From positions 1 to 64,000 of the forward strand of contig NZ_QVAI01000018.1 of assembly GCF_003427025.1 (NCBI RefSeq): a stretch of 64,000 nt of DNA. Direction: 5' to 3'. The notes under the pieces were generated by a model. The model did not search any database, had not been told where the DNA came from, and was given only the letters and a program-made list of their open reading frames with translations. This document shows, in pieces, positions 1 through 64,000 of this stretch (within the stretch, counting starts at the first letter, position 1; each line of letters opens with the position of its first letter). Source of the DNA: Jiangella endophytica. Lineage in GTDB: Bacteria; Actinomycetota; Actinomycetes; Jiangellales; Jiangellaceae. The position numbers were made by a program, and so were the translations under genes.

Positions 1-1614
1 GGTCCCGTCCACCTCAGTGCCGTCGACCTCGGTCTCCGTGCCGTCCACCTCGGTCTCGCCACCGTCATCAGCGGTGGTGTTGGGACCGACCGTCGACTCG
101 GCCAGGGTCAGCACCGCGGCGGGCGCGTCCGGCAGCGCCGTGACCTCGAGCGCGGCCACGCTGTACGGGCCGTCCGAGGCACGCGCCTGGGCGCTCACCG
201 GCGCGGCCGGCTGGTCGTCCTGGACGTTGAGCTTGATCGACAGGATCGACGCGAGGAGCTCGCCGACCGGGGTGAGGGCGTCGGTGAGCGACCCGACCAG
301 GCCGGCGACGGTCTCGCCCAGCGTGGTGAGCGGGCCGCCCTCGGCGAACACCAGGTCCTCGACCAGCCCGCCGACCGTGGTGATCAGCGTGTCGAGCACC
401 GGCGAGATCAACGCCGAGATCAGACCGACGACGACGCCGGTGCTGTTGTTGACGAACGAGGCCTCACCGGTGATGACATCGCCGAGCGTGCCGGTGAGCT
501 GCAGGTCCAGCGTGCCGGGCAGCAGCCCGCCCACCTCGGCGTAGATCTTGATGTCCAGCGTCGCCGCGTTCAGCGCGTTCTCGACCGTGTCGACGATGTC
601 GGTGACCAGCGTGTCGAGCAGGTTGCCGATGGTCTCGGCCAGCTGGTCGATGACGGCGTTGCTGAGCAGCTCCGTGTTCGGCGCCTGATCGTTGAGCCCG
701 CCGGCCAGGGTGTCGAGGTCGATGACCAGCGTGCCCTCGGCCAGGTTCAGCTCGACGCCGGTTCCCTCACCGAGCGGCGTCGCGAGGAGCTCCTCGACGG
801 CGCCGGCGAGGTCGGTCTCGAGCGAGACCGTGATGTCGGGGTTCTCGACCCCGGCGACGGCCAGCAGGCTCAGCAGCCCTTCGACGGTCGAGAGGGTCTG
901 GGCGATGGTGCCCTCGGGCCCGGCCAGTCCGTTGACGACCTCGTCGACGGTGGCGACGGCGTCCTGGACCTGCGGCAGGAGATCGGCGAGCAGGGGAACG
1001 GTCAGCCGCAGCTGACCACCGGCGATCTCGTAGTCGTTGGTGAACTCGAACCCGCCGTCCGCCGGCGCCAGGTGCGCCTCCGACGAGACCGCGCCGAGCT
1101 CCAGCTCGAGGTCGGCGAGCAGGTCGGTGAGCGCCTCGCCGACCACGTCGGTGAGGTCGAACGTCGCGTTGCCGGGGAATCCGGCCTCGGTGCCGGTGCC
1201 GATACCGCCGTTGTCGGCGACCGCACCGGTGGCGGCGTGCGACGCGCCGCCGTCCTCCGCCGACGCCCACTGGTTGACGGCGCCGAGCTGGAGGATGTCG
1301 CTCAGCGGCAACTGCACCCCGCCGGGAACCGTCAGGTTGAGGGTGTCGAGGACGGTGAGATCGAGCGGGTTCGCGTCGGTGACCGGGTCGGGCGTACCGA
1401 GGTTCTCGACCTCGACGCCGGCCAGCTCGGCGACGGCGTCCAGGTCGGTGCCGAGGATCTCTCCGCTCAGGAATCGTGCGGCCGCACGGGACTCGTCACC
1501 TTCGGCCGCCGATGCGGGCACCAGCCACGCGCCGACGGCGACTACCGGGGCCACTCCGGCCGCCAGGAGCGAAGCCGCCACCCGGCGCCGACGATGTCTT
1601 TCCCAGGAAGTCAT
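1..1614 (-). CDS. Secreted choice-of-anchor G family repeat protein (C-terminus outside window)
   Basis: The frame is open from an ATG at 1614 to the window edge, so 538 codons are seen without a stop. AAGGAG lies just upstream of the ATG. The N-terminus is basic (MTSWERHRRRR), then hydrophobic, with a probable signal-peptide cleavage near VPASAAEG. The mature part is acidic and rich in short hydrophobic blocks such as LLADLLPQVQDAV. It begins with ARFLSGEILGTDLDA, which resembles the start of actinobacterial choice-of-anchor G proteins; these end in a sortase or other anchor outside this view. The part nearest the edge has Glu-Thr-Glu-Val-Asp-Gly type repeats, probably the spacer before the anchor. 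Likely role: a cell-surface or secreted structural protein; the precise function is unknown. The family call is from memory of sequence style, so moderate confidence. Confidence 0.6.
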   Translation of the reverse strand, partial: MTSWERHRRRRVAASLLAAGVAPVVAVGAWLVPASAAEGDESRAAARFLSGEILGTDLDAVAELAGVEVENLGTPDPVTDANPLDLTVLDTLNLTVPGGVQLPLSDILQLGAVNQWASAEDGGASHAATGAVADNGGIGTGTEAGFPGNATFDLTDVVGEALTDLLADLELELGAVSSEAHLAPADGGFEFTNDYEIAGGQLRLTVPLLADLLPQVQDAVATVDEVVNGLAGPEGTIAQTLSTVEGLLSLLAVAGVENPDITVSLETDLAGAVEELLATPLGEGTGVELNLAEGTLVIDLDTLAGGLNDQAPNTELLSNAVIDQLAETIGNLLDTLVTDIVDTVENALNAATLDIKIYAEVGGLLPGTLDLQLTGTLGDVITGEASFVNNSTGVVVGLISALISPVLDTLITTVGGLVEDLVFAEGGPLTTLGETVAGLVGSLTDALTPVGELLASILSIKLNVQDDQPAAPVSAQARASDGPYSVAALEVTALPDAPAAVLTLAESTVGPNTTADDGGETEVDGTETEVDGTEVDGT

Positions 1615-1843
1615 CCTGATCTCCTTGTACTGCTCGGGGACGTTGCCTCCGCGCCGTCCGCGTCGAATGCGCGGAGGAAAGGCGCGACCTAGGTCGAGGA
1701 CCGGCTGCTTGACGGGTGCGATGTTACTGGCTCGACAAGACTCTTGACCTTGAGAATTGACTAATTACTCGTCAGTAGACGCGAAATGCGAGCGAACGCT
1801 TCGTAGCGGAGAAAAAGGACGGATCAGCACCGACAGTTCGGTG

Positions 1844-2521
1844 TCAATTTCGCCGATCCGGACAATCGTCCCGGTCCTTTTCTGCAGAAACCGCCGAATT
1901 CCCGCGGTGCTTGAGAATTCGCGCGGGCACTCCCCCGGCGACGGCCAGATCGGGGATCGTCCCCCGGACGACGGCGTGCGCGGCGAGCACGCAGCCACGC
2001 CCCACGACGGCGCCGCGGAGCACCGTCACCTTGACCCCGAGCCAGCAGTCCGGCCCGATGCGGACCGGCGACTTGACGATCCCCTGGTCCTTGATCGGCG
2101 TCGTGAGGTCGTCGAAGCGGTGGTCGAAGTCGGTGACGTACACCCAGTCGGCCACCAGCGTCCGAGCGCCGATCTCGACGTCGAGGTAGCAGGTGACCGT
2201 CGACGACGACCCGAACACCGTCTTCTCGCCGACCCGCAGCGTCCCCTCATGGGCGCTCAGCCGGGTGCCGTCGCCGATGTGCACCCACCGCCCGAGCACG
2301 ACCCGCCCGAATCCGGGCCGCCCGGAGACCCGCGCCCGCCGGCCCAGGAACACCATGCCCTCGGTGACCACCTCGGGGTGCAGCAGGCGCAACCGCAGCA
2401 GCCGGGCGTACCGCACCAGGAACCACCACGTCCACGCCCGGTGCCGCACCACCCAGCGCAGTGACGACGGCGTCAGGTAACGCGCCTGCCGGGGGTCGCG
2501 ACGGCGGAACACCACCGCCAC
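1844..2521 (-). CDS. Hexapeptide-repeat (left-handed beta-helix) acyltransferase
   Basis: The protein has many isoleucine/valine-rich hexapeptide steps typical of LpxA/maltose-acetyltransferase-fold enzymes: VVLGRWVHIGDG, LRVGEKTVFG, VRIGPDCWLGVKVTVLRG and VVGRGCVLAAHAVVRG. It ends with the usual VAGGVPARILK. These enzymes move acyl groups from acyl-CoA onto sugars or polyprenyl-linked substrates. The conserved DFDHRFDD and IKDQGIVKSPV block is typical of actinobacterial members. I prefer a GTG start at 2521 (225 aa) because a GGGGG run lies 7 bases before it and homologues begin near the RRRDPRQARYLT block. The frame stays open to a start at 2689, but that would overlap the divergent GNAT gene and adds an unconvincing N-terminus. 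Substrate unknown. Confidence 0.75.
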   Translation of the reverse strand: MAVVFRRRDPRQARYLTPSSLRWVVRHRAWTWWFLVRYARLLRLRLLHPEVVTEGMVFLGRRARVSGRPGFGRVVLGRWVHIGDGTRLSAHEGTLRVGEKTVFGSSSTVTCYLDVEIGARTLVADWVYVTDFDHRFDDLTTPIKDQGIVKSPVRIGPDCWLGVKVTVLRGAVVGRGCVLAAHAVVRGTIPDLAVAGGVPARILKHRGNSAVSAEKDRDDCPDRRN

Positions 2522-2658
2522 ACGGTAGCCCCCGAGCCGGTCCCGAGGTCCCAGGACGTCGGCGAGTCCCGCCAGAAACGGAGATCCGTCATGCCGCCTG
2601 ATCAGGCCGTTACGGAGCGGAGACCACCGCGAAACACCGGCGGCGGAGCCTGGCCGGT

Positions 2659-3228
2659 ATGAAGACGACGCGACTGGCCGAATCGGCACACCTGTTCTCC
2701 GGCTCGGGCGTCACGACACGACTCCGCGACGGGCGTTCGGTCACCATCCGAGCCGCCTCGCCGCGCGACGCCGGTGACGTCAGCGCGATGCACGTGCGGT
2801 GCTCCACCGAGACCGTCCGGCACCGCTATCACTCCGTCCCGTCGATGACCGGGCGGTTCCTGTCCCAGCTTCTCGGCACCGACATCGCGCTGATCGCCGA
2901 GGCGCCCAACCGGGCGATCGTCGCGTTGGCCAACCTGGGCCGCGACGACGGCGACGCGGGTGAGCTCGCGGTCGTCGTCGAGGACCGCTGGCAGCGGGCC
3001 GGCCTCGGCTCGATGATGCTGGACCATCTGGTCAGCATGGCCCGGCTGGTCGGCTACCGCGAGGTCTACACCGTCGGGCTGCCCGGCAACCGCTGGTTCT
3101 GCGAGACGCTGGCGCGGCACGGCCGGACCCGGCTGGAGCGGTCGGACAGCTACGACGCGATGCGGCTGTCCCTGCGCCCGCCGCTGGCCCGGTTCCCCGA
3201 GGAGTTGGGCGCGACGGCGGCGGCATGA
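2659..3228 (+). CDS. GNAT family N-acetyltransferase
   Basis: A 189-aa protein with a GNAT fold. The segment VTIRAASPRDAGDVSAMH is the usual beta1-alpha1 start, and LAVVVEDRWQRAGLGSMML is the acetyl-CoA binding strand-loop-helix (R/Q-x-x-G-x-G/A type, here QRAGLGS). It would transfer an acetyl group from acetyl-CoA to an unknown small molecule or protein amine. It resembles the stand-alone GNAT domains also found fused to protein acetyltransferases (Pat-like). The ATG at 2659 follows GGAG by about 9 bases. It is divergent from the acyltransferase on the left and convergent with the methyltransferase on the right, with a hairpin terminator between. Confidence 0.8.
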   Translation: MKTTRLAESAHLFSGSGVTTRLRDGRSVTIRAASPRDAGDVSAMHVRCSTETVRHRYHSVPSMTGRFLSQLLGTDIALIAEAPNRAIVALANLGRDDGDAGELAVVVEDRWQRAGLGSMMLDHLVSMARLVGYREVYTVGLPGNRWFCETLARHGRTRLERSDSYDAMRLSLRPPLARFPEELGATAAA

Positions 3229-3234
3229 TGCGCT

Positions 3235-3274
3235 GCTGGAGCTCTGCCGTCGGATTCGACGGCAGACCTCCAGC
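3235..3274. terminator. Bidirectional hairpin terminator
   Basis: An imperfect palindrome: outer arms GCTGGAG/CTCCAGC and inner arms CTGCCGTCG/CGACGGCAG around a GATT loop. It sits between the convergent GNAT and methyltransferase genes and could stop transcription from both sides. There is no long T tract, as is usual in actinobacteria. Confidence 0.65.
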
Positions 3275-3327
3275 GGCACGGAGGCACGACGCGCCCTGAG
3301 CCAGCGATGCGGCGCGCCCGGCCGGGG

Positions 3328-4275
3328 CTACTCCGGCCGGACCGCCGTCACCGACACGTTGTAGAACAGCTCGCGCGGCACCACACGGGCCAGCACGCGG
3401 TCGGCCGCCGAGAGGCGCAGCCAGCTCTTGTAGGCGAACATCGCCCAGCCCCAGCCCAGCCGGTCCGGGCTGACGGCGTGCTCGAACGTGCGCACCGGCC
3501 AGCCGAACCAGGCCGCCGTCAGCTCCTCGGTGACGGCGTCGGCGTGGGTGAACCCGGCCCGGGTCACCAGCGCCGTCAGCGCGCCGGGGTCGAACGTGTG
3601 CAGGTCGACGACGGACTCCAGCGCGGCCGCGCGGGACGACTCGTCCAGCTCCTCCTGCGACCGCGCCCAGCCGGACAGCCCCGGCAGGCGGGTGGCCCGC
3701 GTGGCCGTCCACCAGGTGGCCCGCGACAGTGCCCGGGCGACCTTGTCGCCGTACTTCGTCGGCTCGCCACAGATGACGACGCGGCCGCCGGGTCGCAGCA
3801 CCCGCAGCATCTCGCGGAACGCCTGCTCGACGTCCGGCAGGTGGTGGATGACGGCGTGCCCGACCACGACGTCGAACGTCTCGTCCGGGAACGGCAGCTG
3901 CTCGGCGTCGGCCACCTCGCCGGCGATCTCGAAGCCGAGCTGCCGGGCGTTGCGGCGGGCCGCCTCGACCATGCCGGGCGAGATGTCGGTGACCGTGACG
4001 TCGTCCAGGACGCCCGCCTGGCGCAGGTTCAGCGAGAAGAACCCCGTCCCGGCGCCGATCTCCAGCGCCCGCCCGTACGGCCAGCCGTCGCTCCCGGCGG
4101 CGGCGGTGAACCGGTCCCGCGCGTAGGAGATGCAGCGCTCGTCGAACGAGATCGACCACTTGTCGTCGTAGGTCTGCGCCTCCCAGTCGTGGTACAGCAC
4201 CTGGGCCAGCTTGGTGTCGTTCCAGGCCCGCTCGACGTCCTCGGCCGACGCCGGCGGCCGGTCCTCGCCGGCCAT
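3328..4275 (-). CDS. Class I SAM-dependent methyltransferase
   Basis: A 315-aa cytosolic protein with a Rossmann methyltransferase core: motif I ALEIGAGTGFFSLNL, acidic loop VTVTDISPGMVEAARR, motif II/III AEQLPFPDETFDVVVGHAVIHHLPD and LRVLRPGGRVVICGEPT. It is a Methyltransf_11/25-type enzyme that probably acts on a small molecule or lipid; the acceptor is unknown. Its ATG overlaps the stop of the upstream enoyl-CoA hydratase (ATGA at 4274-4277), so the two are translationally coupled and may work in one pathway. The C-terminal third has no motif I recognise and may bind substrate. Confidence 0.8.
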   Translation of the reverse strand: MAGEDRPPASAEDVERAWNDTKLAQVLYHDWEAQTYDDKWSISFDERCISYARDRFTAAAGSDGWPYGRALEIGAGTGFFSLNLRQAGVLDDVTVTDISPGMVEAARRNARQLGFEIAGEVADAEQLPFPDETFDVVVGHAVIHHLPDVEQAFREMLRVLRPGGRVVICGEPTKYGDKVARALSRATWWTATRATRLPGLSGWARSQEELDESSRAAALESVVDLHTFDPGALTALVTRAGFTHADAVTEELTAAWFGWPVRTFEHAVSPDRLGWGWAMFAYKSWLRLSAADRVLARVVPRELFYNVSVTAVRPE

Positions 4276-5069
4276 CAGCGGCCCTCGAAGTCAGCCTTGC
4301 CGGGGCCGTTCTCGATGAACGAGCGCATCCCGGTGGCGCGGTCCTCGGTGGCGAACAGCCCGGCGAACTGCTGGCGCTCCAGCTCGAGGCCGGTGTCGAG
4401 GTCAGTGGACAGGCCGCGGTCGATGGCCTCCTTGGCCGCCCGCAGCGCGTAGGCCGGGCCCGTGGCGAACCGTCCCGCCCACTCGGCCGCGGCCGCGTAG
4501 ACGTCCTCGCCCGCGGGGATGACGCGGTCGACCAGGCCGATCGCCAGCGCCTCCTCAGCGCCGACCATGCGGCCGGTGAAGATCAGGTCCTTCGCCCTCG
4601 AGGGGCCCACCAGCCGCGACAGCCGCTGGGTGCCGCCGGCGCCGGGGATCAGGCCCAGCAGGATCTCCGGCTGCCCCAGCTTCGCGTCGGCCGCGGCGAA
4701 CCGCAGGTCGCAGGCGAGGGCCAGCTCGCAACCGCCGCCCAGCGCGTAACCGGTGACGGCCGCGACGGTCGGCTTCGGGATGCGTGCGACGGCGGTGAAC
4801 GCGGCCTGCAGCGCCACCGACCGGTCGACCATGTCGGTGTAGGACCAGCCGGCCATCTCCTTGATGTCCGCACCGGCCGCGAAGACCTTCTCACCGCCGT
4901 ACACGACGACGGCGCGGACGTCGCGCCGCTCGGTCACCTCGGCGGCGGCCGCCAGCAGGCCGTCCTGCATGGCGGCGGCCAGGGCGTTCATCGGCGGGCG
5001 ATCCAGCCGGATGGTCCCGACGCCGTTCGCGACCTCCAGCCGGACGGGCTCGCGCTCACGTTCGCTCAT
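4275..5069 (-). CDS. Enoyl-CoA hydratase/isomerase family protein
   Basis: A 264-aa crotonase-fold protein that would hydrate trans-2-enoyl-CoA or a related acyl-CoA. Seen directly: GTIRLDRPPMNALAAAM at the N-terminus, the oxyanion-hole stretch GGEKVFAAGADIKEMAG, and GYALGGGCELALACDLRFA. The later block GQPEILLGLIPGAGGTQRL carries the usual catalytic glutamate. I chose the ATG at 5069 (MSEREREPV) because homologues start there; an extension upstream to 5198 would overlap the divergent glgX start and has no family match. It is coupled to the methyltransferase downstream by a 4-base overlap. Confidence 0.88.
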   Translation of the reverse strand: MSEREREPVRLEVANGVGTIRLDRPPMNALAAAMQDGLLAAAAEVTERRDVRAVVVYGGEKVFAAGADIKEMAGWSYTDMVDRSVALQAAFTAVARIPKPTVAAVTGYALGGGCELALACDLRFAAADAKLGQPEILLGLIPGAGGTQRLSRLVGPSRAKDLIFTGRMVGAEEALAIGLVDRVIPAGEDVYAAAAEWAGRFATGPAYALRAAKEAIDRGLSTDLDTGLELERQQFAGLFATEDRATGMRSFIENGPGKADFEGR

Positions 5070-5136
5070 CCCGGCACCGTACCGTGACACTGCCCCTACC
5101 TGGACGAAGAGGTTCTTGTCGGCGACATGGGAAACA

Positions 5137-7287
5137 ATGCCCCGCGTGGATGTCGCGATGGAGCCATGGCCCGGCCACTGGACCCCGCTGGGAGCCACCT
5201 ACAGCGAGGCGGCCACGAACTTCGCCCTGTGGGCCCCCGACGCGGAGCTGGTCGAGGTCTGCCTGTTCGACGACGGCGACGCCGAGACGCGGCTGGTGCT
5301 GCCCAACCGCACGTTCGACATCTGGCACGGCGCCGTCCCCGGCGTGCGGCCCGGACAGCGGTACGGGTTCCGGGTGCACGGCCCGTGGGACCCTGCCACG
5401 GGTCGTCGCTTCAACCCCGCGAAGCTGCTCACCGACCCGTACGCCCGCGCCGTCGACGGAACCCTGACCGCGCACCCGGCGGTCTACGGCCACGTCCGCC
5501 CGTCCATGGACGAGGGCGGCGACCACCACGTCCGCGACGTCCGCGACTCCGCCCCGTACGTGCCCAAGTCGGTCGTCGTCGACCACCACCCGTTCGACTG
5601 GCGCGGCGACGCCCCGCCGCGGGTGCCGTGGGCCGAGACCGTCCTGTACGAGACGCACGTGCGCGGCTTCACCATGCGGCACCCCGGCGTCCCCGAAGAG
5701 TTGCGCGGCACCTACGCCGGGCTGGCCCACCCCGCGGCCATCGAGTACCTCACCAGCCTCGGCATCACCACGGTCGAGCTGCTGCCCGTGCACCAGTACG
5801 TCAGCGAGCCCGACTTCCTGCACCGCGGCTCGCTGAACTACTGGGGCTACAACACGCTGGCGTTCTTCGCGCCGCACAACGCGTACTCGTCGGCGGGCTC
5901 CCGCGGTCAGCAGGTCGACGAGTTCAAGGCGATGGTCCGCGCGCTGCACGACGCCGGGCTCGAGGTCATCCTCGACGTCGTCTACAACCACACGGCCGAA
6001 CAGGGCGACGGCGGCCCGACGCTCTCGTACCGCGGCATCGCCAACGAGGCGTACTACCACGTCGATCCCGCCGACCGGTCCCGCTACCTCGACTACACCG
6101 GCACCGGCAACACCTTCCGGGTCGCGCACCCGGCGGTGCTCGGGCTGGTCATGGACTCGCTGCGGTACTGGGTCGGCGAGATGCACGTCGACGGCTTCCG
6201 GTTCGACCTCGCGTCGGCGCTGGCCCGCTCGATGCACGACGTCGACATGCTCGGCTCGTTCATGACGGTCATCGGTCAGGACCCGGTGCTGCGCGAGGTG
6301 AAGCTCATCGCCGAGCCGTGGGACGTCGGGCCCGGCGGCTACCAGGTGGGCGAGTTCCCGCACCTGTGGACCGAGTGGAACGACCGCTACCGCGACTCCG
6401 TCCGCGACCACTGGCGCGGCGGCGCGGCCGGCGTCCGCGACCTCGCGTTCCGGCTGTCCGGCTCGTCCGACCTGTACGCCGACGACCGCCGCCGCCCGTA
6501 CGCGTCCATCAACTACGTCACCGCGCACGACGGCTTCACCATGCGCGACCTCGTCTCCTACGACCGCAAGCACAACGAGGCCAACGGCGAGGAGAACCGC
6601 GACGGGACGGACAACAACCGGTCCTGGAACCACGGCACGGAAGGAGACGCGGGTGAGTCCGATGGCGCGCTGCGCGAGCTGCGGCTGCGTCAGGTCAAGA
6701 ACATGCTGACCACGATGCTGCTCTCGACCGGCGTGCCGATGCTGCTCTCCGGCGACGAGCTCGGCCGCACCCAGCGCGGCAACAACAACGCGTACTGCCA
6801 GGACAACGAGATCAGCTGGATCGACTGGTCGCTGGCCGCCGAGCACCCGGAGCTGCTCGAGCACGTCCGCCGGCTGCTGCGGTTCCGCCGCGCGCACCCC
6901 GTCGTCCGGCAGCGGCGGTTCTTCGAGGGCGTGCCGGTGGTCGACGGCGGGCGCAAGGACATCGCGTGGTTCGCCCCGTCCGGCGCGGAGATGACCGAGG
7001 CCGAGTGGCACGACGGGTCGCTGCGCACCCTCGGCATGTACCTCAACGGCGAGGGCATCCGGTCGCGCGGCGTGCGCGGCGAGCCGATCCTCGACGAGTC
7101 GTTCCTGCTCTACGTCCACTCCGGCGCCGACGCCGTCGACGTGCGGCTGCCGGGCCGGTTCTGGGCCGCGTCGTACGAGGTCGTGCTGGACACCGCCGAC
7201 GCCACGGCGGACGGGCGCCGGCACCGCGCGGCGGCCCGCGTCCGGCTGCCCGGACGCAGCTGCCTGCTGTTGCGCGTGATCGACTGA
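5137..7287 (+). CDS. glgX: Glycogen debranching enzyme GlgX (isoamylase type)
   Basis: A 716-aa cytosolic GH13 enzyme that hydrolyses alpha-1,6 branches, mainly in limit dextrins left by GlgP. It has an N-terminal CBM48-like domain (WPGHWTPLGATYSEAATNF onward), then the (beta/alpha)8 barrel with the GH13 regions: DVVYNHT, DGFRFDLAS with nucleophile D357, IAEPWD with acid/base E393, and YVTAHDGFT with the transition-state Asp. The length suits the family. I use the ATG at 5137, preceded by GGGAAACA; an ATG at 5158 (MEPWPGHW) is equally compatible with homologues. It is divergent from enoyl-CoA hydratase with only 67 bases between, and belongs functionally with glgP, treS, maltokinase and glgB in this window. 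Confidence 0.93.
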   Translation: MPRVDVAMEPWPGHWTPLGATYSEAATNFALWAPDAELVEVCLFDDGDAETRLVLPNRTFDIWHGAVPGVRPGQRYGFRVHGPWDPATGRRFNPAKLLTDPYARAVDGTLTAHPAVYGHVRPSMDEGGDHHVRDVRDSAPYVPKSVVVDHHPFDWRGDAPPRVPWAETVLYETHVRGFTMRHPGVPEELRGTYAGLAHPAAIEYLTSLGITTVELLPVHQYVSEPDFLHRGSLNYWGYNTLAFFAPHNAYSSAGSRGQQVDEFKAMVRALHDAGLEVILDVVYNHTAEQGDGGPTLSYRGIANEAYYHVDPADRSRYLDYTGTGNTFRVAHPAVLGLVMDSLRYWVGEMHVDGFRFDLASALARSMHDVDMLGSFMTVIGQDPVLREVKLIAEPWDVGPGGYQVGEFPHLWTEWNDRYRDSVRDHWRGGAAGVRDLAFRLSGSSDLYADDRRRPYASINYVTAHDGFTMRDLVSYDRKHNEANGEENRDGTDNNRSWNHGTEGDAGESDGALRELRLRQVKNMLTTMLLSTGVPMLLSGDELGRTQRGNNNAYCQDNEISWIDWSLAAEHPELLEHVRRLLRFRRAHPVVRQRRFFEGVPVVDGGRKDIAWFAPSGAEMTEAEWHDGSLRTLGMYLNGEGIRSRGVRGEPILDESFLLYVHSGADAVDVRLPGRFWAASYEVVLDTADATADGRRHRAAARVRLPGRSCLLLRVID

Positions 7288-7319
7288 ATCCCCGGGGCGG
7301 GCTCGTTCGTACCACCGGT

Positions 7320-7874
7320 ATGAACAGTTCGCTTCACAGCGGGTCCCGGCGCCTGCGCCTCATCGGCATCGCCGCCGCGGCCCTGCTCGCACTGAGCGCG
7401 TGCGGGTCGTCGTCCTCGGACACCACGTCGGGCTCCGGGTCCGGCGCCACCGAGACCCAGACGGTGGACGGCATCGTCGGCACCCGGGTGATCCCGGACT
7501 TCGCCACCGTCCTCACCGACGCCCACGGCAACACCCTCTACACGACGGACGCCGAGGCCGACGGCACCGTCCACTGCACCGACGGCTGCACCGACTTCTG
7601 GCCGCCGGTCGCCGCCACCCAGTCCGACGTCCCGTCCGGCGTGGCCGGCGTCACCGGCACCTTCGCCGTGGTCGACCGTCCCGACGGCTCCGAGCAGCTC
7701 ACCCTCGACGGCAAGCCGCTCTACACCTTCGCCGAGGACTCCGGTCCGGGCTCGTTCACCGGCGACGGCTTCGAGGACGACTTCCAGGGCACCCACTTCA
7801 TCTGGCACGCCGTCACCACCGACGGCTCCACCCCGTCCAGCAGCCAGAGCAGCGGCGGCGGTTACACCTACTGA
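7320..7874 (+). CDS. Secreted lipoprotein with COG4315-type repeats
   Basis: A 184-aa protein with a lipoprotein signal: basic start, hydrophobic stretch LIGIAAAALLALSAC, lipidated Cys28, then a Ser/Gly/Thr linker. The body holds two copies of the repeat in predicted secreted lipoproteins of the PF03640 type: LTDAHGNTLYTTDAEADG with CTDGCTDFWPP, and LTLDGKPLYTFAEDSGPG with GTHFIWHAV. The function of this family is not known. The gene follows glgX by 32 bases and may be read from the same transcript. A strong hairpin lies ten bases after its stop. Confidence 0.8.
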   Translation: MNSSLHSGSRRLRLIGIAAAALLALSACGSSSSDTTSGSGSGATETQTVDGIVGTRVIPDFATVLTDAHGNTLYTTDAEADGTVHCTDGCTDFWPPVAATQSDVPSGVAGVTGTFAVVDRPDGSEQLTLDGKPLYTFAEDSGPGSFTGDGFEDDFQGTHFIWHAVTTDGSTPSSSQSSGGGYTY

Positions 7875-7883
7875 CGGCACGGA

Positions 7884-7929
7884 TGGGTGAGGGATCCGAG
7901 TAGCCATAGCGACACCGATCCCTCACCCA
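7884..7929. repeat. 46-bp hairpin repeat, copy 1 (terminator-like)
   Basis: A perfect 13-bp inverted repeat (arms 7884-7896 and 7917-7929, core GTGAGGGATC/GATCCCTCAC) around a 20-base loop. It lies between the convergent lipoprotein gene and the AbiEi/DUF559 gene and overlaps the stop of the latter, so it can terminate both. A second copy at 8987-9032 is in the same orientation, 37 of 46 bases identical, including the loop motif GAG(T/C)AGCCA. Confidence 0.8.
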
Positions 7930-8981
7930 CCGGCGAGGTAGGCGACCTCGATCTCTCGCAGCACGGCCTGCGGCTCGCTGCGCAGCCGGGCCGGTGAGAC
8001 CGGCAGCATCCGCCAGCCCAGCGCGGCATAGCGGGCCCGTCGCTCCTCGGTGCGCCGGGGCGCGTCGCCGAAGCCGTGGTAACTGCGCGAATCAACCTCG
8101 ACCACCAGCCGGGCTCGCGGCCAGCAGGCGTCCGGCACGATCCCCCGGTGTCCTGGCAGGACGCGGTTCCAGCGCGGTTCGGGCAGCACGCTGCTCATGA
8201 GCACCAGGTCGCGCAGCTCACACTCCGGAGCGGAGCGGCAGCCGGCGTCGATGTCCTTCATGGCCAGCCGGGTCATGGCGCCACCACGCCGCGGTGCGGC
8301 CGCCACCTCGGCACGCAACTCCGCGACCGTCGCGCGGCGGCGCTGGACCACCTCGCACATGAGCGCCCGTGCGTCGCGCAGGTACACCGGCTGCCGCGCG
8401 TGGACGAGGGCATCGACGACGGCACACGCCGGCGGCGCCAGTGTCACCACGCCCGCGCTGACCACGGTGCCGTCGAGGACCAGGTCCAATGGCGGCCCCG
8501 AGCGGCGCAACTCCTCGAGCGCCCCGACGTCGACGCATCGCCTCGGTGCGGGCAGACGCGACGTCCGGATGACCCGGACGGCGCCCACCTTCCCGCGATC
8601 GTGCCGGTGGTCCAGCAGAACGTCGACCCGTTCGCCGGGGTCCGGACCGTACCTGAGGCCCCACCATCGGCACGCCCAGGAACCGGTGATCATCCCCTCG
8701 GGGCCGATGATCAGTTCCGCGGTGCGGAGCCGGTGGAGATCCTGCAGCGGACCGGTGAAGGTCGCGTACACGCCGGGTACGACTCGCCGCCAGGGCCCGC
8801 CCGGTCGAGCGGCATGGCGCAGCGCACCGATCGACATGCCGGCCGCCAGCGCCTGGGACCGGGTGATCAACCCGTCCTGCACGGCGGCGATCCGGAGCAC
8901 CTCCACACGAGCCAGGAGAGCGAGCCTGCGCGCGTGAGTACGGCCGCGGCAGCTGCCCGGAGCGATCTGTGGACAACGCAC
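7923..8981 (-). CDS. AbiEi-like winged-helix plus DUF559 endonuclease-fold protein
   Basis: The protein (up to 352 aa) has an N-terminal segment like the AbiEi antitoxin winged helix (RIAAVQDGLITRSQALAAG then WRRVVPGVYATF). Its C-terminal domain looks like DUF559, a Vsr/restriction-endonuclease fold: ARLVVEVDSRSYHGFGD, then RARYAALGWRMLPVS. Such proteins are common in actinobacteria as orphan genes and are often named type IV toxin-antitoxin-like, but no AbiEii toxin gene is adjacent, so antitoxin function is not supported. The start is uncertain: GTG at 8981 directly behind the right-hand hairpin, or GTG at 8906, which fits homologues better. It is bracketed on both sides by related 46-bp hairpins. 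Confidence 0.7.
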   Translation of the reverse strand: MRCPQIAPGSCRGRTHARRLALLARVEVLRIAAVQDGLITRSQALAAGMSIGALRHAARPGGPWRRVVPGVYATFTGPLQDLHRLRTAELIIGPEGMITGSWACRWWGLRYGPDPGERVDVLLDHRHDRGKVGAVRVIRTSRLPAPRRCVDVGALEELRRSGPPLDLVLDGTVVSAGVVTLAPPACAVVDALVHARQPVYLRDARALMCEVVQRRRATVAELRAEVAAAPRRGGAMTRLAMKDIDAGCRSAPECELRDLVLMSSVLPEPRWNRVLPGHRGIVPDACWPRARLVVEVDSRSYHGFGDAPRRTEERRARYAALGWRMLPVSPARLRSEPQAVLREIEVAYLAGG

Positions 8982-8986
8982 GCGGG

Positions 8987-9032
8987 CGGTTGAGGGATCC
9001 GAGCAGCCAGCGCGGCCCGGATCCCTCAGCCA
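8987..9032. repeat. 46-bp hairpin repeat, copy 2 (terminator-like)
   Basis: Perfect 10-bp arms TGAGGGATCC (8991-9000) and GGATCCCTCA (9019-9028), extendable to about 13 bp with a G-T pair, loop 18 bases. It directly follows the glgP stop on the minus strand and precedes the AbiEi/DUF559 gene, so it probably ends glgP transcription. It is a direct-orientation copy of the element at 7884-7929. Confidence 0.75.
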
Positions 9033-9033
9033 T

Positions 9034-11583
9034 TCACTCGGGGAGGGCGGCCAGCCCCAGCTCGGCGCCGTCGCCCAGGAGCGGGTGGCGGGGCACGATG
9101 CGCACCGTGTAGCCGAACGCGCCGGTGCGATCGAGCTCGACCTCGCCGTCGAAGCGGAAGCCGCCGTCCTCCTGCCGCTCGCTCAAGGTCATGGGGGTGA
9201 CGGCGGGTTCGCGCAGGTTGTCGGCGTCGTCGACCGCGCCGTGGACGACCTGGACGTCGACGTCGTCAGGCGTGAGCGGGCCGAGGGTGACGAACGCGTG
9301 CAACCGCAGGGTCTGGCCGCGCTCGAAGGTGTCGACGGTGGTGGTCTCGACGTGGCCGACGCGGACGTGCGGCCAGGCGGCGCGGACCTGCTCCTTCCAG
9401 TCCGCCAGCGACACCGCGCCGTCGAAGTCGGAGTTCAGCGAGCGGCTGGACTCCGCCGCCGGCGTGTAGAGCTGCTCGACGTAGTCGCGGACCATGCGCG
9501 TGGCCTGCACCTTCGGGCCGAGCGTGGTGAGCGTGTGGCGCAGCTGATCGACCCAGCGGCGCGGGATGTCCTCGCCGTCGACGTCGTAGAAGAGCGGCGC
9601 GATCTCGTTCTCCAGCAGCTCGTAGAGCGCGGTGGCCTCGAGTTCGTCGCGGTAGGACGGGTCGCCGACACCCTCGGCGGAGGGGATGTCCCAGCCGTTG
9701 AGGCCGTCGGACCACTCGTCCCACCAGCCGTCGCGGATGGACAGGTTCAGGCCCGCGTTGAGCGCCGCCTTCATGCCGGACGTGCCGCACGCCTCGTACG
9801 GGCGCAGCGGGTTGTTCAGCCACACGTCGCAACCGGGGTACAGCGCATGCGCCATGCCGATGCCGTAGTCGGGCAGGAAGACGATGCGGTGCCGGATCTC
9901 CGGGTCGTCGGCGAAGCGCACCATCTCCTGGATCATCCGCTTGCCGCCGTCGTCGGCCGGGTGCGCCTTGCCGGCGATGACGAACTGGACCGGCCGCTCC
10001 GGGTGCAGCAGCAGCGCCTTCAGCCGGGCGGGGTCGCGCAGCATCAGTGTGAGCCGCTTGTACGACGGCACCCGCCGGGCGAACCCGATGGTGAGGATGC
10101 CCGGGTCGAGGACGTCGTCGATCCAGCCCAGCTCGGCGTCGCCGGCGCCGCGGCCGTGCCAGGAGTCGCGCAGCCGGAACCGCGCCGAGTCGACCAGACG
10201 GGCCCGCAGCGTCCGCTTCGTGGACCAGAGATCGGCGTCGGAGACGGTGGCCGTGGCAGCCGTCCAGCCGCCGCCGGCGATCGCCTTCTCCTCCAGTCGC
10301 AGGATCTCCGGCGCCACCCACGTCGGCGCGTGCACGCCGTTGGTGATCGACCCGATCGGCACCTCGCGCTCGTCGAACGAGGGCCACAGACCGGCGAACA
10401 TGCCTCGGCTGACCTCGCCGTGCAGGGTGCTGACGCCGTTGGCGCGAGCCGACAGCCGCAACCCCATGACGGCCATGTTGAACACCGCGGGATCGCCGCC
10501 CTCGTAGTCTTCGGCGCCCAGCGCCAGGATCTGCTCGACCGCCAGGCCCGGGCTGGCGTTGTCGCCGCCGAAGTACTGCTTCACGAGGTCCATCGGGAAG
10601 CGGTCGATGCCCGCGGGCACCGGCGTGTGGGTGGTGAACACGGTGCCGGCGCGGGTGAACTCCAGCGCCGCCTCATAGGCCAGGCCGCGCTCCTCGACCA
10701 GCTCGCGGATGCGCTCGAGGCCGAGGAAGCCGGCGTGCCCCTCGTTGGTGTGGAACACCTCCGGCCCCGGTGATCCTGTGATTCTGCAGAACGCCCTCAC
10801 CGCCCGCACGCCGCCGACTCCGAGCAGCATCTCCTGCAGCAGCCGGTGGTCGCGGCTGCCGCCGTAGAGGCGGTCGGTGACGTCGCGTTCGGCCGGGCCG
10901 TTGTCGTCGATGTAGGAGTCGAGCAGCAGCAGCGGCACCCGGCCGACCTGCGCCACCCAGACGGCCGCGGTGAGCACCCGCCCGCCCGGCATGCCGACGG
11001 TGACCTGAGCGGGCGTGCCGTCGGCCTCGCGCAGCCGCACCAGCGGCATGTTGTCGGGGTCGACGACGGGGTAGCGCTCCTGCTGCCAGCCCTCGCGCGA
11101 CAGCGACTGCACGAAGTACCCGTGCCGGTAGAGCAGCCCGACGCCGATGATCGGCACACCGAGGTCGCTGGCCGCCTTGAGGTGGTCGCCGGCCAGGATG
11201 CCCAGACCGCCGGAGTACTGCGGCAGCACGTGGGTGATGCCGAACTCGGGCGAGAAGTACGCGACGCCGCGCGGCGCCCTGCCGTCGTGGTCCTGGTACC
11301 AGCGCGCCTCGGTCAGGTACTGCTGCAGGTCGTCGTGGGCGGCTCGGACCAGGCCCAGGAACGCGGGGTCGGCGGCCAGCTCGGCCAGCCGTTCCGCCCG
11401 CACCTCGCCCAGCAGCCGGACCGGGTCGTGGCCGACCTCCGCCCACAGCTCCGGGTCGACCGCGGCGAACAGGTCCTGTGTCGGCTGATGCCACGACCAC
11501 CTCAGGTTCGTGACGAGGTCGCCGAGCGCGGCGAGCGGCTCGGGGAGGACGGTACGGACCATGAGTCGTCGGATCGCACGCAC
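9034..11583 (-). CDS. glgP: Alpha-1,4-glucan phosphorylase (DUF3417/GT35 type)
   Basis: An 849-aa pyridoxal-phosphate enzyme that releases glucose-1-phosphate from the non-reducing ends of glycogen or maltodextrin. The N-terminus (LPEPLAALGDLVTNLRWSWH) is the DUF3417 domain of the actinobacterial branch. The later motifs are PEFGITHVLPQYSGGLG, FHTNEGHAGF, FARRVPSYKR and the PLP-lysine block YEACGTSGMKAALNAG with K605. I use the GTG at 11583 because homologues start with a similar MRAIRR block. It is convergent with the upstream glgX unit and separated from the LVIVD gene by a strong hairpin. With GlgX it forms the glycogen breakdown route. Confidence 0.93.
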   Translation of the reverse strand: MRAIRRLMVRTVLPEPLAALGDLVTNLRWSWHQPTQDLFAAVDPELWAEVGHDPVRLLGEVRAERLAELAADPAFLGLVRAAHDDLQQYLTEARWYQDHDGRAPRGVAYFSPEFGITHVLPQYSGGLGILAGDHLKAASDLGVPIIGVGLLYRHGYFVQSLSREGWQQERYPVVDPDNMPLVRLREADGTPAQVTVGMPGGRVLTAAVWVAQVGRVPLLLLDSYIDDNGPAERDVTDRLYGGSRDHRLLQEMLLGVGGVRAVRAFCRITGSPGPEVFHTNEGHAGFLGLERIRELVEERGLAYEAALEFTRAGTVFTTHTPVPAGIDRFPMDLVKQYFGGDNASPGLAVEQILALGAEDYEGGDPAVFNMAVMGLRLSARANGVSTLHGEVSRGMFAGLWPSFDEREVPIGSITNGVHAPTWVAPEILRLEEKAIAGGGWTAATATVSDADLWSTKRTLRARLVDSARFRLRDSWHGRGAGDAELGWIDDVLDPGILTIGFARRVPSYKRLTLMLRDPARLKALLLHPERPVQFVIAGKAHPADDGGKRMIQEMVRFADDPEIRHRIVFLPDYGIGMAHALYPGCDVWLNNPLRPYEACGTSGMKAALNAGLNLSIRDGWWDEWSDGLNGWDIPSAEGVGDPSYRDELEATALYELLENEIAPLFYDVDGEDIPRRWVDQLRHTLTTLGPKVQATRMVRDYVEQLYTPAAESSRSLNSDFDGAVSLADWKEQVRAAWPHVRVGHVETTTVDTFERGQTLRLHAFVTLGPLTPDDVDVQVVHGAVDDADNLREPAVTPMTLSERQEDGGFRFDGEVELDRTGAFGYTVRIVPRHPLLGDGAELGLAALPE

Positions 11584-11627
11584 GGCGCCAACGGTAGTCG
11601 CTGACTGTTACACGAGCCTTACCGACG

Positions 11628-11664
11628 GACGAGCGGACGGCGACCAGGTCGCCGTCCGCTCGTC
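11628..11664 (-). terminator. Hairpin terminator after LVIVD-repeat gene
   Basis: A perfect 16-bp stem (arms 11628-11643 and 11649-11664, core GAGCGGACGG/CCGTCCGCTC) with a 5-base loop, placed 22 bases after the stop of the minus-strand LVIVD gene and 44 bases before glgP. Confidence 0.8.
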
Positions 11665-11686
11665 TCGTTCGGTGCGTGGTGGTGCG

Positions 11687-13201
11687 TCAGTACACGGGCT
11701 GGGTCTGGACGTTGAACTCGGAGTACCGGGTTCCCTTAGCCGGAGCCACCCGCGGGTCGCGCAGGTCGAACACGTCGAAGCCGCGCTGGATCTCGTTGGA
11801 GTAGATGTAGCCGTTGTAGTAGTACGTCGACCACGCGCCGGCGATCGACTCACCGGTCCACGCACCGCGGTCGAACCAGGCGATCTCGGCCGGGTTGTAG
11901 GGGTCGGTGAAGTCGAACACCGAGATGCCGCCCTGATACCACGCCTGGACGAAGATGTCCTTGCCCGGCACCGGGATCAGCGAGCCGTTGTGCGCCACGC
12001 AGTTCTCCGTGTTGGCCTGCTCGCGCGGGATCTTGTAGTACGACGCGAACTCCAGCGAGTCGCCGTCCCACGTGTAGATGGCGTTGGCGCCGCGGTTCGG
12101 GCCGATCGTCGGGTTGCAGGTCGGCCCGCTGCCGCCGCCCAGCTCGTCGGTGAAGATGATCGACGTGCCATCGTTGTTGAACGTCGCCGAGTGCCAGAAC
12201 GCGAAGTTCGGGTCGCGGACCTGGTCGAGGATCACCGGGTTCAGCGGGTCACTGATGTCCATGATGATGCCGTCGCCCATGCACGCGCCGGCGGCCAGGC
12301 CGAGGTGCGGGTAGGCGGTGATGTCGTGGCAGCCGGCAGTGTTGCCGCCCTGGTTGCCGGCGTCCGGGAACAGCACCGGCTCGGCGACCACCGCGGCGTC
12401 CTCCGGCGAGTCCAGCGGCACGTCGATGATCGAGATCTTGTCGTGCGGCGGCTGGCAGTCGGCCAGCCCGGCGTTCGGACCGTACGACGAGACGTAGATG
12501 TAGACGCTCTCCTCACCCGGCACCAGCGTGTGCGTGTGCGAGCCGCACTTGGTCTCGACGGCGGCGACGTATTGCGGCTTCTCGATGTCGCTGATGTCGA
12601 AGATCTTCATGCCCTCCCAGTAGTCCCGTCCTGCCGTGTCGCTGATGTTGGGCAGGTTCGTCGCACTGCAGGAGTCGTCGGTCCAGCGCGAGTCGGTGGA
12701 CAGGAAGAGCAGGTCGCCGTGGACGGTGATGTCGTTCTGCGAACCCGGGCAGAGCACCTGGCTCACGACCTTCGGCTTCCGCGGGTTGCGGATGTCGTAG
12801 ATGGTGAACCCGTTGTAATTGCCCGCGAACGCGTACTTACCCTGGAAGGCAAGGTCGGAGTTGAGCGCGTTGGCCGGCGCGAACGGACCTTCCTTGGGCA
12901 GGTTCGCCACGAGGTGGAGGTTCGGCGAGCCCGCGGTCTCACCGGGCGGGAGGATGCTCGCCGCCGCCGGCGCCTCGGTGATCTCGGCGAGCTCGGACTC
13001 GGTGAGGCAGTTCTCCTCGAAGTTGTCGCCGAGGCCCTCGAGAGCCTCGGCGTTGGCGCACTCCTCACTCTGCGTGGAGTCCCGCAGCAACTCGCCGTCG
13101 TCGGCGGCGGAGGTTCCGATGGCCCCGAGGGCCAGACCGCTGCTCACCAGGGCGGCGACGGAGAGACCCGCCGCCCTTCTTCTCCAACGATGTCCGATCA
13201 T
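11687..13201 (-). CDS. Secreted LVIVD-repeat (beta-propeller) protein
   Basis: A 504-aa protein with a Sec signal (WRRRAAGLSVAALVSSGLAL, cleavage near GTSA-ADDG). The body is built from LVIVD-type propeller blades: GFTIYDIRNPRKPKVV, MKIFDISDIEKPQYVA, GIIMDISDPLNPVILD, ISVFDFTDPYNPAEIA and FDVFDLRDPRVAP. These repeats make a propeller often found in exported proteins; catalytic activity is not evident. The ATG at 13201 has GGTGAGG 7 bases upstream, better than the GTG six bases earlier. It has several cysteines (for example ENC, DSC, NENC), consistent with disulfides outside the cell. Function unknown. Confidence 0.8.
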   Translation of the reverse strand: MIGHRWRRRAAGLSVAALVSSGLALGAIGTSAADDGELLRDSTQSEECANAEALEGLGDNFEENCLTESELAEITEAPAAASILPPGETAGSPNLHLVANLPKEGPFAPANALNSDLAFQGKYAFAGNYNGFTIYDIRNPRKPKVVSQVLCPGSQNDITVHGDLLFLSTDSRWTDDSCSATNLPNISDTAGRDYWEGMKIFDISDIEKPQYVAAVETKCGSHTHTLVPGEESVYIYVSSYGPNAGLADCQPPHDKISIIDVPLDSPEDAAVVAEPVLFPDAGNQGGNTAGCHDITAYPHLGLAAGACMGDGIIMDISDPLNPVILDQVRDPNFAFWHSATFNNDGTSIIFTDELGGGSGPTCNPTIGPNRGANAIYTWDGDSLEFASYYKIPREQANTENCVAHNGSLIPVPGKDIFVQAWYQGGISVFDFTDPYNPAEIAWFDRGAWTGESIAGAWSTYYYNGYIYSNEIQRGFDVFDLRDPRVAPAKGTRYSEFNVQTQPVY

Positions 13202-13395
13202 GCGCACACCTCACCGGGGTAGAGAGGAAAGGGCCGATCAAGGTCAGGGCCGCACAATAACGGCTATCGACCGGAATGGCCATACTTCTGTCACAATCCT
13301 GCGAAACTTCGACCCGTCCGGTTGCTGACACCCTTCGGCTCGGCCGGATTCGGCCTTACGCTGGCCCGATCCGCCCCCGGCCACCTGGAGGAACG

Positions 13396-14067
13396 ATGCC
13401 GCGCCTGACCCTCGGCACGACGACGGCGGCAGCGCTCGCCGCCCTGCTCGCGCTGGCCGGCTGCAGCGGCGACGACGGCGGCACCGACCGCGGTGCGCCG
13501 GCGACCACGTCGACGGCCACCGCGGACACGCGGGTGATCCAGCCGGGCCGCCCGGGCGAGACGGCCGACGTGATCGAGCCGGGCGAGGAGATCGAGGTCG
13601 TCGAGGGCGGCTACAGCGAGACCGACGTGCGGTTCGTCGAGCAGATGATCCCGCACCACCGCCAGGCCCTCGCGATGGCCGAGCTGGCGCCGGACCGCGC
13701 ACAGGACGAGCGCGTCCTGCTGGTCGCCGACCGGGTCATCGCCGCGCAAGGTCCGGAGATCGCGGCCCTGGAGGCCTGGCTGACGCAGCGCGACCTGCCG
13801 CTGCCGCCGGCCGGCACCGAGCACGACCACGGGCTGCCCGGCATGATCACCCCGCTGCAACTGGAGCAGCTGGGCAACACCGAGGGCGCGGAGTTCGACG
13901 AGTTGTTCCTCACCTACATGAGCCAGCACCATGCCGGCGCGATCGACATGGCCGTCGCGGCGCTGGGCGGCGGCGTGGACCAGCTGGCGATCGAGATGGC
14001 CACCGACGTGAGCGTCACCCAAGGCGTCGAGATCGACCGGATGCGGGAGATCCTCGACAGCCTCTGA
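13396..14067 (+). CDS. DUF305 family lipoprotein
   Basis: A 223-aa exported lipoprotein: signal with lipobox LALAGC (Cys23), then two DUF305 half-repeats carrying FVEQMIPHHRQALAMA and LTYMSQHHAGAIDMA. DUF305 proteins are four-helix, ferritin-like bundles whose His/Met-rich motifs suggest metal (often copper) handling, but the function is not established. The ATG at 13396 follows GGAGGAAC. It is divergent from the LVIVD gene; the 194 bases between should hold both promoters. No operon partner follows. Confidence 0.85.
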   Translation: MPRLTLGTTTAAALAALLALAGCSGDDGGTDRGAPATTSTATADTRVIQPGRPGETADVIEPGEEIEVVEGGYSETDVRFVEQMIPHHRQALAMAELAPDRAQDERVLLVADRVIAAQGPEIAALEAWLTQRDLPLPPAGTEHDHGLPGMITPLQLEQLGNTEGAEFDELFLTYMSQHHAGAIDMAVAALGGGVDQLAIEMATDVSVTQGVEIDRMREILDSL

Positions 14068-14486
14068 AATGCGCCTGGACGAGGCGGTTTGCCCGTATCC
14101 CGGCGGGTATGAAGAATGGGACGGAATCAGCCCATCGGGCGTCCGCCGGGCGCCTTCGCCGACAGCGAACCACCACGTGACGATGAACATCATCTACGCA
14201 GGTCAGAACCGCCGGGAACGACATAGTCGCCGGCGCCGGGAAAGCTCGTCCGGCGTGCCGGGCGAAGTGGTTGGACCACACCGCGGGCGGCCGAATAGCA
14301 TTCGCCGGGCGAACCCCGCACCGAAACCTCCGCGTCACCTTCGCGTTACATCAATCGGCTCACGCGGCTGATCATCGCGCACCACCCACACTTCCCCGCC
14401 ACGACGTCACGAGAGGTCATCGTGCGTACCGAACCGAGCGCTGGGGCCACCGTCCCCGCCGCACTTACCATCGAATGGTGCCGGCC
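14068..14486. other. Intergenic region upstream of treS, no gene seen
   Basis: About 420 bases without a convincing coding frame on either strand. Codon-position GC bias is lost and it is richer in A/T than its flanks. It includes the short palindrome TTCGCCGGGCGAA near 14302. It presumably holds the treS promoter; I could not fix -10/-35 boxes or a riboswitch. Confidence 0.5.
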
Positions 14487-16207
<1,721 letters not shown>

Positions 16208-16211
<4 letters not shown>

Positions 16212-17605
16212 CGGCCGACCAGCGGTTGTCCGAGGCGGTGGCGCTGCTGCCCGAGTGGCTGCCCCATCAGCACTGGTTCACCGGCGCGCGCACCGGGCGG
16301 CTCGACGTCCGCCCGGTGGCGGCCGCACTGCTGCACGACGGCGAGCCACGGGTGTGGCACCTGCTGGCCGAGGTGACGCACGACGACGGCGCCGACGTCT
16401 ACCAGGTGCCGCTGTCGGTGCACAGCCAGCGCTCCGACCGCCTCGACCACGTGCACCTGGGCCACACGGCCGACGGCCACGTCTACGACGCGCTGCACGA
16501 CAAGGAGGCCACGGCGGTCCTGCTGGACCACTTCGCCGACGACGCGCCGGCCATCGACGGCCTGCGCTTCCACGTGAAGCCCGACGTCAAGGTGCCGTAC
16601 GGCGACCCGTCGCTGGTGCTGCCCGGCGAGCACCACAACACCAGCCTCGCCTACGGCGACGCCGCGCTGCTCAAGGTGTTCCGCCGGGTCGACCCCGGCC
16701 TGAACCCCGACGTCGAGCTGAACGAGGCGCTCAGCGACGCCGGCTGCACCCTGGTCGCGCCGCTGCTGGGCTGGGTCGACGGCGACTGGAGCGCCGGCGA
16801 CGCGACGCCGTCGGGCAGCCTGGCGATGCTGCGTGGGTTCCTGACGACGGCCTCCGACGGCTGGGCGCTGGCCACGGCGAGCGTCCGCGACCTCTACGCC
16901 GAGGGCGACCTGCACGCCGACGAGGTGGGCGGCGACTTCGCGGCCGAGGCGTACCGCCTGGGCATGGCCACGGCGCGGGTGCACGAGACGCTGGCCGAGG
17001 TGCTGCCCACCGCCACCATGGCGCCGTCCGACCTCGGCGCGCTGGCCGACGCCATGACCCGCCGGCTCGACGCCGCCGTCGCCGGCGTCCCGGAGCTGGA
17101 GCCGTTCGCGGCCGGGCTGCGGGTCCACTACGACGTGCTGCGCCGGCCCCGCGATCCGGTCACCGTCCAGCGCATCCACGGCAGCTACCACCTGGGGCAG
17201 GTGCTGCGCACCGTCCTGGGCTGGAAGCTGATCGACTTCGAGGGCGAGCTGATGGCGCCGGTCGCCGACCGCCGGGCCATGCACTCCCCCGTCCGCGACG
17301 TCGCGCAGATGCTCCGCTCGTTCGACTACGCGGCCCGCCACCTGCTGATCACCGACCACCCGCCGGAGGACCCCGCGCACGACCAGCTGGTCTACCGCGC
17401 GCACGAGTGGACGCAGCGCAACAGCGAGGCGTTCTGCAACGGTTACGCGTCGGCCTCGCAGCTGGACCCGCGCCACGAGCCGGAGCTGCTGGCGGCGTAC
17501 GAGTCCGACACCGCGGTGTACGAGGTGGTCTTCGAGGCCCGCCGGCGGCCCAGCTGGCTGCCCATCCCGCTGGCGGCGGTGGAACGACTGGCGCTGCCGG
17601 GCTGA
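16208..17605 (+). CDS. mak: Maltokinase (trehalose-to-glucan pathway)
   Basis: A 465-aa kinase of the Mak/Pep2 family, which makes maltose-1-phosphate for GlgE. Seen: N-terminal block WLPHQHWFTGARTGRLDV, lysine strand ALLKVFRRVDPGLNPDVELN, and C-terminal kinase block RIHGSYHLGQVLRTVLGWK followed by LIDFEGE. In the families I recall, the catalytic loop reads HGDxHLGQ; here the third residue is Ser326. This may be a tolerated variation or loss of the base, and should be checked. GTG start at 16208 overlaps the treS stop. No glgE gene is present in the window, so its product must be used by an enzyme encoded elsewhere. Confidence 0.85.
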
Positions 17606-17652
17606 TCGCGGGGTACGCTCTTCTCCGGGCACCTGACCTCGAAGGAGAGTGG

Positions 17653-19668
17653 ATGACGGAGTACGTGTCCGTCCACCCGGACCGGTTGCGTGATCTTGCT
17701 CGTAAGCTGCAGACCGCGGCGAGCACCGTTCGTGAGAAGACCCCCACCATCGTCGACGGCATCGACGGCTGGGACGGGTCGTTCAGCGGGGCGAAACTGA
17801 ACGCGCTCGCCGACTGGCTCGACGACCAGTGGCGCCCGATGTTCGACCGTGCCGACCTCGCCGCCACCGCGGCCAACCAGCCGCGGGTCTCGGCGACCGG
17901 CAGCACCGTCACCATGTTCCAGGTGCCGTTCGAGGTCACCGCCCAGGATCAGGCCAACGAGGGCACGCGCGACGCCCTCGACCTCAGCCGCATGATGAAC
18001 AGCGACGACCCCGAGCAGCGCGACCGCGCCCAGCGCCAGGCCGCCGAGGCCATGGAGGCGCACGCCGACGATCCCGCCTATCTGCAGGCGTTCTTCAACG
18101 CCGGCGGCGCCGAGGTCATCACCACGATGAACCGGCAGATCGCCGAGCAGGGTGTGCCGCCGTCGGAGCAGAACCAGAACCGGCTGCGGCTGTTCAGCAC
18201 CGGCGTCGCGGCGGTGAGCCGGCTCTCCGAGACCGGCGAGGTCACGCTCAACCAGGGTGCGCTCGACCCGCTGAGCTCGGTCGACAACACGCTCCAGAAC
18301 GGCATCATGATGATGTACGGGCCGGGCGGCGACCAGTACGGCTCGGCCTTCATGCGCACCGTCGCCGACAACGCACTGCAGTGGCGCGAGGACAACGCCC
18401 CGCCGCGCCCGCACTACAGCGCGCCGATGACCACGGCCGGCGGCTACGTGCCCGGCGGCTGGGTGCAGGACGACGACGACTGGTGGACCAAGATCGGCAT
18501 CGACGTCGACTACCTCGACAACAATGCCGAGGACGCCGGCCGCGGTATCGAGCTGATGCAGCAGTTCGATCCCGTCAACTCCATCCTCAACCGCACCGGG
18601 CAGAACCCCGAGGCCAGCCGCCAGCTGCTCAACGGCGAGGACGGCCTCGAGAACGCCCAGCGGCTGATCGACTACGACTGGCAGACGCCCGGCGCCGTGC
18701 CGCACGACGACAGCGGGCCGGCGGCCAGCGTGCTGATCGCCGCCACCCAGGACCGCGGCGCCGAGAACGGCCAGGAGTCCGCTCAGGCCGCGGCCAACGT
18801 CTTCCAGGCCGGCTACGACCTCAGCAAGCGCGAGCGCAGCGACTACGACAAGGAGCAGCTGCCGGAGCTGCCGTCGGCGCTGGCCGAGGCGATGGCCGTC
18901 GTCGGCACCGCCTACGCGCCCGACATGGCCGCGTCCACCGGGCAGAACAACGTCGACATCAACGAGGTGGTCCGCGAGGGCGACAGCTTCTACCTCGCCA
19001 CCAACACCACGGTGATGAACGGGTTCATGAAGACGTTCATGACCGACCCCGAGGCGGCCGGCGCGTTCCGCGGCGCCATCCAGGCCCAGCTGCGTGGCGC
19101 CGCGCACCTGCTGTCCGAGGACCCCTCGGGCAACCCGGACCTGCTGCGTCAGTTCGGCTTCCTGAACGGCATGGTGTCGATCGCCTTCGCCGACCAGGAC
19201 TTCACCGAGGCCGAGGCGCGCGACGCGGCGAACAAGCAGAACCAGATCTACTTCGACGTCACGAAGGACTTCCTCGAGGCCATCCCGATCGCCGGCGAGT
19301 CCGCCGACTTCCTCCGCTCGGTCGCCACCGCCCTGGCCGGCTCGCAGAAGGAGAACCTGTTCCCGACCGACGCCGCGCAGAACGTCGAGAGCGACGTCCA
19401 GTACGAGATGATGACCGACATCGCCGACATGCGCACGCACGTCGCACAGGGATTCGTCGACTCAGGGGTCTACCCGCTGCCCGAGGATCAGTCGTTCATC
19501 CACGACGGCATCATCGCGCCGCGCGACGACGCGGAGCAGGCGGCCTTCGACCGCTGGTGGAGCCAGATGCCGGCCGACCTCAAGGCCATCGCCAACGGCG
19601 CCCCCGACGGGTTCCGCGACGCCACCGGCCAGTTCGCCCCCAACGACGACCGCTTCACGCCCAAGTAA
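17653..19668 (+). CDS. Large WXG-domain protein, probable type VII secretion substrate
   Basis: A 671-aa protein, no signal peptide. The first ~95 residues are helical with a central Trp-x-Gly turn (GIDGWDGSFSG, W40/G42) and a second helix ADWLDDQWRPMFDRAD, as in the WXG100 fold. The rest is hydrophilic, acidic and mostly helical, rich in Asn/Gln/Ala, with no enzymatic motif I recognise; it may belong to an actinobacterial DUF group (DUF6571-like is a guess). AAGGAGAG precedes the ATG, and GTACGCT near 17611 could be a -10 box. The next gene, 10 bases downstream, is a small WXG100-like protein, so the pair probably folds as a heterodimer and leaves through an ESX system encoded elsewhere. Confidence 0.7.
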   Translation: MTEYVSVHPDRLRDLARKLQTAASTVREKTPTIVDGIDGWDGSFSGAKLNALADWLDDQWRPMFDRADLAATAANQPRVSATGSTVTMFQVPFEVTAQDQANEGTRDALDLSRMMNSDDPEQRDRAQRQAAEAMEAHADDPAYLQAFFNAGGAEVITTMNRQIAEQGVPPSEQNQNRLRLFSTGVAAVSRLSETGEVTLNQGALDPLSSVDNTLQNGIMMMYGPGGDQYGSAFMRTVADNALQWREDNAPPRPHYSAPMTTAGGYVPGGWVQDDDDWWTKIGIDVDYLDNNAEDAGRGIELMQQFDPVNSILNRTGQNPEASRQLLNGEDGLENAQRLIDYDWQTPGAVPHDDSGPAASVLIAATQDRGAENGQESAQAAANVFQAGYDLSKRERSDYDKEQLPELPSALAEAMAVVGTAYAPDMAASTGQNNVDINEVVREGDSFYLATNTTVMNGFMKTFMTDPEAAGAFRGAIQAQLRGAAHLLSEDPSGNPDLLRQFGFLNGMVSIAFADQDFTEAEARDAANKQNQIYFDVTKDFLEAIPIAGESADFLRSVATALAGSQKENLFPTDAAQNVESDVQYEMMTDIADMRTHVAQGFVDSGVYPLPEDQSFIHDGIIAPRDDAEQAAFDRWWSQMPADLKAIANGAPDGFRDATGQFAPNDDRFTPK

Positions 19669-19678
19669 GGACGTCACC

Positions 19679-19951
19679 ATGCCCATTCCGTACGTTCAGG
19701 AGTGCAACGAGTCGATGGGGACCGTCAGCAGTGCGGCCACCGACATCGAGGAGGCCATCCAGGCCGTCCGCGACCTCCTCGGCGCCGAGACGTGGACCGG
19801 CTCCCAGGCCACCGGCTGGGAGACCGACTTCAACGGCTTCGCCACCGACGCGACGAACAGCCTCGGCACGCCGCTGGACGAGGCGATGCAGGAATGCCGC
19901 GACAACGCCGCCGAGTGGCAGGCCGAGAGCGCGGGCACCGGCGCGAACTGA
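19679..19951 (+). CDS. Small WXG100-like protein
   Basis: A 90-aa, acidic, helical protein with a central Trp-x-Gly turn (AETWTGSQATGW, W39/G41), the length and shape of ESAT-6/CFP-10-type WXG100 proteins. AAGGACGTCACC precedes the ATG and only 10 bases separate it from the large WXG-domain gene, so they are co-transcribed. Likely role: partner that docks with the large protein for type VII export. No C-terminal Tyr-x-x-x-Asp/Glu export motif is visible here, so the signal might be on the partner. A GC-rich inverted repeat (about 19953-19985) follows the stop and can terminate this gene and the convergent lipoprotein gene. Confidence 0.7.
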   Translation: MPIPYVQECNESMGTVSSAATDIEEAIQAVRDLLGAETWTGSQATGWETDFNGFATDATNSLGTPLDEAMQECRDNAAEWQAESAGTGAN

Positions 19952-19969
19952 CCGCCGCCCGGGCGCGAG

Positions 19970-21016
19970 TCAGCCGGCGGCGGGGATCGGGAGCTGCAGC
20001 AGACTGTGGCAGGCCTGGTCGGCGACGACGACGCGGTTCTGCCAGAGGGTCACCGACACCGGCCGCGACAGGTGCGCGGCGTCGGCGGCGACGTCGGCGT
20101 CGTCGCAGTTCGTGCTCGGTGTGCCGCCGCCCGGTTTGGAGCCGGTGGCCAGCATCGTCACGCCGTCGGGCGTCACGTGCAGGACGGAGCCGGAGTCGCG
20201 GCGCTGTTCGAGCCCGGCAGTGGTGACGATGAGGCCGTCGGCGCCGTCGCCGGTCGCCGCCGTGACCGTCTGGCCCTCGGCGTCGGCGGGCGGCGTCCAC
20301 GCCGACCGGCCGGTCTCGCGCAGCGACTCGTCCAGCAGCACCAGCTCGGAGTCGGTGAGCACGGCGACGCCGGACTCCGTGCGGGCGGCCGCGACGGCGC
20401 CCTCGACCGGCGGCTCGGCCGGCTGCGCCCCGGCCGGCTCGGTGAGCGTGCCGTCGAGCGTCCACCAGGTGCCGGCCCAGAACAGCCAGGTCGCGTCGGG
20501 CAGATCGAGCACCGCGGCCGTGGGCACCGATGTGTCGGCACCGGTCAGCCGGGCGGCCTCGGTGAACGCGGCGTCGGCCAGGCTCAGCGTGCCGACGAGT
20601 GCCTCGGTGCCGGAGCCGGCGACGAGGAACAACGCGTCGCCGGTGACCACGCCGGCCGCCGGGATCTCGCCGAAGACCTGCTGGCCCTCGACGGCCGTGG
20701 CGGTGCCGTCCTGGCCGATGGTGAACAGGCTCGGGTAGGTGGTCTGCAAGCCGACGAGTTCGCCGTCGCCGCCCGGCGTCACCAGGATCGGGCCCGCGAC
20801 GCCGGACTGCGCGGCCGGCTCGGTGCCGTCCAGCGGGTCCGGCGTGCCGTCGCCGAGCAGCCGCACCAGACGCCCGTCGGCGACGTCGGGCAGGCCCGCC
20901 GGCGCCGCGCTGGTGCCGGAACCGCCGCCGTCGCCCGGTTCGCCGTCACCGCCGTCGCAGGCCGTCGCCGTCAGCAGCATCGCGGCCATGATCGCCGTCA
21001 CTCTCGCAGCACGCAC
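19970..21016 (-). CDS. Lipoprotein of unknown function, probable beta-propeller
   Basis: A 348-aa protein. The start VRAARVTAIMAAMLLTATAC is a short lipoprotein signal (lipidated Cys20), followed by a Gly/Asp/Ser linker. The body alternates short strands and turns, with recurring segments such as DGRLVRLLGDG, DGELVGLQTTYPSLFTIG and TESGVAVLTDSELVLLDESL, consistent with propeller blades reading as sugar-dehydrogenase-like repeats; no catalytic residues are evident. Two cysteines near the C-terminus (TNCDD, QACHS) could form a disulfide. I chose the GTG at 21016 because it gives a complete signal peptide; the frame continues further upstream into glgB but without coding sense. It is divergent from glgB with 42 bases between. 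Confidence 0.65.
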   Translation of the reverse strand: MRAARVTAIMAAMLLTATACDGGDGEPGDGGGSGTSAAPAGLPDVADGRLVRLLGDGTPDPLDGTEPAAQSGVAGPILVTPGGDGELVGLQTTYPSLFTIGQDGTATAVEGQQVFGEIPAAGVVTGDALFLVAGSGTEALVGTLSLADAAFTEAARLTGADTSVPTAAVLDLPDATWLFWAGTWWTLDGTLTEPAGAQPAEPPVEGAVAAARTESGVAVLTDSELVLLDESLRETGRSAWTPPADAEGQTVTAATGDGADGLIVTTAGLEQRRDSGSVLHVTPDGVTMLATGSKPGGGTPSTNCDDADVAADAAHLSRPVSVTLWQNRVVVADQACHSLLQLPIPAAG

Positions 21017-21058
21017 GAGAGGCAACGCTACTGGGTCGGCGGCCGATAGGCTCGGCGG

Positions 21059-22936
21059 ATGATCGACGCACAGCGGCTCCTGGGCGAGGTCGACCTCCAT
21101 CTCATCGGTGAGGGGCGGCACGAGCGGCTCTGGGACGTGCTGGGCGCGCGCGTCACCACCATCGACGGCGTCGAGGGCACCGCGTTCACCGTCTGGGCGC
21201 CGAACGCCCGGCTGGTCCAGGTCGCCGGCGACTTCAACGGCTGGGACGGCGGCCGGCACACCATGACGCGCGTCGGCGGCGGCGTCTGGGGGCTGTTCGC
21301 GCCCGGCGTCGGCGACGGCACCCTGTACAAGTTCAAGGTGCAGGGCGCCGACGGCCACTGGCGCGACAAGGCCGACCCCATGGCGTTCCGCACCGAGGTG
21401 CCGCCCGCACAGGCGTCGATCGTCCACCAGACCCGCTACGAGTGGAACGACGAGGTGTGGCTGGCGCGGCGCAGCGGGTCGGCGCACACCCACCCGATGT
21501 CGGTGTACGAGGTGCACCTGGGATCGTGGCGGCGCGGGAAGTCCTACCGCGAGCTGGCCGTCGAGCTGGCGCGGTACGTGACCGAGCTGGGCTTCACGCA
21601 CGTCGAGTTCCTGCCGGTCGCCGAGCACCCGTTCGGCGGGTCGTGGGGCTACCAGGTGACGTCGTACTACGCGCCGACGGCGCGGTTCGGCCACCCCGAC
21701 GACTTCAAGTTCCTCGTCGACACCCTGCACCAGGCCGGCATCGGCGTCCTGCTCGACTGGGTGCCGGCGCACTTCCCCCGCGACGACTGGGCGCTGGCCC
21801 GCTTCGACGGCACGCCGCTCTACGAGCACGCCGACCCGCGCCGCGGCGAGCACCCCGACTGGGGCACGTACGTGTTCGACTTCGGCCGGCCCGAGGTGCG
21901 CAACTTCCTGGTCGCCAACGCCCTCTACTGGCTGACGGAGTACCACATCGACGGCCTGCGGGTCGACGCCGTCGCCTCCATGCTCTACCTCGACTACTCC
22001 CGGCCCGAGGGCGCCTGGCTGCCGAACCCGCACGGCGGCCGCGAGAACCTCGACGCCATCGCGTTCATGCAGGAGACCAACGCCACCGCGTACCGCTCGG
22101 TGCCGGGCATCATCAGCGTCGCCGAAGAGTCCACCGCCTGGCCCGGCGTCACCCGTCCCACCCATCTCGGCGGCCTCGGGTTCGGGCTGAAGTGGAACAT
22201 GGGCTGGATGCACGACTCACTGGCCTATCTGTCCCGCGACCCGATCCACCGGCAGTACCACCACCATCAGATGACGTTCTCGATGATGTACGCGTTCAGC
22301 GAGAACTTCGTCCTCCCGCTCTCCCACGACGAGGTCGTGCACGGGAAGGGCTCGCTGCTCGGCAAGCTGCCCGGCGACCGGTGGCAGCAGCTGGCCACGC
22401 TGCGTGCGTTCTACGCCTACATGTGGGCGCACCCCGGCAAGCAGCTGCTGTTCATGGGCGGCGAGTTCGGCCAGGAGTCCGAGTGGGCCGAGTCGCGCGA
22501 GATCGAGTGGTGGCTGCTCGAGCGCCCCGGCCACGCCGGCGTGCAAAGGCTGGTCACCGACCTCAACCGCGCCTACCGGGCAGCACCGGAGCTGTGGGCG
22601 CTCGACACCGACCCGGCCGGCTTCGAGTGGATCGACGCCAACGACGCCACCGGCAACGTGTTCTCGTTCCTACGCCACGGCCCCGACGGCGAGCTGCTGG
22701 TCTGCGTCGCGAACTTCAACGCGCTGCCGCACGAGGACTACCGCGTCGGGCTGCCGCACGCCGGCCCGTGGCAGGAGGTCCTCAACACCGACGCCGACAT
22801 CTACGGCGGCTCGGGCGTCGGCAACCTCGGCGAGGTCGCCGCCGTCGCCGAGCCCTGGCACGGCCGTCCGGCGTCGGCCCAGCTGCGCGTCCCGCCGCTG
22901 GGCACCCTCTGGCTGCGCCCCGCGACCACGCGCTGA
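21059..22936 (+). CDS. glgB: 1,4-alpha-glucan branching enzyme
   Basis: A 625-aa GH13 enzyme that adds alpha-1,6 branches to glucans. It has a CBM48-type domain ([22 protein letters not shown]), then the barrel: [47 protein letters not shown] with nucleophile D303, [12 protein letters not shown] with acid/base E356, [15 protein letters not shown], and [16 protein letters not shown]. It is shorter than the ~730-aa form because it has only one N-terminal beta domain. The ATG at 21059 is the only sensible start. In many actinobacteria glgB directly follows treS-maltokinase; here three genes lie between. Confidence 0.95.
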
Positions 22937-23059
22937 CCGCGCCGCCTCCGCCCTCGCCGTCCACCGCCCGTGCCCGCGCCGGCCGCCCGCCGCCCGCGCC
23001 TCCCTGCGCGCCCGCGGCCGGTCGCCCGGCGCGCCTGCGCCCGGCTGCCCGCGCCCAAA
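22937..23059. other. C-rich low-complexity spacer
   Basis: About 120 bases after glgB made of C-rich, short-period sequence (CCGCCTCCGCCCTCGCC, CGCCCGCCGCCCGCGCC), with strong strand asymmetry. No gene. It forms the left flank of the inverted-repeat element, whose right flank is G-rich. Confidence 0.6.
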
Positions 23060-23130
23060 GTTGATCTTGGAGTTGTTCGGACCTTGCGGGCGATTTGCCC
23101 GATTGATGGCCGAAGAACTCCAAGATCAAC
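23060..23130. repeat. 71-bp inverted-repeat element, copy A
   Basis: Arms of 21 bases (GTTGATCTTGGAGTTGTTCG at the left, its near complement at the right) enclose a centre with a small GGGC-GATTT-GCCC hairpin. The arms differ by one base. The reverse complement matches copy B (44434-44504) at 59 of 71 positions. It lies between glgB and the convergent S8 peptidase gene and could act as a terminator, but its repetition suggests a dispersed element. Confidence 0.85.
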
Positions 23131-23345
23131 CCGGGCGGGCGAGTGCGGGCGGCGCAGGCGGGTGGGGCGCGGGTGGGGCCACGAGTGCGGGTGGGGCCAC
23201 GGGTGCGGGTGGGGCCGCGGGGGCGGGACGGCGGAGGGTGGGGCGCGGGGGCGGGACGGCGGGTGCGGCCGCGGGGGCGGGACGGCGGAGGGTGGGGCGC
23301 GGGGACGGGCAGCCGGGGGCGGGACGGCGGAGGGCGCCGCCACCC
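23131..23345. repeat. G-rich degenerate tandem repeats
   Basis: About 215 bases of G-rich sequence built from GCGGGTGGGGCCACG-like units and then about three copies of a ~27-base unit containing GGGGGCGGGACGGCGGAGGG. There are many G runs on the plus strand, so G-quadruplex formation is possible. No gene: frames here translate only as Gly/Arg/Ala-rich repeats. Confidence 0.75.
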
Positions 23346-23377
23346 CGAGGGGTGACGGCGCCCGTCGGTGCCAGCCG

Positions 23378-26134
23378 TCAGTTCCGGTCGACGACGATGA
23401 CCGGGGAGTCCCAGGTCTCCACGTGATCCGGGTCGGACGGGTCGCCCAGCGGCTTGGTGGCTGTCAGCCGCAGGACGTAGCGGCCGTCGGGCACGGGGAC
23501 CCGCCGGTCGGTGCCGCTGCCGCGCGGCCGCGTGCCGTCCCAGGTGTAGGCGTTGAACGCGGTCGCCGCGCTGCTGCGGCCGACGAAGTCCTCGGAGAGG
23601 ACGGTGTTCAACCGGCCCCCCGCGAACGGGCGGCCGGCCGTCCCGTCGGCCTTGGCATGGAACAGCTGCAGCGACACGTTCTGCGCCGCGTGCTCCAGGT
23701 GCGCGATGACGACCGGGTGGTCGCCCTCGGTCATCGAGAACGTCGCGCCGTCGGGCAGCAGGTCGTACTCGCCGCCCATGGTGCAGTTGACGCCGACGTA
23801 CCGGTCGCAGGCCGTGACGTCGCCCAGGGCCGGCAGCCCGAACCCGGCATCGGTCAGAACCGGCAGCTGCTGGTAGTCGCCGACGAAGCCGGCGAACGGC
23901 ACCCGCAGCGGCTGCCCGTCGGCCGGCGTCAGGACGACCCAGCCGCCGTACTGGCCGAGGTCAGGCTCGGCCGGCGCGGTCACCGTCACGTCGACGGTCG
24001 CCGAGCCGCCCGCGGGCACCGTCACCGACGGCGCCGAGAAGGCCACCGTGGCGCCGCCCTCGAAGAACGACGGGTTGTTCGGCGCGCCCGCCGTGCTGAT
24101 GCCGTCGGTGTGCGACAGCTCGTACGTCACCGGCGCGTCGCCGTCGTTGGTCAGCGTCAGCGTCTGCGCCGACGGCCCCGCCTCGCTCTCACCGAGCGAG
24201 AGCTTGCCCGGGCTCACCGCGGTGGACGCCAGGATCGCGTCGTCGATGTCGAGCATGCCCGCGCCCTGACGGTGGGCCGGCTCGACGTACCCGGCGTCCG
24301 GGATCAGCGACCAGTCGGCCGGGTCGGCGCTGTTCTGCAGCACGTCGCGGACCTCGCCCGGCGTCAGCGACGGGTGCGCCTGCAGCAGCAGCGCGACGGC
24401 GCCGGCTACGTGCGGCGACGCCATGGAGGTGCCGGAGATGACGGCGTACCCGTCGTCCTCGAGCGGGTAGGTCGAGCGGATCAGCCCGCCCGGCGCGCCG
24501 AGGTCCGGCTTCAGCGACAGGTCCGACGCCATGCCGTAGGAGCTGAACGACGAGATCAGGCCGCCCGTCGAGTTCTCGACCGTGGTGGTCTCGTCGGTCC
24601 AGGTCAGCGTCGCCGAGCCGGCCGCGATGCGGCTGTCCAGCTCGCGGCCGGACTCCTGGTCGAGCGCGACGACGGGGACGGTGATCGGCGGGTCGGCCGG
24701 CGTCGTCGGCGCCACCGTCGGGGCGAACGCTCCGGGCACGTTGTTGTAGAGCACGACGGCGGCGGCGCCGGCCTGCTGCGCGTTGCGGGCCTTCTCGTAG
24801 AACGGGCAGGTGCCGCGCTGGACCAGCGCGACGGTGCCGCTCAGGTCGGGCAGCGCGCCGGTCGCGGTGCAGGCGTCCGCCGTCGAGGCCGGTGTGCCGG
24901 TGCGCGACAGCGGCAGGTCGCCCTCGGTGGGCGCCGACGGCGCGCCGGCGGCCTCCGCGTAGCCGAACTCACGGCCGTCCGGCGTGACGGTGAACATCCG
25001 CGCGTCGTACTCGGTGTTGTCGAACGACGCGACGCCGATGACCTTCTCGCCGACGCCGGGCGCGCCGGCCGACCAGGTGCCGGACGTGCCGTTGTTGCCG
25101 ATCGACGCGACCACCACGACGCCGTCGTCGACGAGCGCGTCGCTGGCCGTGGCCGTCGGGTACTCCGGCCAGGTGACGAAGCCGGCGCCGAGGCTCATGT
25201 TGACGACGTCCATGCCGTCGGCGTGCGCCCGCTCCAGCGCGGCGAGGATGATGTCCGACGTCGTCGAGCCGCCGCAGCCGAACACGCGGTACGCGCCGAA
25301 CTCGACCTCGGGCGCGACACCCAGGACGCCGCCGGCGGCGCTGTCGCCGCCCGCGCCGACGATCCCGGCGACGTGACTGCCGTGTCCGTTGCAGTCGTCC
25401 GGGTTGTCGTCGGGACTGGGCACCGGCTGGTAGGCGGCCGAGGTGTCGTCGGCGTTGTAGTCGTCGCCGACGAAGTCGTAGCCGGCCACGACGCGGTCCG
25501 TCGGGAACGTCGTCGCGCCGGGTGTGCCGCCACCACCGAGGTCGGGGTGGTCGATGTCGATGCCGGTGTCGACGATGCCGACCTTGAGGCCGTCGCCGGT
25601 GTAGCCGAGCTCGCTCTGCGCGATGTCGGCGCCGGTCATGCCAAGCGCGGAGTCCATCGCGGGCTCCGTGGTCGCCGGGTCGGGCGCGTCGACGGTGACG
25701 ACGGGGTACACCGCGGCGACCTCGGCAGAGCCGGCCAGCCGGCTGATGTCGGCCTCGGAGCCCGACACCGAGAGGCCGTTCCACAGCCGGTCGTAGGTGT
25801 AGCGGACGTCCAGGTCGGCCCCGAGCGCGTCGGCCTCGGCGAGGAAGCGGTCGTGCTGGCGCTGCGCCGCGGCGCGGGTGCCGCCGTCGGCGACCGGCTT
25901 CGCGGTGAGCTCGACGAACCACGCGCCGGTGGGCTCGTGGATCAGCTCGTCCGCCGGCTCCGGCAGCCCGGCCAGCTCGGAGAGCGTGCCGAGGTAGCCG
26001 TCGGCCGCGGGCGCTGCGGTGCCGGCGGCGACGGTGCCGAGAGTCCCGGCGGCCAGGGCCACCGCGGCGGTCGCGGCGAGTCCTGCGCGCCGGGTGACGG
26101 CGCGCCTCCCCGGCGCTCTCGATGGTCGTGTCAT
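23378..26134 (-). CDS. Secreted subtilisin-like serine peptidase (S8) with PA insert
   Basis: A 918-aa exported protease. The signal is RRAGLAATAAVALAAGTLG; an I9-type propeptide follows (WFVELTAKPVADGG, WNGLSVSGSEADISRLAG). The catalytic triad is D189 (GIVDTGIDIDHPDL), H251 (NGHGSHVAGIV) and S570 (ISGTSMASPHVAG). Between His and Ser lies a PA-type insert (ALVQRGTCPFYEKARNA, AAAVVLYNN). After the catalytic domain come Fn3/CARDB-like beta domains (LSLGESEAGPSAQTLTLTND). It probably degrades extracellular proteins. The ATG at 26134 (MTRPSRAPG) fits the signal; one 11 codons upstream is possible. It is divergent from the M14 peptidase, with a 262-base shared promoter region. Confidence 0.92.
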   Translation of the reverse strand: MTRPSRAPGRRAVTRRAGLAATAAVALAAGTLGTVAAGTAAPAADGYLGTLSELAGLPEPADELIHEPTGAWFVELTAKPVADGGTRAAAQRQHDRFLAEADALGADLDVRYTYDRLWNGLSVSGSEADISRLAGSAEVAAVYPVVTVDAPDPATTEPAMDSALGMTGADIAQSELGYTGDGLKVGIVDTGIDIDHPDLGGGGTPGATTFPTDRVVAGYDFVGDDYNADDTSAAYQPVPSPDDNPDDCNGHGSHVAGIVGAGGDSAAGGVLGVAPEVEFGAYRVFGCGGSTTSDIILAALERAHADGMDVVNMSLGAGFVTWPEYPTATASDALVDDGVVVVASIGNNGTSGTWSAGAPGVGEKVIGVASFDNTEYDARMFTVTPDGREFGYAEAAGAPSAPTEGDLPLSRTGTPASTADACTATGALPDLSGTVALVQRGTCPFYEKARNAQQAGAAAVVLYNNVPGAFAPTVAPTTPADPPITVPVVALDQESGRELDSRIAAGSATLTWTDETTTVENSTGGLISSFSSYGMASDLSLKPDLGAPGGLIRSTYPLEDDGYAVISGTSMASPHVAGAVALLLQAHPSLTPGEVRDVLQNSADPADWSLIPDAGYVEPAHRQGAGMLDIDDAILASTAVSPGKLSLGESEAGPSAQTLTLTNDGDAPVTYELSHTDGISTAGAPNNPSFFEGGATVAFSAPSVTVPAGGSATVDVTVTAPAEPDLGQYGGWVVLTPADGQPLRVPFAGFVGDYQQLPVLTDAGFGLPALGDVTACDRYVGVNCTMGGEYDLLPDGATFSMTEGDHPVVIAHLEHAAQNVSLQLFHAKADGTAGRPFAGGRLNTVLSEDFVGRSSAATAFNAYTWDGTRPRGSGTDRRVPVPDGRYVLRLTATKPLGDPSDPDHVETWDSPVIVVDRN

Positions 26135-26396
26135 CGGCGCTCCTCGTTCAGTCGTACGGCATGACAAGGCCCCGCCGGTCGGACGGGGTCGACCTGTAAC
26201 CTATGGCCGATTTCGCCTCGATTGGAAGCCTTGACGGCAAGTCGGCCGGTTGAGTCACCATGAATCGGGAGAAATCACACGGGAACGCGGCCGCGTACCG
26301 GACGGATCTTGCTCTGCGCAACCTCTTGTCACCGCCCGGCCGGAGACGACAGGATGACCAGCACCTCTGCCAGCCCACGTCCTTAGGGGCCGCCTC

Positions 26397-28925
26397 ATGT
26401 GGACTCGCACGCTGCCCGCCGCCGGCCTCGCCGGACTCGTGTTGACGGTGTCCGCGGCGCTGTCCGCGCCGGCCGCACCCGACGACGTGCTCGCTCCCGT
26501 CGTGCGCACTCCGGAGGACCGCTCGGCGGCCTCGTCGCTGACGCCGTCGGTCGGCGCCCCCGACGCCGGCGCCCTGCTGTCGCCGTTCTCCGTCACGGCC
26601 ACCACCGGCCTGCCGGGCCGGCCGCGCGACGACGTCATCGCCGACGTGCCGGTGAACCCGAACGACGCCTCGATCCCGCTGAACCTGACGCCGTACCACG
26701 CGATCCCACCGGCGCTGCGGGCGCTGCAGGACAGCGACCGCGTCAGCGTCGAGATCATCGGCCAGTCCGCGCTCGGCCGCGACCTGCACCTCGTCGTCGT
26801 CACGTCGCCGATGACCGACGCCGAGTGGGCCGAGTGGCAGCGGCTGTCCGACCTGCGCACCGCCGACCCCGACGCCGCGATCGACGCGCTCGAGGCCGGC
26901 GAGTACGACGACTGGAAGTCGCCGCTGTTCGTCAACAGCAACATCCACGGCAACGAGTGGGAGGGCACCGACGCGACGCTGCAGGTGCTGGACGAGCTGG
27001 CGTTCTCGTCCGACGCCGAGGTGGCCGAACTGCTCGACCAGCACGTCGTCGCGATGGTGGTCACGAACAACCCGGACGGCCGCGTCGCCGGCACCCGCGC
27101 CAACGGCAACGGGTTCGACATCAACCGCGACTACATCACCGCCTCGCAGCCGGAGTCGCGCGCCGTGCGCGCTCAGCTGATCCGGTACGACCCGCTGACC
27201 ATGCTGGACGAGCACGGCTACACCGGCACGACGCTGATCGAGCCGACCACCGGCCCGCACGGCGAGAACTACGAGTACGACCTCTACATCCGCCAGGCCA
27301 TCCGCAACGGCCTGGCGATGGAGCAGGCGGTGCTGGCGCTCGGCGAGCCGCGAGTCACCGCCGTCAACATCCCGTTCCGCAACCAGACCGACGGCTGGGA
27401 CGACTGGCCGCCGATCTTCACGCCGATGTACGCGATGTACCACGGCGCCGTCGGGCACACCGTCGAGATCCCGCTGAACCCGCGCGGCATCCCGGACAGC
27501 CAGATCGCGGAACGGCACGAGCGGACCCGCATCAACACCGCCGTCGCCCGGGCCACCATCGAGGCGAACTTCGCCTGGGCGCACGAGAACCGGATGAGCC
27601 TGCTCGCCGACCAGCTGGAGATCTTCCGGCGCGGCGAGGCCGGCGAGTCGTCCCGTCCGATCGACGACGACCTCGCCCTGTCGCTCGCGCTCGGCGACAA
27701 CGGGAAGACGTTCCTGCAGGACTACCCGCGGGCCTACGTCGTCCCGGCCGAGCGGCGCGGAGACGCGGCCGCCGCGCGACTGGCGCAGTTCCTCCTCGAC
27801 AACGACGTCGAGGTGCACCAGGCGCGGCGGCCGTTCACCGCCGGCGGCACGACCTACGCGGCCGGCTCGTACGTCGTCGACCTGCACCAGGCCAAGCGCG
27901 GCCTGGCCAGCACGATCCTCGATGTCGGACGCGACGTCACGACGGACTTCCCGACCATGTACGACATCTCGGCGTGGAGCCAGGCGTACCTGTGGGGCGC
28001 GTCGGTCGCGACGGTGCCCGCGGGGAGCTCGCTGGACAGCCGGGCACTGTCGCCGTTGTCGTCGGTGGCGCCGACGGGGTGGGTGGCGCCCGGGCGGCCC
28101 GCGCACTACGGCTTCAGCGCCGGCACACTGGCCGGGATCCGGGCGGTGAACGCGTTCGTCGCGGCCGGGGTGCCCGTGCGGCGGACGGCGGACGGCGTGT
28201 TCACGGTGCCGGGGTCGGCGCGTGACCTCGTCGCGGATGCGGCGGCCTCGTACGGCATCGCGTTCTCCGCGCTGAGTGCCGGTGCGGTCCGTGGAGCGGT
28301 GCCGGTCGACGTGGCGCGGGTCGGCACCAGCGCCCCGGCCGACGAACTGCACGCGCTGGCTCGCATGGGCTTCGCGACGACGAACGTGACGGCGGCCGGG
28401 TTCAACGCGGGGACGTACTCGTTCGCCGACTTCGACGCCCTGTATGTCTCGACCACCGGGTTCGACCCGAGGCAGCTGGACGCGACCCGGCAGGCGGCGT
28501 TCGCGGCCTGGCGGGCGGCCGGCGGCACGATCGTCGGGCGCGGCAACGGCGGCGTGCAGTTCAACGAGCGGGCCGCGCTGCTGCCGGTGTCGGCGGTGGT
28601 CGCACGCAGTGACGCCAACGGCATCGTCGCGGTCGTGAACTCCGCCGACTCGCCCGTGACCGCGAGCGCCCTGCCGTCGTCGTTCGTCAGCTCGCCGCGG
28701 CACTTCACCGGCCTGGGCGCCGGCGTGCGGGTCGACCAGCGGCTGGGCACCGAGGGCTTCTTCCTGGCCGGGCACTGGGTCGGGTCGGAGGCCGCGGCCG
28801 GTCAGCCGGTCGTCGTCAGCGGTCTGGCCGGCGGCGCCGACGTCACGCTGTTCGCGACCGAACCGCTCTACCGGTCGCATCCGGAAGGCCTGTTCCCGCA
28901 GGTCGCGAACGCGCTCTGGCAGTAG
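26397..28925 (+). CDS. Secreted M14-family zinc carboxypeptidase
   Basis: An 842-aa protein with a signal peptide (LPAAGLAGLVLTVSAALSAPAA). The M14 domain carries the zinc ligands H184 and E187 in NSNIHGNEWEG and H273 in MLDEHGYTG. The substrate-carboxylate arginine lies in FDINRDY, and the probable catalytic E357 in GHTVEIPLN. The ~430 residues after the peptidase domain include an alpha/beta-like segment (GRGNGGVQFNERAALLP) that I do not recognise and that may bind substrate or the wall. Expected activity: removal of C-terminal residues from peptides, perhaps from products of the neighbouring S8 protease. A strong terminator follows the stop. Confidence 0.9.
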   Translation: MWTRTLPAAGLAGLVLTVSAALSAPAAPDDVLAPVVRTPEDRSAASSLTPSVGAPDAGALLSPFSVTATTGLPGRPRDDVIADVPVNPNDASIPLNLTPYHAIPPALRALQDSDRVSVEIIGQSALGRDLHLVVVTSPMTDAEWAEWQRLSDLRTADPDAAIDALEAGEYDDWKSPLFVNSNIHGNEWEGTDATLQVLDELAFSSDAEVAELLDQHVVAMVVTNNPDGRVAGTRANGNGFDINRDYITASQPESRAVRAQLIRYDPLTMLDEHGYTGTTLIEPTTGPHGENYEYDLYIRQAIRNGLAMEQAVLALGEPRVTAVNIPFRNQTDGWDDWPPIFTPMYAMYHGAVGHTVEIPLNPRGIPDSQIAERHERTRINTAVARATIEANFAWAHENRMSLLADQLEIFRRGEAGESSRPIDDDLALSLALGDNGKTFLQDYPRAYVVPAERRGDAAAARLAQFLLDNDVEVHQARRPFTAGGTTYAAGSYVVDLHQAKRGLASTILDVGRDVTTDFPTMYDISAWSQAYLWGASVATVPAGSSLDSRALSPLSSVAPTGWVAPGRPAHYGFSAGTLAGIRAVNAFVAAGVPVRRTADGVFTVPGSARDLVADAAASYGIAFSALSAGAVRGAVPVDVARVGTSAPADELHALARMGFATTNVTAAGFNAGTYSFADFDALYVSTTGFDPRQLDATRQAAFAAWRAAGGTIVGRGNGGVQFNERAALLPVSAVVARSDANGIVAVVNSADSPVTASALPSSFVSSPRHFTGLGAGVRVDQRLGTEGFFLAGHWVGSEAAAGQPVVVSGLAGGADVTLFATEPLYRSHPEGLFPQVANALWQ

Positions 28926-28934
28926 CGACCTGAC

Positions 28935-28983
28935 ACCGGCGGGGAGTCGTCATCCCCTGCGGAGGTGACGACTCCCCGCCGGT
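28935..28983 (+). terminator. Strong hairpin terminator after M14 peptidase gene
   Basis: A perfect 18-bp stem (arms 28935-28952 and 28966-28983, core GGCGGGGAGTCGTC/GACGACTCCCCGCC) with a 13-base loop, 9 bases after the stop codon. No T tract. Confidence 0.85.
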
Positions 28984-28990
28984 ATCCTCG

Positions 28991-29075
28991 CTGCTTGCCC
29001 ACGGTTCGGTACCCGCCCGTGTGGTCGCGACCTGCCCGAGCCCAGCCTGCTTGCCCACGGTTCGGTACCCGCCCG
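28991..29075. repeat. 29-bp direct repeat, two copies
   Basis: CTGCTTGCCCACGGTTCGGT plus ACCCGCCCG occurs identically at 28991-29019 and 29047-29075 (56-base period). A degenerate inverted match to its end (CGGGCGGGCACCGA) follows near 29097. The rest of 28984-29257 shows no gene on either strand. Only two units, so not a CRISPR array. Confidence 0.75.
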
Positions 29076-29257
29076 GCTGGGAGGGCACCCACCCTACGGG
29101 CGGGCACCGACAGCACCGGCTGCGCCGCGGTGTACGGGTGCGACGGCCGGGCGAACAGGTCCTTCGTCCCCGCTCGCCCGACCCCGGCCGGCCCCTCAGC
29201 TCGACAGCCGCCCCGCCGGCCCGTGACCCGCCCGACCCCCGGCCGGCCGGCCGGGCC

Positions 29258-30019
29258 TCAGCCCGGCATTCGCCCCAGCACGACGGTCGATTCGTCGTCG
29301 TGGTGCTCGGTCGCCGTCAGGCCGGCCGCCGTGAGGGCGTCGACGGCGGCCGCGGCCTGGGCGGCGCTCATCTCCAGCAGCAGGACGCCGTCGTCGCTCA
29401 GCCAGTCCGGCGCGCCGACGGCGATGCGCCGCACCAACTCCAGTCCGTCGCCGCCGCCGTCGAGGGCGGTGAGTGGTTCGTGCTCGCGGGCCTCGGGCGG
29501 CATCAGCGCGATGGCCGCCGTGGGCACGTAGGGCGGGCTCGCCAGCAGCACGTCGACGCGGCCGCGCAGCCCGCTCGGCAGCGCGCCGTAGAGGTCGCCC
29601 TGGTGGACGCGGCCGGCCGGTTCGACGTTGCGGCGCGCGCACGCGACGGCCGCAGGGTCGACGTCGGCGGCGTGCAGTTCGACATCGCCGGCCCCGCGGA
29701 CGACGGCGAGCCCGAGCGCCCCTGTCCCGCAGCACAGGTCGACGACCACCGCGCCCGGGCGCACCCGCCGCCGCGCGAGGTCGACGAGCAGCTCGCTGCG
29801 GTGCCTGGGCACGAACACGCCCGGATCGACGGCGACGCGCAGCCCGGCGAACTCGGCCCAGCCCAGGACGTGCTCGAGCGGCTCCCCGGCGACTCGCCGC
29901 ACGACCATCGCCTCGGCCTCGGCCGGGGTGGCGGCGGTCTCGTCGATCAGCCGCGCCTCGTCCTCGGCGAACACACACCCCGCCGCCCGCAACCGCGCGA
30001 CGACTCGCTGGTCCAGCAC
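29258..30019 (-). CDS. PrmC-like putative protein-(glutamine-N5) methyltransferase
   Basis: A 253-aa class I methyltransferase close to the HemK/PrmC family. It has the N-terminal helical part (EAEAMVVRRVAGEPLEHVLGW), the bridging strand VDPGVFVPRHRSELLVD, the SAM site VVVDLCCGTGALGLAV, and SPPYVP (161-166), where PrmC has the substrate-glutamine NPPY motif. The Asn-to-Ser change at this motif is known in the actinobacterial subgroup annotated as putative N(5)-glutamine methyltransferases. It is therefore probably a paralogue with a different target, rather than the release-factor enzyme. It stands alone on the minus strand after the macrodomain remnant. Confidence 0.8.
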   Translation of the reverse strand: MLDQRVVARLRAAGCVFAEDEARLIDETAATPAEAEAMVVRRVAGEPLEHVLGWAEFAGLRVAVDPGVFVPRHRSELLVDLARRRVRPGAVVVDLCCGTGALGLAVVRGAGDVELHAADVDPAAVACARRNVEPAGRVHQGDLYGALPSGLRGRVDVLLASPPYVPTAAIALMPPEAREHEPLTALDGGGDGLELVRRIAVGAPDWLSDDGVLLLEMSAAQAAAAVDALTAAGLTATEHHDDESTVVLGRMPG

Positions 30020-30122
30020 ACCGCCACCCTAGATGAGTGAGTCCGAAGGATCTCTCGTGGTCGTGAGCGACGAAGGAGCGTTCACCGCGCTGGTCTGCCG
30101 GGTGTGGAAGCGGCGTGGCCTG

Positions 30123-30214
30123 CCTTGGCAAGGCCTGTCACCTCCTTGGCAAGGTCCACGGTCGCCCGAGCGTCCGGCTCATCCCGATGTGCGGGGCGAC
30201 GAGCCTTGCCAAGG
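30123..30214. repeat. Three copies of an 11-bp palindrome
   Basis: CCTTGGCAAGG at 30123-30133 and 30144-30154, and CCTTGCCAAGG at 30204-30214, the last inside the end of the macrodomain remnant. The central base differs in the third copy, so read on the other strand it is the same word. Confidence 0.7.
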
Positions 30215-30478
30215 TGGCCGAGTCCGGACCTTGCCGCCCCACGACCGACCATCGGGCTCGTTCACGATGTAGCGCGGACCATCGCTCGCGCCGGTGGGCC
30301 ACACGTGTCTGCGGCCGGGGCGCAACTCACCCGCCCGAGCCGCCTCCGCGTAGGCCTCGACCATCGCCGGGTGGGCCGCCTTGAACTGAGCGGCCCTGCC
30401 CTCGCCCATGACGCCGCGGATGTTCACCGCGTCGACCAGCGCGTCGGCGTCGGCGGCCAGCAGGTCGCCGCGCAGCAC
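30179..30478 (-). pseudogene. Truncated macrodomain (ADP-ribose binding) protein
   Basis: 99 residues that match the N-terminal half of a DarG/YmdB-like macrodomain: RGDLLAADADALVDAVNIRG, VMGEGRAAQFKAAHPAM, then RPGRRHVWPTGASDGPRYIV and WGGKVR. A full macrodomain is about 150-170 aa; here the match ends right after WGGKVR and the frame reads into unrelated sequence with a stop. The glycine-rich phosphate loop of the second half is missing and cannot be found in the ~160 bases left before the next gene. The GTG start is 25 bases after the CitE stop, so it is the last gene of the long operon. Probably a remnant, though a short functional product cannot be excluded. Confidence 0.7.
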
Positions 30479-30502
30479 CTGGATCCCCAGGGTCCAGGTG
30501 CG

Positions 30503-31381
30503 TCAGCGCGGTCCGACCACCTCGGCGGCCGCGGCGGCGGTGCGGTCGGCGAGGGCGAGCACCTTCTGGGCCTGCTCGACCATCGCGACGTCGATGAAGC
30601 GGCCGCCGGGGAGGACGGCGACGCCGGAGCCGGAGGCCGCCGCGGCTTCGACCGCGGCGACCACCTCGGCCGCGCGGGCGACCTCGTCCGGCGACGGGCG
30701 GAAGGCGGCCTCGATGACCGGCAGCTGCTTCGGGTGGATCGCGGCCCGGCCGACGAAGCCCAGTTCGCGGCCGCGCGCGCACGAGGCGGCGAGGCCGTCG
30801 GCGTCGGAGAGGTCGGTCCAGACGGCCATCGCCGGGGCCGGCAGCCCGGCCGCCCGTGCCGCCACCACCAGCCGCTGCCGGCACCACGCCAGCCCGGCGC
30901 CGGCCCCGTCGCCGGCCCCGTCGGTCGGCAACCCGAGGTCGGACGCGAGGTCCGCCTCGCCCAGCCCGATCGACGCCACGCCCAGGGCCGACGCGATCGC
31001 GTACGCCGCCTCGACCCCGGCCGCCGTCTCGAGCAGCGCGTGCACCGGACGGTCCCCCACCACCGAGCGCACCGCGGCGACGTCGGCAGGCGACGACACC
31101 TTCGGCACCCGCACGGACACCGACGGAGGCAGCCCGGCGACCAGCGCGAGGTCGTCCGCGCACCACGGCGTGCCGGGAGCGTTGACCCGCACCTGCACGT
31201 CCCGCGCCGGGTCGGCGGCCGGCACCACGGACAGCACGCCGGCCCGCGCCGACGACTTCGCCGACGGTGCCACCGCGTCCTCGAGGTCGAGGATCACGAC
31301 GTCGGCCGACGAGGCCAGCGCCTTTTCGGCGCGGTCGGGCCGGTCGGCGGGCACGTACAGCAGGGTCAGGACCAGGCTCAT
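30503..31381 (-). CDS. CitE-like HpcH/HpaI family CoA-ester lyase
   Basis: A 292-aa TIM-barrel lyase. Seen: N-terminal LLYVPADRPDRAEKAL, the Mg/substrate block VVILDLEDAVAP (D32, E34, D35), RVNAPGTPWCADDLA, RVPKVSSPADV, LLETAAGVEAAYAIA and the C-terminal GRAAIHPKQLPVIEAAF. Family members cleave or form C-C bonds of citryl-, malyl- or citramalyl-type CoA thioesters. Its ATG overlaps the stop of the CoA-transferase gene by 4 bases, so the two are coupled and probably act in series: the transferase makes the CoA ester and this enzyme splits it. The specific substrate cannot be read from sequence. Confidence 0.85.
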   Translation of the reverse strand: MSLVLTLLYVPADRPDRAEKALASSADVVILDLEDAVAPSAKSSARAGVLSVVPAADPARDVQVRVNAPGTPWCADDLALVAGLPPSVSVRVPKVSSPADVAAVRSVVGDRPVHALLETAAGVEAAYAIASALGVASIGLGEADLASDLGLPTDGAGDGAGAGLAWCRQRLVVAARAAGLPAPAMAVWTDLSDADGLAASCARGRELGFVGRAAIHPKQLPVIEAAFRPSPDEVARAAEVVAAVEAAAASGSGVAVLPGGRFIDVAMVEQAQKVLALADRTAAAAAEVVGPR

Positions 31382-32565
31382 ACGACTCCCTCGGAGCGAA
31401 GCGCCGCGATGTCATCCACCGCATAGCCGAGTTCGACCAGGACGTCGGACGTGTCGGCGCCGTGCGCCCGCCCGGCCCACCGCACCGCTCCCGGCGTCTC
31501 GGAGAGCCGGAACAGCACGTTCTGCATCGCGACCTCGCCGAGGTCGGCGTCCGGCACCCGCAGCACGGTCTCCAGCGCGGCCAGCTGCGGGTCCACGACC
31601 AGGTCCGACGCGTCGTAGACGGGCGCCACCGCGGCCTCGGCCCGCTCGAACTGCGCCACCACCTCGTCGCGGGTCCGCGCCGCGACCCAGGCCCCGACGG
31701 CGGCGTCGAGCTCGTCGACGTGCGCGGCCCGGCCGGAGCCGGTCGCGAACCACGGCTCGTCGACGACCTCGGGCCGGCCGACCAGCCGCATGACCCGTTC
31801 GGCGATGCTCTGCGAGCTGGTCGACACCGCGACCCAGCGGCCGTCGGAGGTGCGGTACGTGTTGCGCGGCGCGTTGTTCGCCGACCGGTTGCCGGTCCGC
31901 TGCTGCACCGTCGCGAGCTGGTCCCACCGGGTCAGCTGCGGCCCGAGCACGGACAGCATCGGCTCGATGATCGCGAGGTCGACGACCTGCCCTCGCCCGC
32001 TGGCGGCCCGGGACGACAGCGCGGCCGTGACCGCGAACGCCGTCGCCAGCGCCGTGATGCCGTCGGCCAGCCCGAACGGCGGGAGGGTCGGCGGGCCGTC
32101 CGGCTCACCGGTCATCGCGGCGAACCCGCTCATCGCCTCGGCCAGCGTGCCGAACCCGGGCCGCCGCCGGTACGGGCCGATCTGCCCGAAGCCGGTGACG
32201 CGCGCGAGGATCAGCCCCGGGTTCTCCTTCGACAGCTCGGGGTAGCCGAGGTTCCACCGCTCCAGCGTGTCCGGACGGAAGTTCTCGATGACGACGTCGG
32301 ACTCGCGCGCCAGCCGCCGGAACACCTCCTGGCCACGCTCGTGCGACAGGTCCAGCGTCATCGTCCGCTTGTTGCGGCCGAGCGTCTTCCACCACAGGTT
32401 CTGCCCGTCCTTCGCCGGCCCGTGCCCGCGGGACGGGTCCGGCCGGCGCGGGTGCTCGACCTTGACGACGTCGGCGCCCATGTCGCCGAGGTGCATCGCG
32501 GCGATCGGCCCGGCGAACAGCGTCGCGGCATCGACGACCCGCAGCCCGGTCAGCGGCCCGTTCAC
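31378..32565 (-). CDS. Family III CoA-transferase (CaiB/BaiF)
   Basis: A 395-aa enzyme that moves CoA between carboxylic acids. The start GPLTGLRVVDAATLFAGPIA and the CoA-binding ADVVKVEHPRRPDPSR are typical. The probable acyl-linked aspartate is D168 in PPFGLADGITALA. VVIENFRPDTLERW and NRSANNAPRNTYRTSDGRWV also match the family. GTG at 32565 overlaps the stop of the upstream gene (GTGA); a longer in-frame extension is non-coding. It sits between the barrel/FGE-like gene and the CitE-like gene in the ADP-ribosylglycohydrolase operon and likely activates an acid released in that pathway. Confidence 0.9.
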   Translation of the reverse strand: MNGPLTGLRVVDAATLFAGPIAAMHLGDMGADVVKVEHPRRPDPSRGHGPAKDGQNLWWKTLGRNKRTMTLDLSHERGQEVFRRLARESDVVIENFRPDTLERWNLGYPELSKENPGLILARVTGFGQIGPYRRRPGFGTLAEAMSGFAAMTGEPDGPPTLPPFGLADGITALATAFAVTAALSSRAASGRGQVVDLAIIEPMLSVLGPQLTRWDQLATVQQRTGNRSANNAPRNTYRTSDGRWVAVSTSSQSIAERVMRLVGRPEVVDEPWFATGSGRAAHVDELDAAVGAWVAARTRDEVVAQFERAEAAVAPVYDASDLVVDPQLAALETVLRVPDADLGEVAMQNVLFRLSETPGAVRWAGRAHGADTSDVLVELGYAVDDIAALRSEGVV

Positions 32566-34535
32566 GTCGTCACCCCCACGGCGCAGCGGAAGCCGACGGA
32601 CGGCGACCGGTCCAGCCCCGCGCCCATCAGCAGGTACTTCGCCGAGAAGCCGGGCGCGCGGCGGCCGCCGTCGAAGTACCAGTCCGACCCGCTGGGCACC
32701 CAGTCCGACCCGCCCTTGAGGACGACGAACCGGGTGCGGCCGTCGGCGTGCTCGCTTTCGGTCAGGTTCCAGACGGCGGGCGCGCCGCGCTCCAGCAGCC
32801 CGGCCTCGCCGGCGATCTGCCACTCGTCCTCGGCCGGCAGCCGCCACCCGGCCCACGCGGCGTACGCGCGGGCGTCGGCGAGGTCGACGTACGTGACCGG
32901 TTCGGCGCCGCGGCCCGCCGGTGGCACGCCGTCGCGCCAGTGCGCGAGGAACCGCTCCGGCCGAAGCGGCCGGTACCCGGTCGCGGCGCGGAACGCGGCG
33001 AACTCGTCGTTGCTGACCTCCGTGCGGCCGATCGCGAACGGCTCGACGGCGACGCGGCGGTGCGCGGTGCCGGCGGCATGCAGGCGCGGCGGCAGCGGCT
33101 TCCACTCGTCGACGTACGGCGCCTCGTCGTAGAGGCCGGTCTCGCGGACGCGGTACCGGACGACGAGGTCGTGCCGGCCGCCGTCCACCCGGACCAGACC
33201 GGGCGGCACCGCCGCGACCACCCGCGCGGGCGCCGGCACCCGCACCGCCGGCCGCCGCGGGAAGGTCGCGTCCGGATCGACGGCGACGGACCCGGGCGCG
33301 ACGTCGGCGGCCAGCACGGCCGCGACCCCGCCGGCGGGCAGCCGGCCGCCGATCACCGTCCGCCCGTCGTCGCGCTTCGTCACCGTCAGCGCCGCGCCGG
33401 TGGTCAGCTCGGTGAACGCTCCCGGCGCGACGTCTGTCACCAGCCAGGGACCGGACCACTCGGCGTCGCTCCGGTTCACCACGGTCCACAACGCGACGCC
33501 GTCGTGCACCCACCGCGACGCGTACACCGGCGCGCCGTCGCCCGGGTGATCGGCCAGCGGCGTCCAGTCCTCGCCCTGCAGCCAGTCGCGGTACTCGCGC
33601 TGCACACGGCGCATCGAGCGCAGCAGCGACCGGTCCCGGGCGCTCCAGCCCACCCAGACGCCGAACACCGTCTCCCACACCAGGATCCCGGAGCCGTTCA
33701 GCCAGGCCGACTGCAGCTCCTCCAGGTGGCTGTGGTTCCAGCGGCGCGTGTGGTGCAGCACGTGGCGACGCTCGAACCAGGTCGCTCGCAGCACGCCCGG
33801 CACGGGTGAGTCGGCGAACCACTGCGCCCACGACGTCGTGTGGTCGTGCACGCGGGCCAGCGGGAGCCGCGACTCGCCCTCCATCGACAGCCCCGGCCGC
33901 AGCGCGTCCAGCCCGGCGCGGACCTCGGCCGAGCCCTCCTTCGAGCTGTCCAGGAAGACGCCGTCGGCGCCGAGGCGGTCGACCAGATCAACAAGGACTC
34001 CGGCACCGGACATGTGCGGCCTCGACTGAGAAGCGTGTCTCGGCCGTTCCTCCCACGGGTAGTACGAGACGAACACCCGCACCCCCGCGGCCTGGAAGGC
34101 GGCGACGACGGACGGCAGCTCGGGCACGTCGAAGAAGGCGAACTGGTCGCGCTCGTCGATGCCCTCGTTCGGGTACGCGTGCCAGAGGACGACGCCGTCG
34201 AACCCGCCGAACTCCCGCGTGGCCGCGGTGAGGTAGCCGCCGACGTCGAACCGGCCGGTCGCGTGGTCGTAGAGCAGCTCGTCCCAGAGCCAGGTCAGCG
34301 CGACGACGAACCCGTCGGTGCGCTCGACGTCGTAGCGCGACCCGTCGTAGCCCACCCGGGCGCCGGTCCGCCAGCGGGTGAGCGCCGACCGCCACGCCGC
34401 CCAGTCCGCGGGGTCGTCCGGCGCGGCGAAGATCTTCGCCTCGTCCAGCACCGACAGGTCGGCGGACGGGGCCAGCGGCACCGTCGCGGGCCGGTCGATC
34501 GGGCGCGGGACGTACGGGTTCGGCTCGCCGCTCAC
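32562..34535 (-). CDS. Barrel protein fused to formylglycine-enzyme-like domain
   Basis: A 657-aa cytosolic protein with two parts. Residues ~1-300 look like a glycoside-hydrolase-type TIM barrel (GFDGVVLWHAYPNEGIDERD, VRVFVSYYPWEERPRH, RLGADGVFLDSSKEGS, LSMEGESRLPLARVH), followed by a beta domain. Residues ~485-655 match the FGE-sulfatase fold: FAIGRTEVSNDEFAAFRAAT, YVDLADARAYAAWAGWRLPAEDEW, FVVLKGGSDWVPSGSDWYFD and VGFRCAV. The copper-binding cysteine pair of true formylglycine-generating enzymes is absent at the expected place (DWVPSGSDW), so this domain probably binds or acts otherwise. GTG start overlaps the ribokinase stop. The GH family is not identified; putative carboxylates are the Asp in GVFLDSS and Glu in SMEGES. 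Confidence 0.7.
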   Translation of the reverse strand: MSGEPNPYVPRPIDRPATVPLAPSADLSVLDEAKIFAAPDDPADWAAWRSALTRWRTGARVGYDGSRYDVERTDGFVVALTWLWDELLYDHATGRFDVGGYLTAATREFGGFDGVVLWHAYPNEGIDERDQFAFFDVPELPSVVAAFQAAGVRVFVSYYPWEERPRHASQSRPHMSGAGVLVDLVDRLGADGVFLDSSKEGSAEVRAGLDALRPGLSMEGESRLPLARVHDHTTSWAQWFADSPVPGVLRATWFERRHVLHHTRRWNHSHLEELQSAWLNGSGILVWETVFGVWVGWSARDRSLLRSMRRVQREYRDWLQGEDWTPLADHPGDGAPVYASRWVHDGVALWTVVNRSDAEWSGPWLVTDVAPGAFTELTTGAALTVTKRDDGRTVIGGRLPAGGVAAVLAADVAPGSVAVDPDATFPRRPAVRVPAPARVVAAVPPGLVRVDGGRHDLVVRYRVRETGLYDEAPYVDEWKPLPPRLHAAGTAHRRVAVEPFAIGRTEVSNDEFAAFRAATGYRPLRPERFLAHWRDGVPPAGRGAEPVTYVDLADARAYAAWAGWRLPAEDEWQIAGEAGLLERGAPAVWNLTESEHADGRTRFVVLKGGSDWVPSGSDWYFDGGRRAPGFSAKYLLMGAGLDRSPSVGFRCAVGVTT

Positions 34536-35422
34536 GACGCCTCCGCCAGGAACGCGTCGATCTCGGCGCGGTCAGGCATCGACGACGACGCACCCGGCCG
34601 CCGCACCGACAGCGCGGCCGCCGCCGACGCACGTCGCAGCGCGTCGTCCCAGTGCAGCCCTTCGGCGAGACCGACGGCCAGCACTCCGGCGAAGGTGTCG
34701 CCGGCCGCCGTCGTGTCGACCGCCTCGACCGGGAACGCCGGCACCGCGGTCTCGTCGCCCGCCCGCAACCGCAGCGCGCCGCGCCCGCCGAGCGTGACGA
34801 CGACGTCGCCGCCGCCCGCGGCCAGCGACCGCGCGGCCTCGACCGGGTCCGCGACGCCGGCCAGCAGCGCCGCCTCGTGCTCGTTCGGCACCAGGACGTC
34901 CACCGCTGCCAGCAGCTCCGGCGGCAGCGGCACGGCCGGCGCCGGGGTCAGCACGACCCGCACGCCGCGCGACCTCGCGTAGAGCGCCGCCTCCGTGACC
35001 AGCGGCAACGGCAGCTCCAGCTGCAGCAATACGAGCTGCGCCGCGTCCAGGGCGGCCCTGTGCGCGTCGGTCAGTGCCGTCACCGTCGCGTTCGCGCCCG
35101 GCACCACGACGATCGAGTTGTCGCCGGTGGCGTCGACGGTGATGTGCGCGGTCCCGGTGGGCTGGTCGCTCACGGCCAGCCCGGACACGTCGATGCCGGC
35201 GCCGGCGAGCAGCGCCGTGACGCGCCGGCCGAAGTCGTCGTCGCCCACGGCGCCGAGGAACGCGACGTCGCCACCGGCCCGGGCCGCCGCGAGCGCCTGG
35301 TTGGCGCCCTTGCCACCGGGGACGGTGGTGAAGGTGCGGCCGGTGACGGTCTCGCCGCGGCCGGGCGCGCGGTCGACGGTGGCGACGAGGTCCATATTGG
35401 CGCTGCCGAGGACGGCGATCAT
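34532..35422 (-). CDS. rbsK: Ribokinase (PfkB family)
   Basis: A 296-aa sugar kinase. N-terminal VLGSANMDLVATVDRAPGRG and PGGKGANQALAAARAGG are the ribokinase substrate-binding block; C-terminal DTTAAGDTFAGVL holds the catalytic base D242 and anion hole. The NMD and GGKGANQA motifs favour ribokinase over fructokinase. It would phosphorylate ribose to ribose-5-phosphate in the cytosol. It is coupled by 4-base overlaps to an ADP-ribosylglycohydrolase upstream and the barrel/FGE-like gene downstream, which strongly suggests that ribose is a product of the hydrolases in this operon. Confidence 0.88.
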   Translation of the reverse strand: MIAVLGSANMDLVATVDRAPGRGETVTGRTFTTVPGGKGANQALAAARAGGDVAFLGAVGDDDFGRRVTALLAGAGIDVSGLAVSDQPTGTAHITVDATGDNSIVVVPGANATVTALTDAHRAALDAAQLVLLQLELPLPLVTEAALYARSRGVRVVLTPAPAVPLPPELLAAVDVLVPNEHEAALLAGVADPVEAARSLAAGGGDVVVTLGGRGALRLRAGDETAVPAFPVEAVDTTAAGDTFAGVLAVGLAEGLHWDDALRRASAAAALSVRRPGASSSMPDRAEIDAFLAEAS

Positions 35423-36765
35423 CGCAGTGCCTCCCCCGCGGCGATCGTCCGGGCGGCCAGCGCGTCGAAGCCGATGCCGTCGAACCCGGCCAGCGTGGTG
35501 CTCATGCGGTTGCGCAGCGGCGCGATCCACCGCTGCGGCAGCGCGGCGGCGCCGGTCAATGCGCCGACGATCGAGCCGACCGTGGCGCCGTTGGAGTCGG
35601 TGTCCCAGCCGCCGCTCACGACGGCGGTGATCGAGCGCTCGTAGTCACCGTCGCCGTGCACCAGCGCGGCCACGACCAGCGCGGCGTTGTTCAGGACGTG
35701 CACCCAGTGCAGGTGCCCGTAGCGGGCCTCGATCGCGTCGACGACGGCCTCCCAGCCCGGTTCCTTCGCGGCCGCTTCGCGGGCGAAGCGGACCGCCTCG
35801 GCGTAGCGCGACGACGCCGGCACGACCGACAGCCCGGCGTCCAGGACCTCGTCGACCGACGACGCGACCAGCGCCGCCGAGCACGCGGCGGCCGCGAACA
35901 GCTCGCCGTACACGCCGTTGCGGGTGTGGCTCAGGACGGCGTCTCGCCAGGCCAGCTCGGCCGCGCCCGCGCGGTCCCCGGGTCGCGTCCAGCCGAACAC
36001 GTCGCCGCGGATCTGCGCTCCGATCCAGTCGCGGAACGGGTTGCGCACGGTCGCGGTGGCCGGCGGCAGGTGGCCGAGCAGCAGGTTGCGGTAGGCGACC
36101 CGCTCGGCGGTGAACACCCGTCCGGCCGGCAGCGACGCCAGCCAGCTCTCCGCGACGTCGACCGTGGTGAAATCTGCGCCACGGGTCTCCAGCAGCGCGA
36201 GGTTCAGCATCGGGAAGTTGAGGTCGTCGTCCTCGGGCATGCCGTCGATGTTCTCGGCCAGGCTGGTCGTCGCGCTGCGCCGGTTCCACGGCCAGCGGGC
36301 CGCGACGTCGTCGGGCAGGCCGGCGGCGGTGAACCAGCCGGCCAGCGGCCAGCGGCCGGTCGCCTCCAGGATCTCCCGGATCCCGGCGCGCGAGATCTTC
36401 TCCACCGGCTTGCCGAGCAGGCAGCCGGCGGCGCGGCCCAGCCAGGCGCCGTGCACGCGGTCCGGCGACGGCGCCACGCCGCCGGGCTCGCCCGCCGGCC
36501 AGGCCGCCCGCAGCTCGTCCAGTGCGGTCGGCTCGGCCGCGTCGAACGGCGACGGCCGCGCGTCGATCTCGTCCAGCAGTTCGGCGGCCAGCGCCCGCAG
36601 CTCCGGCGGCGCCGCGACGTCGGACGCGCCCGACCGCACCGGCGCGTCGTCGCCGCCGGCCGCGGTCCATCGCGAGCGCAGGTCGGCGACGTCGACACCG
36701 TCCTCGGCGGCCTGGGCGAACGCGTGCCCGACCAGGTCCTCCGACTGGATCCAGGTCAGCCTCAT
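35419..36765 (-). CDS. ADP-ribosylglycohydrolase family protein 1 (long form)
   Basis: A 448-aa ARH/DraG-fold protein. About 105 residues precede the ARH domain (MRLTWIQSEDLVGHAF onward), unlike the other three copies. The domain starts GAWLGRAAGCLLGKPVEK. The first metal motif reads EDDD (GMPEDDDLNF, 178-181) in place of the usual TDDT. The second is intact, GGWDTDSNGATVGSIVGAL. ARH enzymes use two Mg ions to cleave O- or N-glycosidic bonds of ADP-ribosyl groups or related ribosides. It is the last of four tandem paralogues, with 4-base overlaps on both sides (ARH2 and ribokinase). The target is unknown; a free nucleoside-like substrate seems more likely than a protein. Confidence 0.85.
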   Translation of the reverse strand: MRLTWIQSEDLVGHAFAQAAEDGVDVADLRSRWTAAGGDDAPVRSGASDVAAPPELRALAAELLDEIDARPSPFDAAEPTALDELRAAWPAGEPGGVAPSPDRVHGAWLGRAAGCLLGKPVEKISRAGIREILEATGRWPLAGWFTAAGLPDDVAARWPWNRRSATTSLAENIDGMPEDDDLNFPMLNLALLETRGADFTTVDVAESWLASLPAGRVFTAERVAYRNLLLGHLPPATATVRNPFRDWIGAQIRGDVFGWTRPGDRAGAAELAWRDAVLSHTRNGVYGELFAAAACSAALVASSVDEVLDAGLSVVPASSRYAEAVRFAREAAAKEPGWEAVVDAIEARYGHLHWVHVLNNAALVVAALVHGDGDYERSITAVVSGGWDTDSNGATVGSIVGALTGAAALPQRWIAPLRNRMSTTLAGFDGIGFDALAARTIAAGEALR

Positions 36766-37925
36766 GCCCCCGCCTCTCCCATGAGTCCGCCGAAAGCCTG
36801 GTCCACCGCCTGCCGGCGGGCCTGGTCGGCCGCCCGCACCCGCGCCGTCACCGCCGCCAGCCGCTCCCCCGGCCCTGCGAGGTCCACCTTGCTGGCCGCC
36901 GCGACCGCCGTCACCAGGTCGGCCGGCACCGCCGCGCGGCCGCCGAGCGCCCCGGCGACGGCCCCGGCCATCGAGGCGATCGAGTCGGAGTCGCGGCCGT
37001 AGTTGACGCCGCCGATCACGGCGTCGCGCCAGTCGCCGCCGGCGATGGCCAGGAAGCCCAGCGCGACCGGCAGCTCCTCGATGGTGTGCACACGGCTCGG
37101 CCGCCGGGCGCCGAGGCCCTGGTTGCGGTAGTCCTCGCCGACGGTGTCGTACGGCGCGACGGCGGCGCGCAGCTTGCCGGACTCGACCGCCTCGGTCCAG
37201 TGCCCGATCGAGGCCGCGGTGTCGAGCACCGCCTCGATGCCCGCCCTCGTCCCGTCCTTGGCCAGCCGCACCGCCACGGCCAGCACATCGTCGACCGTCG
37301 CGCCGGGCGCCGCGGCCGCGGCCACACAGGCGGCCATGACGCCGGCGGCCTCGCGTCCGTAGGACGACTGGTGCGCGCCGGCGACGTCGACCGCCTCGGC
37401 GTAGGCGGTCTCCGGGTCCGTGGCGTTGACGATGCCGACCGGCGCGATGTACATCGCCGCGCCACAGTTCACCGCGTTGCCGACGCCGGCCTCGCGCGGG
37501 TCGGCGTGCCCCCAGTGCAGCCGCAGCGCCATGTACTTCTCCGCGAGGAAGACCCGCTGCAACGGCAGTGCCTCGGCCTCCAGCTCGGGGATCCAGACCT
37601 TGCGGCCGATCATCAGCGGCACCAGCCGCTCGGCGACGTCGTACGCCGTCAGGTGGGCGCCGGCCTGCTCGTACACGTCGACCACGAGGTGCGTCATCAG
37701 GGTGTCGTCGGTGACGTTGCCGTCGCCCTTGTGGTACGGCGCGATGGGCCGCGCGGTGCGCCAGTCCTCGTAGTACGGCGGCACGATGCCCTCGACCCAG
37801 CCGCCCCACCGGTCCCGGATCTGCTGTGGCGACCAGCCCTCCGTCGCACCACCGAGCGCGTCGCCGACGGCGGCTCCCGTCAGGCATCCGACCGCGGTGT
37901 CGATGAGTGCGTCACTGGTCAACAC
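36762..37925 (-). CDS. ADP-ribosylglycohydrolase family protein 2
   Basis: A 387-aa ARH/DraG-fold protein with both metal-binding motifs: TDDT at 72-75 (GDGNVTDDTLMTHLVVDVY) and GRDSDSIASMAGAVAGALGG near the C-terminus. The opening IDTAVGCLTGAAVGDALGG is typical. The motif set of a catalytically competent family member is present. I choose the GTG at 37925 (GGAAAGGAAACCA upstream), overlapping the ARH3 stop by 14 bases; a TTG codon follows it directly and could also serve. It overlaps ARH1 by ATGA. The HWGHADPREAGVGNAVNCGA block is specific to this copy and may shape substrate choice. Confidence 0.88.
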   Translation of the reverse strand: MLTSDALIDTAVGCLTGAAVGDALGGATEGWSPQQIRDRWGGWVEGIVPPYYEDWRTARPIAPYHKGDGNVTDDTLMTHLVVDVYEQAGAHLTAYDVAERLVPLMIGRKVWIPELEAEALPLQRVFLAEKYMALRLHWGHADPREAGVGNAVNCGAAMYIAPVGIVNATDPETAYAEAVDVAGAHQSSYGREAAGVMAACVAAAAAPGATVDDVLAVAVRLAKDGTRAGIEAVLDTAASIGHWTEAVESGKLRAAVAPYDTVGEDYRNQGLGARRPSRVHTIEELPVALGFLAIAGGDWRDAVIGGVNYGRDSDSIASMAGAVAGALGGRAAVPADLVTAVAAASKVDLAGPGERLAAVTARVRAADQARRQAVDQAFGGLMGEAGA

Positions 37926-39018
37926 TGGTTTCCTTTCCCTTGTGGGAGCCGCCGCCGGTGACCTCGCGGTCGGCCGCGGCGAGCGCCCTTTCCTCGATGG
38001 AACCTGCCAGCTCGACCAGGTCGAGGCCGGCCAGTTCGGCCGCGCAGCAGCCGGCGAGTCGCCGGCACCGCTCGGCCCACGTCGTGGGCAGCGCGCTCGA
38101 CCCGTGAGCGGCACCGGTGAGCGCGCCCGTCAACGCGGGTGCGCTGTCGGCCAGCGCGGGCAGGCAGGCCGCGGCCGTGACGGCGGCGATCGGCCGCTCC
38201 CCGGCCCGCTCGGCCGCGTGCGCCAACGCGACGGCCACCGGCAGCGTCTGCGCGGCGGCGACGCCGTAGCTGTAGACGTGGCCGGCCGGTTCGTCCAGCA
38301 GGGGGACCGCCTCGGCCGCGCTGCCCACGTCGGCCGTCACCGCCAGCGCCCGCTCGGCGGACGCCGCCAGCAGCCCGTCCGCCGGCAGCCCGGCGGCGGC
38401 CGCGGCCCATGCGGCGGCCAGCGGCTCACCGCGGACCAGCCGCGCGATCGTCTCGGCTACCGCCCGGGCCGCGGCCAGGCCGTCGCCGGCGTTGGTGACC
38501 TCGGCGTCCCAGCCGGCCAGCGTGGCGGCCGTCTCCGGGCCGTCGGCGACGAGGCCGATCGCGACCGCGCGGACCGCGGCGGCGTCGTCGAAGTGGTGCG
38601 GGTTGTCGTGCCCGGTGACGGGCGGGTCGAGATCACGGCGCAGCGCGTCGGCCGCGGCGGCGACACTGATCCGGCCGCGCGGCAGCGCGCCGCCGACGGC
38701 CACGGCCCGCCAGTGCGCGTGCACGTCGTCGCGGCTCAAGGCGGGCGCGGCCGCGCCCAGCCAGCTCAGCGTCCACGCCGCCCACTCCGCGTCGTCGCCC
38801 GGGCCCAGCCGCAGCGGCGCCGTCGGCTGGTTCAGCGCGAACGGCACCGGCAACGTCGTCACCTGCTCGTTCTCGGCGAACGCGTCGAGCTCGCGGTGCA
38901 GGCGCCGGGTCCACGGCGGCAGCAGCCGAGCACGGTGCCGGACGGCGGGCCAGCCCGCGGCGTCGCCGATGGCCAGCCCGAGCAGCGCCCCGGCGGTGCG
39001 GTCCTGCCGTTCGCTCAC
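37912..39018 (-). CDS. ADP-ribosylglycohydrolase family protein 3 (metal site incomplete)
   Basis: A 368-aa ARH-fold protein: opening TAGALLGLAIGDAAGWP, first metal motif GDDAE (74-78, LGPGDDAEWAAWTLSWLG). The usual second motif (D-x-D-T/S) near the C-terminus is replaced: the matching stretch reads ALADSAPALTGALTGAAHG, with no aspartate pair. It might therefore be weakly active, specialised, or a partner of the neighbouring ARH proteins. GTG start at 39018 overlaps the ARH4 stop. The frame continues upstream but only as a shadow of ARH4. C-terminus ends basic-acidic and hydrophilic (GGGSHKGKETSVDQ). Confidence 0.82.
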   Translation of the reverse strand: MSERQDRTAGALLGLAIGDAAGWPAVRHRARLLPPWTRRLHRELDAFAENEQVTTLPVPFALNQPTAPLRLGPGDDAEWAAWTLSWLGAAAPALSRDDVHAHWRAVAVGGALPRGRISVAAAADALRRDLDPPVTGHDNPHHFDDAAAVRAVAIGLVADGPETAATLAGWDAEVTNAGDGLAAARAVAETIARLVRGEPLAAAWAAAAAGLPADGLLAASAERALAVTADVGSAAEAVPLLDEPAGHVYSYGVAAAQTLPVAVALAHAAERAGERPIAAVTAAACLPALADSAPALTGALTGAAHGSSALPTTWAERCRRLAGCCAAELAGLDLVELAGSIEERALAAADREVTGGGSHKGKETSVDQ

Positions 39019-39971
39019 GAGTCCGCCTCCAGGTGGTCGGCCAGCCGGTCGGCGAGGTCCAGCGGGTGCAGCCCCGCGACCACCTCGCCCAGGCAGCGGC
39101 CGGTGACCGGCCCGATCTGTCGCCGCCAGTCCGCCGGCACGCATCCGAGGCCCCCGTGCGCCCCGGCCAGCGCGCCGGCGATGGCGGCGGTGGTGTCGGC
39201 GTCGCGGCCCATGGCGACGGCGCCGGTCACCGCGCCGGTGAACTCGCCGTCCGCCGCCAGGAACGCGCCGAACGCCAGCGCGACCGCCTCCGGCGCCAGG
39301 TCCGTCCACGGATAGGACCGGACGACGACGGCGTCCAGCACTGCGGGCACGTCGCCCGCGTGGACGACGCCGGCCCGCAGCGAGCGCGCCGTCCACGAGT
39401 CGGCCGGGACGGCGGCGAGGGCGGCGGCCGCGATCTCCTGCGGCATCGCCGTCCCCGTCATCGCGACGGCGACCGCGGCGGCGACGGCGACACCGGCGTG
39501 CACGCCCTCGCCGTCGTGGCTGACCGCGCCGTCGACGGCCGCCAGCCGGGCCGCCGTCGCCGGGTCGCCCGCCGCGTACACGCCGTGCACCGCGGCCCGC
39601 ATGGCGAGGCCGTCGCTCCACGAGTGCAGGTGCCGCCCACTGGCCGGCGGCCGCAGCCCGGCCCGCAGGTTCTCGATGGTGCCGAGCTCACTGAACCCTG
39701 CGCCGGGGAACCCGCCCTCGCGGCCGGTCAGGTGCCGGATCCATGCGTCGGCGACGTCGTCGCTGGTCAGCTCGGCACCGTGCTCGAGCAGCAGCAACGC
39801 GCTGAACGCCGCGTACTCGGTGTCGTCGGTCCCCGACGGCCGGTCGTTCAGGAAACCGGTGACCGTGCCCCAGCGGGCGGCGATCTCCTCGGCCGTCAGG
39901 TTCTCCGCGGGGGCGCCCATGGCGTCACCGATGGCGAGCCCGAGCAGGCACCCCCGCGCGCGGTCCCTCAT
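39015..39971 (-). CDS. ADP-ribosylglycohydrolase family protein 4
   Basis: A 318-aa, compact ARH/DraG enzyme with both metal motifs: TDDT at 48-51 (RPSGTDDTEYAAFSALL) and AMGRDADTTAAIAGALAGAHGG at the C-terminal side. The opening ARGCLLGLAIGDAMGAPAEN is classic. GGAGGA lies just upstream of the ATG at 39971. It is the first of the four paralogues, 38 bases after the substrate-binding protein gene, and its stop overlaps the ARH3 start by four bases (GTGA). It best resembles the standard enzymes of this family, so is the most likely active hydrolase. Confidence 0.9.
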   Translation of the reverse strand: MRDRARGCLLGLAIGDAMGAPAENLTAEEIAARWGTVTGFLNDRPSGTDDTEYAAFSALLLLEHGAELTSDDVADAWIRHLTGREGGFPGAGFSELGTIENLRAGLRPPASGRHLHSWSDGLAMRAAVHGVYAAGDPATAARLAAVDGAVSHDGEGVHAGVAVAAAVAVAMTGTAMPQEIAAAALAAVPADSWTARSLRAGVVHAGDVPAVLDAVVVRSYPWTDLAPEAVALAFGAFLAADGEFTGAVTGAVAMGRDADTTAAIAGALAGAHGGLGCVPADWRRQIGPVTGRCLGEVVAGLHPLDLADRLADHLEADS

Positions 39972-40009
39972 CGACTCCTCCTCCGCCCCCGTTCGGATCA
40001 TGCGGGCCG

Positions 40010-41302
40010 TCAGCGGTTGTAGCGTTCGAGGATCTCGTTGCCGTCCTCGGTCAGCCGGGTGCCGAGCTCGTCCAGCGAGATCGCGTTCGCGAAGAACTCC
40101 TCGATCGACGGGTTCGCGACCTTGTTCTTCCACTCCTCGTAGCCGCGGACCCGCTGGAACGGCGCCTGCTCGAGGAAGGTCCCGGAGGCGGCCGCGACGG
40201 GCCAGTCCGGCGTCTCGGTGAGCACCGGGTCCTCGGCCGCGGCGGAGCTCGCCGGAATCATCCAGTCGCCCTTGGCCAGCAGCGCCTGGTTCTCGGGGTT
40301 CAGCATGTACTCGAGGAAGGCCATCGCCTCCTCGGGGTGCTCGGACTCGGCCGCGACCGAGACCGTCTGCGGAGCTGCCGCCTGCGCCTGCGAGTCGCCC
40401 GCCAGCGCCGGGATGGTCACCCACTCGAAGCCCTCGGGGGCCTGGTCGATGATCTGCTGGCGGAACCAGATGCCCTTGGGGAGCATCGCGTACTGGCCGG
40501 CGAAGAAGCCCGGCAGCGGGTCGGACCCACCCATGCCGATGGCGTCGGTGGCGGCGCTCTTGTCGACGTAGAGCTGGTCGTAGATGCGCTGGAACGCCTC
40601 CTTCTCGGGGTCGCCGAAGATCGCCGAGCTGGCGCCGTCGGACTCCTCGAAGAACCCGCCGCCGAAGTTCAGGGCGAGGTTGAGCATCCGGTTGGCCGGG
40701 TCCTTCAGCGTCCACGCCACCCCGAAGGTGTCGGCGTCGGTGAGCTGCTTGGAGACCTCGGCGAACTCGTCCCAGCTCCAGGGGTCGTCCGGCGCGGGCA
40801 CCTCGACGCCCGCCGCGTCGAGCAGCGCCTTGTTGGCGAAGATCACCTGCGCGTCCAGCAGGAACGGCACCGCGTAGACGGCGTCGTCGAAGGTGACCGC
40901 CTCCCAGGCGCCGTCGAGGATGTCGTCGGTCATCGCCTCCGGCACGAGGTCGGTGATGTCGAGGATCCAGCCGCGGTCGGCGAAGTCCTGCAGGTACGAC
41001 GACTCGTAGTGCACGAGATCCGGCGCCGTGCCGCCCTCGAACGCCGTCACCAGCTGATCCTGCACCGACGCCCAGTCGCCCTGCAGGTACTCGACCTGGA
41101 TGTCGGGGTTGTCGGCGTTCCACTGCTCGATGATCTGCTGGTTCGCGGCGATCGACTCGGGCTGGAACGCCAGACTCTGGAACGTCAGCGTCACCGGGCC
41201 GTCGTCGCCGCCCGTTCCGGCGCCGTCACCGGAGCCGCAACCGGCCAGCACGAGGCCGGCGCTGACGACGGCGGCGGACACGATCGTTGCTGCTCTGCGC
41301 AC
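40010..41302 (-). CDS. Sugar-type ABC transporter substrate-binding lipoprotein
   Basis: A 430-aa extracytoplasmic solute-binding protein (family 1). Start VRRAATIVSAAVVSAGLVLAGC gives a lipoprotein signal with lipidated Cys22, then a Gly/Asp linker. The mature part begins VTLTFQSLAFQPESIAANQQ, with FEGGTAPDLVHYESSYLQDFA and DDPWSWDEFAEVSKQLTDAD, the usual pattern of carbohydrate binders. I use the GTG at 41302 because AGGAGGGATC sits in front of it; an ATG twelve codons upstream has a weak RBS. With the two permeases it forms an importer whose ATPase must be shared (MsiK-like) since none is encoded here. Confidence 0.92.
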   Translation of the reverse strand: MRRAATIVSAAVVSAGLVLAGCGSGDGAGTGGDDGPVTLTFQSLAFQPESIAANQQIIEQWNADNPDIQVEYLQGDWASVQDQLVTAFEGGTAPDLVHYESSYLQDFADRGWILDITDLVPEAMTDDILDGAWEAVTFDDAVYAVPFLLDAQVIFANKALLDAAGVEVPAPDDPWSWDEFAEVSKQLTDADTFGVAWTLKDPANRMLNLALNFGGGFFEESDGASSAIFGDPEKEAFQRIYDQLYVDKSAATDAIGMGGSDPLPGFFAGQYAMLPKGIWFRQQIIDQAPEGFEWVTIPALAGDSQAQAAAPQTVSVAAESEHPEEAMAFLEYMLNPENQALLAKGDWMIPASSAAAEDPVLTETPDWPVAAASGTFLEQAPFQRVRGYEEWKNKVANPSIEEFFANAISLDELGTRLTEDGNEILERYNR

Positions 41303-41339
41303 GATCCCTCCTGGGGTGATGTCGGTGGTTCTGGTCATG

Positions 41340-42176
41340 TCAGGACTTCACCGCGCCGCCGAGCATGCCCCCGACGAGACGGCGTTGGATGATGGCGAAG
41401 AAGACGAGGCTCGGGATGGTGGCGACGAGTGCCGCGGCCGCCAGCGGGCCCAGCCGGGCCACGCCCTCGGCCCCGATGAACTTCACCAGCGTCAGCGAGA
41501 TGGTCTGCAGCTCCGGCGTGCGGAGCAGGACCAGGGCGAAGAGGAACTCGTTCCACGCCGAGACGAACGCGAACAGGGCCGCCGCGACCACGCCCGGGAC
41601 GAGCAGCGGCGCCACGATGTCCTTGAGCGTGCGGAGCTTGCCGGCGCCGTCCATCGCCGCGGCCTCCTCCAGCTCGACCGGGATGCCGACGACGTAGCTG
41701 CGCAGCATCCACAGCGCGAACGGCATGCTCCAGACGACGTAGACGATGATCAGCCCGAGCTGTGTGTCGTAGAGGCCGGCGTCGCGCAGCAGCAGGAACA
41801 GCGGGATGATCACGAGGATGAACGGAAACATCTGGCTCAGCAGCACCCAGAGCGCCGTCATCCGGCTCACCACCGAGCGGTAGCGCGCCATCACGTAGGC
41901 CGCCGGGATCGACAGCAGCACCGTCACCAGGGCCGAGGTGCCGGCGATGACCAGCGTGTTGAGCAGCGCCCGCGCCAGCGGCTGCTGCTCGAACGCGAGC
42001 CGGAAGTTGTCCAGCGTCGGGTCGGCCGGGATGATCGTCGGGTCGATCAGCGCCATCTCCTGCGGCGGCTTGAACGCCGTCGAGATCAGCCAGAGCAGCG
42101 GGAAGGCCAGGAACACCAGGTAGGCGACCAGGGCCAGGTACTTCGCCGGCGTCGCCAGCGTGCGGAATCCGCGCAT
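41340..42176 (-). CDS. Carbohydrate ABC transporter permease (MalG-like)
   Basis: A 278-aa inner-membrane protein with about six membrane spans, starting YLALVAYLVFLAFPLLWLI. The ATPase-contact loop reads VELEEAAAMDGAGKLRTL (EAA motif), and the order of segments fits MalG-type permeases (family CUT1). It pairs with the MalF-like permease two bases upstream and the binding protein 37 bases downstream. Start ATG at 42176 (MRGFRTLATPAKY). Substrate is inferred from the operon to be a riboside-like molecule, not from the sequence of the permease itself. Confidence 0.92.
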   Translation of the reverse strand: MRGFRTLATPAKYLALVAYLVFLAFPLLWLISTAFKPPQEMALIDPTIIPADPTLDNFRLAFEQQPLARALLNTLVIAGTSALVTVLLSIPAAYVMARYRSVVSRMTALWVLLSQMFPFILVIIPLFLLLRDAGLYDTQLGLIIVYVVWSMPFALWMLRSYVVGIPVELEEAAAMDGAGKLRTLKDIVAPLLVPGVVAAALFAFVSAWNEFLFALVLLRTPELQTISLTLVKFIGAEGVARLGPLAAAALVATIPSLVFFAIIQRRLVGGMLGGAVKS

Positions 42177-42178
42177 GG

Positions 42179-43117
42179 TCAGTCCTCCTCCCGGTAGCGG
42201 CGTCGCAGGTAGAACACGACGAACACGGCGATCACCAGCACCATGGCGTTGCCCAGGGCGGCCGCGTAGCCGTAGTTGCCGTAGCGGAACGCCTCCTCGT
42301 ACGCGAAGAGCATCGGCAGCCGCGTCGATCCGCCCGGCCCGCCCTCGGTGAGCACGTACACGAGGCTGAAGGAGTTGAAGTTCCAGATGAAGTCCAGCGT
42401 GGTCATCGCCGTCACGATGGGTCGCAGCGCCGGCCAGGTCACGTTGCGGAAGCGCTGCCACGGCCCCGCGCCGTCGACGGCGGCCGCCTCCTTGAGCTCC
42501 TCGGACACGCTCTGCAGGCCGGCCAGCAGCACCACCGTCGTCTGCGGCATGCCCGACCACACGCCGACGATGATCACGGCGGGCAGCGCCAGCGACAGCG
42601 AGCTGAGCCACTCGATGTTGGAGTCGATGATGCCGAGGTCCTTGAGGACGCTGTTCAGGATGCCGGCGTTGGGGTGGTAGACCAGCCGCCACATGATGCC
42701 GATGACGACCGGCGGCATCGCCCACGGCACCAGGGCCAGTGTGCGCGCCAGCCAGCGCAGCCGCAGCTTCTGGTTCAGCAGCAGCGCGAGGCCGAGGCTG
42801 GCGAAGAACTGCAGGATCGTGACCCCGAACGCCCAGATCAGCCCGATGCGGAACGAGTCCCAGAAGTACGAGTCGCCGAGCAGCTGGCTGTAGTTCTCGA
42901 AGCCGGTGAACGTCGTCTCCGAGTTGCGCCCGGCCTGCGCGTCGGTGAACCCGAGGTAGATGCCGCGCAGCAGCGGATACAGGCTGAACAGCACCACCGG
43001 GATCAGCGCGGGGACGGCCAGCATCAGGCCGTCGCGGTCCAGGCCGAGGAACGACCGTCGCTGACCCTGCGGGCCCGGTGGGGTCGGTCGCCGGCGGGTG
43101 GCCACGGTCGTGGTCAT
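42179..43117 (-). CDS. Carbohydrate ABC transporter permease (MalF-like)
   Basis: A 312-aa membrane protein with a basic N-terminus, then LMLAVPALIPVVLFSLYPLLRG and six spans in all. It has the EAA loop SEELKEAAAVDGAGPWQRF. It forms the second half of the permease with the gene two bases downstream. The start ATG at 43117 overlaps the stop of the LacI gene (ATGA), which ties the regulator and transporter into one transcript. A long upstream in-frame extension is a shadow of lacI. Confidence 0.92.
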   Translation of the reverse strand: MTTTVATRRRPTPPGPQGQRRSFLGLDRDGLMLAVPALIPVVLFSLYPLLRGIYLGFTDAQAGRNSETTFTGFENYSQLLGDSYFWDSFRIGLIWAFGVTILQFFASLGLALLLNQKLRLRWLARTLALVPWAMPPVVIGIMWRLVYHPNAGILNSVLKDLGIIDSNIEWLSSLSLALPAVIIVGVWSGMPQTTVVLLAGLQSVSEELKEAAAVDGAGPWQRFRNVTWPALRPIVTAMTTLDFIWNFNSFSLVYVLTEGGPGGSTRLPMLFAYEEAFRYGNYGYAAALGNAMVLVIAVFVVFYLRRRYREED

Positions 43118-44118
43118 CGGCTGCTCTCCCTGACGTTCAGCGACGGCGGGACGGTCACGCGCTCCGGCGGCGCGTCGTCGCCGTCGAGCCGGCGCAGCAG
43201 CAGCTCCGCGGCGATGCGGCCGCGGTCGGCCGAGCCGAGCGAGACGCTGGACAGCGGCGGGAAGCTGGTGGCCGCGAGCGGGGTGTCGTCCATGCCGACC
43301 ACCCGCACGTCGCCGGGGACGTCGCGGCCCAGGTCGCGCAGCGCGTGCAGGACACCCATGGCGATGAGGTCGTTGGCGCCCAGCACCGCGTCGACGTCCG
43401 GATGTCCGGTCAGCAGTTCGCGCGCCGCCCGGCGGCCGGCGTCGAACTGGAAGTCGGTGAACCGCACGAGATCGTCGTCCTCGGGAAGACCTGCCGCGGC
43501 GAGCCCGCTGCGGAAGCCGTCGTAGCGGGCCCGGCCGGGGACGGTGTCCAGCGGGCCGTCGATGAACGCGATGCGGCGGGCGCCGGCCTCGGCGAGGTGC
43601 TCGACCGCGAGCCGCGCACCGACGCGGGAGTCGGCCCGCACGTTGTCGACCGGGACGTCGTCGGGCAGCAGGCCGATGACCACGACCGGGACGGCGGTCT
43701 GCCGCAGCGCCTCGACGTGCCGGTCGGTGACCCGCAGCGGGCACAGGATCAGCCCGTCGACGTAGTTCTGGCTGAGGCTGGCCAGCACGCCGAGCTCGTC
43801 CTCGACGTCGGCGCCGGTGCTGTGCAGCAGCAGCCGGTAGCCCTCGTCGCGCAGCGTCGGCTGGATGCGGCGGACCATCTCCAGGTAGGCGGCGTTGCCG
43901 ATGTCCTCCATGGCGAACGCGATCTGCCCGGTGTGCCGCGTCTTCAGCGACTGCGCGACGACGCTCGGGACGTAGCCGACCTCACGGACGGCGGCGTTGA
44001 CCCGGGCGACCATGTCGGCGTTGGAGGTGTTGCCGTTGAGCGCGCGCGACACCGAGGAGATCGAGACCCCGGCGACCCTGGCGACCTCGTGGATCGTCGG
44101 CCGGCGGCGCTGCGTCAC
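43114..44118 (-). CDS. LacI family transcriptional regulator
   Basis: A 334-aa repressor: N-terminal helix-turn-helix TIHEVARVAGVSISSVSRAL with the hinge helix (YVPSVVAQSLKTR), then a periplasmic-binding-protein-like core (IAFAMEDIGNAAYLEMV, DGLILCPLRV, RIAFIDGPLDTVPGRARYDGF, VLGANDLIAMGVLHAL). It probably senses the sugar or riboside imported by this operon. Two LacI-type palindromes lie 31-42 and 66-77 bases before its start, which points to autorepression of the whole 13-gene operon. A third such palindrome stands before the divergent esterase gene. The first gene of the operon, it overlaps the permease by 4 bases. Confidence 0.93.
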   Translation of the reverse strand: MTQRRRPTIHEVARVAGVSISSVSRALNGNTSNADMVARVNAAVREVGYVPSVVAQSLKTRHTGQIAFAMEDIGNAAYLEMVRRIQPTLRDEGYRLLLHSTGADVEDELGVLASLSQNYVDGLILCPLRVTDRHVEALRQTAVPVVVIGLLPDDVPVDNVRADSRVGARLAVEHLAEAGARRIAFIDGPLDTVPGRARYDGFRSGLAAAGLPEDDDLVRFTDFQFDAGRRAARELLTGHPDVDAVLGANDLIAMGVLHALRDLGRDVPGDVRVVGMDDTPLAATSFPPLSSVSLGSADRGRIAAELLLRRLDGDDAPPERVTVPPSLNVRESSR

Positions 44119-44148
44119 GTGCGTCCACCTCCTTGTGGCATCGTGGCC

Positions 44149-44160
44149 GGAACCGTTTCC
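44149..44160. promoter_or_regulatory. LacI-type operator O1
   Basis: GGAACCGTTTCC, one base off a perfect palindrome with central CG, 31 bases before the lacI start. Centre-to-centre distance to O2 is 35 bases. Probably bound by the adjacent LacI regulator. Confidence 0.7.
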
Positions 44161-44183
44161 GAGCAGTGGTGCGATGAGGCGAG

Positions 44184-44195
44184 GGAAACGTTTCC
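44184..44195. promoter_or_regulatory. LacI-type operator O2
   Basis: GGAAACGTTTCC, a perfect 12-bp palindrome with central CG, 66 bases before the lacI start. The same word recurs at O3. Confidence 0.78.
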
Positions 44196-44283
44196 GGGAT
44201 GTGGCTCACATTGGACCGTGCCCGCCCCGGTCCCGTCAAGTCGCCGATGCGAACCCGTGACCCGGCCGCCGCCGTCGCTCGCC

Positions 44284-44433
44284 GCACGTGCACCCACCCC
44301 CGCCGCCGACCCGTGCACCCACCCCTCGCCGCACGTGCACCCACCCCCGTCGCCGACCCCGCCCCCGTCGCCGACCCGGCGCCGGACGCCGACCCCGCCC
44401 CGGACGCCGACCCCGCCCCGGACGCCAGCCCGA
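44284..44433. repeat. C-rich degenerate tandem repeats
   Basis: Three GTGCACCCACCCC-type units separated by Gly/Pro-like GC spacers, then about three GCCGGACGCCGACCCC-type units. Read on the minus strand it is G-rich, like the tract beside inverted-repeat copy A. No gene: the frame gives only Pro/Ala/Asp repeats. Confidence 0.7.
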
Positions 44434-44504
44434 GTTGATCTTGGACTTCTTCGGCCATCTATCGGGCATATCGGGCGGCGGCGGCGAACTACTCCAAGAT
44501 CAAC
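44434..44504. repeat. 71-bp inverted-repeat element, copy B
   Basis: Arms GTTGATCTTGGACTTCTTCG and GAACTACTCCAAGATCAAC enclose a 30-base centre; 59 of 71 positions match the reverse complement of copy A (23060-23130). It lies between lacI and the divergent esterase gene, beside a C-rich tandem tract on its left. Confidence 0.85.
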
Positions 44505-44609
44505 TTCTGCCGGGGTGGCGGAGGCGAGGGCTTGACGGTGTGCCGGAGGGCGTGCTGGAGTAGCGCCGACTTCCCGGATTCGCCACCGCCGGCCGATCTC
44601 GGTCCGCCA

Positions 44610-44623
44610 CGGAAACGTTTCCG
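44610..44623. promoter_or_regulatory. LacI-type operator O3 before esterase gene
   Basis: CGGAAACGTTTCCG, a perfect 14-bp palindrome holding the same 12-mer as O2, 26 bases before the esterase ATG. Bound repressor here would block that gene, linking it to the lacI operon. Confidence 0.72.
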
Positions 44624-44649
44624 AGTCCACGGGCGCAAAGGAGCGACGC

Positions 44650-46830
44650 ATGGTGGCATGGAATCGAGCGACGACGTTGGCCGCGGCATCGTTGCTGGTC
44701 GCAGCCGTGCACGTGGCCACGTCGGACTCGTCGCCGGAGCCCCGAACCAACGCCGCGGACCAGGCCGCAGCCGAGCCCGAGGCCCAGGCGGACCAGGCCG
44801 CAGCCGGAGCGACCGGCGCAGCCGTCGCGGGCGACGCGGCCCGGGGCACCGTCGTCACCGGGACCGCCCCCGCCGCGGCCGCCGGAGTCCCCGTCGACTA
44901 CGCCGCGTACCTGCCCGCCGGTTACGACGACAGCGGCGACGAGTACGCGACGGTCTACCTGCTGCACGGCCGCGGCGACACGATGGCCGCCTGGCAGCAG
45001 GTCACCGCCGACCTCGACCAGCTGATCGCCGACGGCGACGTGCCGCCCCTGATCGCCGTCATGCCGGACGCGCCGTGGAGCGACCGCGGCAACTGGTACG
45101 TCGACTCACGGCACACCGGCGGCACGGCCGTCGAGACCGCGCTGACCGGCGACCTCGTCGCGCACGTCGATGCCACCTTCCGGACGGTCGCCGACCGCGA
45201 CGCGCGCGCCGTCGGCGGGTACTCGATGGGCGGCTACGGCGCGCTGCGCTACGCCCTCGCCCACCAGGACGTCTTCGCCGCCGGCCTGGTGCTCAGCCCG
45301 GCCGTCTACGTGCCGCTGCCGCCGGCCGACTCGTCGGCGCGGGAGTTCGGCGGCTTCGGTCTCGGCGACGCCGGCTTCGACGACGACGTCTACACCGAGC
45401 TCAACTATCCGGCACTGCTGGACGGCCTCGACCGGGAGCTGCCGACGCACCTGTACATCGCGGTCGGCGACGACGAGTGGGCCAACCCGGCCCCCGAGGA
45501 CGCGCAGCACGACATCGACTTCGAGTCCGCCCGCCTCTACAACACCGTCAGACGGGTCGGCGGCGTCACGGCGGAGCTGCGGATCCTCGACGGCGGGCAC
45601 GACTGGGACGTCTGGCGCCCGGCCTTCCGCGACGGCCTCACCGACCTCGCCGGCCACCTGCGCACCACCGACCCGCTCCCCCTCCCCGGCGACATCACCG
45701 GCACCGACGGCGACGACCGCGCCGGCGGCGTCGCGGTCACGCCGGACGGCGCCACCGTCACCGCCGTCAACGAGGGCGGCGCCGACCCCGTCATCGGCTC
45801 CGACGACGGCTGGACGCTGCGCCTCGGCACCCCCGCCGCCGACCGGGTCCACGGCCTGCACACCGGCCCCGGCGGCGACCTCTACACGGCCGGCCACACG
45901 CGCGGCGACCTCGACGGACAGCATCCCGGCAACGCCCGCGACGACGCGTTCGGCGCCCGCGTCACGACGGGCGGCGACCTGGCCTGGGTGACGCAGTTCG
46001 GCGACCCGGCGGCGGCCGACCGTGCGTACGCCAGCGTCCCCGCGCCCGACGGCGGCCTCTACGTCGCCGGCTACACCAGCGGCAGCGTCGGCGGCACCGC
46101 CAATGCCGGCGACAAGGACGCGCTGCTCGCCCGGCTCGGCGCGGACGGCGAACTGCTGTGGACCCGCCAGCTCGGCGGCGCCGGCGAGGACAAGGCGCTG
46201 GCGGTCACGATCGGCGCCGACCGCCGGGTCTACGTCGCCGGCGTCACGTCGCAGGCGATGCCGGGCGGGACGGCGCACGGCGGGCTCGACGCGTGGGTCG
46301 CGCGCTTCACCGCCGACGGCAAGCAGGACTGGCTCAGCCAGTTCGGGACCACCGAGTCCGACCAGTTCACCGCGCTCGCGCCGCTGCCGACGCAGGGGGT
46401 CGTCGCGGTCGGCCACACCGGCGGCGTGCTGGGCGCGGCGAGTGCGGGCGGCAACGACCAGCTGGCCGTCGCGGTGACGTCGGCGGGGCGGGCCCGCTGG
46501 ATCACCCAGGACGGCACCGGCGGCGACGACCGCGCGGCCGCCGTCCAGGTCGCCGCGGACGGCACGATCACCGTCGCCGGGCACACCGACGGGCGGGTCG
46601 GCGTCAGCGCGGGCGGCGTCGACGTCGTGGTCAGCACGCTCGGCAGCCGCGGCCAGGTGCGCGAGCGGACGCAGTTCGGCACGCCGGCACGCGACGGCGC
46701 CGACGAGTGGGACGAATCGAACCTCTACCTGAGCGCCGACGGCGCCCTGCTCACCGGCCTGACCTTCGGCGGCGGCCGCGGGCTCGGTGACGTGTTCACC
46801 GGCCCGCTCGCCGCGCCGTCGTCAGGCTAG
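44650..46830 (+). CDS. Secreted esterase fused to SBBP-like beta-propeller
   Basis: A 726-aa exported protein. A signal segment (TTLAAASLLVAAVHVA) is followed by a low-complexity Ala/Glu/Gln linker and an esterase-D/feruloyl-esterase-like alpha/beta hydrolase: YLLHGRGDTMAAWQQV, VMPDAPWSDRGNWYVDS, nucleophile S192 in GGYSMGGYGALRYA, acid near D274 in AVGDDEWANP, and H317 in DGGHDWDVWR. Residues ~340-726 are propeller blades of the SBBP type (GDLYTAGHTRGDL, LYVAGYTSGSVGG, VYVAGVTSQAMPG, DGTITVAGHTDGRVG). It might release acyl or aryl groups from polymers outside the cell. A LacI operator right upstream puts it under the same control as the ARH operon. Confidence 0.85.
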   Translation: MVAWNRATTLAAASLLVAAVHVATSDSSPEPRTNAADQAAAEPEAQADQAAAGATGAAVAGDAARGTVVTGTAPAAAAGVPVDYAAYLPAGYDDSGDEYATVYLLHGRGDTMAAWQQVTADLDQLIADGDVPPLIAVMPDAPWSDRGNWYVDSRHTGGTAVETALTGDLVAHVDATFRTVADRDARAVGGYSMGGYGALRYALAHQDVFAAGLVLSPAVYVPLPPADSSAREFGGFGLGDAGFDDDVYTELNYPALLDGLDRELPTHLYIAVGDDEWANPAPEDAQHDIDFESARLYNTVRRVGGVTAELRILDGGHDWDVWRPAFRDGLTDLAGHLRTTDPLPLPGDITGTDGDDRAGGVAVTPDGATVTAVNEGGADPVIGSDDGWTLRLGTPAADRVHGLHTGPGGDLYTAGHTRGDLDGQHPGNARDDAFGARVTTGGDLAWVTQFGDPAAADRAYASVPAPDGGLYVAGYTSGSVGGTANAGDKDALLARLGADGELLWTRQLGGAGEDKALAVTIGADRRVYVAGVTSQAMPGGTAHGGLDAWVARFTADGKQDWLSQFGTTESDQFTALAPLPTQGVVAVGHTGGVLGAASAGGNDQLAVAVTSAGRARWITQDGTGGDDRAAAVQVAADGTITVAGHTDGRVGVSAGGVDVVVSTLGSRGQVRERTQFGTPARDGADEWDESNLYLSADGALLTGLTFGGGRGLGDVFTGPLAAPSSG

Positions 46831-47762
46831 AACAGTGCGCTGGCCAGCGCCGACCGCGCCTTGACGACGCGCGGGTCGGCGCCGCCGACGATGTCGAACA
46901 GCTCGACGACGCGGACGCGCAGCCGCTCGCGGTCGTCGCCGAAGACCCGGCGGATGGTGCCGATGAGGCGGTCGAACGCCTGGTCGACCAGGCCGGAGGC
47001 CACCTCGATGTCGGCGGCCAGCAACTGGGTGTCGACGTCGGCGGGGTTCGCCTCGGCGGCGGCCAGGGTGGCCCCGGCGTCGACGCCCGCCGTGCGGCGC
47101 AGCAGCTCGACCTGGGCCAGCCCGGCCTTCGCCTCGGCGTCGGCCGGCGCCTCGGCCAGCACCTGCCGGTAGGCCTCGGCGGCCCGGTCGAAGTCGCCGG
47201 CGTTGATGGCGTCGTAGGCGGCCTCGAACCGGGGGTCGATCGGCTCCTCGGCGACCTCGTCGTCGTCGGCCACCGGCTCACCGCCGGCGCCCGGAATGGG
47301 GTCGGACCGGCCGGCCACGCCGTTGGCGACCGCCATCTGCAGCAGCTGGTCGATGACCTGCTGGGCCTGCGCCTCGGGGATGGCGCCCTGGAACAGCGGG
47401 ACGAGCTGCCCGCGCAGCACGGCGACGACGGTGGGGATGCTCTGCACCTGCGCGGCCTGCGCGATGGCCTGGTTGGCGTCAACGTCGATCTTGGCGAGGA
47501 CGAACCGGCCCTCGTACTGCGCGGCCAGGCGCTCGAGGATGGGCGAGAGCGTCTTGCAAGGCTCACACCAGGTGGCCCAGAAGTCGATGACCACGGGCAC
47601 CGACATGGACCGGGTGAGCACCTCGGCCTGGAACGTCGCCTCGGTGACGTCGATGACGAAGCCACCGCCGGCGACGCCCGGCGTGGACTGCTGCGGCTGC
47701 CCGCCGCCGTTCAGCGCGGACAGGTCGATGGCGCCGGGGCGGCTGAAACTCTGCGAGCTCAT
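46827..47762 (-). CDS. ybbN: Thioredoxin-TPR co-chaperone YbbN
   Basis: A 311-aa cytosolic protein: thioredoxin domain ~35-145 with a CxxC (C66/C69 in FWATWCEPCKTL), then an acidic linker, then TPR-like helices (AAYDAINAGDFDRAAEAYRQ). This is the YbbN/CnoX arrangement, which helps protect client proteins during oxidative stress. The active-site motif CEPC is redox-competent, unlike E. coli YbbN, which lacks a Cys. Its stop overlaps the convergent esterase stop by 4 bases. ATG at 47762. A 59-aa membrane protein gene lies upstream in the same orientation. Confidence 0.9.
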   Translation of the reverse strand: MSSQSFSRPGAIDLSALNGGGQPQQSTPGVAGGGFVIDVTEATFQAEVLTRSMSVPVVIDFWATWCEPCKTLSPILERLAAQYEGRFVLAKIDVDANQAIAQAAQVQSIPTVVAVLRGQLVPLFQGAIPEAQAQQVIDQLLQMAVANGVAGRSDPIPGAGGEPVADDDEVAEEPIDPRFEAAYDAINAGDFDRAAEAYRQVLAEAPADAEAKAGLAQVELLRRTAGVDAGATLAAAEANPADVDTQLLAADIEVASGLVDQAFDRLIGTIRRVFGDDRERLRVRVVELFDIVGGADPRVVKARSALASALF

Positions 47763-47807
47763 GGCCCTATCCTCCCCCGATCATCCGCCCGGTTGCCACA
47801 GGGGTCC

Positions 47808-47987
47808 TCAGTCCCAGTAGGCGCTGTTCCAGTGACGGGCGTCGACGGCGTGCACGCGGGGCAGCGGGACGAGCGGCGCGGACGAGACCGGCCGGGCGGG
47901 TTCGTCGCGGCGGGCGCGTCGGCGCAAGAGGTACGCGTGCGCGATCAGGACGGCGACCATGGCGATCAGCAGGATCGGCACCAACAT
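47808..47987 (-). CDS. Small single-span membrane protein (59 aa)
   Basis: Starts MLVPILLIAMVAVLIAHAYL, one membrane span, then a basic stretch LRRRARRDE and a cytosolic tail that ends HWNSAYWD. AGGGAGG precedes the ATG at 47987 by 5 bases, which is why I trust it in spite of its size. It sits between the mutase gene and ybbN, all on the minus strand, and may share their transcript. No family recognised; the charged residues after the span predict the C-terminus stays inside. Confidence 0.65.
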   Translation of the reverse strand: MLVPILLIAMVAVLIAHAYLLRRRARRDEPARPVSSAPLVPLPRVHAVDARHWNSAYWD

Positions 47988-48065
47988 GCGGCCTCCCTGG
48001 TCGGAGCGCTGTTGCCCGCATGGTGACAGATCCCGCTCGACACGTCCACCGACCGCCCACCCGCG

Positions 48066-49775
48066 TCAGAACCGGGCCGGCTCGGAGTAGACCCCCCACT
48101 CCGCGCGCAGGGCGTCGCAGATCTCCCCGAGCGTGGCCTCGACCCGCACCGCGTCGAGCATGGCCGGGACGATGTTCTCGTCGGTGCGCGCGACGTCGAT
48201 CATCGTGGCCAGCGCGGCCCGGACGGCGGCGTCGTCGCGACCGGCGCGCCGCTTCGCCAGCACCTCGCGCTGGGCGTCCTCGACCTCGTGCGACACCCGC
48301 AGGATGTCGAGCTCACCGGTGACGGTGTCGGTGTGGGCGTTGAGGCCGACGACGCGCTTCTCGCCCTTCTCGACGCGCTGCTGGTGCTGGAACGCCGACT
48401 CGGCGATCTCGCCGGTGAACCAGCCGTCCTCGATGCCGCGCAGAATGCCCGCCGTCATCGGGCCGTAGGCGTCGTGCCAGCGGCGGTCGCGCTCGCCCAT
48501 GGTGCGGATGCGCTCGAAGATCGCCTCGGCCTCGGCCTCGAGCCGGTCGGTGAGCGCCTCGACGTACCAGGACCCGCCGAGCGGATCGGCGACGTTGGCG
48601 ACGCCGGTCTCCTCCATGAGCACCTGCTGGGTGCGCAGCGCGATCTCGGCCGCGGACTCCGTCGGCAACGCCAGCACCTCGTCGAGCGCGTTGGTGTGCA
48701 GCGAGTTCGTGCCACCGAGCACCGCGGCGAGCGCCTCGACCGCGGTGCGGACGACGTTGTTGTACGGCTGCTGCCCCGTCAGCGACACCCCGGCGGTCTG
48801 GGTGTGGAAGCGCAGCCACTGCGCCTTCTCGGTCGTCGCGCCGTAGGTGTCGCGCATCCAGCGGGCCCAGATGCGGCGGGCGGCGCGGAACTTGGCGATC
48901 TCCTCGAAGAAGTCGACGTGCGCGTCGAAGAAGAACGACAGCCCGGGTGCGAACACGTCGACGTCGAGGCCGCGCGACAGCCCCAGCTCGACGTAGCCGA
49001 AGCCGTCGGCCAGGGTGAACGCGAGCTCCTGCGCGGCCGTCGAGCCGGCCTCGCGGATGTGGTAGCCCGACACCGACAGCGGCTTGTAGTCCGGGATCTC
49101 GGCCGCGCAGTAGGCCATCAGGTCGCCGATGAGGCGCAGGTGCGGCTCGGGCTCGAAGAGCCATTCCTTCTGCGCGATGTACTCCTTGAAGATGTCCGTC
49201 TGCAGCGTCCCGTTGAGGTCGCCGACGGCCACCCCCTGCCGCTCCGCCGCGACGACGTACATGCAGAAGATCGGCACGGCCGGCCCGCTGATCGTCATCG
49301 ACGTGGTGACGTCGCCCAGCGGGATGCCGGCGAACAGCTCGTCCATGTCGGCCGCGGAGTCGATGGCGACGCCGCAGTGCCCGACCTCGCCGAGACTGCG
49401 GGCGTCGTCGGAGTCGCGGCCCATCAGCGTCGGCATGTCGAACGCGACGGACAGCCCGCCGCCGCCGGAACGCAGGATCATCTTGTAGCGCTCGTTGGTC
49501 TGCTGCGCGTTGCCGAACCCGGCGAACTGGCGGATCGTCCACGCCCGGCCGCGGTACCCCGTCGGGTAGAGGCCGCGGGTGAACGGGTACTCGCCTGGCC
49601 AGCCGATGCGCTCGAACCGGGGATCGCCGGCCCCCTCGGGCGGCCCGTACACGGGGTCGACCTCGGTGCCGGACAGCGTGGTGAAGTCGGTGTCGCGGAC
49701 CTTGCCTGCCGCGACGGCGGCGTCGAGCCTGGCCTGCCACCGACGGCGGCCTTCGTCGATCTCACGGGCATCCAT
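48066..49775 (-). CDS. Acyl-CoA mutase large subunit (isobutyryl-CoA type)
   Basis: A 569-aa B12-dependent mutase catalytic subunit without the B12-binding domain, which must be a separate small subunit not seen here. Motifs: GWPGEYPFTRGLYPTGYRGR, GLSVAFDMPTLMGRDSDD, SVSGYHIREAGSTAAQEL, RIWARWMRDTYGA and the C-terminal barrel end. At the two substrate-specificity positions of methylmalonyl-CoA mutase (Tyr89, Arg207 in Propionibacterium numbering) this protein has F84 (TIRQFAGFG) and Q202 (KEYIAQKEW). That is the isobutyryl-CoA mutase (IcmA) pattern, so it likely interconverts isobutyryl-CoA and n-butyryl-CoA. A palindrome with GGACGTCC lies in its promoter. It is divergent from an Rrf2 regulator. 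Confidence 0.85.
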   Translation of the reverse strand: MDAREIDEGRRRWQARLDAAVAAGKVRDTDFTTLSGTEVDPVYGPPEGAGDPRFERIGWPGEYPFTRGLYPTGYRGRAWTIRQFAGFGNAQQTNERYKMILRSGGGGLSVAFDMPTLMGRDSDDARSLGEVGHCGVAIDSAADMDELFAGIPLGDVTTSMTISGPAVPIFCMYVVAAERQGVAVGDLNGTLQTDIFKEYIAQKEWLFEPEPHLRLIGDLMAYCAAEIPDYKPLSVSGYHIREAGSTAAQELAFTLADGFGYVELGLSRGLDVDVFAPGLSFFFDAHVDFFEEIAKFRAARRIWARWMRDTYGATTEKAQWLRFHTQTAGVSLTGQQPYNNVVRTAVEALAAVLGGTNSLHTNALDEVLALPTESAAEIALRTQQVLMEETGVANVADPLGGSWYVEALTDRLEAEAEAIFERIRTMGERDRRWHDAYGPMTAGILRGIEDGWFTGEIAESAFQHQQRVEKGEKRVVGLNAHTDTVTGELDILRVSHEVEDAQREVLAKRRAGRDDAAVRAALATMIDVARTDENIVPAMLDAVRVEATLGEICDALRAEWGVYSEPARF

Positions 49776-49789
49776 GATGGGGGCTCCAT

Positions 49790-49809
49790 TTAGTTGGACG
49801 TCCTAGTAA
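49790..49809. promoter_or_regulatory. Candidate operator, mutase/Rrf2 divergent region
   Basis: TTAGTTGGACGTCCTAGTAA, a 20-bp imperfect palindrome with perfect core GGACGTCC, 15 bases before the mutase ATG. A similar word stands before the MarR gene at 53271. The regulator that binds is not known: Rrf2 (adjacent) or MarR. Confidence 0.55.
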
Positions 49810-49834
49810 CTAGCCCCATCGTACTAGCAGTGGG

Positions 49835-50302
49835 ATGATCGGGCTCGTGCACATCACAGCGCGCGCCGACTACGCCGTCCGGGCGGTGGTCCAGCTCGCC
49901 TCCCTGCAGCCGGCATCGGCCACCCGGCAGCAGCTCGCCGAGGCACAGGACATCCCCGGCAAGTTCCTCGAGACCATCCTCGGCGACCTGCGCCGGGCCG
50001 GCCTCCTCGACGCCCAGCGCGGCGCGACGGGTGGCTACCGCCTCACCAGACCGGCCGACGAGATCACCCTCGCCGACATCGTCCGGGCCACCGAGGGTCC
50101 ACTGGCGGCCGTACGCGGCATGCCGCCCGAGGACACCATCTATCCGGGCCCGGCCCAGCCGCTCACCCGTGTCTGGGTGGCGGTCCGGGCCAGTCTGCGC
50201 GAGGTCCTGGAACAGACCACGGTGGCCGACGTCATCGCCGACCATCTCCCCGACCACGTCACCGAGCTCCAGAAGCGCCCCGACTCCTGGACCCGCCGCT
50301 GA
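49835..50302 (+). CDS. Rrf2 family transcriptional regulator
   Basis: A 155-aa winged-helix protein: ITARADYAVRAVVQLA, then AEAQDIPGKFLETILGDLRRAGLL, AQRGATGGYRLTRPADEI and LADIVRATEGPLAAVRG match Rrf2 well. It contains no cysteine, so it cannot hold an iron-sulfur cluster as IscR or NsrR do; it must sense something else or act as a simple repressor. It is divergent from the mutase gene, and the palindrome between is a candidate site. The GTG four codons downstream (49847, VHITARADYA) could be the real start and fits homologues better. Confidence 0.85.
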   Translation: MIGLVHITARADYAVRAVVQLASLQPASATRQQLAEAQDIPGKFLETILGDLRRAGLLDAQRGATGGYRLTRPADEITLADIVRATEGPLAAVRGMPPEDTIYPGPAQPLTRVWVAVRASLREVLEQTTVADVIADHLPDHVTELQKRPDSWTRR

Positions 50303-50404
50303 CGGTCACCCCACCCGCCCGAGCCGGCCCACCCCCATGATCAGAACGGATAATTTCCGATCCTGGCACAGTTGACGCTGGTCAGCAGTGGTTTGGTGGG
50401 TCCG

Positions 50405-50535
50405 TCAGAAAGTCCGTGCGCCCCTGGTGCGCCACGACTCCTGAACTCGGGTGTGCTCGCCCGGCCGCAGGTGGGCGTAGCGCTCGGTCGTTGGTCGAGT
50501 GCTCGTGACCGAGCAGCATCTGGACGTCATAGAGC
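50405..50535 (-). pseudogene. Tyrosine recombinase (integrase) C-terminal remnant
   Basis: Translated on the minus strand, one frame gives DVQMLLGHEHST and, after a one-base shift, TTERYAHLRPGEHTRVQES. Together they make the conserved end of a phage-type integrase, LGHxSxxTTERYAHL, with the catalytic Tyr. The frameshift lies inside the TTERY motif and the rest of the enzyme (R-H-R core) is absent, because unrelated sequence starts at about 50530. It is a dead scar of an integrated element. No tRNA or obvious attachment site is next to it. Confidence 0.65.
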
Positions 50536-50568
50536 AACGACCCAGAGTTCGCCGAGATCTACGAGGAG

Positions 50569-50724
50569 ATGCGGCGGTGGCCCGACAGCTCGCCTGAGAA
50601 GCACGAGATGACGGCGCACCTGTTGTTGATGGCGGTCCGGATGGAGTGGGAGGCGGCTGCCCGGTACCGCAGCCTCGCCGAACGCGAGGCCCAGAGCAGC
50701 GCACGGCACGACAGACGGCTCTGA
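50569..50724 (+). pseudogene. Short reading-frame fragment in mobile-element scar
   Basis: A 51-aa frame on the plus strand (MRRWPDSSPEKHEMTAHLLL..., helical, charged, ends RHDRRL) that is open further upstream without a start. Composition is less biased than neighbours. It may be a piece of a phage or element gene; no family recognised. The remainder of 50303-50895 shows no intact gene. Confidence 0.3.
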
Positions 50725-50895
50725 GGCGGCGGGAGAAGTGAGTGATCTTGGCGCACGCCGGGTGCCGGCAGGTCAATTCGTGCGCCAAACGTGCGCCAAG
50801 AACCACCATCCGCACCCTGTCGCAGGCCGACGCAGGCTGACGATTCGCGCAGGTCACGCCGGCACCCGACGCACTGACCAGCGCCAAGCTGTGCA

Positions 50896-50949
50896 CATGA
50901 TCATCAACGATCCAACCACCTATGGAGGGTTGGATCGTTGATGATCATG
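50896..50949. repeat. 22-bp perfect inverted repeat
   Basis: Arms 50896-50917 and 50928-50949 are perfect complements (core ATCATCAACGATCCAACC/GGTTGGATCGTTGATGAT) with a 10-base loop. Its AT content is higher than the surroundings. It sits at the edge of the integrase scar and 62 bases after the stop of no plus-strand gene, so a simple terminator is possible for neither flank except the membrane gene ending at 51012. Confidence 0.85.
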
Positions 50950-51011
50950 GAGGAGCGAGCAGAAGAGGCCGGCGGACGGTGGGCTGAGCGGCGTCGGTCA
51001 CCAACCGGACC

Positions 51012-52070
51012 CTAGCGACCGCGCCCGAACGACACCCGCTCCACGTCGGCAGCCGACCCCTCGACCGCCGCTGCCCCCGACTCCGGCTCCGACCCCGGCT
51101 CCGGCTCCGATCCCGACGCGACAGGCGCACGCCGCGACCCGACGGCCGCCAGCACCAGGCCGACGAGCACCCACCCGCACAGCACGAGCACCGGCCGACC
51201 GGCCGCCGCCGCATCGAAGAACGCCGTCGACCGCAGCAGCGTCCCGCCTGCCCCCGGCGGCAGGAACTGACCGAACGTCCCCCACCCGGACGGCAGCAGC
51301 TCCGGCGCGGACGTCACCCCCGACAGCGGATTCCCGATGATCAGGAACAGCAGCGCCGCCACGCCCACGGCGGCCCGCCCGATCACCGAGTGCAGCCCCA
51401 CGATCGTGACCGACACCGCGGCGATGGTGAGCGCGAACGCCCCGGCATTGGCCGCCCACGAGCCCTCCAGCACGCCGAGCCAGGTCTGCAGCACCAGCAC
51501 CGCCACGGACGCCCCTCCCACGGCGGCCAGCAGCGCCCCCAGCACCCGCCGCCACACCCCGGCCACGCCGAACGCCATGCCCACGCCGACCGCGAGCCCG
51601 CCCATGACCATCGGCAGCGCACCGGCGCTGAAGCCGCTCCCCCGCGGATCGCCGGACGGCAGCGGCGCGACGTCCTCGACGACCGGCGCGGCCGGCCCGG
51701 CGGCCGCGTCGCCGGGCGGGGCGGCCATCGACCGCGCCACCCCGTCCAGCAACTGCGCGACGGCCGGCCCGGCGGCCGACGCGGTCAGCACGGCCGGCGG
51801 ACCCGACGGCGACACGATCACGGCACCGTAGACGTCACGGTCGGCGATCGCCGACCGCGCCTCGTCCTCCGACGACACGCCGGAGACCGAGAAGGCGCCC
51901 GGCATCGCCTGGTCGAGCTGCTCCGACACCGCGGCGACGGCCTCGGGCGGTCCGGCGACGGCGATCGGCACGTCGCGCGGCGCGATCTCCGAGCTCGGCC
52001 ACACGAACGCGGTGACCAGCACTCCGATGACGACGGACAGGCCCAGCGCGATGCCGATGACCCTGCGCAT
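51012..52070 (-). CDS. Membrane protein, ABC-2/YhgE-like, TetR-linked
   Basis: A 352-aa membrane protein. It has one N-terminal span (IGIALGLSVVIGVLVTAFVW), an extracellular domain to about residue 155 (RDVPIAVAGPPEAVAAVSEQ, GAVIVSPSGPPAVL), then five spans (GGLAVGVGMAFGVAGVW, VGVAALLFLIIGNPLSG, LVLCGWVLVGLVLAAVG) and a charged, repetitive SEPEPGSEPES tail. The arrangement is like the membrane part of ABC-2/YhgE-Pip-type exporters, but there is no ATPase gene beside it. ATG at 52070 follows GGAGGAAG. It is divergent from a TetR gene, with two matching operators between. Confidence 0.7.
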   Translation of the reverse strand: MRRVIGIALGLSVVIGVLVTAFVWPSSEIAPRDVPIAVAGPPEAVAAVSEQLDQAMPGAFSVSGVSSEDEARSAIADRDVYGAVIVSPSGPPAVLTASAAGPAVAQLLDGVARSMAAPPGDAAAGPAAPVVEDVAPLPSGDPRGSGFSAGALPMVMGGLAVGVGMAFGVAGVWRRVLGALLAAVGGASVAVLVLQTWLGVLEGSWAANAGAFALTIAAVSVTIVGLHSVIGRAAVGVAALLFLIIGNPLSGVTSAPELLPSGWGTFGQFLPPGAGGTLLRSTAFFDAAAAGRPVLVLCGWVLVGLVLAAVGSRRAPVASGSEPEPGSEPESGAAAVEGSAADVERVSFGRGR

Positions 52071-52091
52071 GGCTTCCTCCACACGTAAAAC

Positions 52092-52103
52092 GAACGATCG
52101 TTC
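52092..52103. promoter_or_regulatory. TetR operator 1
   Basis: GAACGATCGTTC, a perfect palindrome 22 bases before the membrane gene start, within AAACGAACGATCGTTCT. An inverted copy (one mismatch) lies at 52144. Confidence 0.8.
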
Positions 52104-52143
52104 TCCAATCACCCACTCTCCACCCCTGCCGACGAGGTGTCAA

Positions 52144-52155
52144 GAACGACCGTTC
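52144..52155. promoter_or_regulatory. TetR operator 2
   Basis: GAACGACCGTTC, near palindrome 17 bases before the TetR ATG, within the reverse complement of AAACGAACGGTCGTTCT. Likely autoregulation. Confidence 0.8.
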
Positions 52156-52171
52156 GTTTTATGATGAATCC

Positions 52172-52762
52172 ATGCCCCGTGTCTCCGAAGCCCACCTCGC
52201 CGCCCGGCGGCAGCAGATCCTCGAAGCCGCCTGGCGCTGCTTCAGCCGCCAGGGCTTCCACGCCACGTCCATGCAGGACGTGTTCGCGGAGTCGGGGCTG
52301 TCGGCCGGCGCGGTCTACCGGTACTTCCCGAGCAAGGCCGACCTCGTCCGCACCACGGCCGAGGGCATCGCGGGCATCGCCGAGGACGTCTTCCAGGAGC
52401 TGCTGAGCGAGGACCCCGTCCCCCGGCCCGACGCCGCGCTACGCCGCGTCGTCGTCAACGTCACCAAACGCACCTCGTCCGACGGCATCGACCGCACCAA
52501 GATCGCGCTGCACGTGTGGTCCGAGGCCGTGCGCGACGACGAGATCCGCGACATCGTCACCAGCGTCGCCGACCGCCTGCTCGACAGCTGGGAGCGGCTG
52601 GCCGAACGCTGGCGCGACGCCGGCTACCTCCCCGACGACGCCGAGCCGCGCCAGATCGCGCGCACGATGTACGGCGTCCTGATCGGGTTCGTCGTGCAGC
52701 GGCACCTGCTGGGGTTCGACACCGACGACTACCTCGACGGCTTCAGCGCACTCAGTCGCTGA
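52172..52762 (+). CDS. TetR/AcrR family transcriptional regulator
   Basis: A 196-aa repressor: helix-turn-helix ILEAAWRCFSRQGFHATSMQ and SGLSAGAVYRYFPSKADLV, then a helical ligand domain ending FDTDDYLDGFSALSR. It probably represses itself and the divergent membrane gene, since two near-identical sites AAACGAACGRTCGTTCT lie between them. Ligand unknown; the target gene suggests export of a toxic or lipid-like compound. Its stop overlaps the convergent MarR gene by 11 bases. Confidence 0.92.
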   Translation: MPRVSEAHLAARRQQILEAAWRCFSRQGFHATSMQDVFAESGLSAGAVYRYFPSKADLVRTTAEGIAGIAEDVFQELLSEDPVPRPDAALRRVVVNVTKRTSSDGIDRTKIALHVWSEAVRDDEIRDIVTSVADRLLDSWERLAERWRDAGYLPDDAEPRQIARTMYGVLIGFVVQRHLLGFDTDDYLDGFSALSR

Positions 52763-53258
52763 AGTCGCCGGCGGCCACCCGCAGCCCGCGCAGGACGTCG
52801 AAGACCTGCTTGCGGTCGTCGCCGCCGAGGGCGCGCAGGCCGAACTCGGCCTCCATCAACTCGGTGGTGACGCGGCCGACGGCGTCGCGGCCGGACTGCG
52901 TGATGCGCGCCAGCGTGCCGCGGCCGTCGCGCGGGTTGGGTTCGCGGGTGACGAAACCGGCGCCCTCGAGCCGCTGGATGGTGTTGGTGACGCTGGTCGG
53001 GTGCACCATGAGCCGCTCGCCGATCTTCGCCATCGGCAGCGCGCCGGTGCGGCTGAAGCTGAGCAGCACGAGCGCCTCGTAGCGGGCGAAGGTGAGGCCG
53101 TAGGGCCGGCAGATGCGGTCGAACTCACCGATCAACAGCTGCTGCACCCGCATGATCGAGGTGGCCGCGGCCATGGCCTCGGACGGGCCGAACCGCTCCC
53201 GCCAGATCGACGCGGCGCGTTCGATCGGGTCGAAGTCCAGGTCCAGTGGCTCCGCCAT
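52752..53258 (-). CDS. MarR family transcriptional regulator
   Basis: A 168-aa winged-helix dimeric regulator: FDRICRPYGLTFARYEALVL, recognition helix block KIGERLMVHPTSVTNTIQRL and wing REPNPRDGRGTLARITQSG. It lacks obvious redox cysteines near the N-terminus (one Cys50). ATG 53258 (MAEPLDLDFDP). The sequence TAGTAGACGTCCTG upstream resembles the site before the mutase gene. As it is surrounded by genes of acyl-CoA metabolism (mutase, MeaB, thiolase, epimerase), it might sense an acyl-CoA or acid. That is inference. Confidence 0.88.
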   Translation of the reverse strand: MAEPLDLDFDPIERAASIWRERFGPSEAMAAATSIMRVQQLLIGEFDRICRPYGLTFARYEALVLLSFSRTGALPMAKIGERLMVHPTSVTNTIQRLEGAGFVTREPNPRDGRGTLARITQSGRDAVGRVTTELMEAEFGLRALGGDDRKQVFDVLRGLRVAAGDFSD

Positions 53259-53269
53259 GAGCACCCAAC

Positions 53270-53968
53270 CTAGTAGACGTCCTGCCGGCGGCGTGCGGTG
53301 GCCGGTCCTGGGTTGCGCGGATGGTCCGGACGCCGCGGGTTCTTCTTCTTGGGTTCCTCGGCCGCGGGAGCCGACGCGCCGGTGGCTTCGCGGCGCAGCG
53401 CGTGGATGACGCGGGCGACGTCGTTGGGCCGCGGGATGAAGTGGATGTCGCGCACACCCTGTTCCTGCGCGGCGTTCTCCAGCACCAGGTGGCCGGAGCG
53501 GAACGGCCGCAGCCACCACGGCCGCACGACGGTGATGTCGAGCAGCCGGACGATCTCCATCTCGGCCTCGTTGAGGGAGAACAGCCCCCACACCCGGAAC
53601 ACCCGGGAGTCGGTGACGACGAAGCGGTCACGCGCGACGTACAGCGACTTGATCAGCGCCCAGCCGAGCAGCCCCGCGGCGGCGGCCAGCGGCAGCCACG
53701 CGGTCCGGGCCTGCATGAACGGCGCGACGACGAGCATGAGGATGCCGCCCAGCCCGGCCAGCGCCGGCAGGGCGTACAGGATGGCGCTGTGCTTGCACTC
53801 GGCGACGATCTCCTCGCCGGCCACCAGCTTCCGCCTCACCAGACGGTGCCCGAACCAGGAGGTGAAGTTGCGCCAGAACAGCCGCAGCAGGCCGTCCTCG
53901 GCCACGCGGTCGAGCCAGCGGATGAACCCGTCGCTCAGCCCGTCGACCGTCCTCCTGGGCGTCCACAT
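53270..53968 (-). CDS. PH-domain (YdbS-like) membrane protein
   Basis: A 232-aa protein with two adjacent membrane spans (ILYALPALAGLGGILMLVVA and AWLPLAAAAGLLGWALI), followed by a bacterial PH domain (bPH2) with DRFVVTDSRVFRVWGLFSLNEAEMEI and RLLDITVVRPWWLRPFRSG. The tail is basic, low-complexity and probably disordered (EEPKKKNPRRPDHPRN). Such proteins are common in actinobacteria, of unknown function at the inner face of the membrane. It lies between the MarR gene (11 bases apart) and a 50-aa membrane protein gene. Confidence 0.8.
   Translation of the reverse strand: MWTPRRTVDGLSDGFIRWLDRVAEDGLLRLFWRNFTSWFGHRLVRRKLVAGEEIVAECKHSAILYALPALAGLGGILMLVVAPFMQARTAWLPLAAAAGLLGWALIKSLYVARDRFVVTDSRVFRVWGLFSLNEAEMEIVRLLDITVVRPWWLRPFRSGHLVLENAAQEQGVRDIHFIPRPNDVARVIHALRREATGASAPAAEEPKKKNPRRPDHPRNPGPATARRRQDVY
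53271..53284. promoter_or_regulatory. Candidate operator before MarR gene
   Basis: TAGTAGACGTCCTG, which shares the GACGTCC core and the TAGTA arm with the mutase-promoter palindrome. It overlaps the 3' end of the PH-domain gene. Confidence 0.4.
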
Positions 53969-53978
53969 GGCCCGGGAC

Positions 53979-54131
53979 TCAGAACAGCTCGGTGAAGAAC
54001 GTCATCACGGCGTCGAAGAAGTCGGCGATGCCGTTGCCGATCTCGCCGAGCAGGTCGGCGAGGCCTTCGGGCTCGGTGAGCACGAAGTACACCAGGAACG
54101 CGATACCCAGGATGATGAGCGCTTTCCTCAC
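53979..54131 (-). CDS. Small membrane protein (50 aa)
   Basis: Begins MRKALIILGIAFLVYFVLTEP, one membrane span, followed by an amphipathic C-terminus rich in Phe/Asp (GIADFFDAVMTFFTELF). GTG start 54131 with GAAAGGATG 6 bases upstream. Similar short proteins are widespread in actinobacteria with no known role. It precedes the PH-domain gene by 10 bases, in the same direction, so the two may be co-expressed. Confidence 0.7.
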   Translation of the reverse strand: MRKALIILGIAFLVYFVLTEPEGLADLLGEIGNGIADFFDAVMTFFTELF

Positions 54132-54235
54132 TGCATCATCCTTTCGTACCGGGGCACGCGGACGAGGCCCGCCACGCGCGCTGCTTCATGACTTTGTACC
54201 TCACGTTGGGCCAAAGACCCCAGCGCCACGCCGGA

Positions 54236-55192
54236 TCATGACACGGCGGCAACGATCTTCTCCGCGGCGGCGTACGGGTCGAGCTCGCCGGCCAGGACGG
54301 CGCGGGCGAGATCGTCCAGCCGTTCGTCGCCGTGCACGCCGGCGAACCGGCGCCGCAGGTCGGTGACCGCGATCGCCTCGATCTCGTCGCGGGCGCGGCG
54401 GACCCGGCGGCGCTCGGCCTCGCCACTGCCGGCGGCCCAGGCGCGGTGTGCTGCGATCGCCTCGACGACGTCGTCGATGCCCTCACCGCGGGCGGCGACG
54501 GTGCTGACGATCGGCTGGCGCCAGTCGCCCGGCGCCCGCTCGGCCAGCCGGACCATGCCGCGCAGGTCGCGGACCACCTGGTCGGCGCCGTCGCGGTCGG
54601 CCTTGTTGACGACGAAGACGTCGCCGATCTCGAGGATGCCCGCCTTCGCCGCCTGGACGCCGTCGCCCATGCCGGGCGCGAGCAGGACCAGCGTGGTGTC
54701 GGCCAGCGCGGCGACGTCGACCTCGGACTGCCCGACGCCGACGGTCTCGACCAGCACGACGTCGCAGCCGGCGGCGTCGAGCACCCGCACGGCCTGCGGC
54801 GTCGACCAGGCCAGCCCGCCGAGGTGCCCGCGCGTGGCCATCGACCGGATGAACACGCCGCGGTCGGTGGCGTGCTCCTGCATGCGGACGCGGTCGCCGA
54901 GCAGCGCGCCACCGGTGAACGGCGACGACGGGTCGACGGCCAGGACGCCGACCCGGAGGTCCTGCGCACGGTAGGCGCCGACCAGCGCCGACGTGATGGT
55001 GGACTTGCCGACGCCGGGCGGCCCGGTGATGCCGACGACGCGCGCGGACCCGGCGTGCGCCACCAGCTCGGTGGTCAGCTCGCGCAGGCCCGGCGCGCCG
55101 TTCTCGACCAGCGTGACCAGCCGGGCGACGGCGCGCGGATCGCCCTGCGCCGCCCGCTCGACCAGCCTCGCGCCGGCCGTGGACGTCGTCAC
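54236..55192 (-). CDS. meaB: MeaB-type GTPase chaperone of B12-dependent mutase
   Basis: A 318-aa G3E-type GTPase. It has the Walker A GPPGVGKS (57-64), [52 protein letters not shown] (Walker B/switch), and [12 protein letters not shown] (NKAD base motif). MeaB protects and reloads methylmalonyl- or isobutyryl-CoA mutase. GTG 55192 overlaps the thiolase stop (GTGA). The mutase large subunit lies 4.5 kb away, so the two are neighbours but not in one operon. Confidence 0.93.
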
Positions 55193-56358
55193 GGCACCCG
55201 CAGCACCAGCGCGTCGCCCTGGCCGCCGCCTCCGCACAGGCCCGCGGCGCCGACCCCGCCGCCACGGCGGCCGAGCTCGAGCGCCAGGTGCAGGACCAGC
55301 CGCGCGCCGGACATGCCGATGGGGTGGCCCAGCGCGATGGCGCCGCCGTTGACGTTGACCTTCGCGGGATCGATGCCCAGCTCGCGGGTGCTGGCGACGC
55401 CGACGGCCGCGAACGCCTCGTTGATCTCGACGACGTCGAGATCGCGGGGGTCGATGCCGTCCTTGGCGCAGGCGGCCCGGATGGCGTTGGCCGGCTGGCT
55501 CTGCAGCGTGGAATCGGGGCCGGCGACGACGCCGTGTGCGCCGACCTGCGCGATGGGGGTGACGCTGAGCTCGGCGGCCTTCGCCTCGCTCATGACGACG
55601 ACAGCGGCGGCGCCGTCGGACAGCTGCGACGACGAGCCGGCCGTGATGGTGCCGTCGGGCCGGAAGCTGGGCCTGAGCCGGGCCAGCGACTCGGCGGTGG
55701 TGTCGGCGCGGATGCCCTCGTCGCGAGCCACCACGACGGGGTCACCCTTGCGCTGCGGCACCTCGACGGCGACGACCTCGTCGGCGAACAGGCCGTTCTT
55801 CCAGGCTGCGGCCGCCCGCTGGTGCGACGCGGCGGCGAACTCGTCCTGCTCCTCGCGCGTGAGCGGGCCGTTCGCGGACTCCGTCAGCGCGCCCATGGCC
55901 TGGTCGGTGAAGACGTCGTAGAGGCCGTCGTAGGACATGTGGTCGACCAGCGTGGCGTCGCCGAACTTGAAGCCCTGCCGCGACTTGGGCAGCAGGTGCG
56001 GCGCGTTGGTCATCGACTCCATGCCGCCGGCGACGACGACGTCGAACTCACCGGCGCGGATCAGCTGAGCCGCCAGAGCGATGGCGTCGAGCCCGGACAG
56101 GCACACTTTGTTGATGGTGAGCGCCGGCACGGACATGGGGATGCCGCCCTTGACCGCCGCCTGACGCGCCGGGATCTGGCCGGCGCCGGCCTGCAGCACC
56201 TGGCCCATGATGACGTAGTCGACCTGGTCGGCGGCGACGCCCGAGCGCGCCAGCGCCGCCTCGATGGCGAACCCCCCGAGGTCGGTGCCCGAGAATCCCG
56301 ACAGCGATCCCAGCAGCTTCCCGATGGGCGTGCGTGCGCCACCCGCGATGACGGCCAT
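55189..56358 (-). CDS. Acetyl-CoA C-acetyltransferase (thiolase)
   Basis: A 389-aa thiolase: [17 protein letters not shown], nucleophile C86 in [29 protein letters not shown], His in [16 protein letters not shown] and second cysteine in [15 protein letters not shown]. It would condense two acetyl-CoA or cleave acetoacetyl-CoA in the cytosol. It leads into meaB by a 4-base overlap and follows the epimerase gene by 30 bases on the same strand, so the three form a unit for methylmalonyl/acetoacetyl-CoA handling. Confidence 0.92.
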
Positions 56359-56388
56359 GCGTCCTCCTCGACGTCGTCCTGCTCCGAA

Positions 56389-56814
56389 TTATCCCCGAGC
56401 CGGCTGCACCAGTTCGACGAGCACCCCGCCGGCGTCCTTGGGGTGCACGAAGTTCACCAGGGACCCGGCGGTGCCGCGGCGGGCGGTGTCGTAGAGCAGC
56501 CGCAGCCCCCGTGCGCGCAGCGTGGCGGCCGCCGCCTCGACGTCGTCGACGCGATAGGCCAGCTGCTGGATGCCCGGGCCGCGGGTGTCGAGGAACTTGG
56601 CGATGGCGGAGTCGGGGCGCAGCGGGGCGAGGAGCTGCAGCCGCGGGCCGTCGTCGTCGCCGGAGACCCGCAGCATCGCCTCGCGCACGCCTTGTTCCTC
56701 GTTGCGTTCCTCGTGCTCGAGCTCCATGCCGAAGTGCTCGCGATACCACTCGACGGCGGCGTCGAGGTCGGCGACCGCCACCCCGATGTGGTCGATCGTC
56801 GTGAACAGGCCCAT
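56389..56814 (-). CDS. mce: Methylmalonyl-CoA epimerase
   Basis: A 141-aa vicinal-oxygen-chelate protein. IDHIGVAVADLDAAVEWY, EHEERNEEQGVREAML, LDTRGPGIQQLAYRVDDV and VNFVHPKDAGGVLVELVQ are the family blocks, with metal ligands His in TIDHIGV, His/Gln in GPGIQQ (family usually H; here Q-Q) and Glu in VLVELV. It interconverts (R)- and (S)-methylmalonyl-CoA. ATG 56814 (MGLFTTIDH). The middle metal ligand should be checked because GPGIQQLAY replaces the common GxGxHHxA pattern. Confidence 0.83.
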   Translation of the reverse strand: MGLFTTIDHIGVAVADLDAAVEWYREHFGMELEHEERNEEQGVREAMLRVSGDDDGPRLQLLAPLRPDSAIAKFLDTRGPGIQQLAYRVDDVEAAAATLRARGLRLLYDTARRGTAGSLVNFVHPKDAGGVLVELVQPARG

Positions 56815-57190
56815 GGCCAGAACACTATGGCGCGGAGCGCCCCGATGACACTGCGGCGGCGGGCGTCCGGACGAGAATTCGGCGGATCTGTCCCAACCGG
56901 TGGTGAGTTCGCATCTGGACAACTAACGTGTGCTGCTTGGAGGCCATAGGTCGACCTCCGGAGGGATGCCCCAGCCCGACTCACCCCACCGAACCCCTCA
57001 GAGCCGTCAGCCCGCGGTGTGCGGACGTCCACCGCCATCGGCACCGGCGCAGTTTCGGAGTACTCTGCGTTGCTATCCGAGGGGCTCGGCGTCCGTGACG
57101 GGGAAGACCCGGGCAAGCACCTCGACGGATTTCGACTACCAGGATGATGTGTGCCTGCCCCGCGGGGTGGCACCCCCGATGAGGGAGAAC
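56815..57190. other. Divergent promoter region, mce and FilP-like genes
   Basis: 376 bases without a convincing gene. The segment before 57191 has TTTCGGAGTACTCTGCG and a later TATCC, possible promoter parts for the filament gene, but no certain boxes. No hairpin of note. Confidence 0.4.
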
Positions 57191-58456
57191 ATGAGCGAGG
57201 TAAGGGAAGTAGCGGTCAGGGAGACGGGCGCGGACGGCCTGTCGATCTTCGACGGCTCGCCGACGGGCGGGTTCACCATCGCGATGCGTGGCTACGACCG
57301 TGTCCAGGTCGAGCAGCACGTACGGCAACTGGAGGCGACGCTCGCGCAGACGCGCGGCCGCGCCAACGACCTCGACAAGCAGGTCGTCCGGCTCCGCCAG
57401 GAACTGGCCGAGGCGAGCACCGAGCTCCGCGAGGTCGAGCGGCCCACCTACTCCGGGCTCGGCGCGCGCATCGAGCAGCTGCTCCGGCTCGCCGAAGAGC
57501 AGGCCAGCGAGCTGATCGCGCAGGCCGACGCCGAGGCCAGCGAGACCCGCGCCGAGGCGCAGGTCATCGCCACCGAGCTGCGCACGGCCGCCGAGAACGA
57601 GGCCAGCGAGCTGCAGGCCAACGCCAAGCGGTCCGCCGACGAGCTCATCGACGAGGCCCGCATCGAGGCCGAGGAGGTCCGCTCGGCCGCCAACCGCGAG
57701 GCCTCGAACCTCGTCGAGACCGCCAAGCGCGAGGCCGCCAAGGTCCGCTCGGCCATCGACCACGAGACCAGCGAGCGCCGGGCGCAGGCCGAGCGCGAGC
57801 TGAGCCGCCTGCGTGCGGTCGCCGAGCGCGAGGTCACCGAGATGCGCGCCACGGCGAAGCGCGAGGTCGACGACCAGCGCACCACCGCCAAGCGCGAGGC
57901 CGAGTCCATGCGCGCCAAGGCCCAGGCGATCCTCGACGAGACGCAGCTGAAGGCCGAGAAGGAGAACACCGAGCACGAGCTGCGCCTGGTCTCCAAGCGC
58001 GAGGAGCTCGAGCGCGAGATCAACGAGCGCTACGAGGCCTCCGTCGCCGAGACGCAGAAGCTGGTGCACGACGCCGAGAACCGCGCCGCCGACGCCGAGG
58101 CCCGTGCGGCCGCCGCACACGAGCGCGCCGAGAAGGTCCGCCGCGAGGCCGACGAGCAGGCCAAGGCCCTGGTCGCCGGTGCCAAGCGCAACGCCGAGCA
58201 GCTGGTCGGCGAGGCCAAGGCGCACGCCGAGAACACGGTCTCCGAAGCGAAGTCCGAGGCGACGTCCACGCTGACCGCCGCCAAGCGCGAGGTGGCCGAG
58301 CTCAACCGGCAGCGCGACAGCATCACCGCGCACCTCAGCCAGCTGCGCAGCCTGCTGGGCGGCCTGGCGCCGGTCGACCCGACCCCCGCGGTGGGTGGCT
58401 CCGGCAAGTCCGACGACGTCGTCGACGCCGAACTGGTCGACGACCCGGACAAGTAA
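57191..58456 (+). CDS. FilP/Scy/DivIVA-like coiled-coil cytoskeletal protein
   Basis: A 421-aa protein. Residues ~25-50 (GGFTIAMRGYDRVQVEQHV) resemble the DivIVA N-terminal segment. The rest is a near-continuous coiled coil, about 330 residues of Ala/Glu/Arg/Lys heptads (ASETRAEAQVIATELRTAAE, EVRSAANREASNLVETAKRE). The C-terminus is short and disordered, DDVVDAELVDDPDK. In Streptomyces, FilP and Scy support tip growth and are often misnamed cellulose-binding proteins; this one is likely of that group. ATG 57191 has GAGGGAGAAC in front. From memory, these genes also lie next to mce and thiolase in Streptomyces, so the order is conserved. A strong terminator follows. Confidence 0.8.
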   Translation: MSEVREVAVRETGADGLSIFDGSPTGGFTIAMRGYDRVQVEQHVRQLEATLAQTRGRANDLDKQVVRLRQELAEASTELREVERPTYSGLGARIEQLLRLAEEQASELIAQADAEASETRAEAQVIATELRTAAENEASELQANAKRSADELIDEARIEAEEVRSAANREASNLVETAKREAAKVRSAIDHETSERRAQAERELSRLRAVAEREVTEMRATAKREVDDQRTTAKREAESMRAKAQAILDETQLKAEKENTEHELRLVSKREELEREINERYEASVAETQKLVHDAENRAADAEARAAAAHERAEKVRREADEQAKALVAGAKRNAEQLVGEAKAHAENTVSEAKSEATSTLTAAKREVAELNRQRDSITAHLSQLRSLLGGLAPVDPTPAVGGSGKSDDVVDAELVDDPDK

Positions 58457-58470
58457 GCAACACGAAACAC

Positions 58471-58518
58471 CGACGGCCGGTCGCGCCCTCTTTCGAGGCA
58501 GGACGCGACCGGCCGTCG
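58471..58518. terminator. Hairpin terminator, FilP-like and RidA genes
   Basis: A perfect 15-bp stem (CGACGGCCGGTCGCG at 58471-58485, its complement at 58504-58518) with an 18-base loop, between the convergent filament and RidA genes. Confidence 0.85.
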
Positions 58519-58545
58519 TCGTGTCGGAGGTGCTCGGGGTGGGGG

Positions 58546-59010
58546 TCAGCGCACGCGGACCAGCGCCTCCACCTCGACCGGGCTGCCGGTGGGGAGCTCG
58601 GCGACGCCGACGGCCGACCGCGCGTGCAGCCCGGCCTCCGCGCCGAGCACGTGCTGGACGTAGGCCGTGGCGGCGTCGGCGACCAGGTGCTGCTCGATGA
58701 AGCCGGGCGCGCTGGCCACGAACACGGTGAGCTTGACGACCTCCGCCACCTGCTCCAGGCTGCCCAGCTCGGAGCGGATCGCCTCGAGCACGTTGGCGGC
58801 GCACTGCCACGCGCACCGACGGCCGGTCTCGAGGTCGATCTGGTCGCCCAGTCGTCCGGACGCGATCAGCTCGCCGCCCGCTCCGACCGCCGTCTGGCCG
58901 GACGTCGCGAGCAGGTCGCCGTGCCGCCGGGTGCGGGCGATGGCGGGTCGCTGCGGTCCGGCCGGCGGCGGGACGGCGGGCGCGGACGCGTGACGTTCGT
59001 CGCTGGTCAC
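58546..59010 (-). CDS. RidA/YjgF/YER057c family protein
   Basis: A 154-aa trimeric RidA-like protein: RRHGDLLATSGQTAVGAG, DLETGRRCAWQCAANVLEAI, VVKLTVFVASAPGFIEQHL, ARSAVGVAELPTGSPVEVEA. RidA deaminates reactive imine/enamine products of amino acid metabolism; the key arginine seems to be replaced by the ARSAVGV context (A-R-S-A), as in the canonical pattern. GTG 59010 follows AAGGAGATC. The extra N-terminal 25 residues are Pro/Ala-rich. Alone on its strand. Confidence 0.85.
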   Translation of the reverse strand: MTSDERHASAPAVPPPAGPQRPAIARTRRHGDLLATSGQTAVGAGGELIASGRLGDQIDLETGRRCAWQCAANVLEAIRSELGSLEQVAEVVKLTVFVASAPGFIEQHLVADAATAYVQHVLGAEAGLHARSAVGVAELPTGSPVEVEALVRVR

Positions 59011-59158
59011 GTGGATCTCCTTCGAATTGTCGAACTCGACTACGGAATACTGAAGATAGGGTGACACAGGCGTGTCCCCGCGGATTCGGGGCCTCGGGGT
59101 GGCGGTTCTTCCGGTCCGTGGGCTTCGCTCTGCCGCGGAACCAGGTGACGAGGTGCGC

Positions 59159-59902
59159 TCAGGCGCCGTGGTGGTCGCGCAGGACGGCCGCGACGGCGTC
59201 GGGCCGTTCCAGCGGCGACAGGTGCCCGGCGCCGCCGACGACGTGCACCGCCACCCCGCCGAGCGCCGCGGCCATCGCGTCGGCCTCGTCCGTGCCGGTG
59301 AGCGTGTCCTCGGCGCCGACCACGACGGTGCTCGTCTCCCCGAGGCCGCGGGCGGCGGCGTCGCGCAGCGTGGCGAAGGACGGCGGGCGCGCGGCCATCG
59401 CGCGCTGCGCCCAGGCGACGCCGTCCGGCCGTGCGGCGTCGAGCCAGCCCGTCACCCGGGCGACGACGTCCGGCCGGTCGCGCCGGGTGGTCTCCCCCAG
59501 CAGCGTGCCGAGCATCGGCCGCAGCGCCCGGCTGCCGTGCCGCTCGACGGCGTCGGCCATGCGCAGCCGGTTCGCCCTGGCCTCGTCGGTGTCGTCGCTC
59601 GCCTTGGTGTCGACGAGGACGACGCCGGCGACCAGCCCGGGGTGCCTGCGCAGCAGCGCCATCGTCACGTAGCCGCCCAGCGACAGCCCGCCGACGACCG
59701 CCCGCTCGACGCCGCGGGCCGCCAGCTCGGTGGCGACGTCGTCGGCGTAGGTGTCGACGGACGGCTCGCCGGTGACGTCGGCGCCGCCGAACCCGCGCAG
59801 CGCCGGGCGGATCAACGTCGTGCCGGGCAGCCGCTCCGCGAGGTCGTCGAAGACCGCGGGGCCGAGTGGGAACGCGTGGATCAGGACGACCGGCAGCCTC
59901 AT
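59159..59902 (-). CDS. Alpha/beta-fold hydrolase
   Basis: A 247-aa alpha/beta hydrolase: VVLIHAFPLGPAVFDD (oxyanion loop), nucleophile Ser in VGGLSLGGYVTMALL (GLSLGG), acid in VVGAEDTLTGTDEAD and His in GGAGHLSPLERPD. Cytosolic, substrate unknown. Its ATG overlaps the stop of the histidine kinase gene (ATGA), so it is the third gene of the two-component operon; it might detoxify or remodel a compound sensed by the kinase. Confidence 0.85.
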   Translation of the reverse strand: MRLPVVLIHAFPLGPAVFDDLAERLPGTTLIRPALRGFGGADVTGEPSVDTYADDVATELAARGVERAVVGGLSLGGYVTMALLRRHPGLVAGVVLVDTKASDDTDEARANRLRMADAVERHGSRALRPMLGTLLGETTRRDRPDVVARVTGWLDAARPDGVAWAQRAMAARPPSFATLRDAAARGLGETSTVVVGAEDTLTGTDEADAMAAALGGVAVHVVGGAGHLSPLERPDAVAAVLRDHHGA

Positions 59903-61080
59903 GCCGTCGACCCTAGCGACGCGCCCGCGGGGAGGTCGATGCGCACGAGCAGGCCGCCGCCGTCGCGGGCGTGCGCGGTGGCGGTGCCGCCGTGGGCGTG
60001 GGCGACCGAGCGGACGATCGACAGCCCCAGGCCGACGCCGGTGCCGTCGGCGGCCGTGCGCCCGTTGCCACGGCGGAACGGCTCGAACAGTCCGTCGACG
60101 TCGTAGGCAGCGAGGACCGGGCCGGTGTTCTCCACCTGCAGCGCGACGCCGTCGCCGGCCGGGTCGGCGCCGGTCCAGACCCGCACCCGCGCACCGTCGC
60201 CGCCGTGCACCATGGCGTTGCGGACCAGGTTGGCGACCAGCTGCTCCAGCAGGACGGCGTTCCCCGTCGTCGGCGCGGGCTCGAGCACAGCCGTCACCGC
60301 CACCGAGCGGGCGTCGGCCTCGCGGCGCTCCTGCTGCAGGACGTGGGCGGCGACCGCGGACAGGTCCAGCGGCGCCGGCGACGTCACCGTCTGCTCCGAC
60401 CGCGCCAGGAGGAGCAGACCCTCGACCAGCCGTTCGCTGCGCTCGTTGGTGGCGAGGACGGTCGGGGCCAGTCGTCTGAGGTCCTCCGACACCTCCGGGT
60501 CGCCGAGCGCCACCTCGAGCAGCGTCCGGTTGACGGCGAGTGGCGTGCGCAGCTCGTGCGAGGCGTTGGCGACGAACCGGCGCTGCGCGTCGAACGAGCG
60601 GTCCAGCCGTTCCAGCATGGCGTCGAACGTGTCGGCCAGCTCCTTCAGCTCGTCCTGCGGGCCGGACAGGGCGATGCGCTCGTGCAGGTTGCGATCGGCG
60701 ACCCTGCGGGCGGTGTCGGTCACCTGCTGCAGCGGCGCCAGCGCCCGGCCCGCCAGCAGCCAGCCCAGCGCCCAGGCGAGCACGAGGGCGATGCCCAGAG
60801 CGACGATCGACCAGGTGAGCAACTGGTTCAGTGTGTTGCTGCGGTACGACTCGAGAGCCTGCAGGATCACCTCGCGGGTCTCGACGTCGCCGAGGTTCTC
60901 CGTGATGCGGTCGGGGACGCGCTCGAGCTGCGTGCTGGACGGCCGCAGCAGCGACTGGGAGACCAGCACGTAGGTCACGGTGATCATGACGACACCGGCG
61001 GCCAGGAAGGCCAGCCCGTAGAGCAGCGTGAGCCGGACCCGGATCGGCCAGCCGGTCGGCCGTTTCGCGCGCTGCCTCAT
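59899..61080 (-). CDS. HAMP-domain sensor histidine kinase
   Basis: A 393-aa kinase. Two membrane spans (18-40, LLYGLAFLAAGVVMITVTYV; 90-110, SIVALGIALVLAWALGWLLA) enclose a short (~45 aa) extracellular loop, then a HAMP (ALAPLQQVTDTARRVADRN). The dimerisation helix carries H175 (FVANASHELRTPLA), and the ATPase domain has NLVRNAMVHG (N box), GTGVGLGLSIVRSVAHAHGG (G2). Short sensor domains of this kind usually sense the membrane or envelope. It overlaps the response regulator gene by 4 bases and probably controls the divergent efflux operon at 61920. Confidence 0.92.
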   Translation of the reverse strand: MRQRAKRPTGWPIRVRLTLLYGLAFLAAGVVMITVTYVLVSQSLLRPSSTQLERVPDRITENLGDVETREVILQALESYRSNTLNQLLTWSIVALGIALVLAWALGWLLAGRALAPLQQVTDTARRVADRNLHERIALSGPQDELKELADTFDAMLERLDRSFDAQRRFVANASHELRTPLAVNRTLLEVALGDPEVSEDLRRLAPTVLATNERSERLVEGLLLLARSEQTVTSPAPLDLSAVAAHVLQQERREADARSVAVTAVLEPAPTTGNAVLLEQLVANLVRNAMVHGGDGARVRVWTGADPAGDGVALQVENTGPVLAAYDVDGLFEPFRRGNGRTAADGTGVGLGLSIVRSVAHAHGGTATAHARDGGGLLVRIDLPAGASLGSTA

Positions 61081-61742
61081 GTGCCGCTCCCCACCCGGTA
61101 CCCGGCGCCCACCACGGTGCGCACGACCGGTGGGTCGCCGAGCTTGCGCCGCAGCGTCATCACCGTCACCCGCACCACGTTCGTGAACGGGTCGGTGTGC
61201 TCGTCCCACACCTTCTCCAGCAGCTGCTCGGAGCTGACGACGGCGCCGTCGGCGCGCAGGAGCTCCTCGAGGACGCCGAACTCCTTGCGGCCGAGGCGCA
61301 CGGGACGGCCGTCGCGGGTGACCTCGAGCCGGGCGGGGTCGAGCACCAGGCCGTCGCGGGACAGCACCGGCGGCGCGGCCTCGCGGCTGCGCCGGCCCAG
61401 TGCCCGCACGCGGGCCACCAGCTCGGCGAACGCGAACGGCTTGCCCAGGTAGTCGTCGGCGCCCAGGCCCAACCCGTCGACCCGGTCGGTGACGTCGGCG
61501 GCCGCCGTCAGCATGAGCACCCGAGTCGCCGGCCGCGTCGCGACCAGCCGGCGGCAGACGTCGTCGCCGTGCGTGCCCGGCAGGTCGCGGTCCAGCACGA
61601 CGACGTCGTAGTCGTTGACGTCGATGCGTTCCAGCGCCGCCGCGCCGTCGTACCCGACGTCCACCGCCAGGCCCTCCCGCCGCAACCCGCGCGCCACCGC
61701 GTCCGCGAGCAGCACCTCGTCCTCGACCACGAGCACCCGCAC
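61077..61742 (-). CDS. OmpR/PhoB-type response regulator
   Basis: A 221-aa regulator. Receiver domain VRVLVVEDEVLLADAV with phospho-acceptor D51 (VVVLDRDLPG) and the conserved Lys in DDYLGKPFAF. The C-terminal winged helix has VRLGRKEFGVLEELL and VTVMTLRRKLGDPP. GGGAGGTGGCCG precedes the GTG at 61742, better than an ATG further upstream. The intergenic region to the divergent lipoprotein gene is 177 bases and should hold its operator. Confidence 0.93.
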   Translation of the reverse strand: MRVLVVEDEVLLADAVARGLRREGLAVDVGYDGAAALERIDVNDYDVVVLDRDLPGTHGDDVCRRLVATRPATRVLMLTAAADVTDRVDGLGLGADDYLGKPFAFAELVARVRALGRRSREAAPPVLSRDGLVLDPARLEVTRDGRPVRLGRKEFGVLEELLRADGAVVSSEQLLEKVWDEHTDPFTNVVRVTVMTLRRKLGDPPVVRTVVGAGYRVGSGT

Positions 61743-61919
61743 CGGCCACCTCCCGCAACGATCCCGTGCGTCCATGCTGACCTGCGCCACCTAAGAACGG
61801 GATAAGAACGCCGGGACCGCCGGAGCTTGACGCGGGCTTTACCCCGCGCCTCGTACACCTGGAAGGGCCCCCGGCGCACGACTGCGCCGGGGGACCAGGA
61901 CCACACCCAGGGAGTACAC

Positions 61920-62456
61920 ATGGCGCACCTCTCAGTCCGGCGACGGCGGGCCGTCGCTCCGGCCGTCCTCGCGCTGGTCGCGATGCTGGCGACGGCCGCT
62001 TGCGGCGACGAGACCGACGGCGGCGAGATCGCCTCGGCCGCCGGGGACGACCACACCGGCAGCACGGCGACCGCCCCGCCGGACGAGCCCACGGAGCCCG
62101 ACGACCAGGGCCTGGCGTTCGCCGCGTGCATGCGCGACCAGGGCATCGACCTGCCCGACCCCACCGGCGAGGGCGGCCTGCGCGATGCCTTCCAGGGGAT
62201 CGTCGGAAGCTACGACGCGGAGGCCATCCAGGCGGCGATGGAGGCGTGCGAGGACCAGCTGCCCACCCAGCTGGCCGAGCAACGCGACCAGGCGATGGAC
62301 GAGGACACCCAGCTCGCGCTCGCCGAGTGCCTGCGCGAGCAGGGCGTGGACGTGCCCGACGACCTGTTCGAGGGCGGGCTGCCCGAGGGCGTCGACCGCG
62401 AGGACCTGACCGCCGCCATGGACGAGTGCCGCGACGTGACGGGCGGCGAACAGTGA
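61920..62456 (+). CDS. Lipoprotein with two Cys-bearing helical repeats
   Basis: A 178-aa exported lipoprotein (basic SVRRRR start, hydrophobic AVLALVAMLATAAC, lipidated Cys28). The mature part holds two copies of a short unit, AFAACMRDQGIDLPDP and ALAECLREQGVDVPDD, each with a Cys; later ACEDQL and ECRDVT supply partners, so four cysteines may form two disulfides. Proteins of this form accompany adaptor/ABC efflux genes in actinobacteria. Stop overlaps the adaptor GTG by 4 bases. AGGGAGTACAC precedes the ATG. Confidence 0.75.
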   Translation: MAHLSVRRRRAVAPAVLALVAMLATAACGDETDGGEIASAAGDDHTGSTATAPPDEPTEPDDQGLAFAACMRDQGIDLPDPTGEGGLRDAFQGIVGSYDAEAIQAAMEACEDQLPTQLAEQRDQAMDEDTQLALAECLREQGVDVPDDLFEGGLPEGVDREDLTAAMDECRDVTGGEQ

Positions 62457-63598
62457 GCACGACCCTGCACCGCGACGAGGAGCTCGACGCGGCCAGCGCC
62501 GAGCCCAGGCGCCGCGGGCGGCGGCTGGTGTGGCCGGCCGTGGGCGTCGTCCTGATCGGTGGAGCGGCCGCCGGCGCCTGGTACTGGCAGCAGCGCTCCC
62601 CCGGCGAACCGGCGCCCGAGGCAGCGGGCGCGGTGGCCACGGCCGAGGTGACCCTGGGCAGCATCGCGTCGACCGAGACCTGGGAGGGGACGCTGGGCCA
62701 CGGGTCCGCGTTCACCGTGTTCGCGCCGGTCTCGGGCACGATCACCCGGCTCGCGGCCGAGGGCGGCGCCGTCGAGCGCGGCACGGCGCTCTACCACGTG
62801 GACGAACAGCCGGTCACCGTGCTGATCGGCCTGATCCCGATGTACCGCGACCTCGGCCCGGGCGACTCCGGGGTGGACGTCGAGCAGCTGGAGGCCAACC
62901 TCGTCGCGCTCGGCTACGACGGTTTCACGGCCGACGACGAGTACACCGGCAACACCGCCGATGCCGTCGCGGAGTGGCAGGAGGACATCGGCGCCGCCGA
63001 GACAGGAGCAGTGGCCGGGTCCGATGTGGTGTTCCTGCCCGAGGCCGGTCGGGTCGACAGCGTGCACGCCGGCGTCGGCGGCGTCGTGCAGCCGGGCTCG
63101 GCCGTGCTCGACCTCACCGGCTCCGACCAGGTCGTGAGCCTCGAGGTCGAGGTGGACGACCGCGACCTCGTCGCCGTCGGCACCGCCGTCACCATCGGAC
63201 TGGCCGGCGGCCAGGAGGTCGCCGGGACGGTGACCTCGGCGGCCGCGGTGGCGGCGGAGCCCACGGATGACGGCGGCGCGGGCGCGGGTGCGGCGCAGAC
63301 CGGGGCCGCCGACGCCGTCACCGAGGTCGACGTCGCCCTGGCCGAGCCGGTCGCCGCGGAGCTGATCGGGTCGCCGGCCGACGTCACCGTCCCGGTGGAC
63401 GAGCGCGTGGACGTCCTGCTGGTGCCGGTGAACGCGCTGCTGGCGCTGTCCGAGGGCGGCTACGGGCTCGAGGTGGTGCACGACGACGGCACCACGTCGG
63501 TCGTCGCCGTCGAGACCGGGCTGTTCGCGGACGGGCGGGTCGAGGTGGCCGGCGACGGGATCGCCGAAGGGACCGTCGTCGGGGTGGCCGGACGATGA
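62453..63598 (+). CDS. Membrane-fusion-type efflux adaptor with peptidoglycan-binding domain
   Basis: A 381-aa protein with one N-terminal membrane anchor (LVWPAVGVVLIGGAAAGAWY), a lipoyl/barrel-sandwich part (TVFAPVSGTITRLAAEGGAV, GRVDSVHAGVGGVVQPGSAV), and an inserted peptidoglycan-binding-like segment (DVEQLEANLVALGYDGFTAD), then an adaptor beta domain. This is the arrangement of MacA-like adaptors in actinobacteria. GTG 62453 overlaps the lipoprotein stop; the stop overlaps the ABC ATPase ATG. Substrate unknown. Confidence 0.88.
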   Translation: MSTTLHRDEELDAASAEPRRRGRRLVWPAVGVVLIGGAAAGAWYWQQRSPGEPAPEAAGAVATAEVTLGSIASTETWEGTLGHGSAFTVFAPVSGTITRLAAEGGAVERGTALYHVDEQPVTVLIGLIPMYRDLGPGDSGVDVEQLEANLVALGYDGFTADDEYTGNTADAVAEWQEDIGAAETGAVAGSDVVFLPEAGRVDSVHAGVGGVVQPGSAVLDLTGSDQVVSLEVEVDDRDLVAVGTAVTIGLAGGQEVAGTVTSAAAVAAEPTDDGGAGAGAAQTGAADAVTEVDVALAEPVAAELIGSPADVTVPVDERVDVLLVPVNALLALSEGGYGLEVVHDDGTTSVVAVETGLFADGRVEVAGDGIAEGTVVGVAGR

Positions 63599-64000
63599 AC
63601 GCCGACACGCTGACCATGACCTCGTCCCCCGGCGCCGACGCCGGCGACGCATCCGCCGTCGTCGAGCTCGAGAACGTCACCCGGGTCTATCCCGGCCGGC
63701 CGCCGGTCCGGGCGCTGCGCGGGGTGAGCCTGCGCATCCGCCGTGGCGAGCTGATCGGCATCGTCGGGCCCTCCGGGTCGGGCAAGTCGACGCTGCTGAA
63801 CATCCTCGGCACCCTGGATCGCGCCGACACCGGGACGGTGCGGATCGACGGGCACGACGTGGGCGCGATGAACGACCGCCGGCTCTCCGCCTTGCGGGCA
63901 CACCGCATCGGCTTCGTCTTCCAGCAGTTCTTCCTGACCCCTGGGGTGAGCGCGCTGGACAACGTCGCCGACGGCCTGCTCTACACCGGCACTCCCCTGG
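63595..64000 (+). CDS. MacB-type ABC transporter ATP-binding protein (C-terminus outside window)
   Basis: The first 135 codons of an ABC ATPase: N-terminal VELENVTRVYPGRPPVRALRG, Walker A GPSGSGKST, LNILGTLDRADTGTVRIDG, and Q-loop GFVFQQFFLTPG. This matches the LolD/MacB class. The signature and Walker B lie beyond the edge, and a permease gene probably follows. ATG 63595 overlaps the adaptor stop; an ATG at 63616 is also possible. Confidence 0.9.
   Translation, partial: MNADTLTMTSSPGADAGDASAVVELENVTRVYPGRPPVRALRGVSLRIRRGELIGIVGPSGSGKSTLLNILGTLDRADTGTVRIDGHDVGAMNDRRLSALRAHRIGFVFQQFFLTPGVSALDNVADGLLYTGTPL

Follow-up and report, generated by a model that had tools for sequence, protein, structure and literature searches.

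In the window (the whole 64,000-nucleotide stretch of Jiangella DNA that was analysed), a reverse-strand open frame at 30179-30478 carries a macrodomain at its start, which ends about half way. The frame lies between an hpcH/citE-like gene and a HemK/PrmC-like methyltransferase gene (Table 1), with hpcH, not darT, standing directly upstream. The GTG start of the methyltransferase gene is preceded by CTAGGG at 30027-30032, and the right end of a dispersed repeat abuts this hexamer. By eye, most congeners keep a TAGGGT-like sequence within a few bases upstream of the methyltransferase start (30027-30032 on the reverse strand in the window), which resembles a leaderless promoter. On the other side of the frame, 31378-44118 on the reverse strand contains an operon with a LacI-type regulator, two ABC permeases, a solute-binding protein, a PfkB kinase, an FGE-sulfatase-domain protein, a CoA-transferase III and an HpcH lyase, together with four ADP-ribosylglycohydrolase matches (39015-39953, 37912-38985, 36762-38000 and 35419-36768), and it looks like a system for uptake and breakdown of a ribosyl compound.

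Table 1. Features at and around the macrodomain stump, in window coordinates.
Feature	Position	Strand	Remarks
HemK/PrmC-like methyltransferase gene (name inferred)	29258..30019	-	directly downstream of stump; Pfam MTS E 1.8e-10
MITE-like dispersed repeat copy, 233 bp	30033..30265	-	where the 3' part of darG is expected; imperfect inverted ends
Tail of called frame, codons 72-99 and stop	30179..30265	-	probably repeat-encoded, not macrodomain
Native darG remnant	30266..30490	-	75 codons, N-terminal half of DarG macrodomain; NF048014 E 2.9e-21, profile 1-73 of 338
hpcH/citE-like aldolase-lyase	30503..31381	-	directly upstream of stump; Pfam HpcH_HpaI E 6.4e-34
caiB, sumf (FGE-sulfatase domain), pfkB and ADP-ribosylglycohydrolase genes	31378..39953	-	Pfam; conserved context, outside the relic

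The half macrodomain that the first-pass annotation had read in this frame is real. The called frame matches Pfam Macro over profile positions 1-72 of 118 with an E of 5.9e-5, while the NCBIfam DarG profile NF048014 gives 9.3e-24, so that DarG is favoured over a general macrodomain; the PADLOC DarG profile gives 3.4e-24. The match to a DarG-type macrodomain is far beyond chance. Taken over 30224-30490 on the reverse strand, the match to NF048014 has an E of 2.3e-24 and 86.3 bits on profile positions 1-85 of 338 only, and it is because just a quarter of the profile is covered that the score lies below the whole-protein cut-off of 250 bits. When the same stretch was compared with solved structures by phmmer, 5m3i (E 4.9e-18) and 5m31 (E 4.5e-15) were the sole distinct sequences at E ≤0.01, the next match having an E of 0.018; excerpts of PMC5179494 give these entries as the DarG macrodomains of M. 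tuberculosis and T. aquaticus, respectively. The stump thus shares with these DarG (DarG2) proteins the N-terminal macrodomain, its best match by both profile and structure sequence, and differs from them in that about three quarters of the protein is missing, the positions of Lys80 and Lys29 as well as the start codon are changed, and no darT was found. DarG acts in DarTG2 systems as a DNA ADP-ribosyl glycohydrolase. DarTG2 is the macrodomain type among the two DarTG classes, as stated in a part of PMC11543638.

Homology to darG reaches 30490, upstream of the called GTG start (30476-30478), and in an alignment of the window, the congener G004 and Phytoactinopolyspora limicola it is the CTG at 30488-30490 that faces the start ATG of G004. 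The 75 native codons contain no stops and no frameshifts. Nor was a frameshift seen that could account for the missing half, which is simply absent; the repeat separates the stump from the methyltransferase gene. A tblastn search with the full P. limicola DarG matched the loci of the window and of G004 in macrodomain pieces only, and the C-terminal domain was not found in either.

The repeat belongs to a family well represented in the organism's own genome. A 204-base query (30033-30236) gave at least 16 matches at no fewer than 14 places there, the window included (a lower bound, 40 of 98 candidates having been scored), and it matches in 8 of the 12 genus genomes. The window copy was aligned with 13 other regions of its own genome, and over stretches of at least 80 bases none of them exceeds about 86% identity to it. 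With up to 3 mismatches allowed, the left-end 21-mer (30236-30256), which falls inside the supposed macrodomain, occurs at 10 places in the own genome compared with 0 for the reversed control, and of the nine places other than the window six run on into the repeat body, one does so partly and two do not (by eye). In the 11 other genomes this 21-mer is at chance level (7 places vs. 9 for the reversed control), and the left end is therefore established for the own genome only. The right-end 26-mer was found at three places in the own genome and one in G004 (control 0). The palindrome CCTTGCCAAGG lies inside the repeat at 30123-30133 on the reverse strand and again at 30144-30154 and 30204-30214, making three occurrences in the window where 0.01 are expected. 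An Rfam scan of 29900-30600 returned no family at gathering score, and a strong fold of the repeat is not convincing (z of −1.96, with 3 of 200 shuffles folding equally well). Miniature inverted-repeat elements are a general kind of element in bacteria. Like them, the window repeat is short and dispersed, has imperfect inverted ends (12 of 17 bases match between the two ends of the window copy, by eye) and has several copies beside CTAG (by eye), although its copies vary in length.

The native part of darG probably ends at 30266. Across 24 relatives, 22 positions before the break and 8 after it vary little or not at all; the window has retained 16 of the former and 3 of the latter. The 14 residues past the proposed break lift the match to DarG from 76.1 bits to 86.3 bits, and full-length repeat copies begin aligning at about 30229; given this gain of 10 bits, the break could lie anywhere from 30265 down to about 30229. 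With the repeat extending over about 30033-30265, the resemblance of EPDGRSWGGKVR to a DarG motif is probably an accident of repeat DNA. The first-pass annotation had followed the match as far as WGGKVR, about half way through the domain, and the half-way ending stands, but the sequence there is probably not macrodomain, with repeat DNA from about 30265, and the homology begins upstream of the GTG.

An error of sequencing is unlikely to lie behind the break because the break falls on a member of a repeat family and because the gene has also decayed, separately, at this junction in a second species. That the gene might be whole in the organism and broken only by an assembly or sequencing fault seems very improbable: the assembly is a draft of 89 contigs and the break does fall at a repeat, but no other copy of this repeat in the own genome is more than about 86% identical to this one, so that a collapse of reads is not to be expected, and the gene is also broken in G004 (an assembly of 4 contigs) and missing from the ten other congeners.

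The junction between hpcH and the methyltransferase gene provides the comparison with relatives. The two genes adjoin in the window and in all 11 congeners, and macrodomain pieces were found between them in 2 of the 12 genus genomes, the window's own (G000) and G004, both broken. In G004 a frame of 79 amino acids (C3:715756-715995) is made up of three pieces of the DarG macrodomain, including its end, separated by two internal gaps, neither of which disturbs the reading frame (chance expectation 1 in 9); the frame stops just after the macrodomain, and everything beyond is absent. No macrodomain was found at the junction of the ten other congeners, where the matches to hpcH and the methyltransferase gene are −3 to 130 bases apart. 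An intact darG was not found at the junction or elsewhere in the 12 genus genomes; G008 has one weak, distant match elsewhere in its genome (E 0.004). The decay suspected in the first-pass annotation is thus borne out by the repeat at the break and the differently broken stump in G004, while the intact gene it had expected in relatives is present at the junction in none of the 11 congeners. The check it had proposed at this position returned no full macrodomain: no trace of the gene was detected in ten congeners, and there is a broken stump in G004.

By eye, the last codons of hpcH (VVGPR and stop) and the following spacer in G000 resemble those of G004 and are unlike those of the ten other congeners, which argues for one origin of the darG pieces. 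Taking these observations together, the half macrodomain of the window is very probably a pseudogene stump of a toxin-less DarG-type antitoxin, with a repeat at the site of the C-terminal half, that was broken separately in G004. Against this reading stand the absence of stops and frameshifts from the native codons, the in-frame gaps of G004 and the retention of Asn22, a residue that matters in T. aquaticus DarG. Even so, what remains is most likely an unremarkable relic from a known antitoxin family, cut by a repeat, and looks like the outcome of ordinary gene decay.

The same comparison bears on the idea that the macrodomain serves the ADP-ribosylglycohydrolase operon as a functional accessory. 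Its location is suggestive in that it is on the same strand and directly behind hpcH, but the order arh1, arh2, arh3, pfkB, caiB, hpcH, methyltransferase gene is kept in 11 of 11 congeners (in G002 the contig begins inside arh3, and the fourth glycohydrolase at 39015-39953 was left out of the comparison), while pieces of the macrodomain occur in 2 of 12 genomes, broken in both. We regard a working accessory as highly unlikely on these grounds. The first-pass annotation had taken the macrodomain as support for an ADP-ribose chemistry of the locus, and this support falls away; a false lead is thereby removed, in that the macrodomain is no evidence that the operon handles ADP-ribose via macrodomains. 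The sumf gene of the operon had no match in G006 and G007.

The residues of the stump itself are informative as to function. In alignment with 5m31, N19, T20, K29, T79 and K80 of T. aquaticus DarG (structure chain numbering minus 10) are matched in the window by D, A, E, D and G. All 24 relatives have the same residue in each of the columns of Asn19, Lys29, Thr79 and Lys80, and 23 of the 24 do in that of Thr20. According to a part of PMC5179494, the K80A variant of T. aquaticus DarG is inactive, while N22A, K29E and G119E are markedly inhibitory. The window keeps Asn22, has Glu in place of Lys29, and has Gly at the position of the catalytic Lys80, which probably lies inside the repeat. The second ADP-ribose loop (G117-G121) is absent from the window stump; it is present in the stump of G004, with Leu replacing an Asn found in 23 of 24 relatives. 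Before the break of the window six near-invariant residues are changed, three of them common to G004 and three in the stretch that G004 is without, and the three common to G004 predate the break for that reason. With these residues, the stump can probably hardly hydrolyse or hold ADP-ribose and would have no macrodomain role.

A short form of the macrodomain could still be made and used, e.g., as a DarT-binding or RNA-binding peptide, and the frame is indeed open without a frameshift and has a low dN/dS on the codons common to G004. Against this, the second ADP-ribose loop and the residues at Lys80 and Lys29 have been altered or lost, CTG stands at the aligned start and the C-terminus is repeat, G004 retains different pieces, and no darT was found in the genus genomes. 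This makes a functional short form scarcely credible.

A search of the 12 genus genomes with one query, the DarT of P. limicola, did not turn up the DarT-like partner that the first-pass annotation had advised looking for; a very divergent DarT could escape such a search. P. limicola, of the same family Jiangellaceae (G017; L002/L063), has darT before a full darG, with products of 215 and 362 amino acids (NF048013 E 8.9e-69 and NF048014 E 2.6e-132). Its DarG is 51% identical to the window stump over the length of the stump, and its DarTG is complete whereas the window holds a stump. Among the loci of named relatives, a DarT match lies upstream of darG in 21 of 25 (E ≤0.01); the four without such a match (L060, L074, L075 and L081) were viewed only by frame listing. 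Two loci come from other Actinobacteria with apparently broken darG: in L074 (Actinomyces israelii) it looks frameshifted, and in L065 it looks cut after the macrodomain, the DarT match there being in two pieces; decay of darG is therefore not unique to Jiangella.

The original extent of the gene admits a second reading, in which the ancestor was a single-domain macrodomain and not a two-domain DarG. The model for this is S. coelicolor SCO6735, described in excerpts of PMC9411070 as a single macrodomain in Actinobacteria, ALC1-like and related to DarG, that acts against DarT and DarT products. In agreement with such an ancestor, neither stump has a trace of the DarG C-terminal domain, and the frame of G004 ends just after the macrodomain. 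The stop of G004 lies at the junction with the sequence preceding the methyltransferase gene, however, and therefore says nothing on the original end of the gene. Sequence similarity also points the other way: the piece of G004 matches 5m31 with an E of 4.7e-16 and 5e3b, which we take to be SCO6735, with an E of 1.6e-4, and the window piece has no match to 5e3b at all up to E 10, against the values given above for the DarG entries. SCO6735 is intact and active with Gln85 in place of Lys80 (excerpts of PMC9411070), and both stumps are nearer to DarG. We therefore consider a single-domain ancestor rather unlikely.

The history of the gene was approached through a tree of six operon proteins (2100 columns), which is a tree of the locus and not of the species since the six genes are linked. 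G004 groups with G010 (support 96) and G009 (support 100), apart from G000, with weak deep nodes (support 32-64). A sister relationship of G000 and G004 is rejected (AU p 0.0025), and placement of G000 with G004, G009 and G010 is rejected by the AU test (0.018) and not by the SH test (0.145). Over the 36 codons shared by the darG pieces of G000 and G004, dN/dS is 0.21 (bootstrap 0.06-0.56), with a pN of 0.095 and a pS of 0.36; the flanking hpcH and methyltransferase genes have pN values of 0.107 and 0.102 and pS values of 0.24 and 0.29, respectively. A divergence of darG like that of the flanking genes fits old vertical inheritance. As G000 and G004 are not sisters and dN/dS is 0.21, darG was probably inherited and under selection for some time before it broke in each lineage on its own. 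Going by the dN/dS count alone, the present fragments may also be under selection. For a source on mobile elements, the search of plasmids gave one match only, to a Calothrix plasmid at 44.8% identity, and that of phages none at 1e-5; both sources were rejected.

These values suggest a sequence of events in which the ancestor of at least G000 and G004 would have had darG, without darT, between hpcH and the methyltransferase gene. Purifying selection would have acted on darG during some of the time after the two lineages split, as the 36 shared codons indicate. In the lineage of the window the repeat would then have replaced the C-terminal half, with loss of darG from about codon 76 to CTAGGG; the arrangement can be read directly from the window, and the order of repeat insertion and deletion is our inference. 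The lineage of G004 would have decayed separately, with loss of two internal stretches and of all sequence past the macrodomain, and in the ten other congeners nothing of darG is detectable.

Why a DarG without its toxin should have been kept is a matter for a tentative proposal. It is possible, though rather doubtful, that an ancestor within the genus kept, by selection, a toxin-less DarG macrodomain behind the sugar-uptake and ADP-ribosylglycohydrolase operon as a stand-alone guard against foreign DarT or other DNA ADP-ribosylation, and that it was then lost repeatedly. Macrodomains of this class other than paired DarG can protect against DarT, as SCO6735 does, which makes a toxin-less ancestor plausible. 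For T. aquaticus, the DarG macrodomain by itself is reported to give protection from DarT (PMC5179494). Were the guard real, one could trace here how an antitoxin served alone before it decayed and left two different stumps. No paper that combines DarG with the term "orphan antitoxin" was found. The word "orphan" refers to NADARs in the excerpts of PMC11543638, a DarTG paper, and the term "orphan antitoxin" is used in the literature on other systems (title listing); the match for Jiangella and toxin-antitoxin systems concerns Clp unfoldases, by its title. The locus is a modest but clear case in which a toxin-less antitoxin gene has decayed in parallel and the boundary of a repeat mimics a continuing protein match.

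Other repeats were noticed as well. A different inverted repeat, with ends like GTTGATCTTGGAGT and ACTCCAAGATCAAC, fills the junction in six of the congeners, at L008, L009, L011, L012, L015 and L016 (by eye), and from the translations of open frames it seems to be present also in the window near 23000-23130 and 44400. At 28932-29080 the window has 34-base direct repeats that are 94% alike (28991-29024 and 29047-29080) and, beside them, a 26-base inverted repeat whose arms are 3 bases apart.
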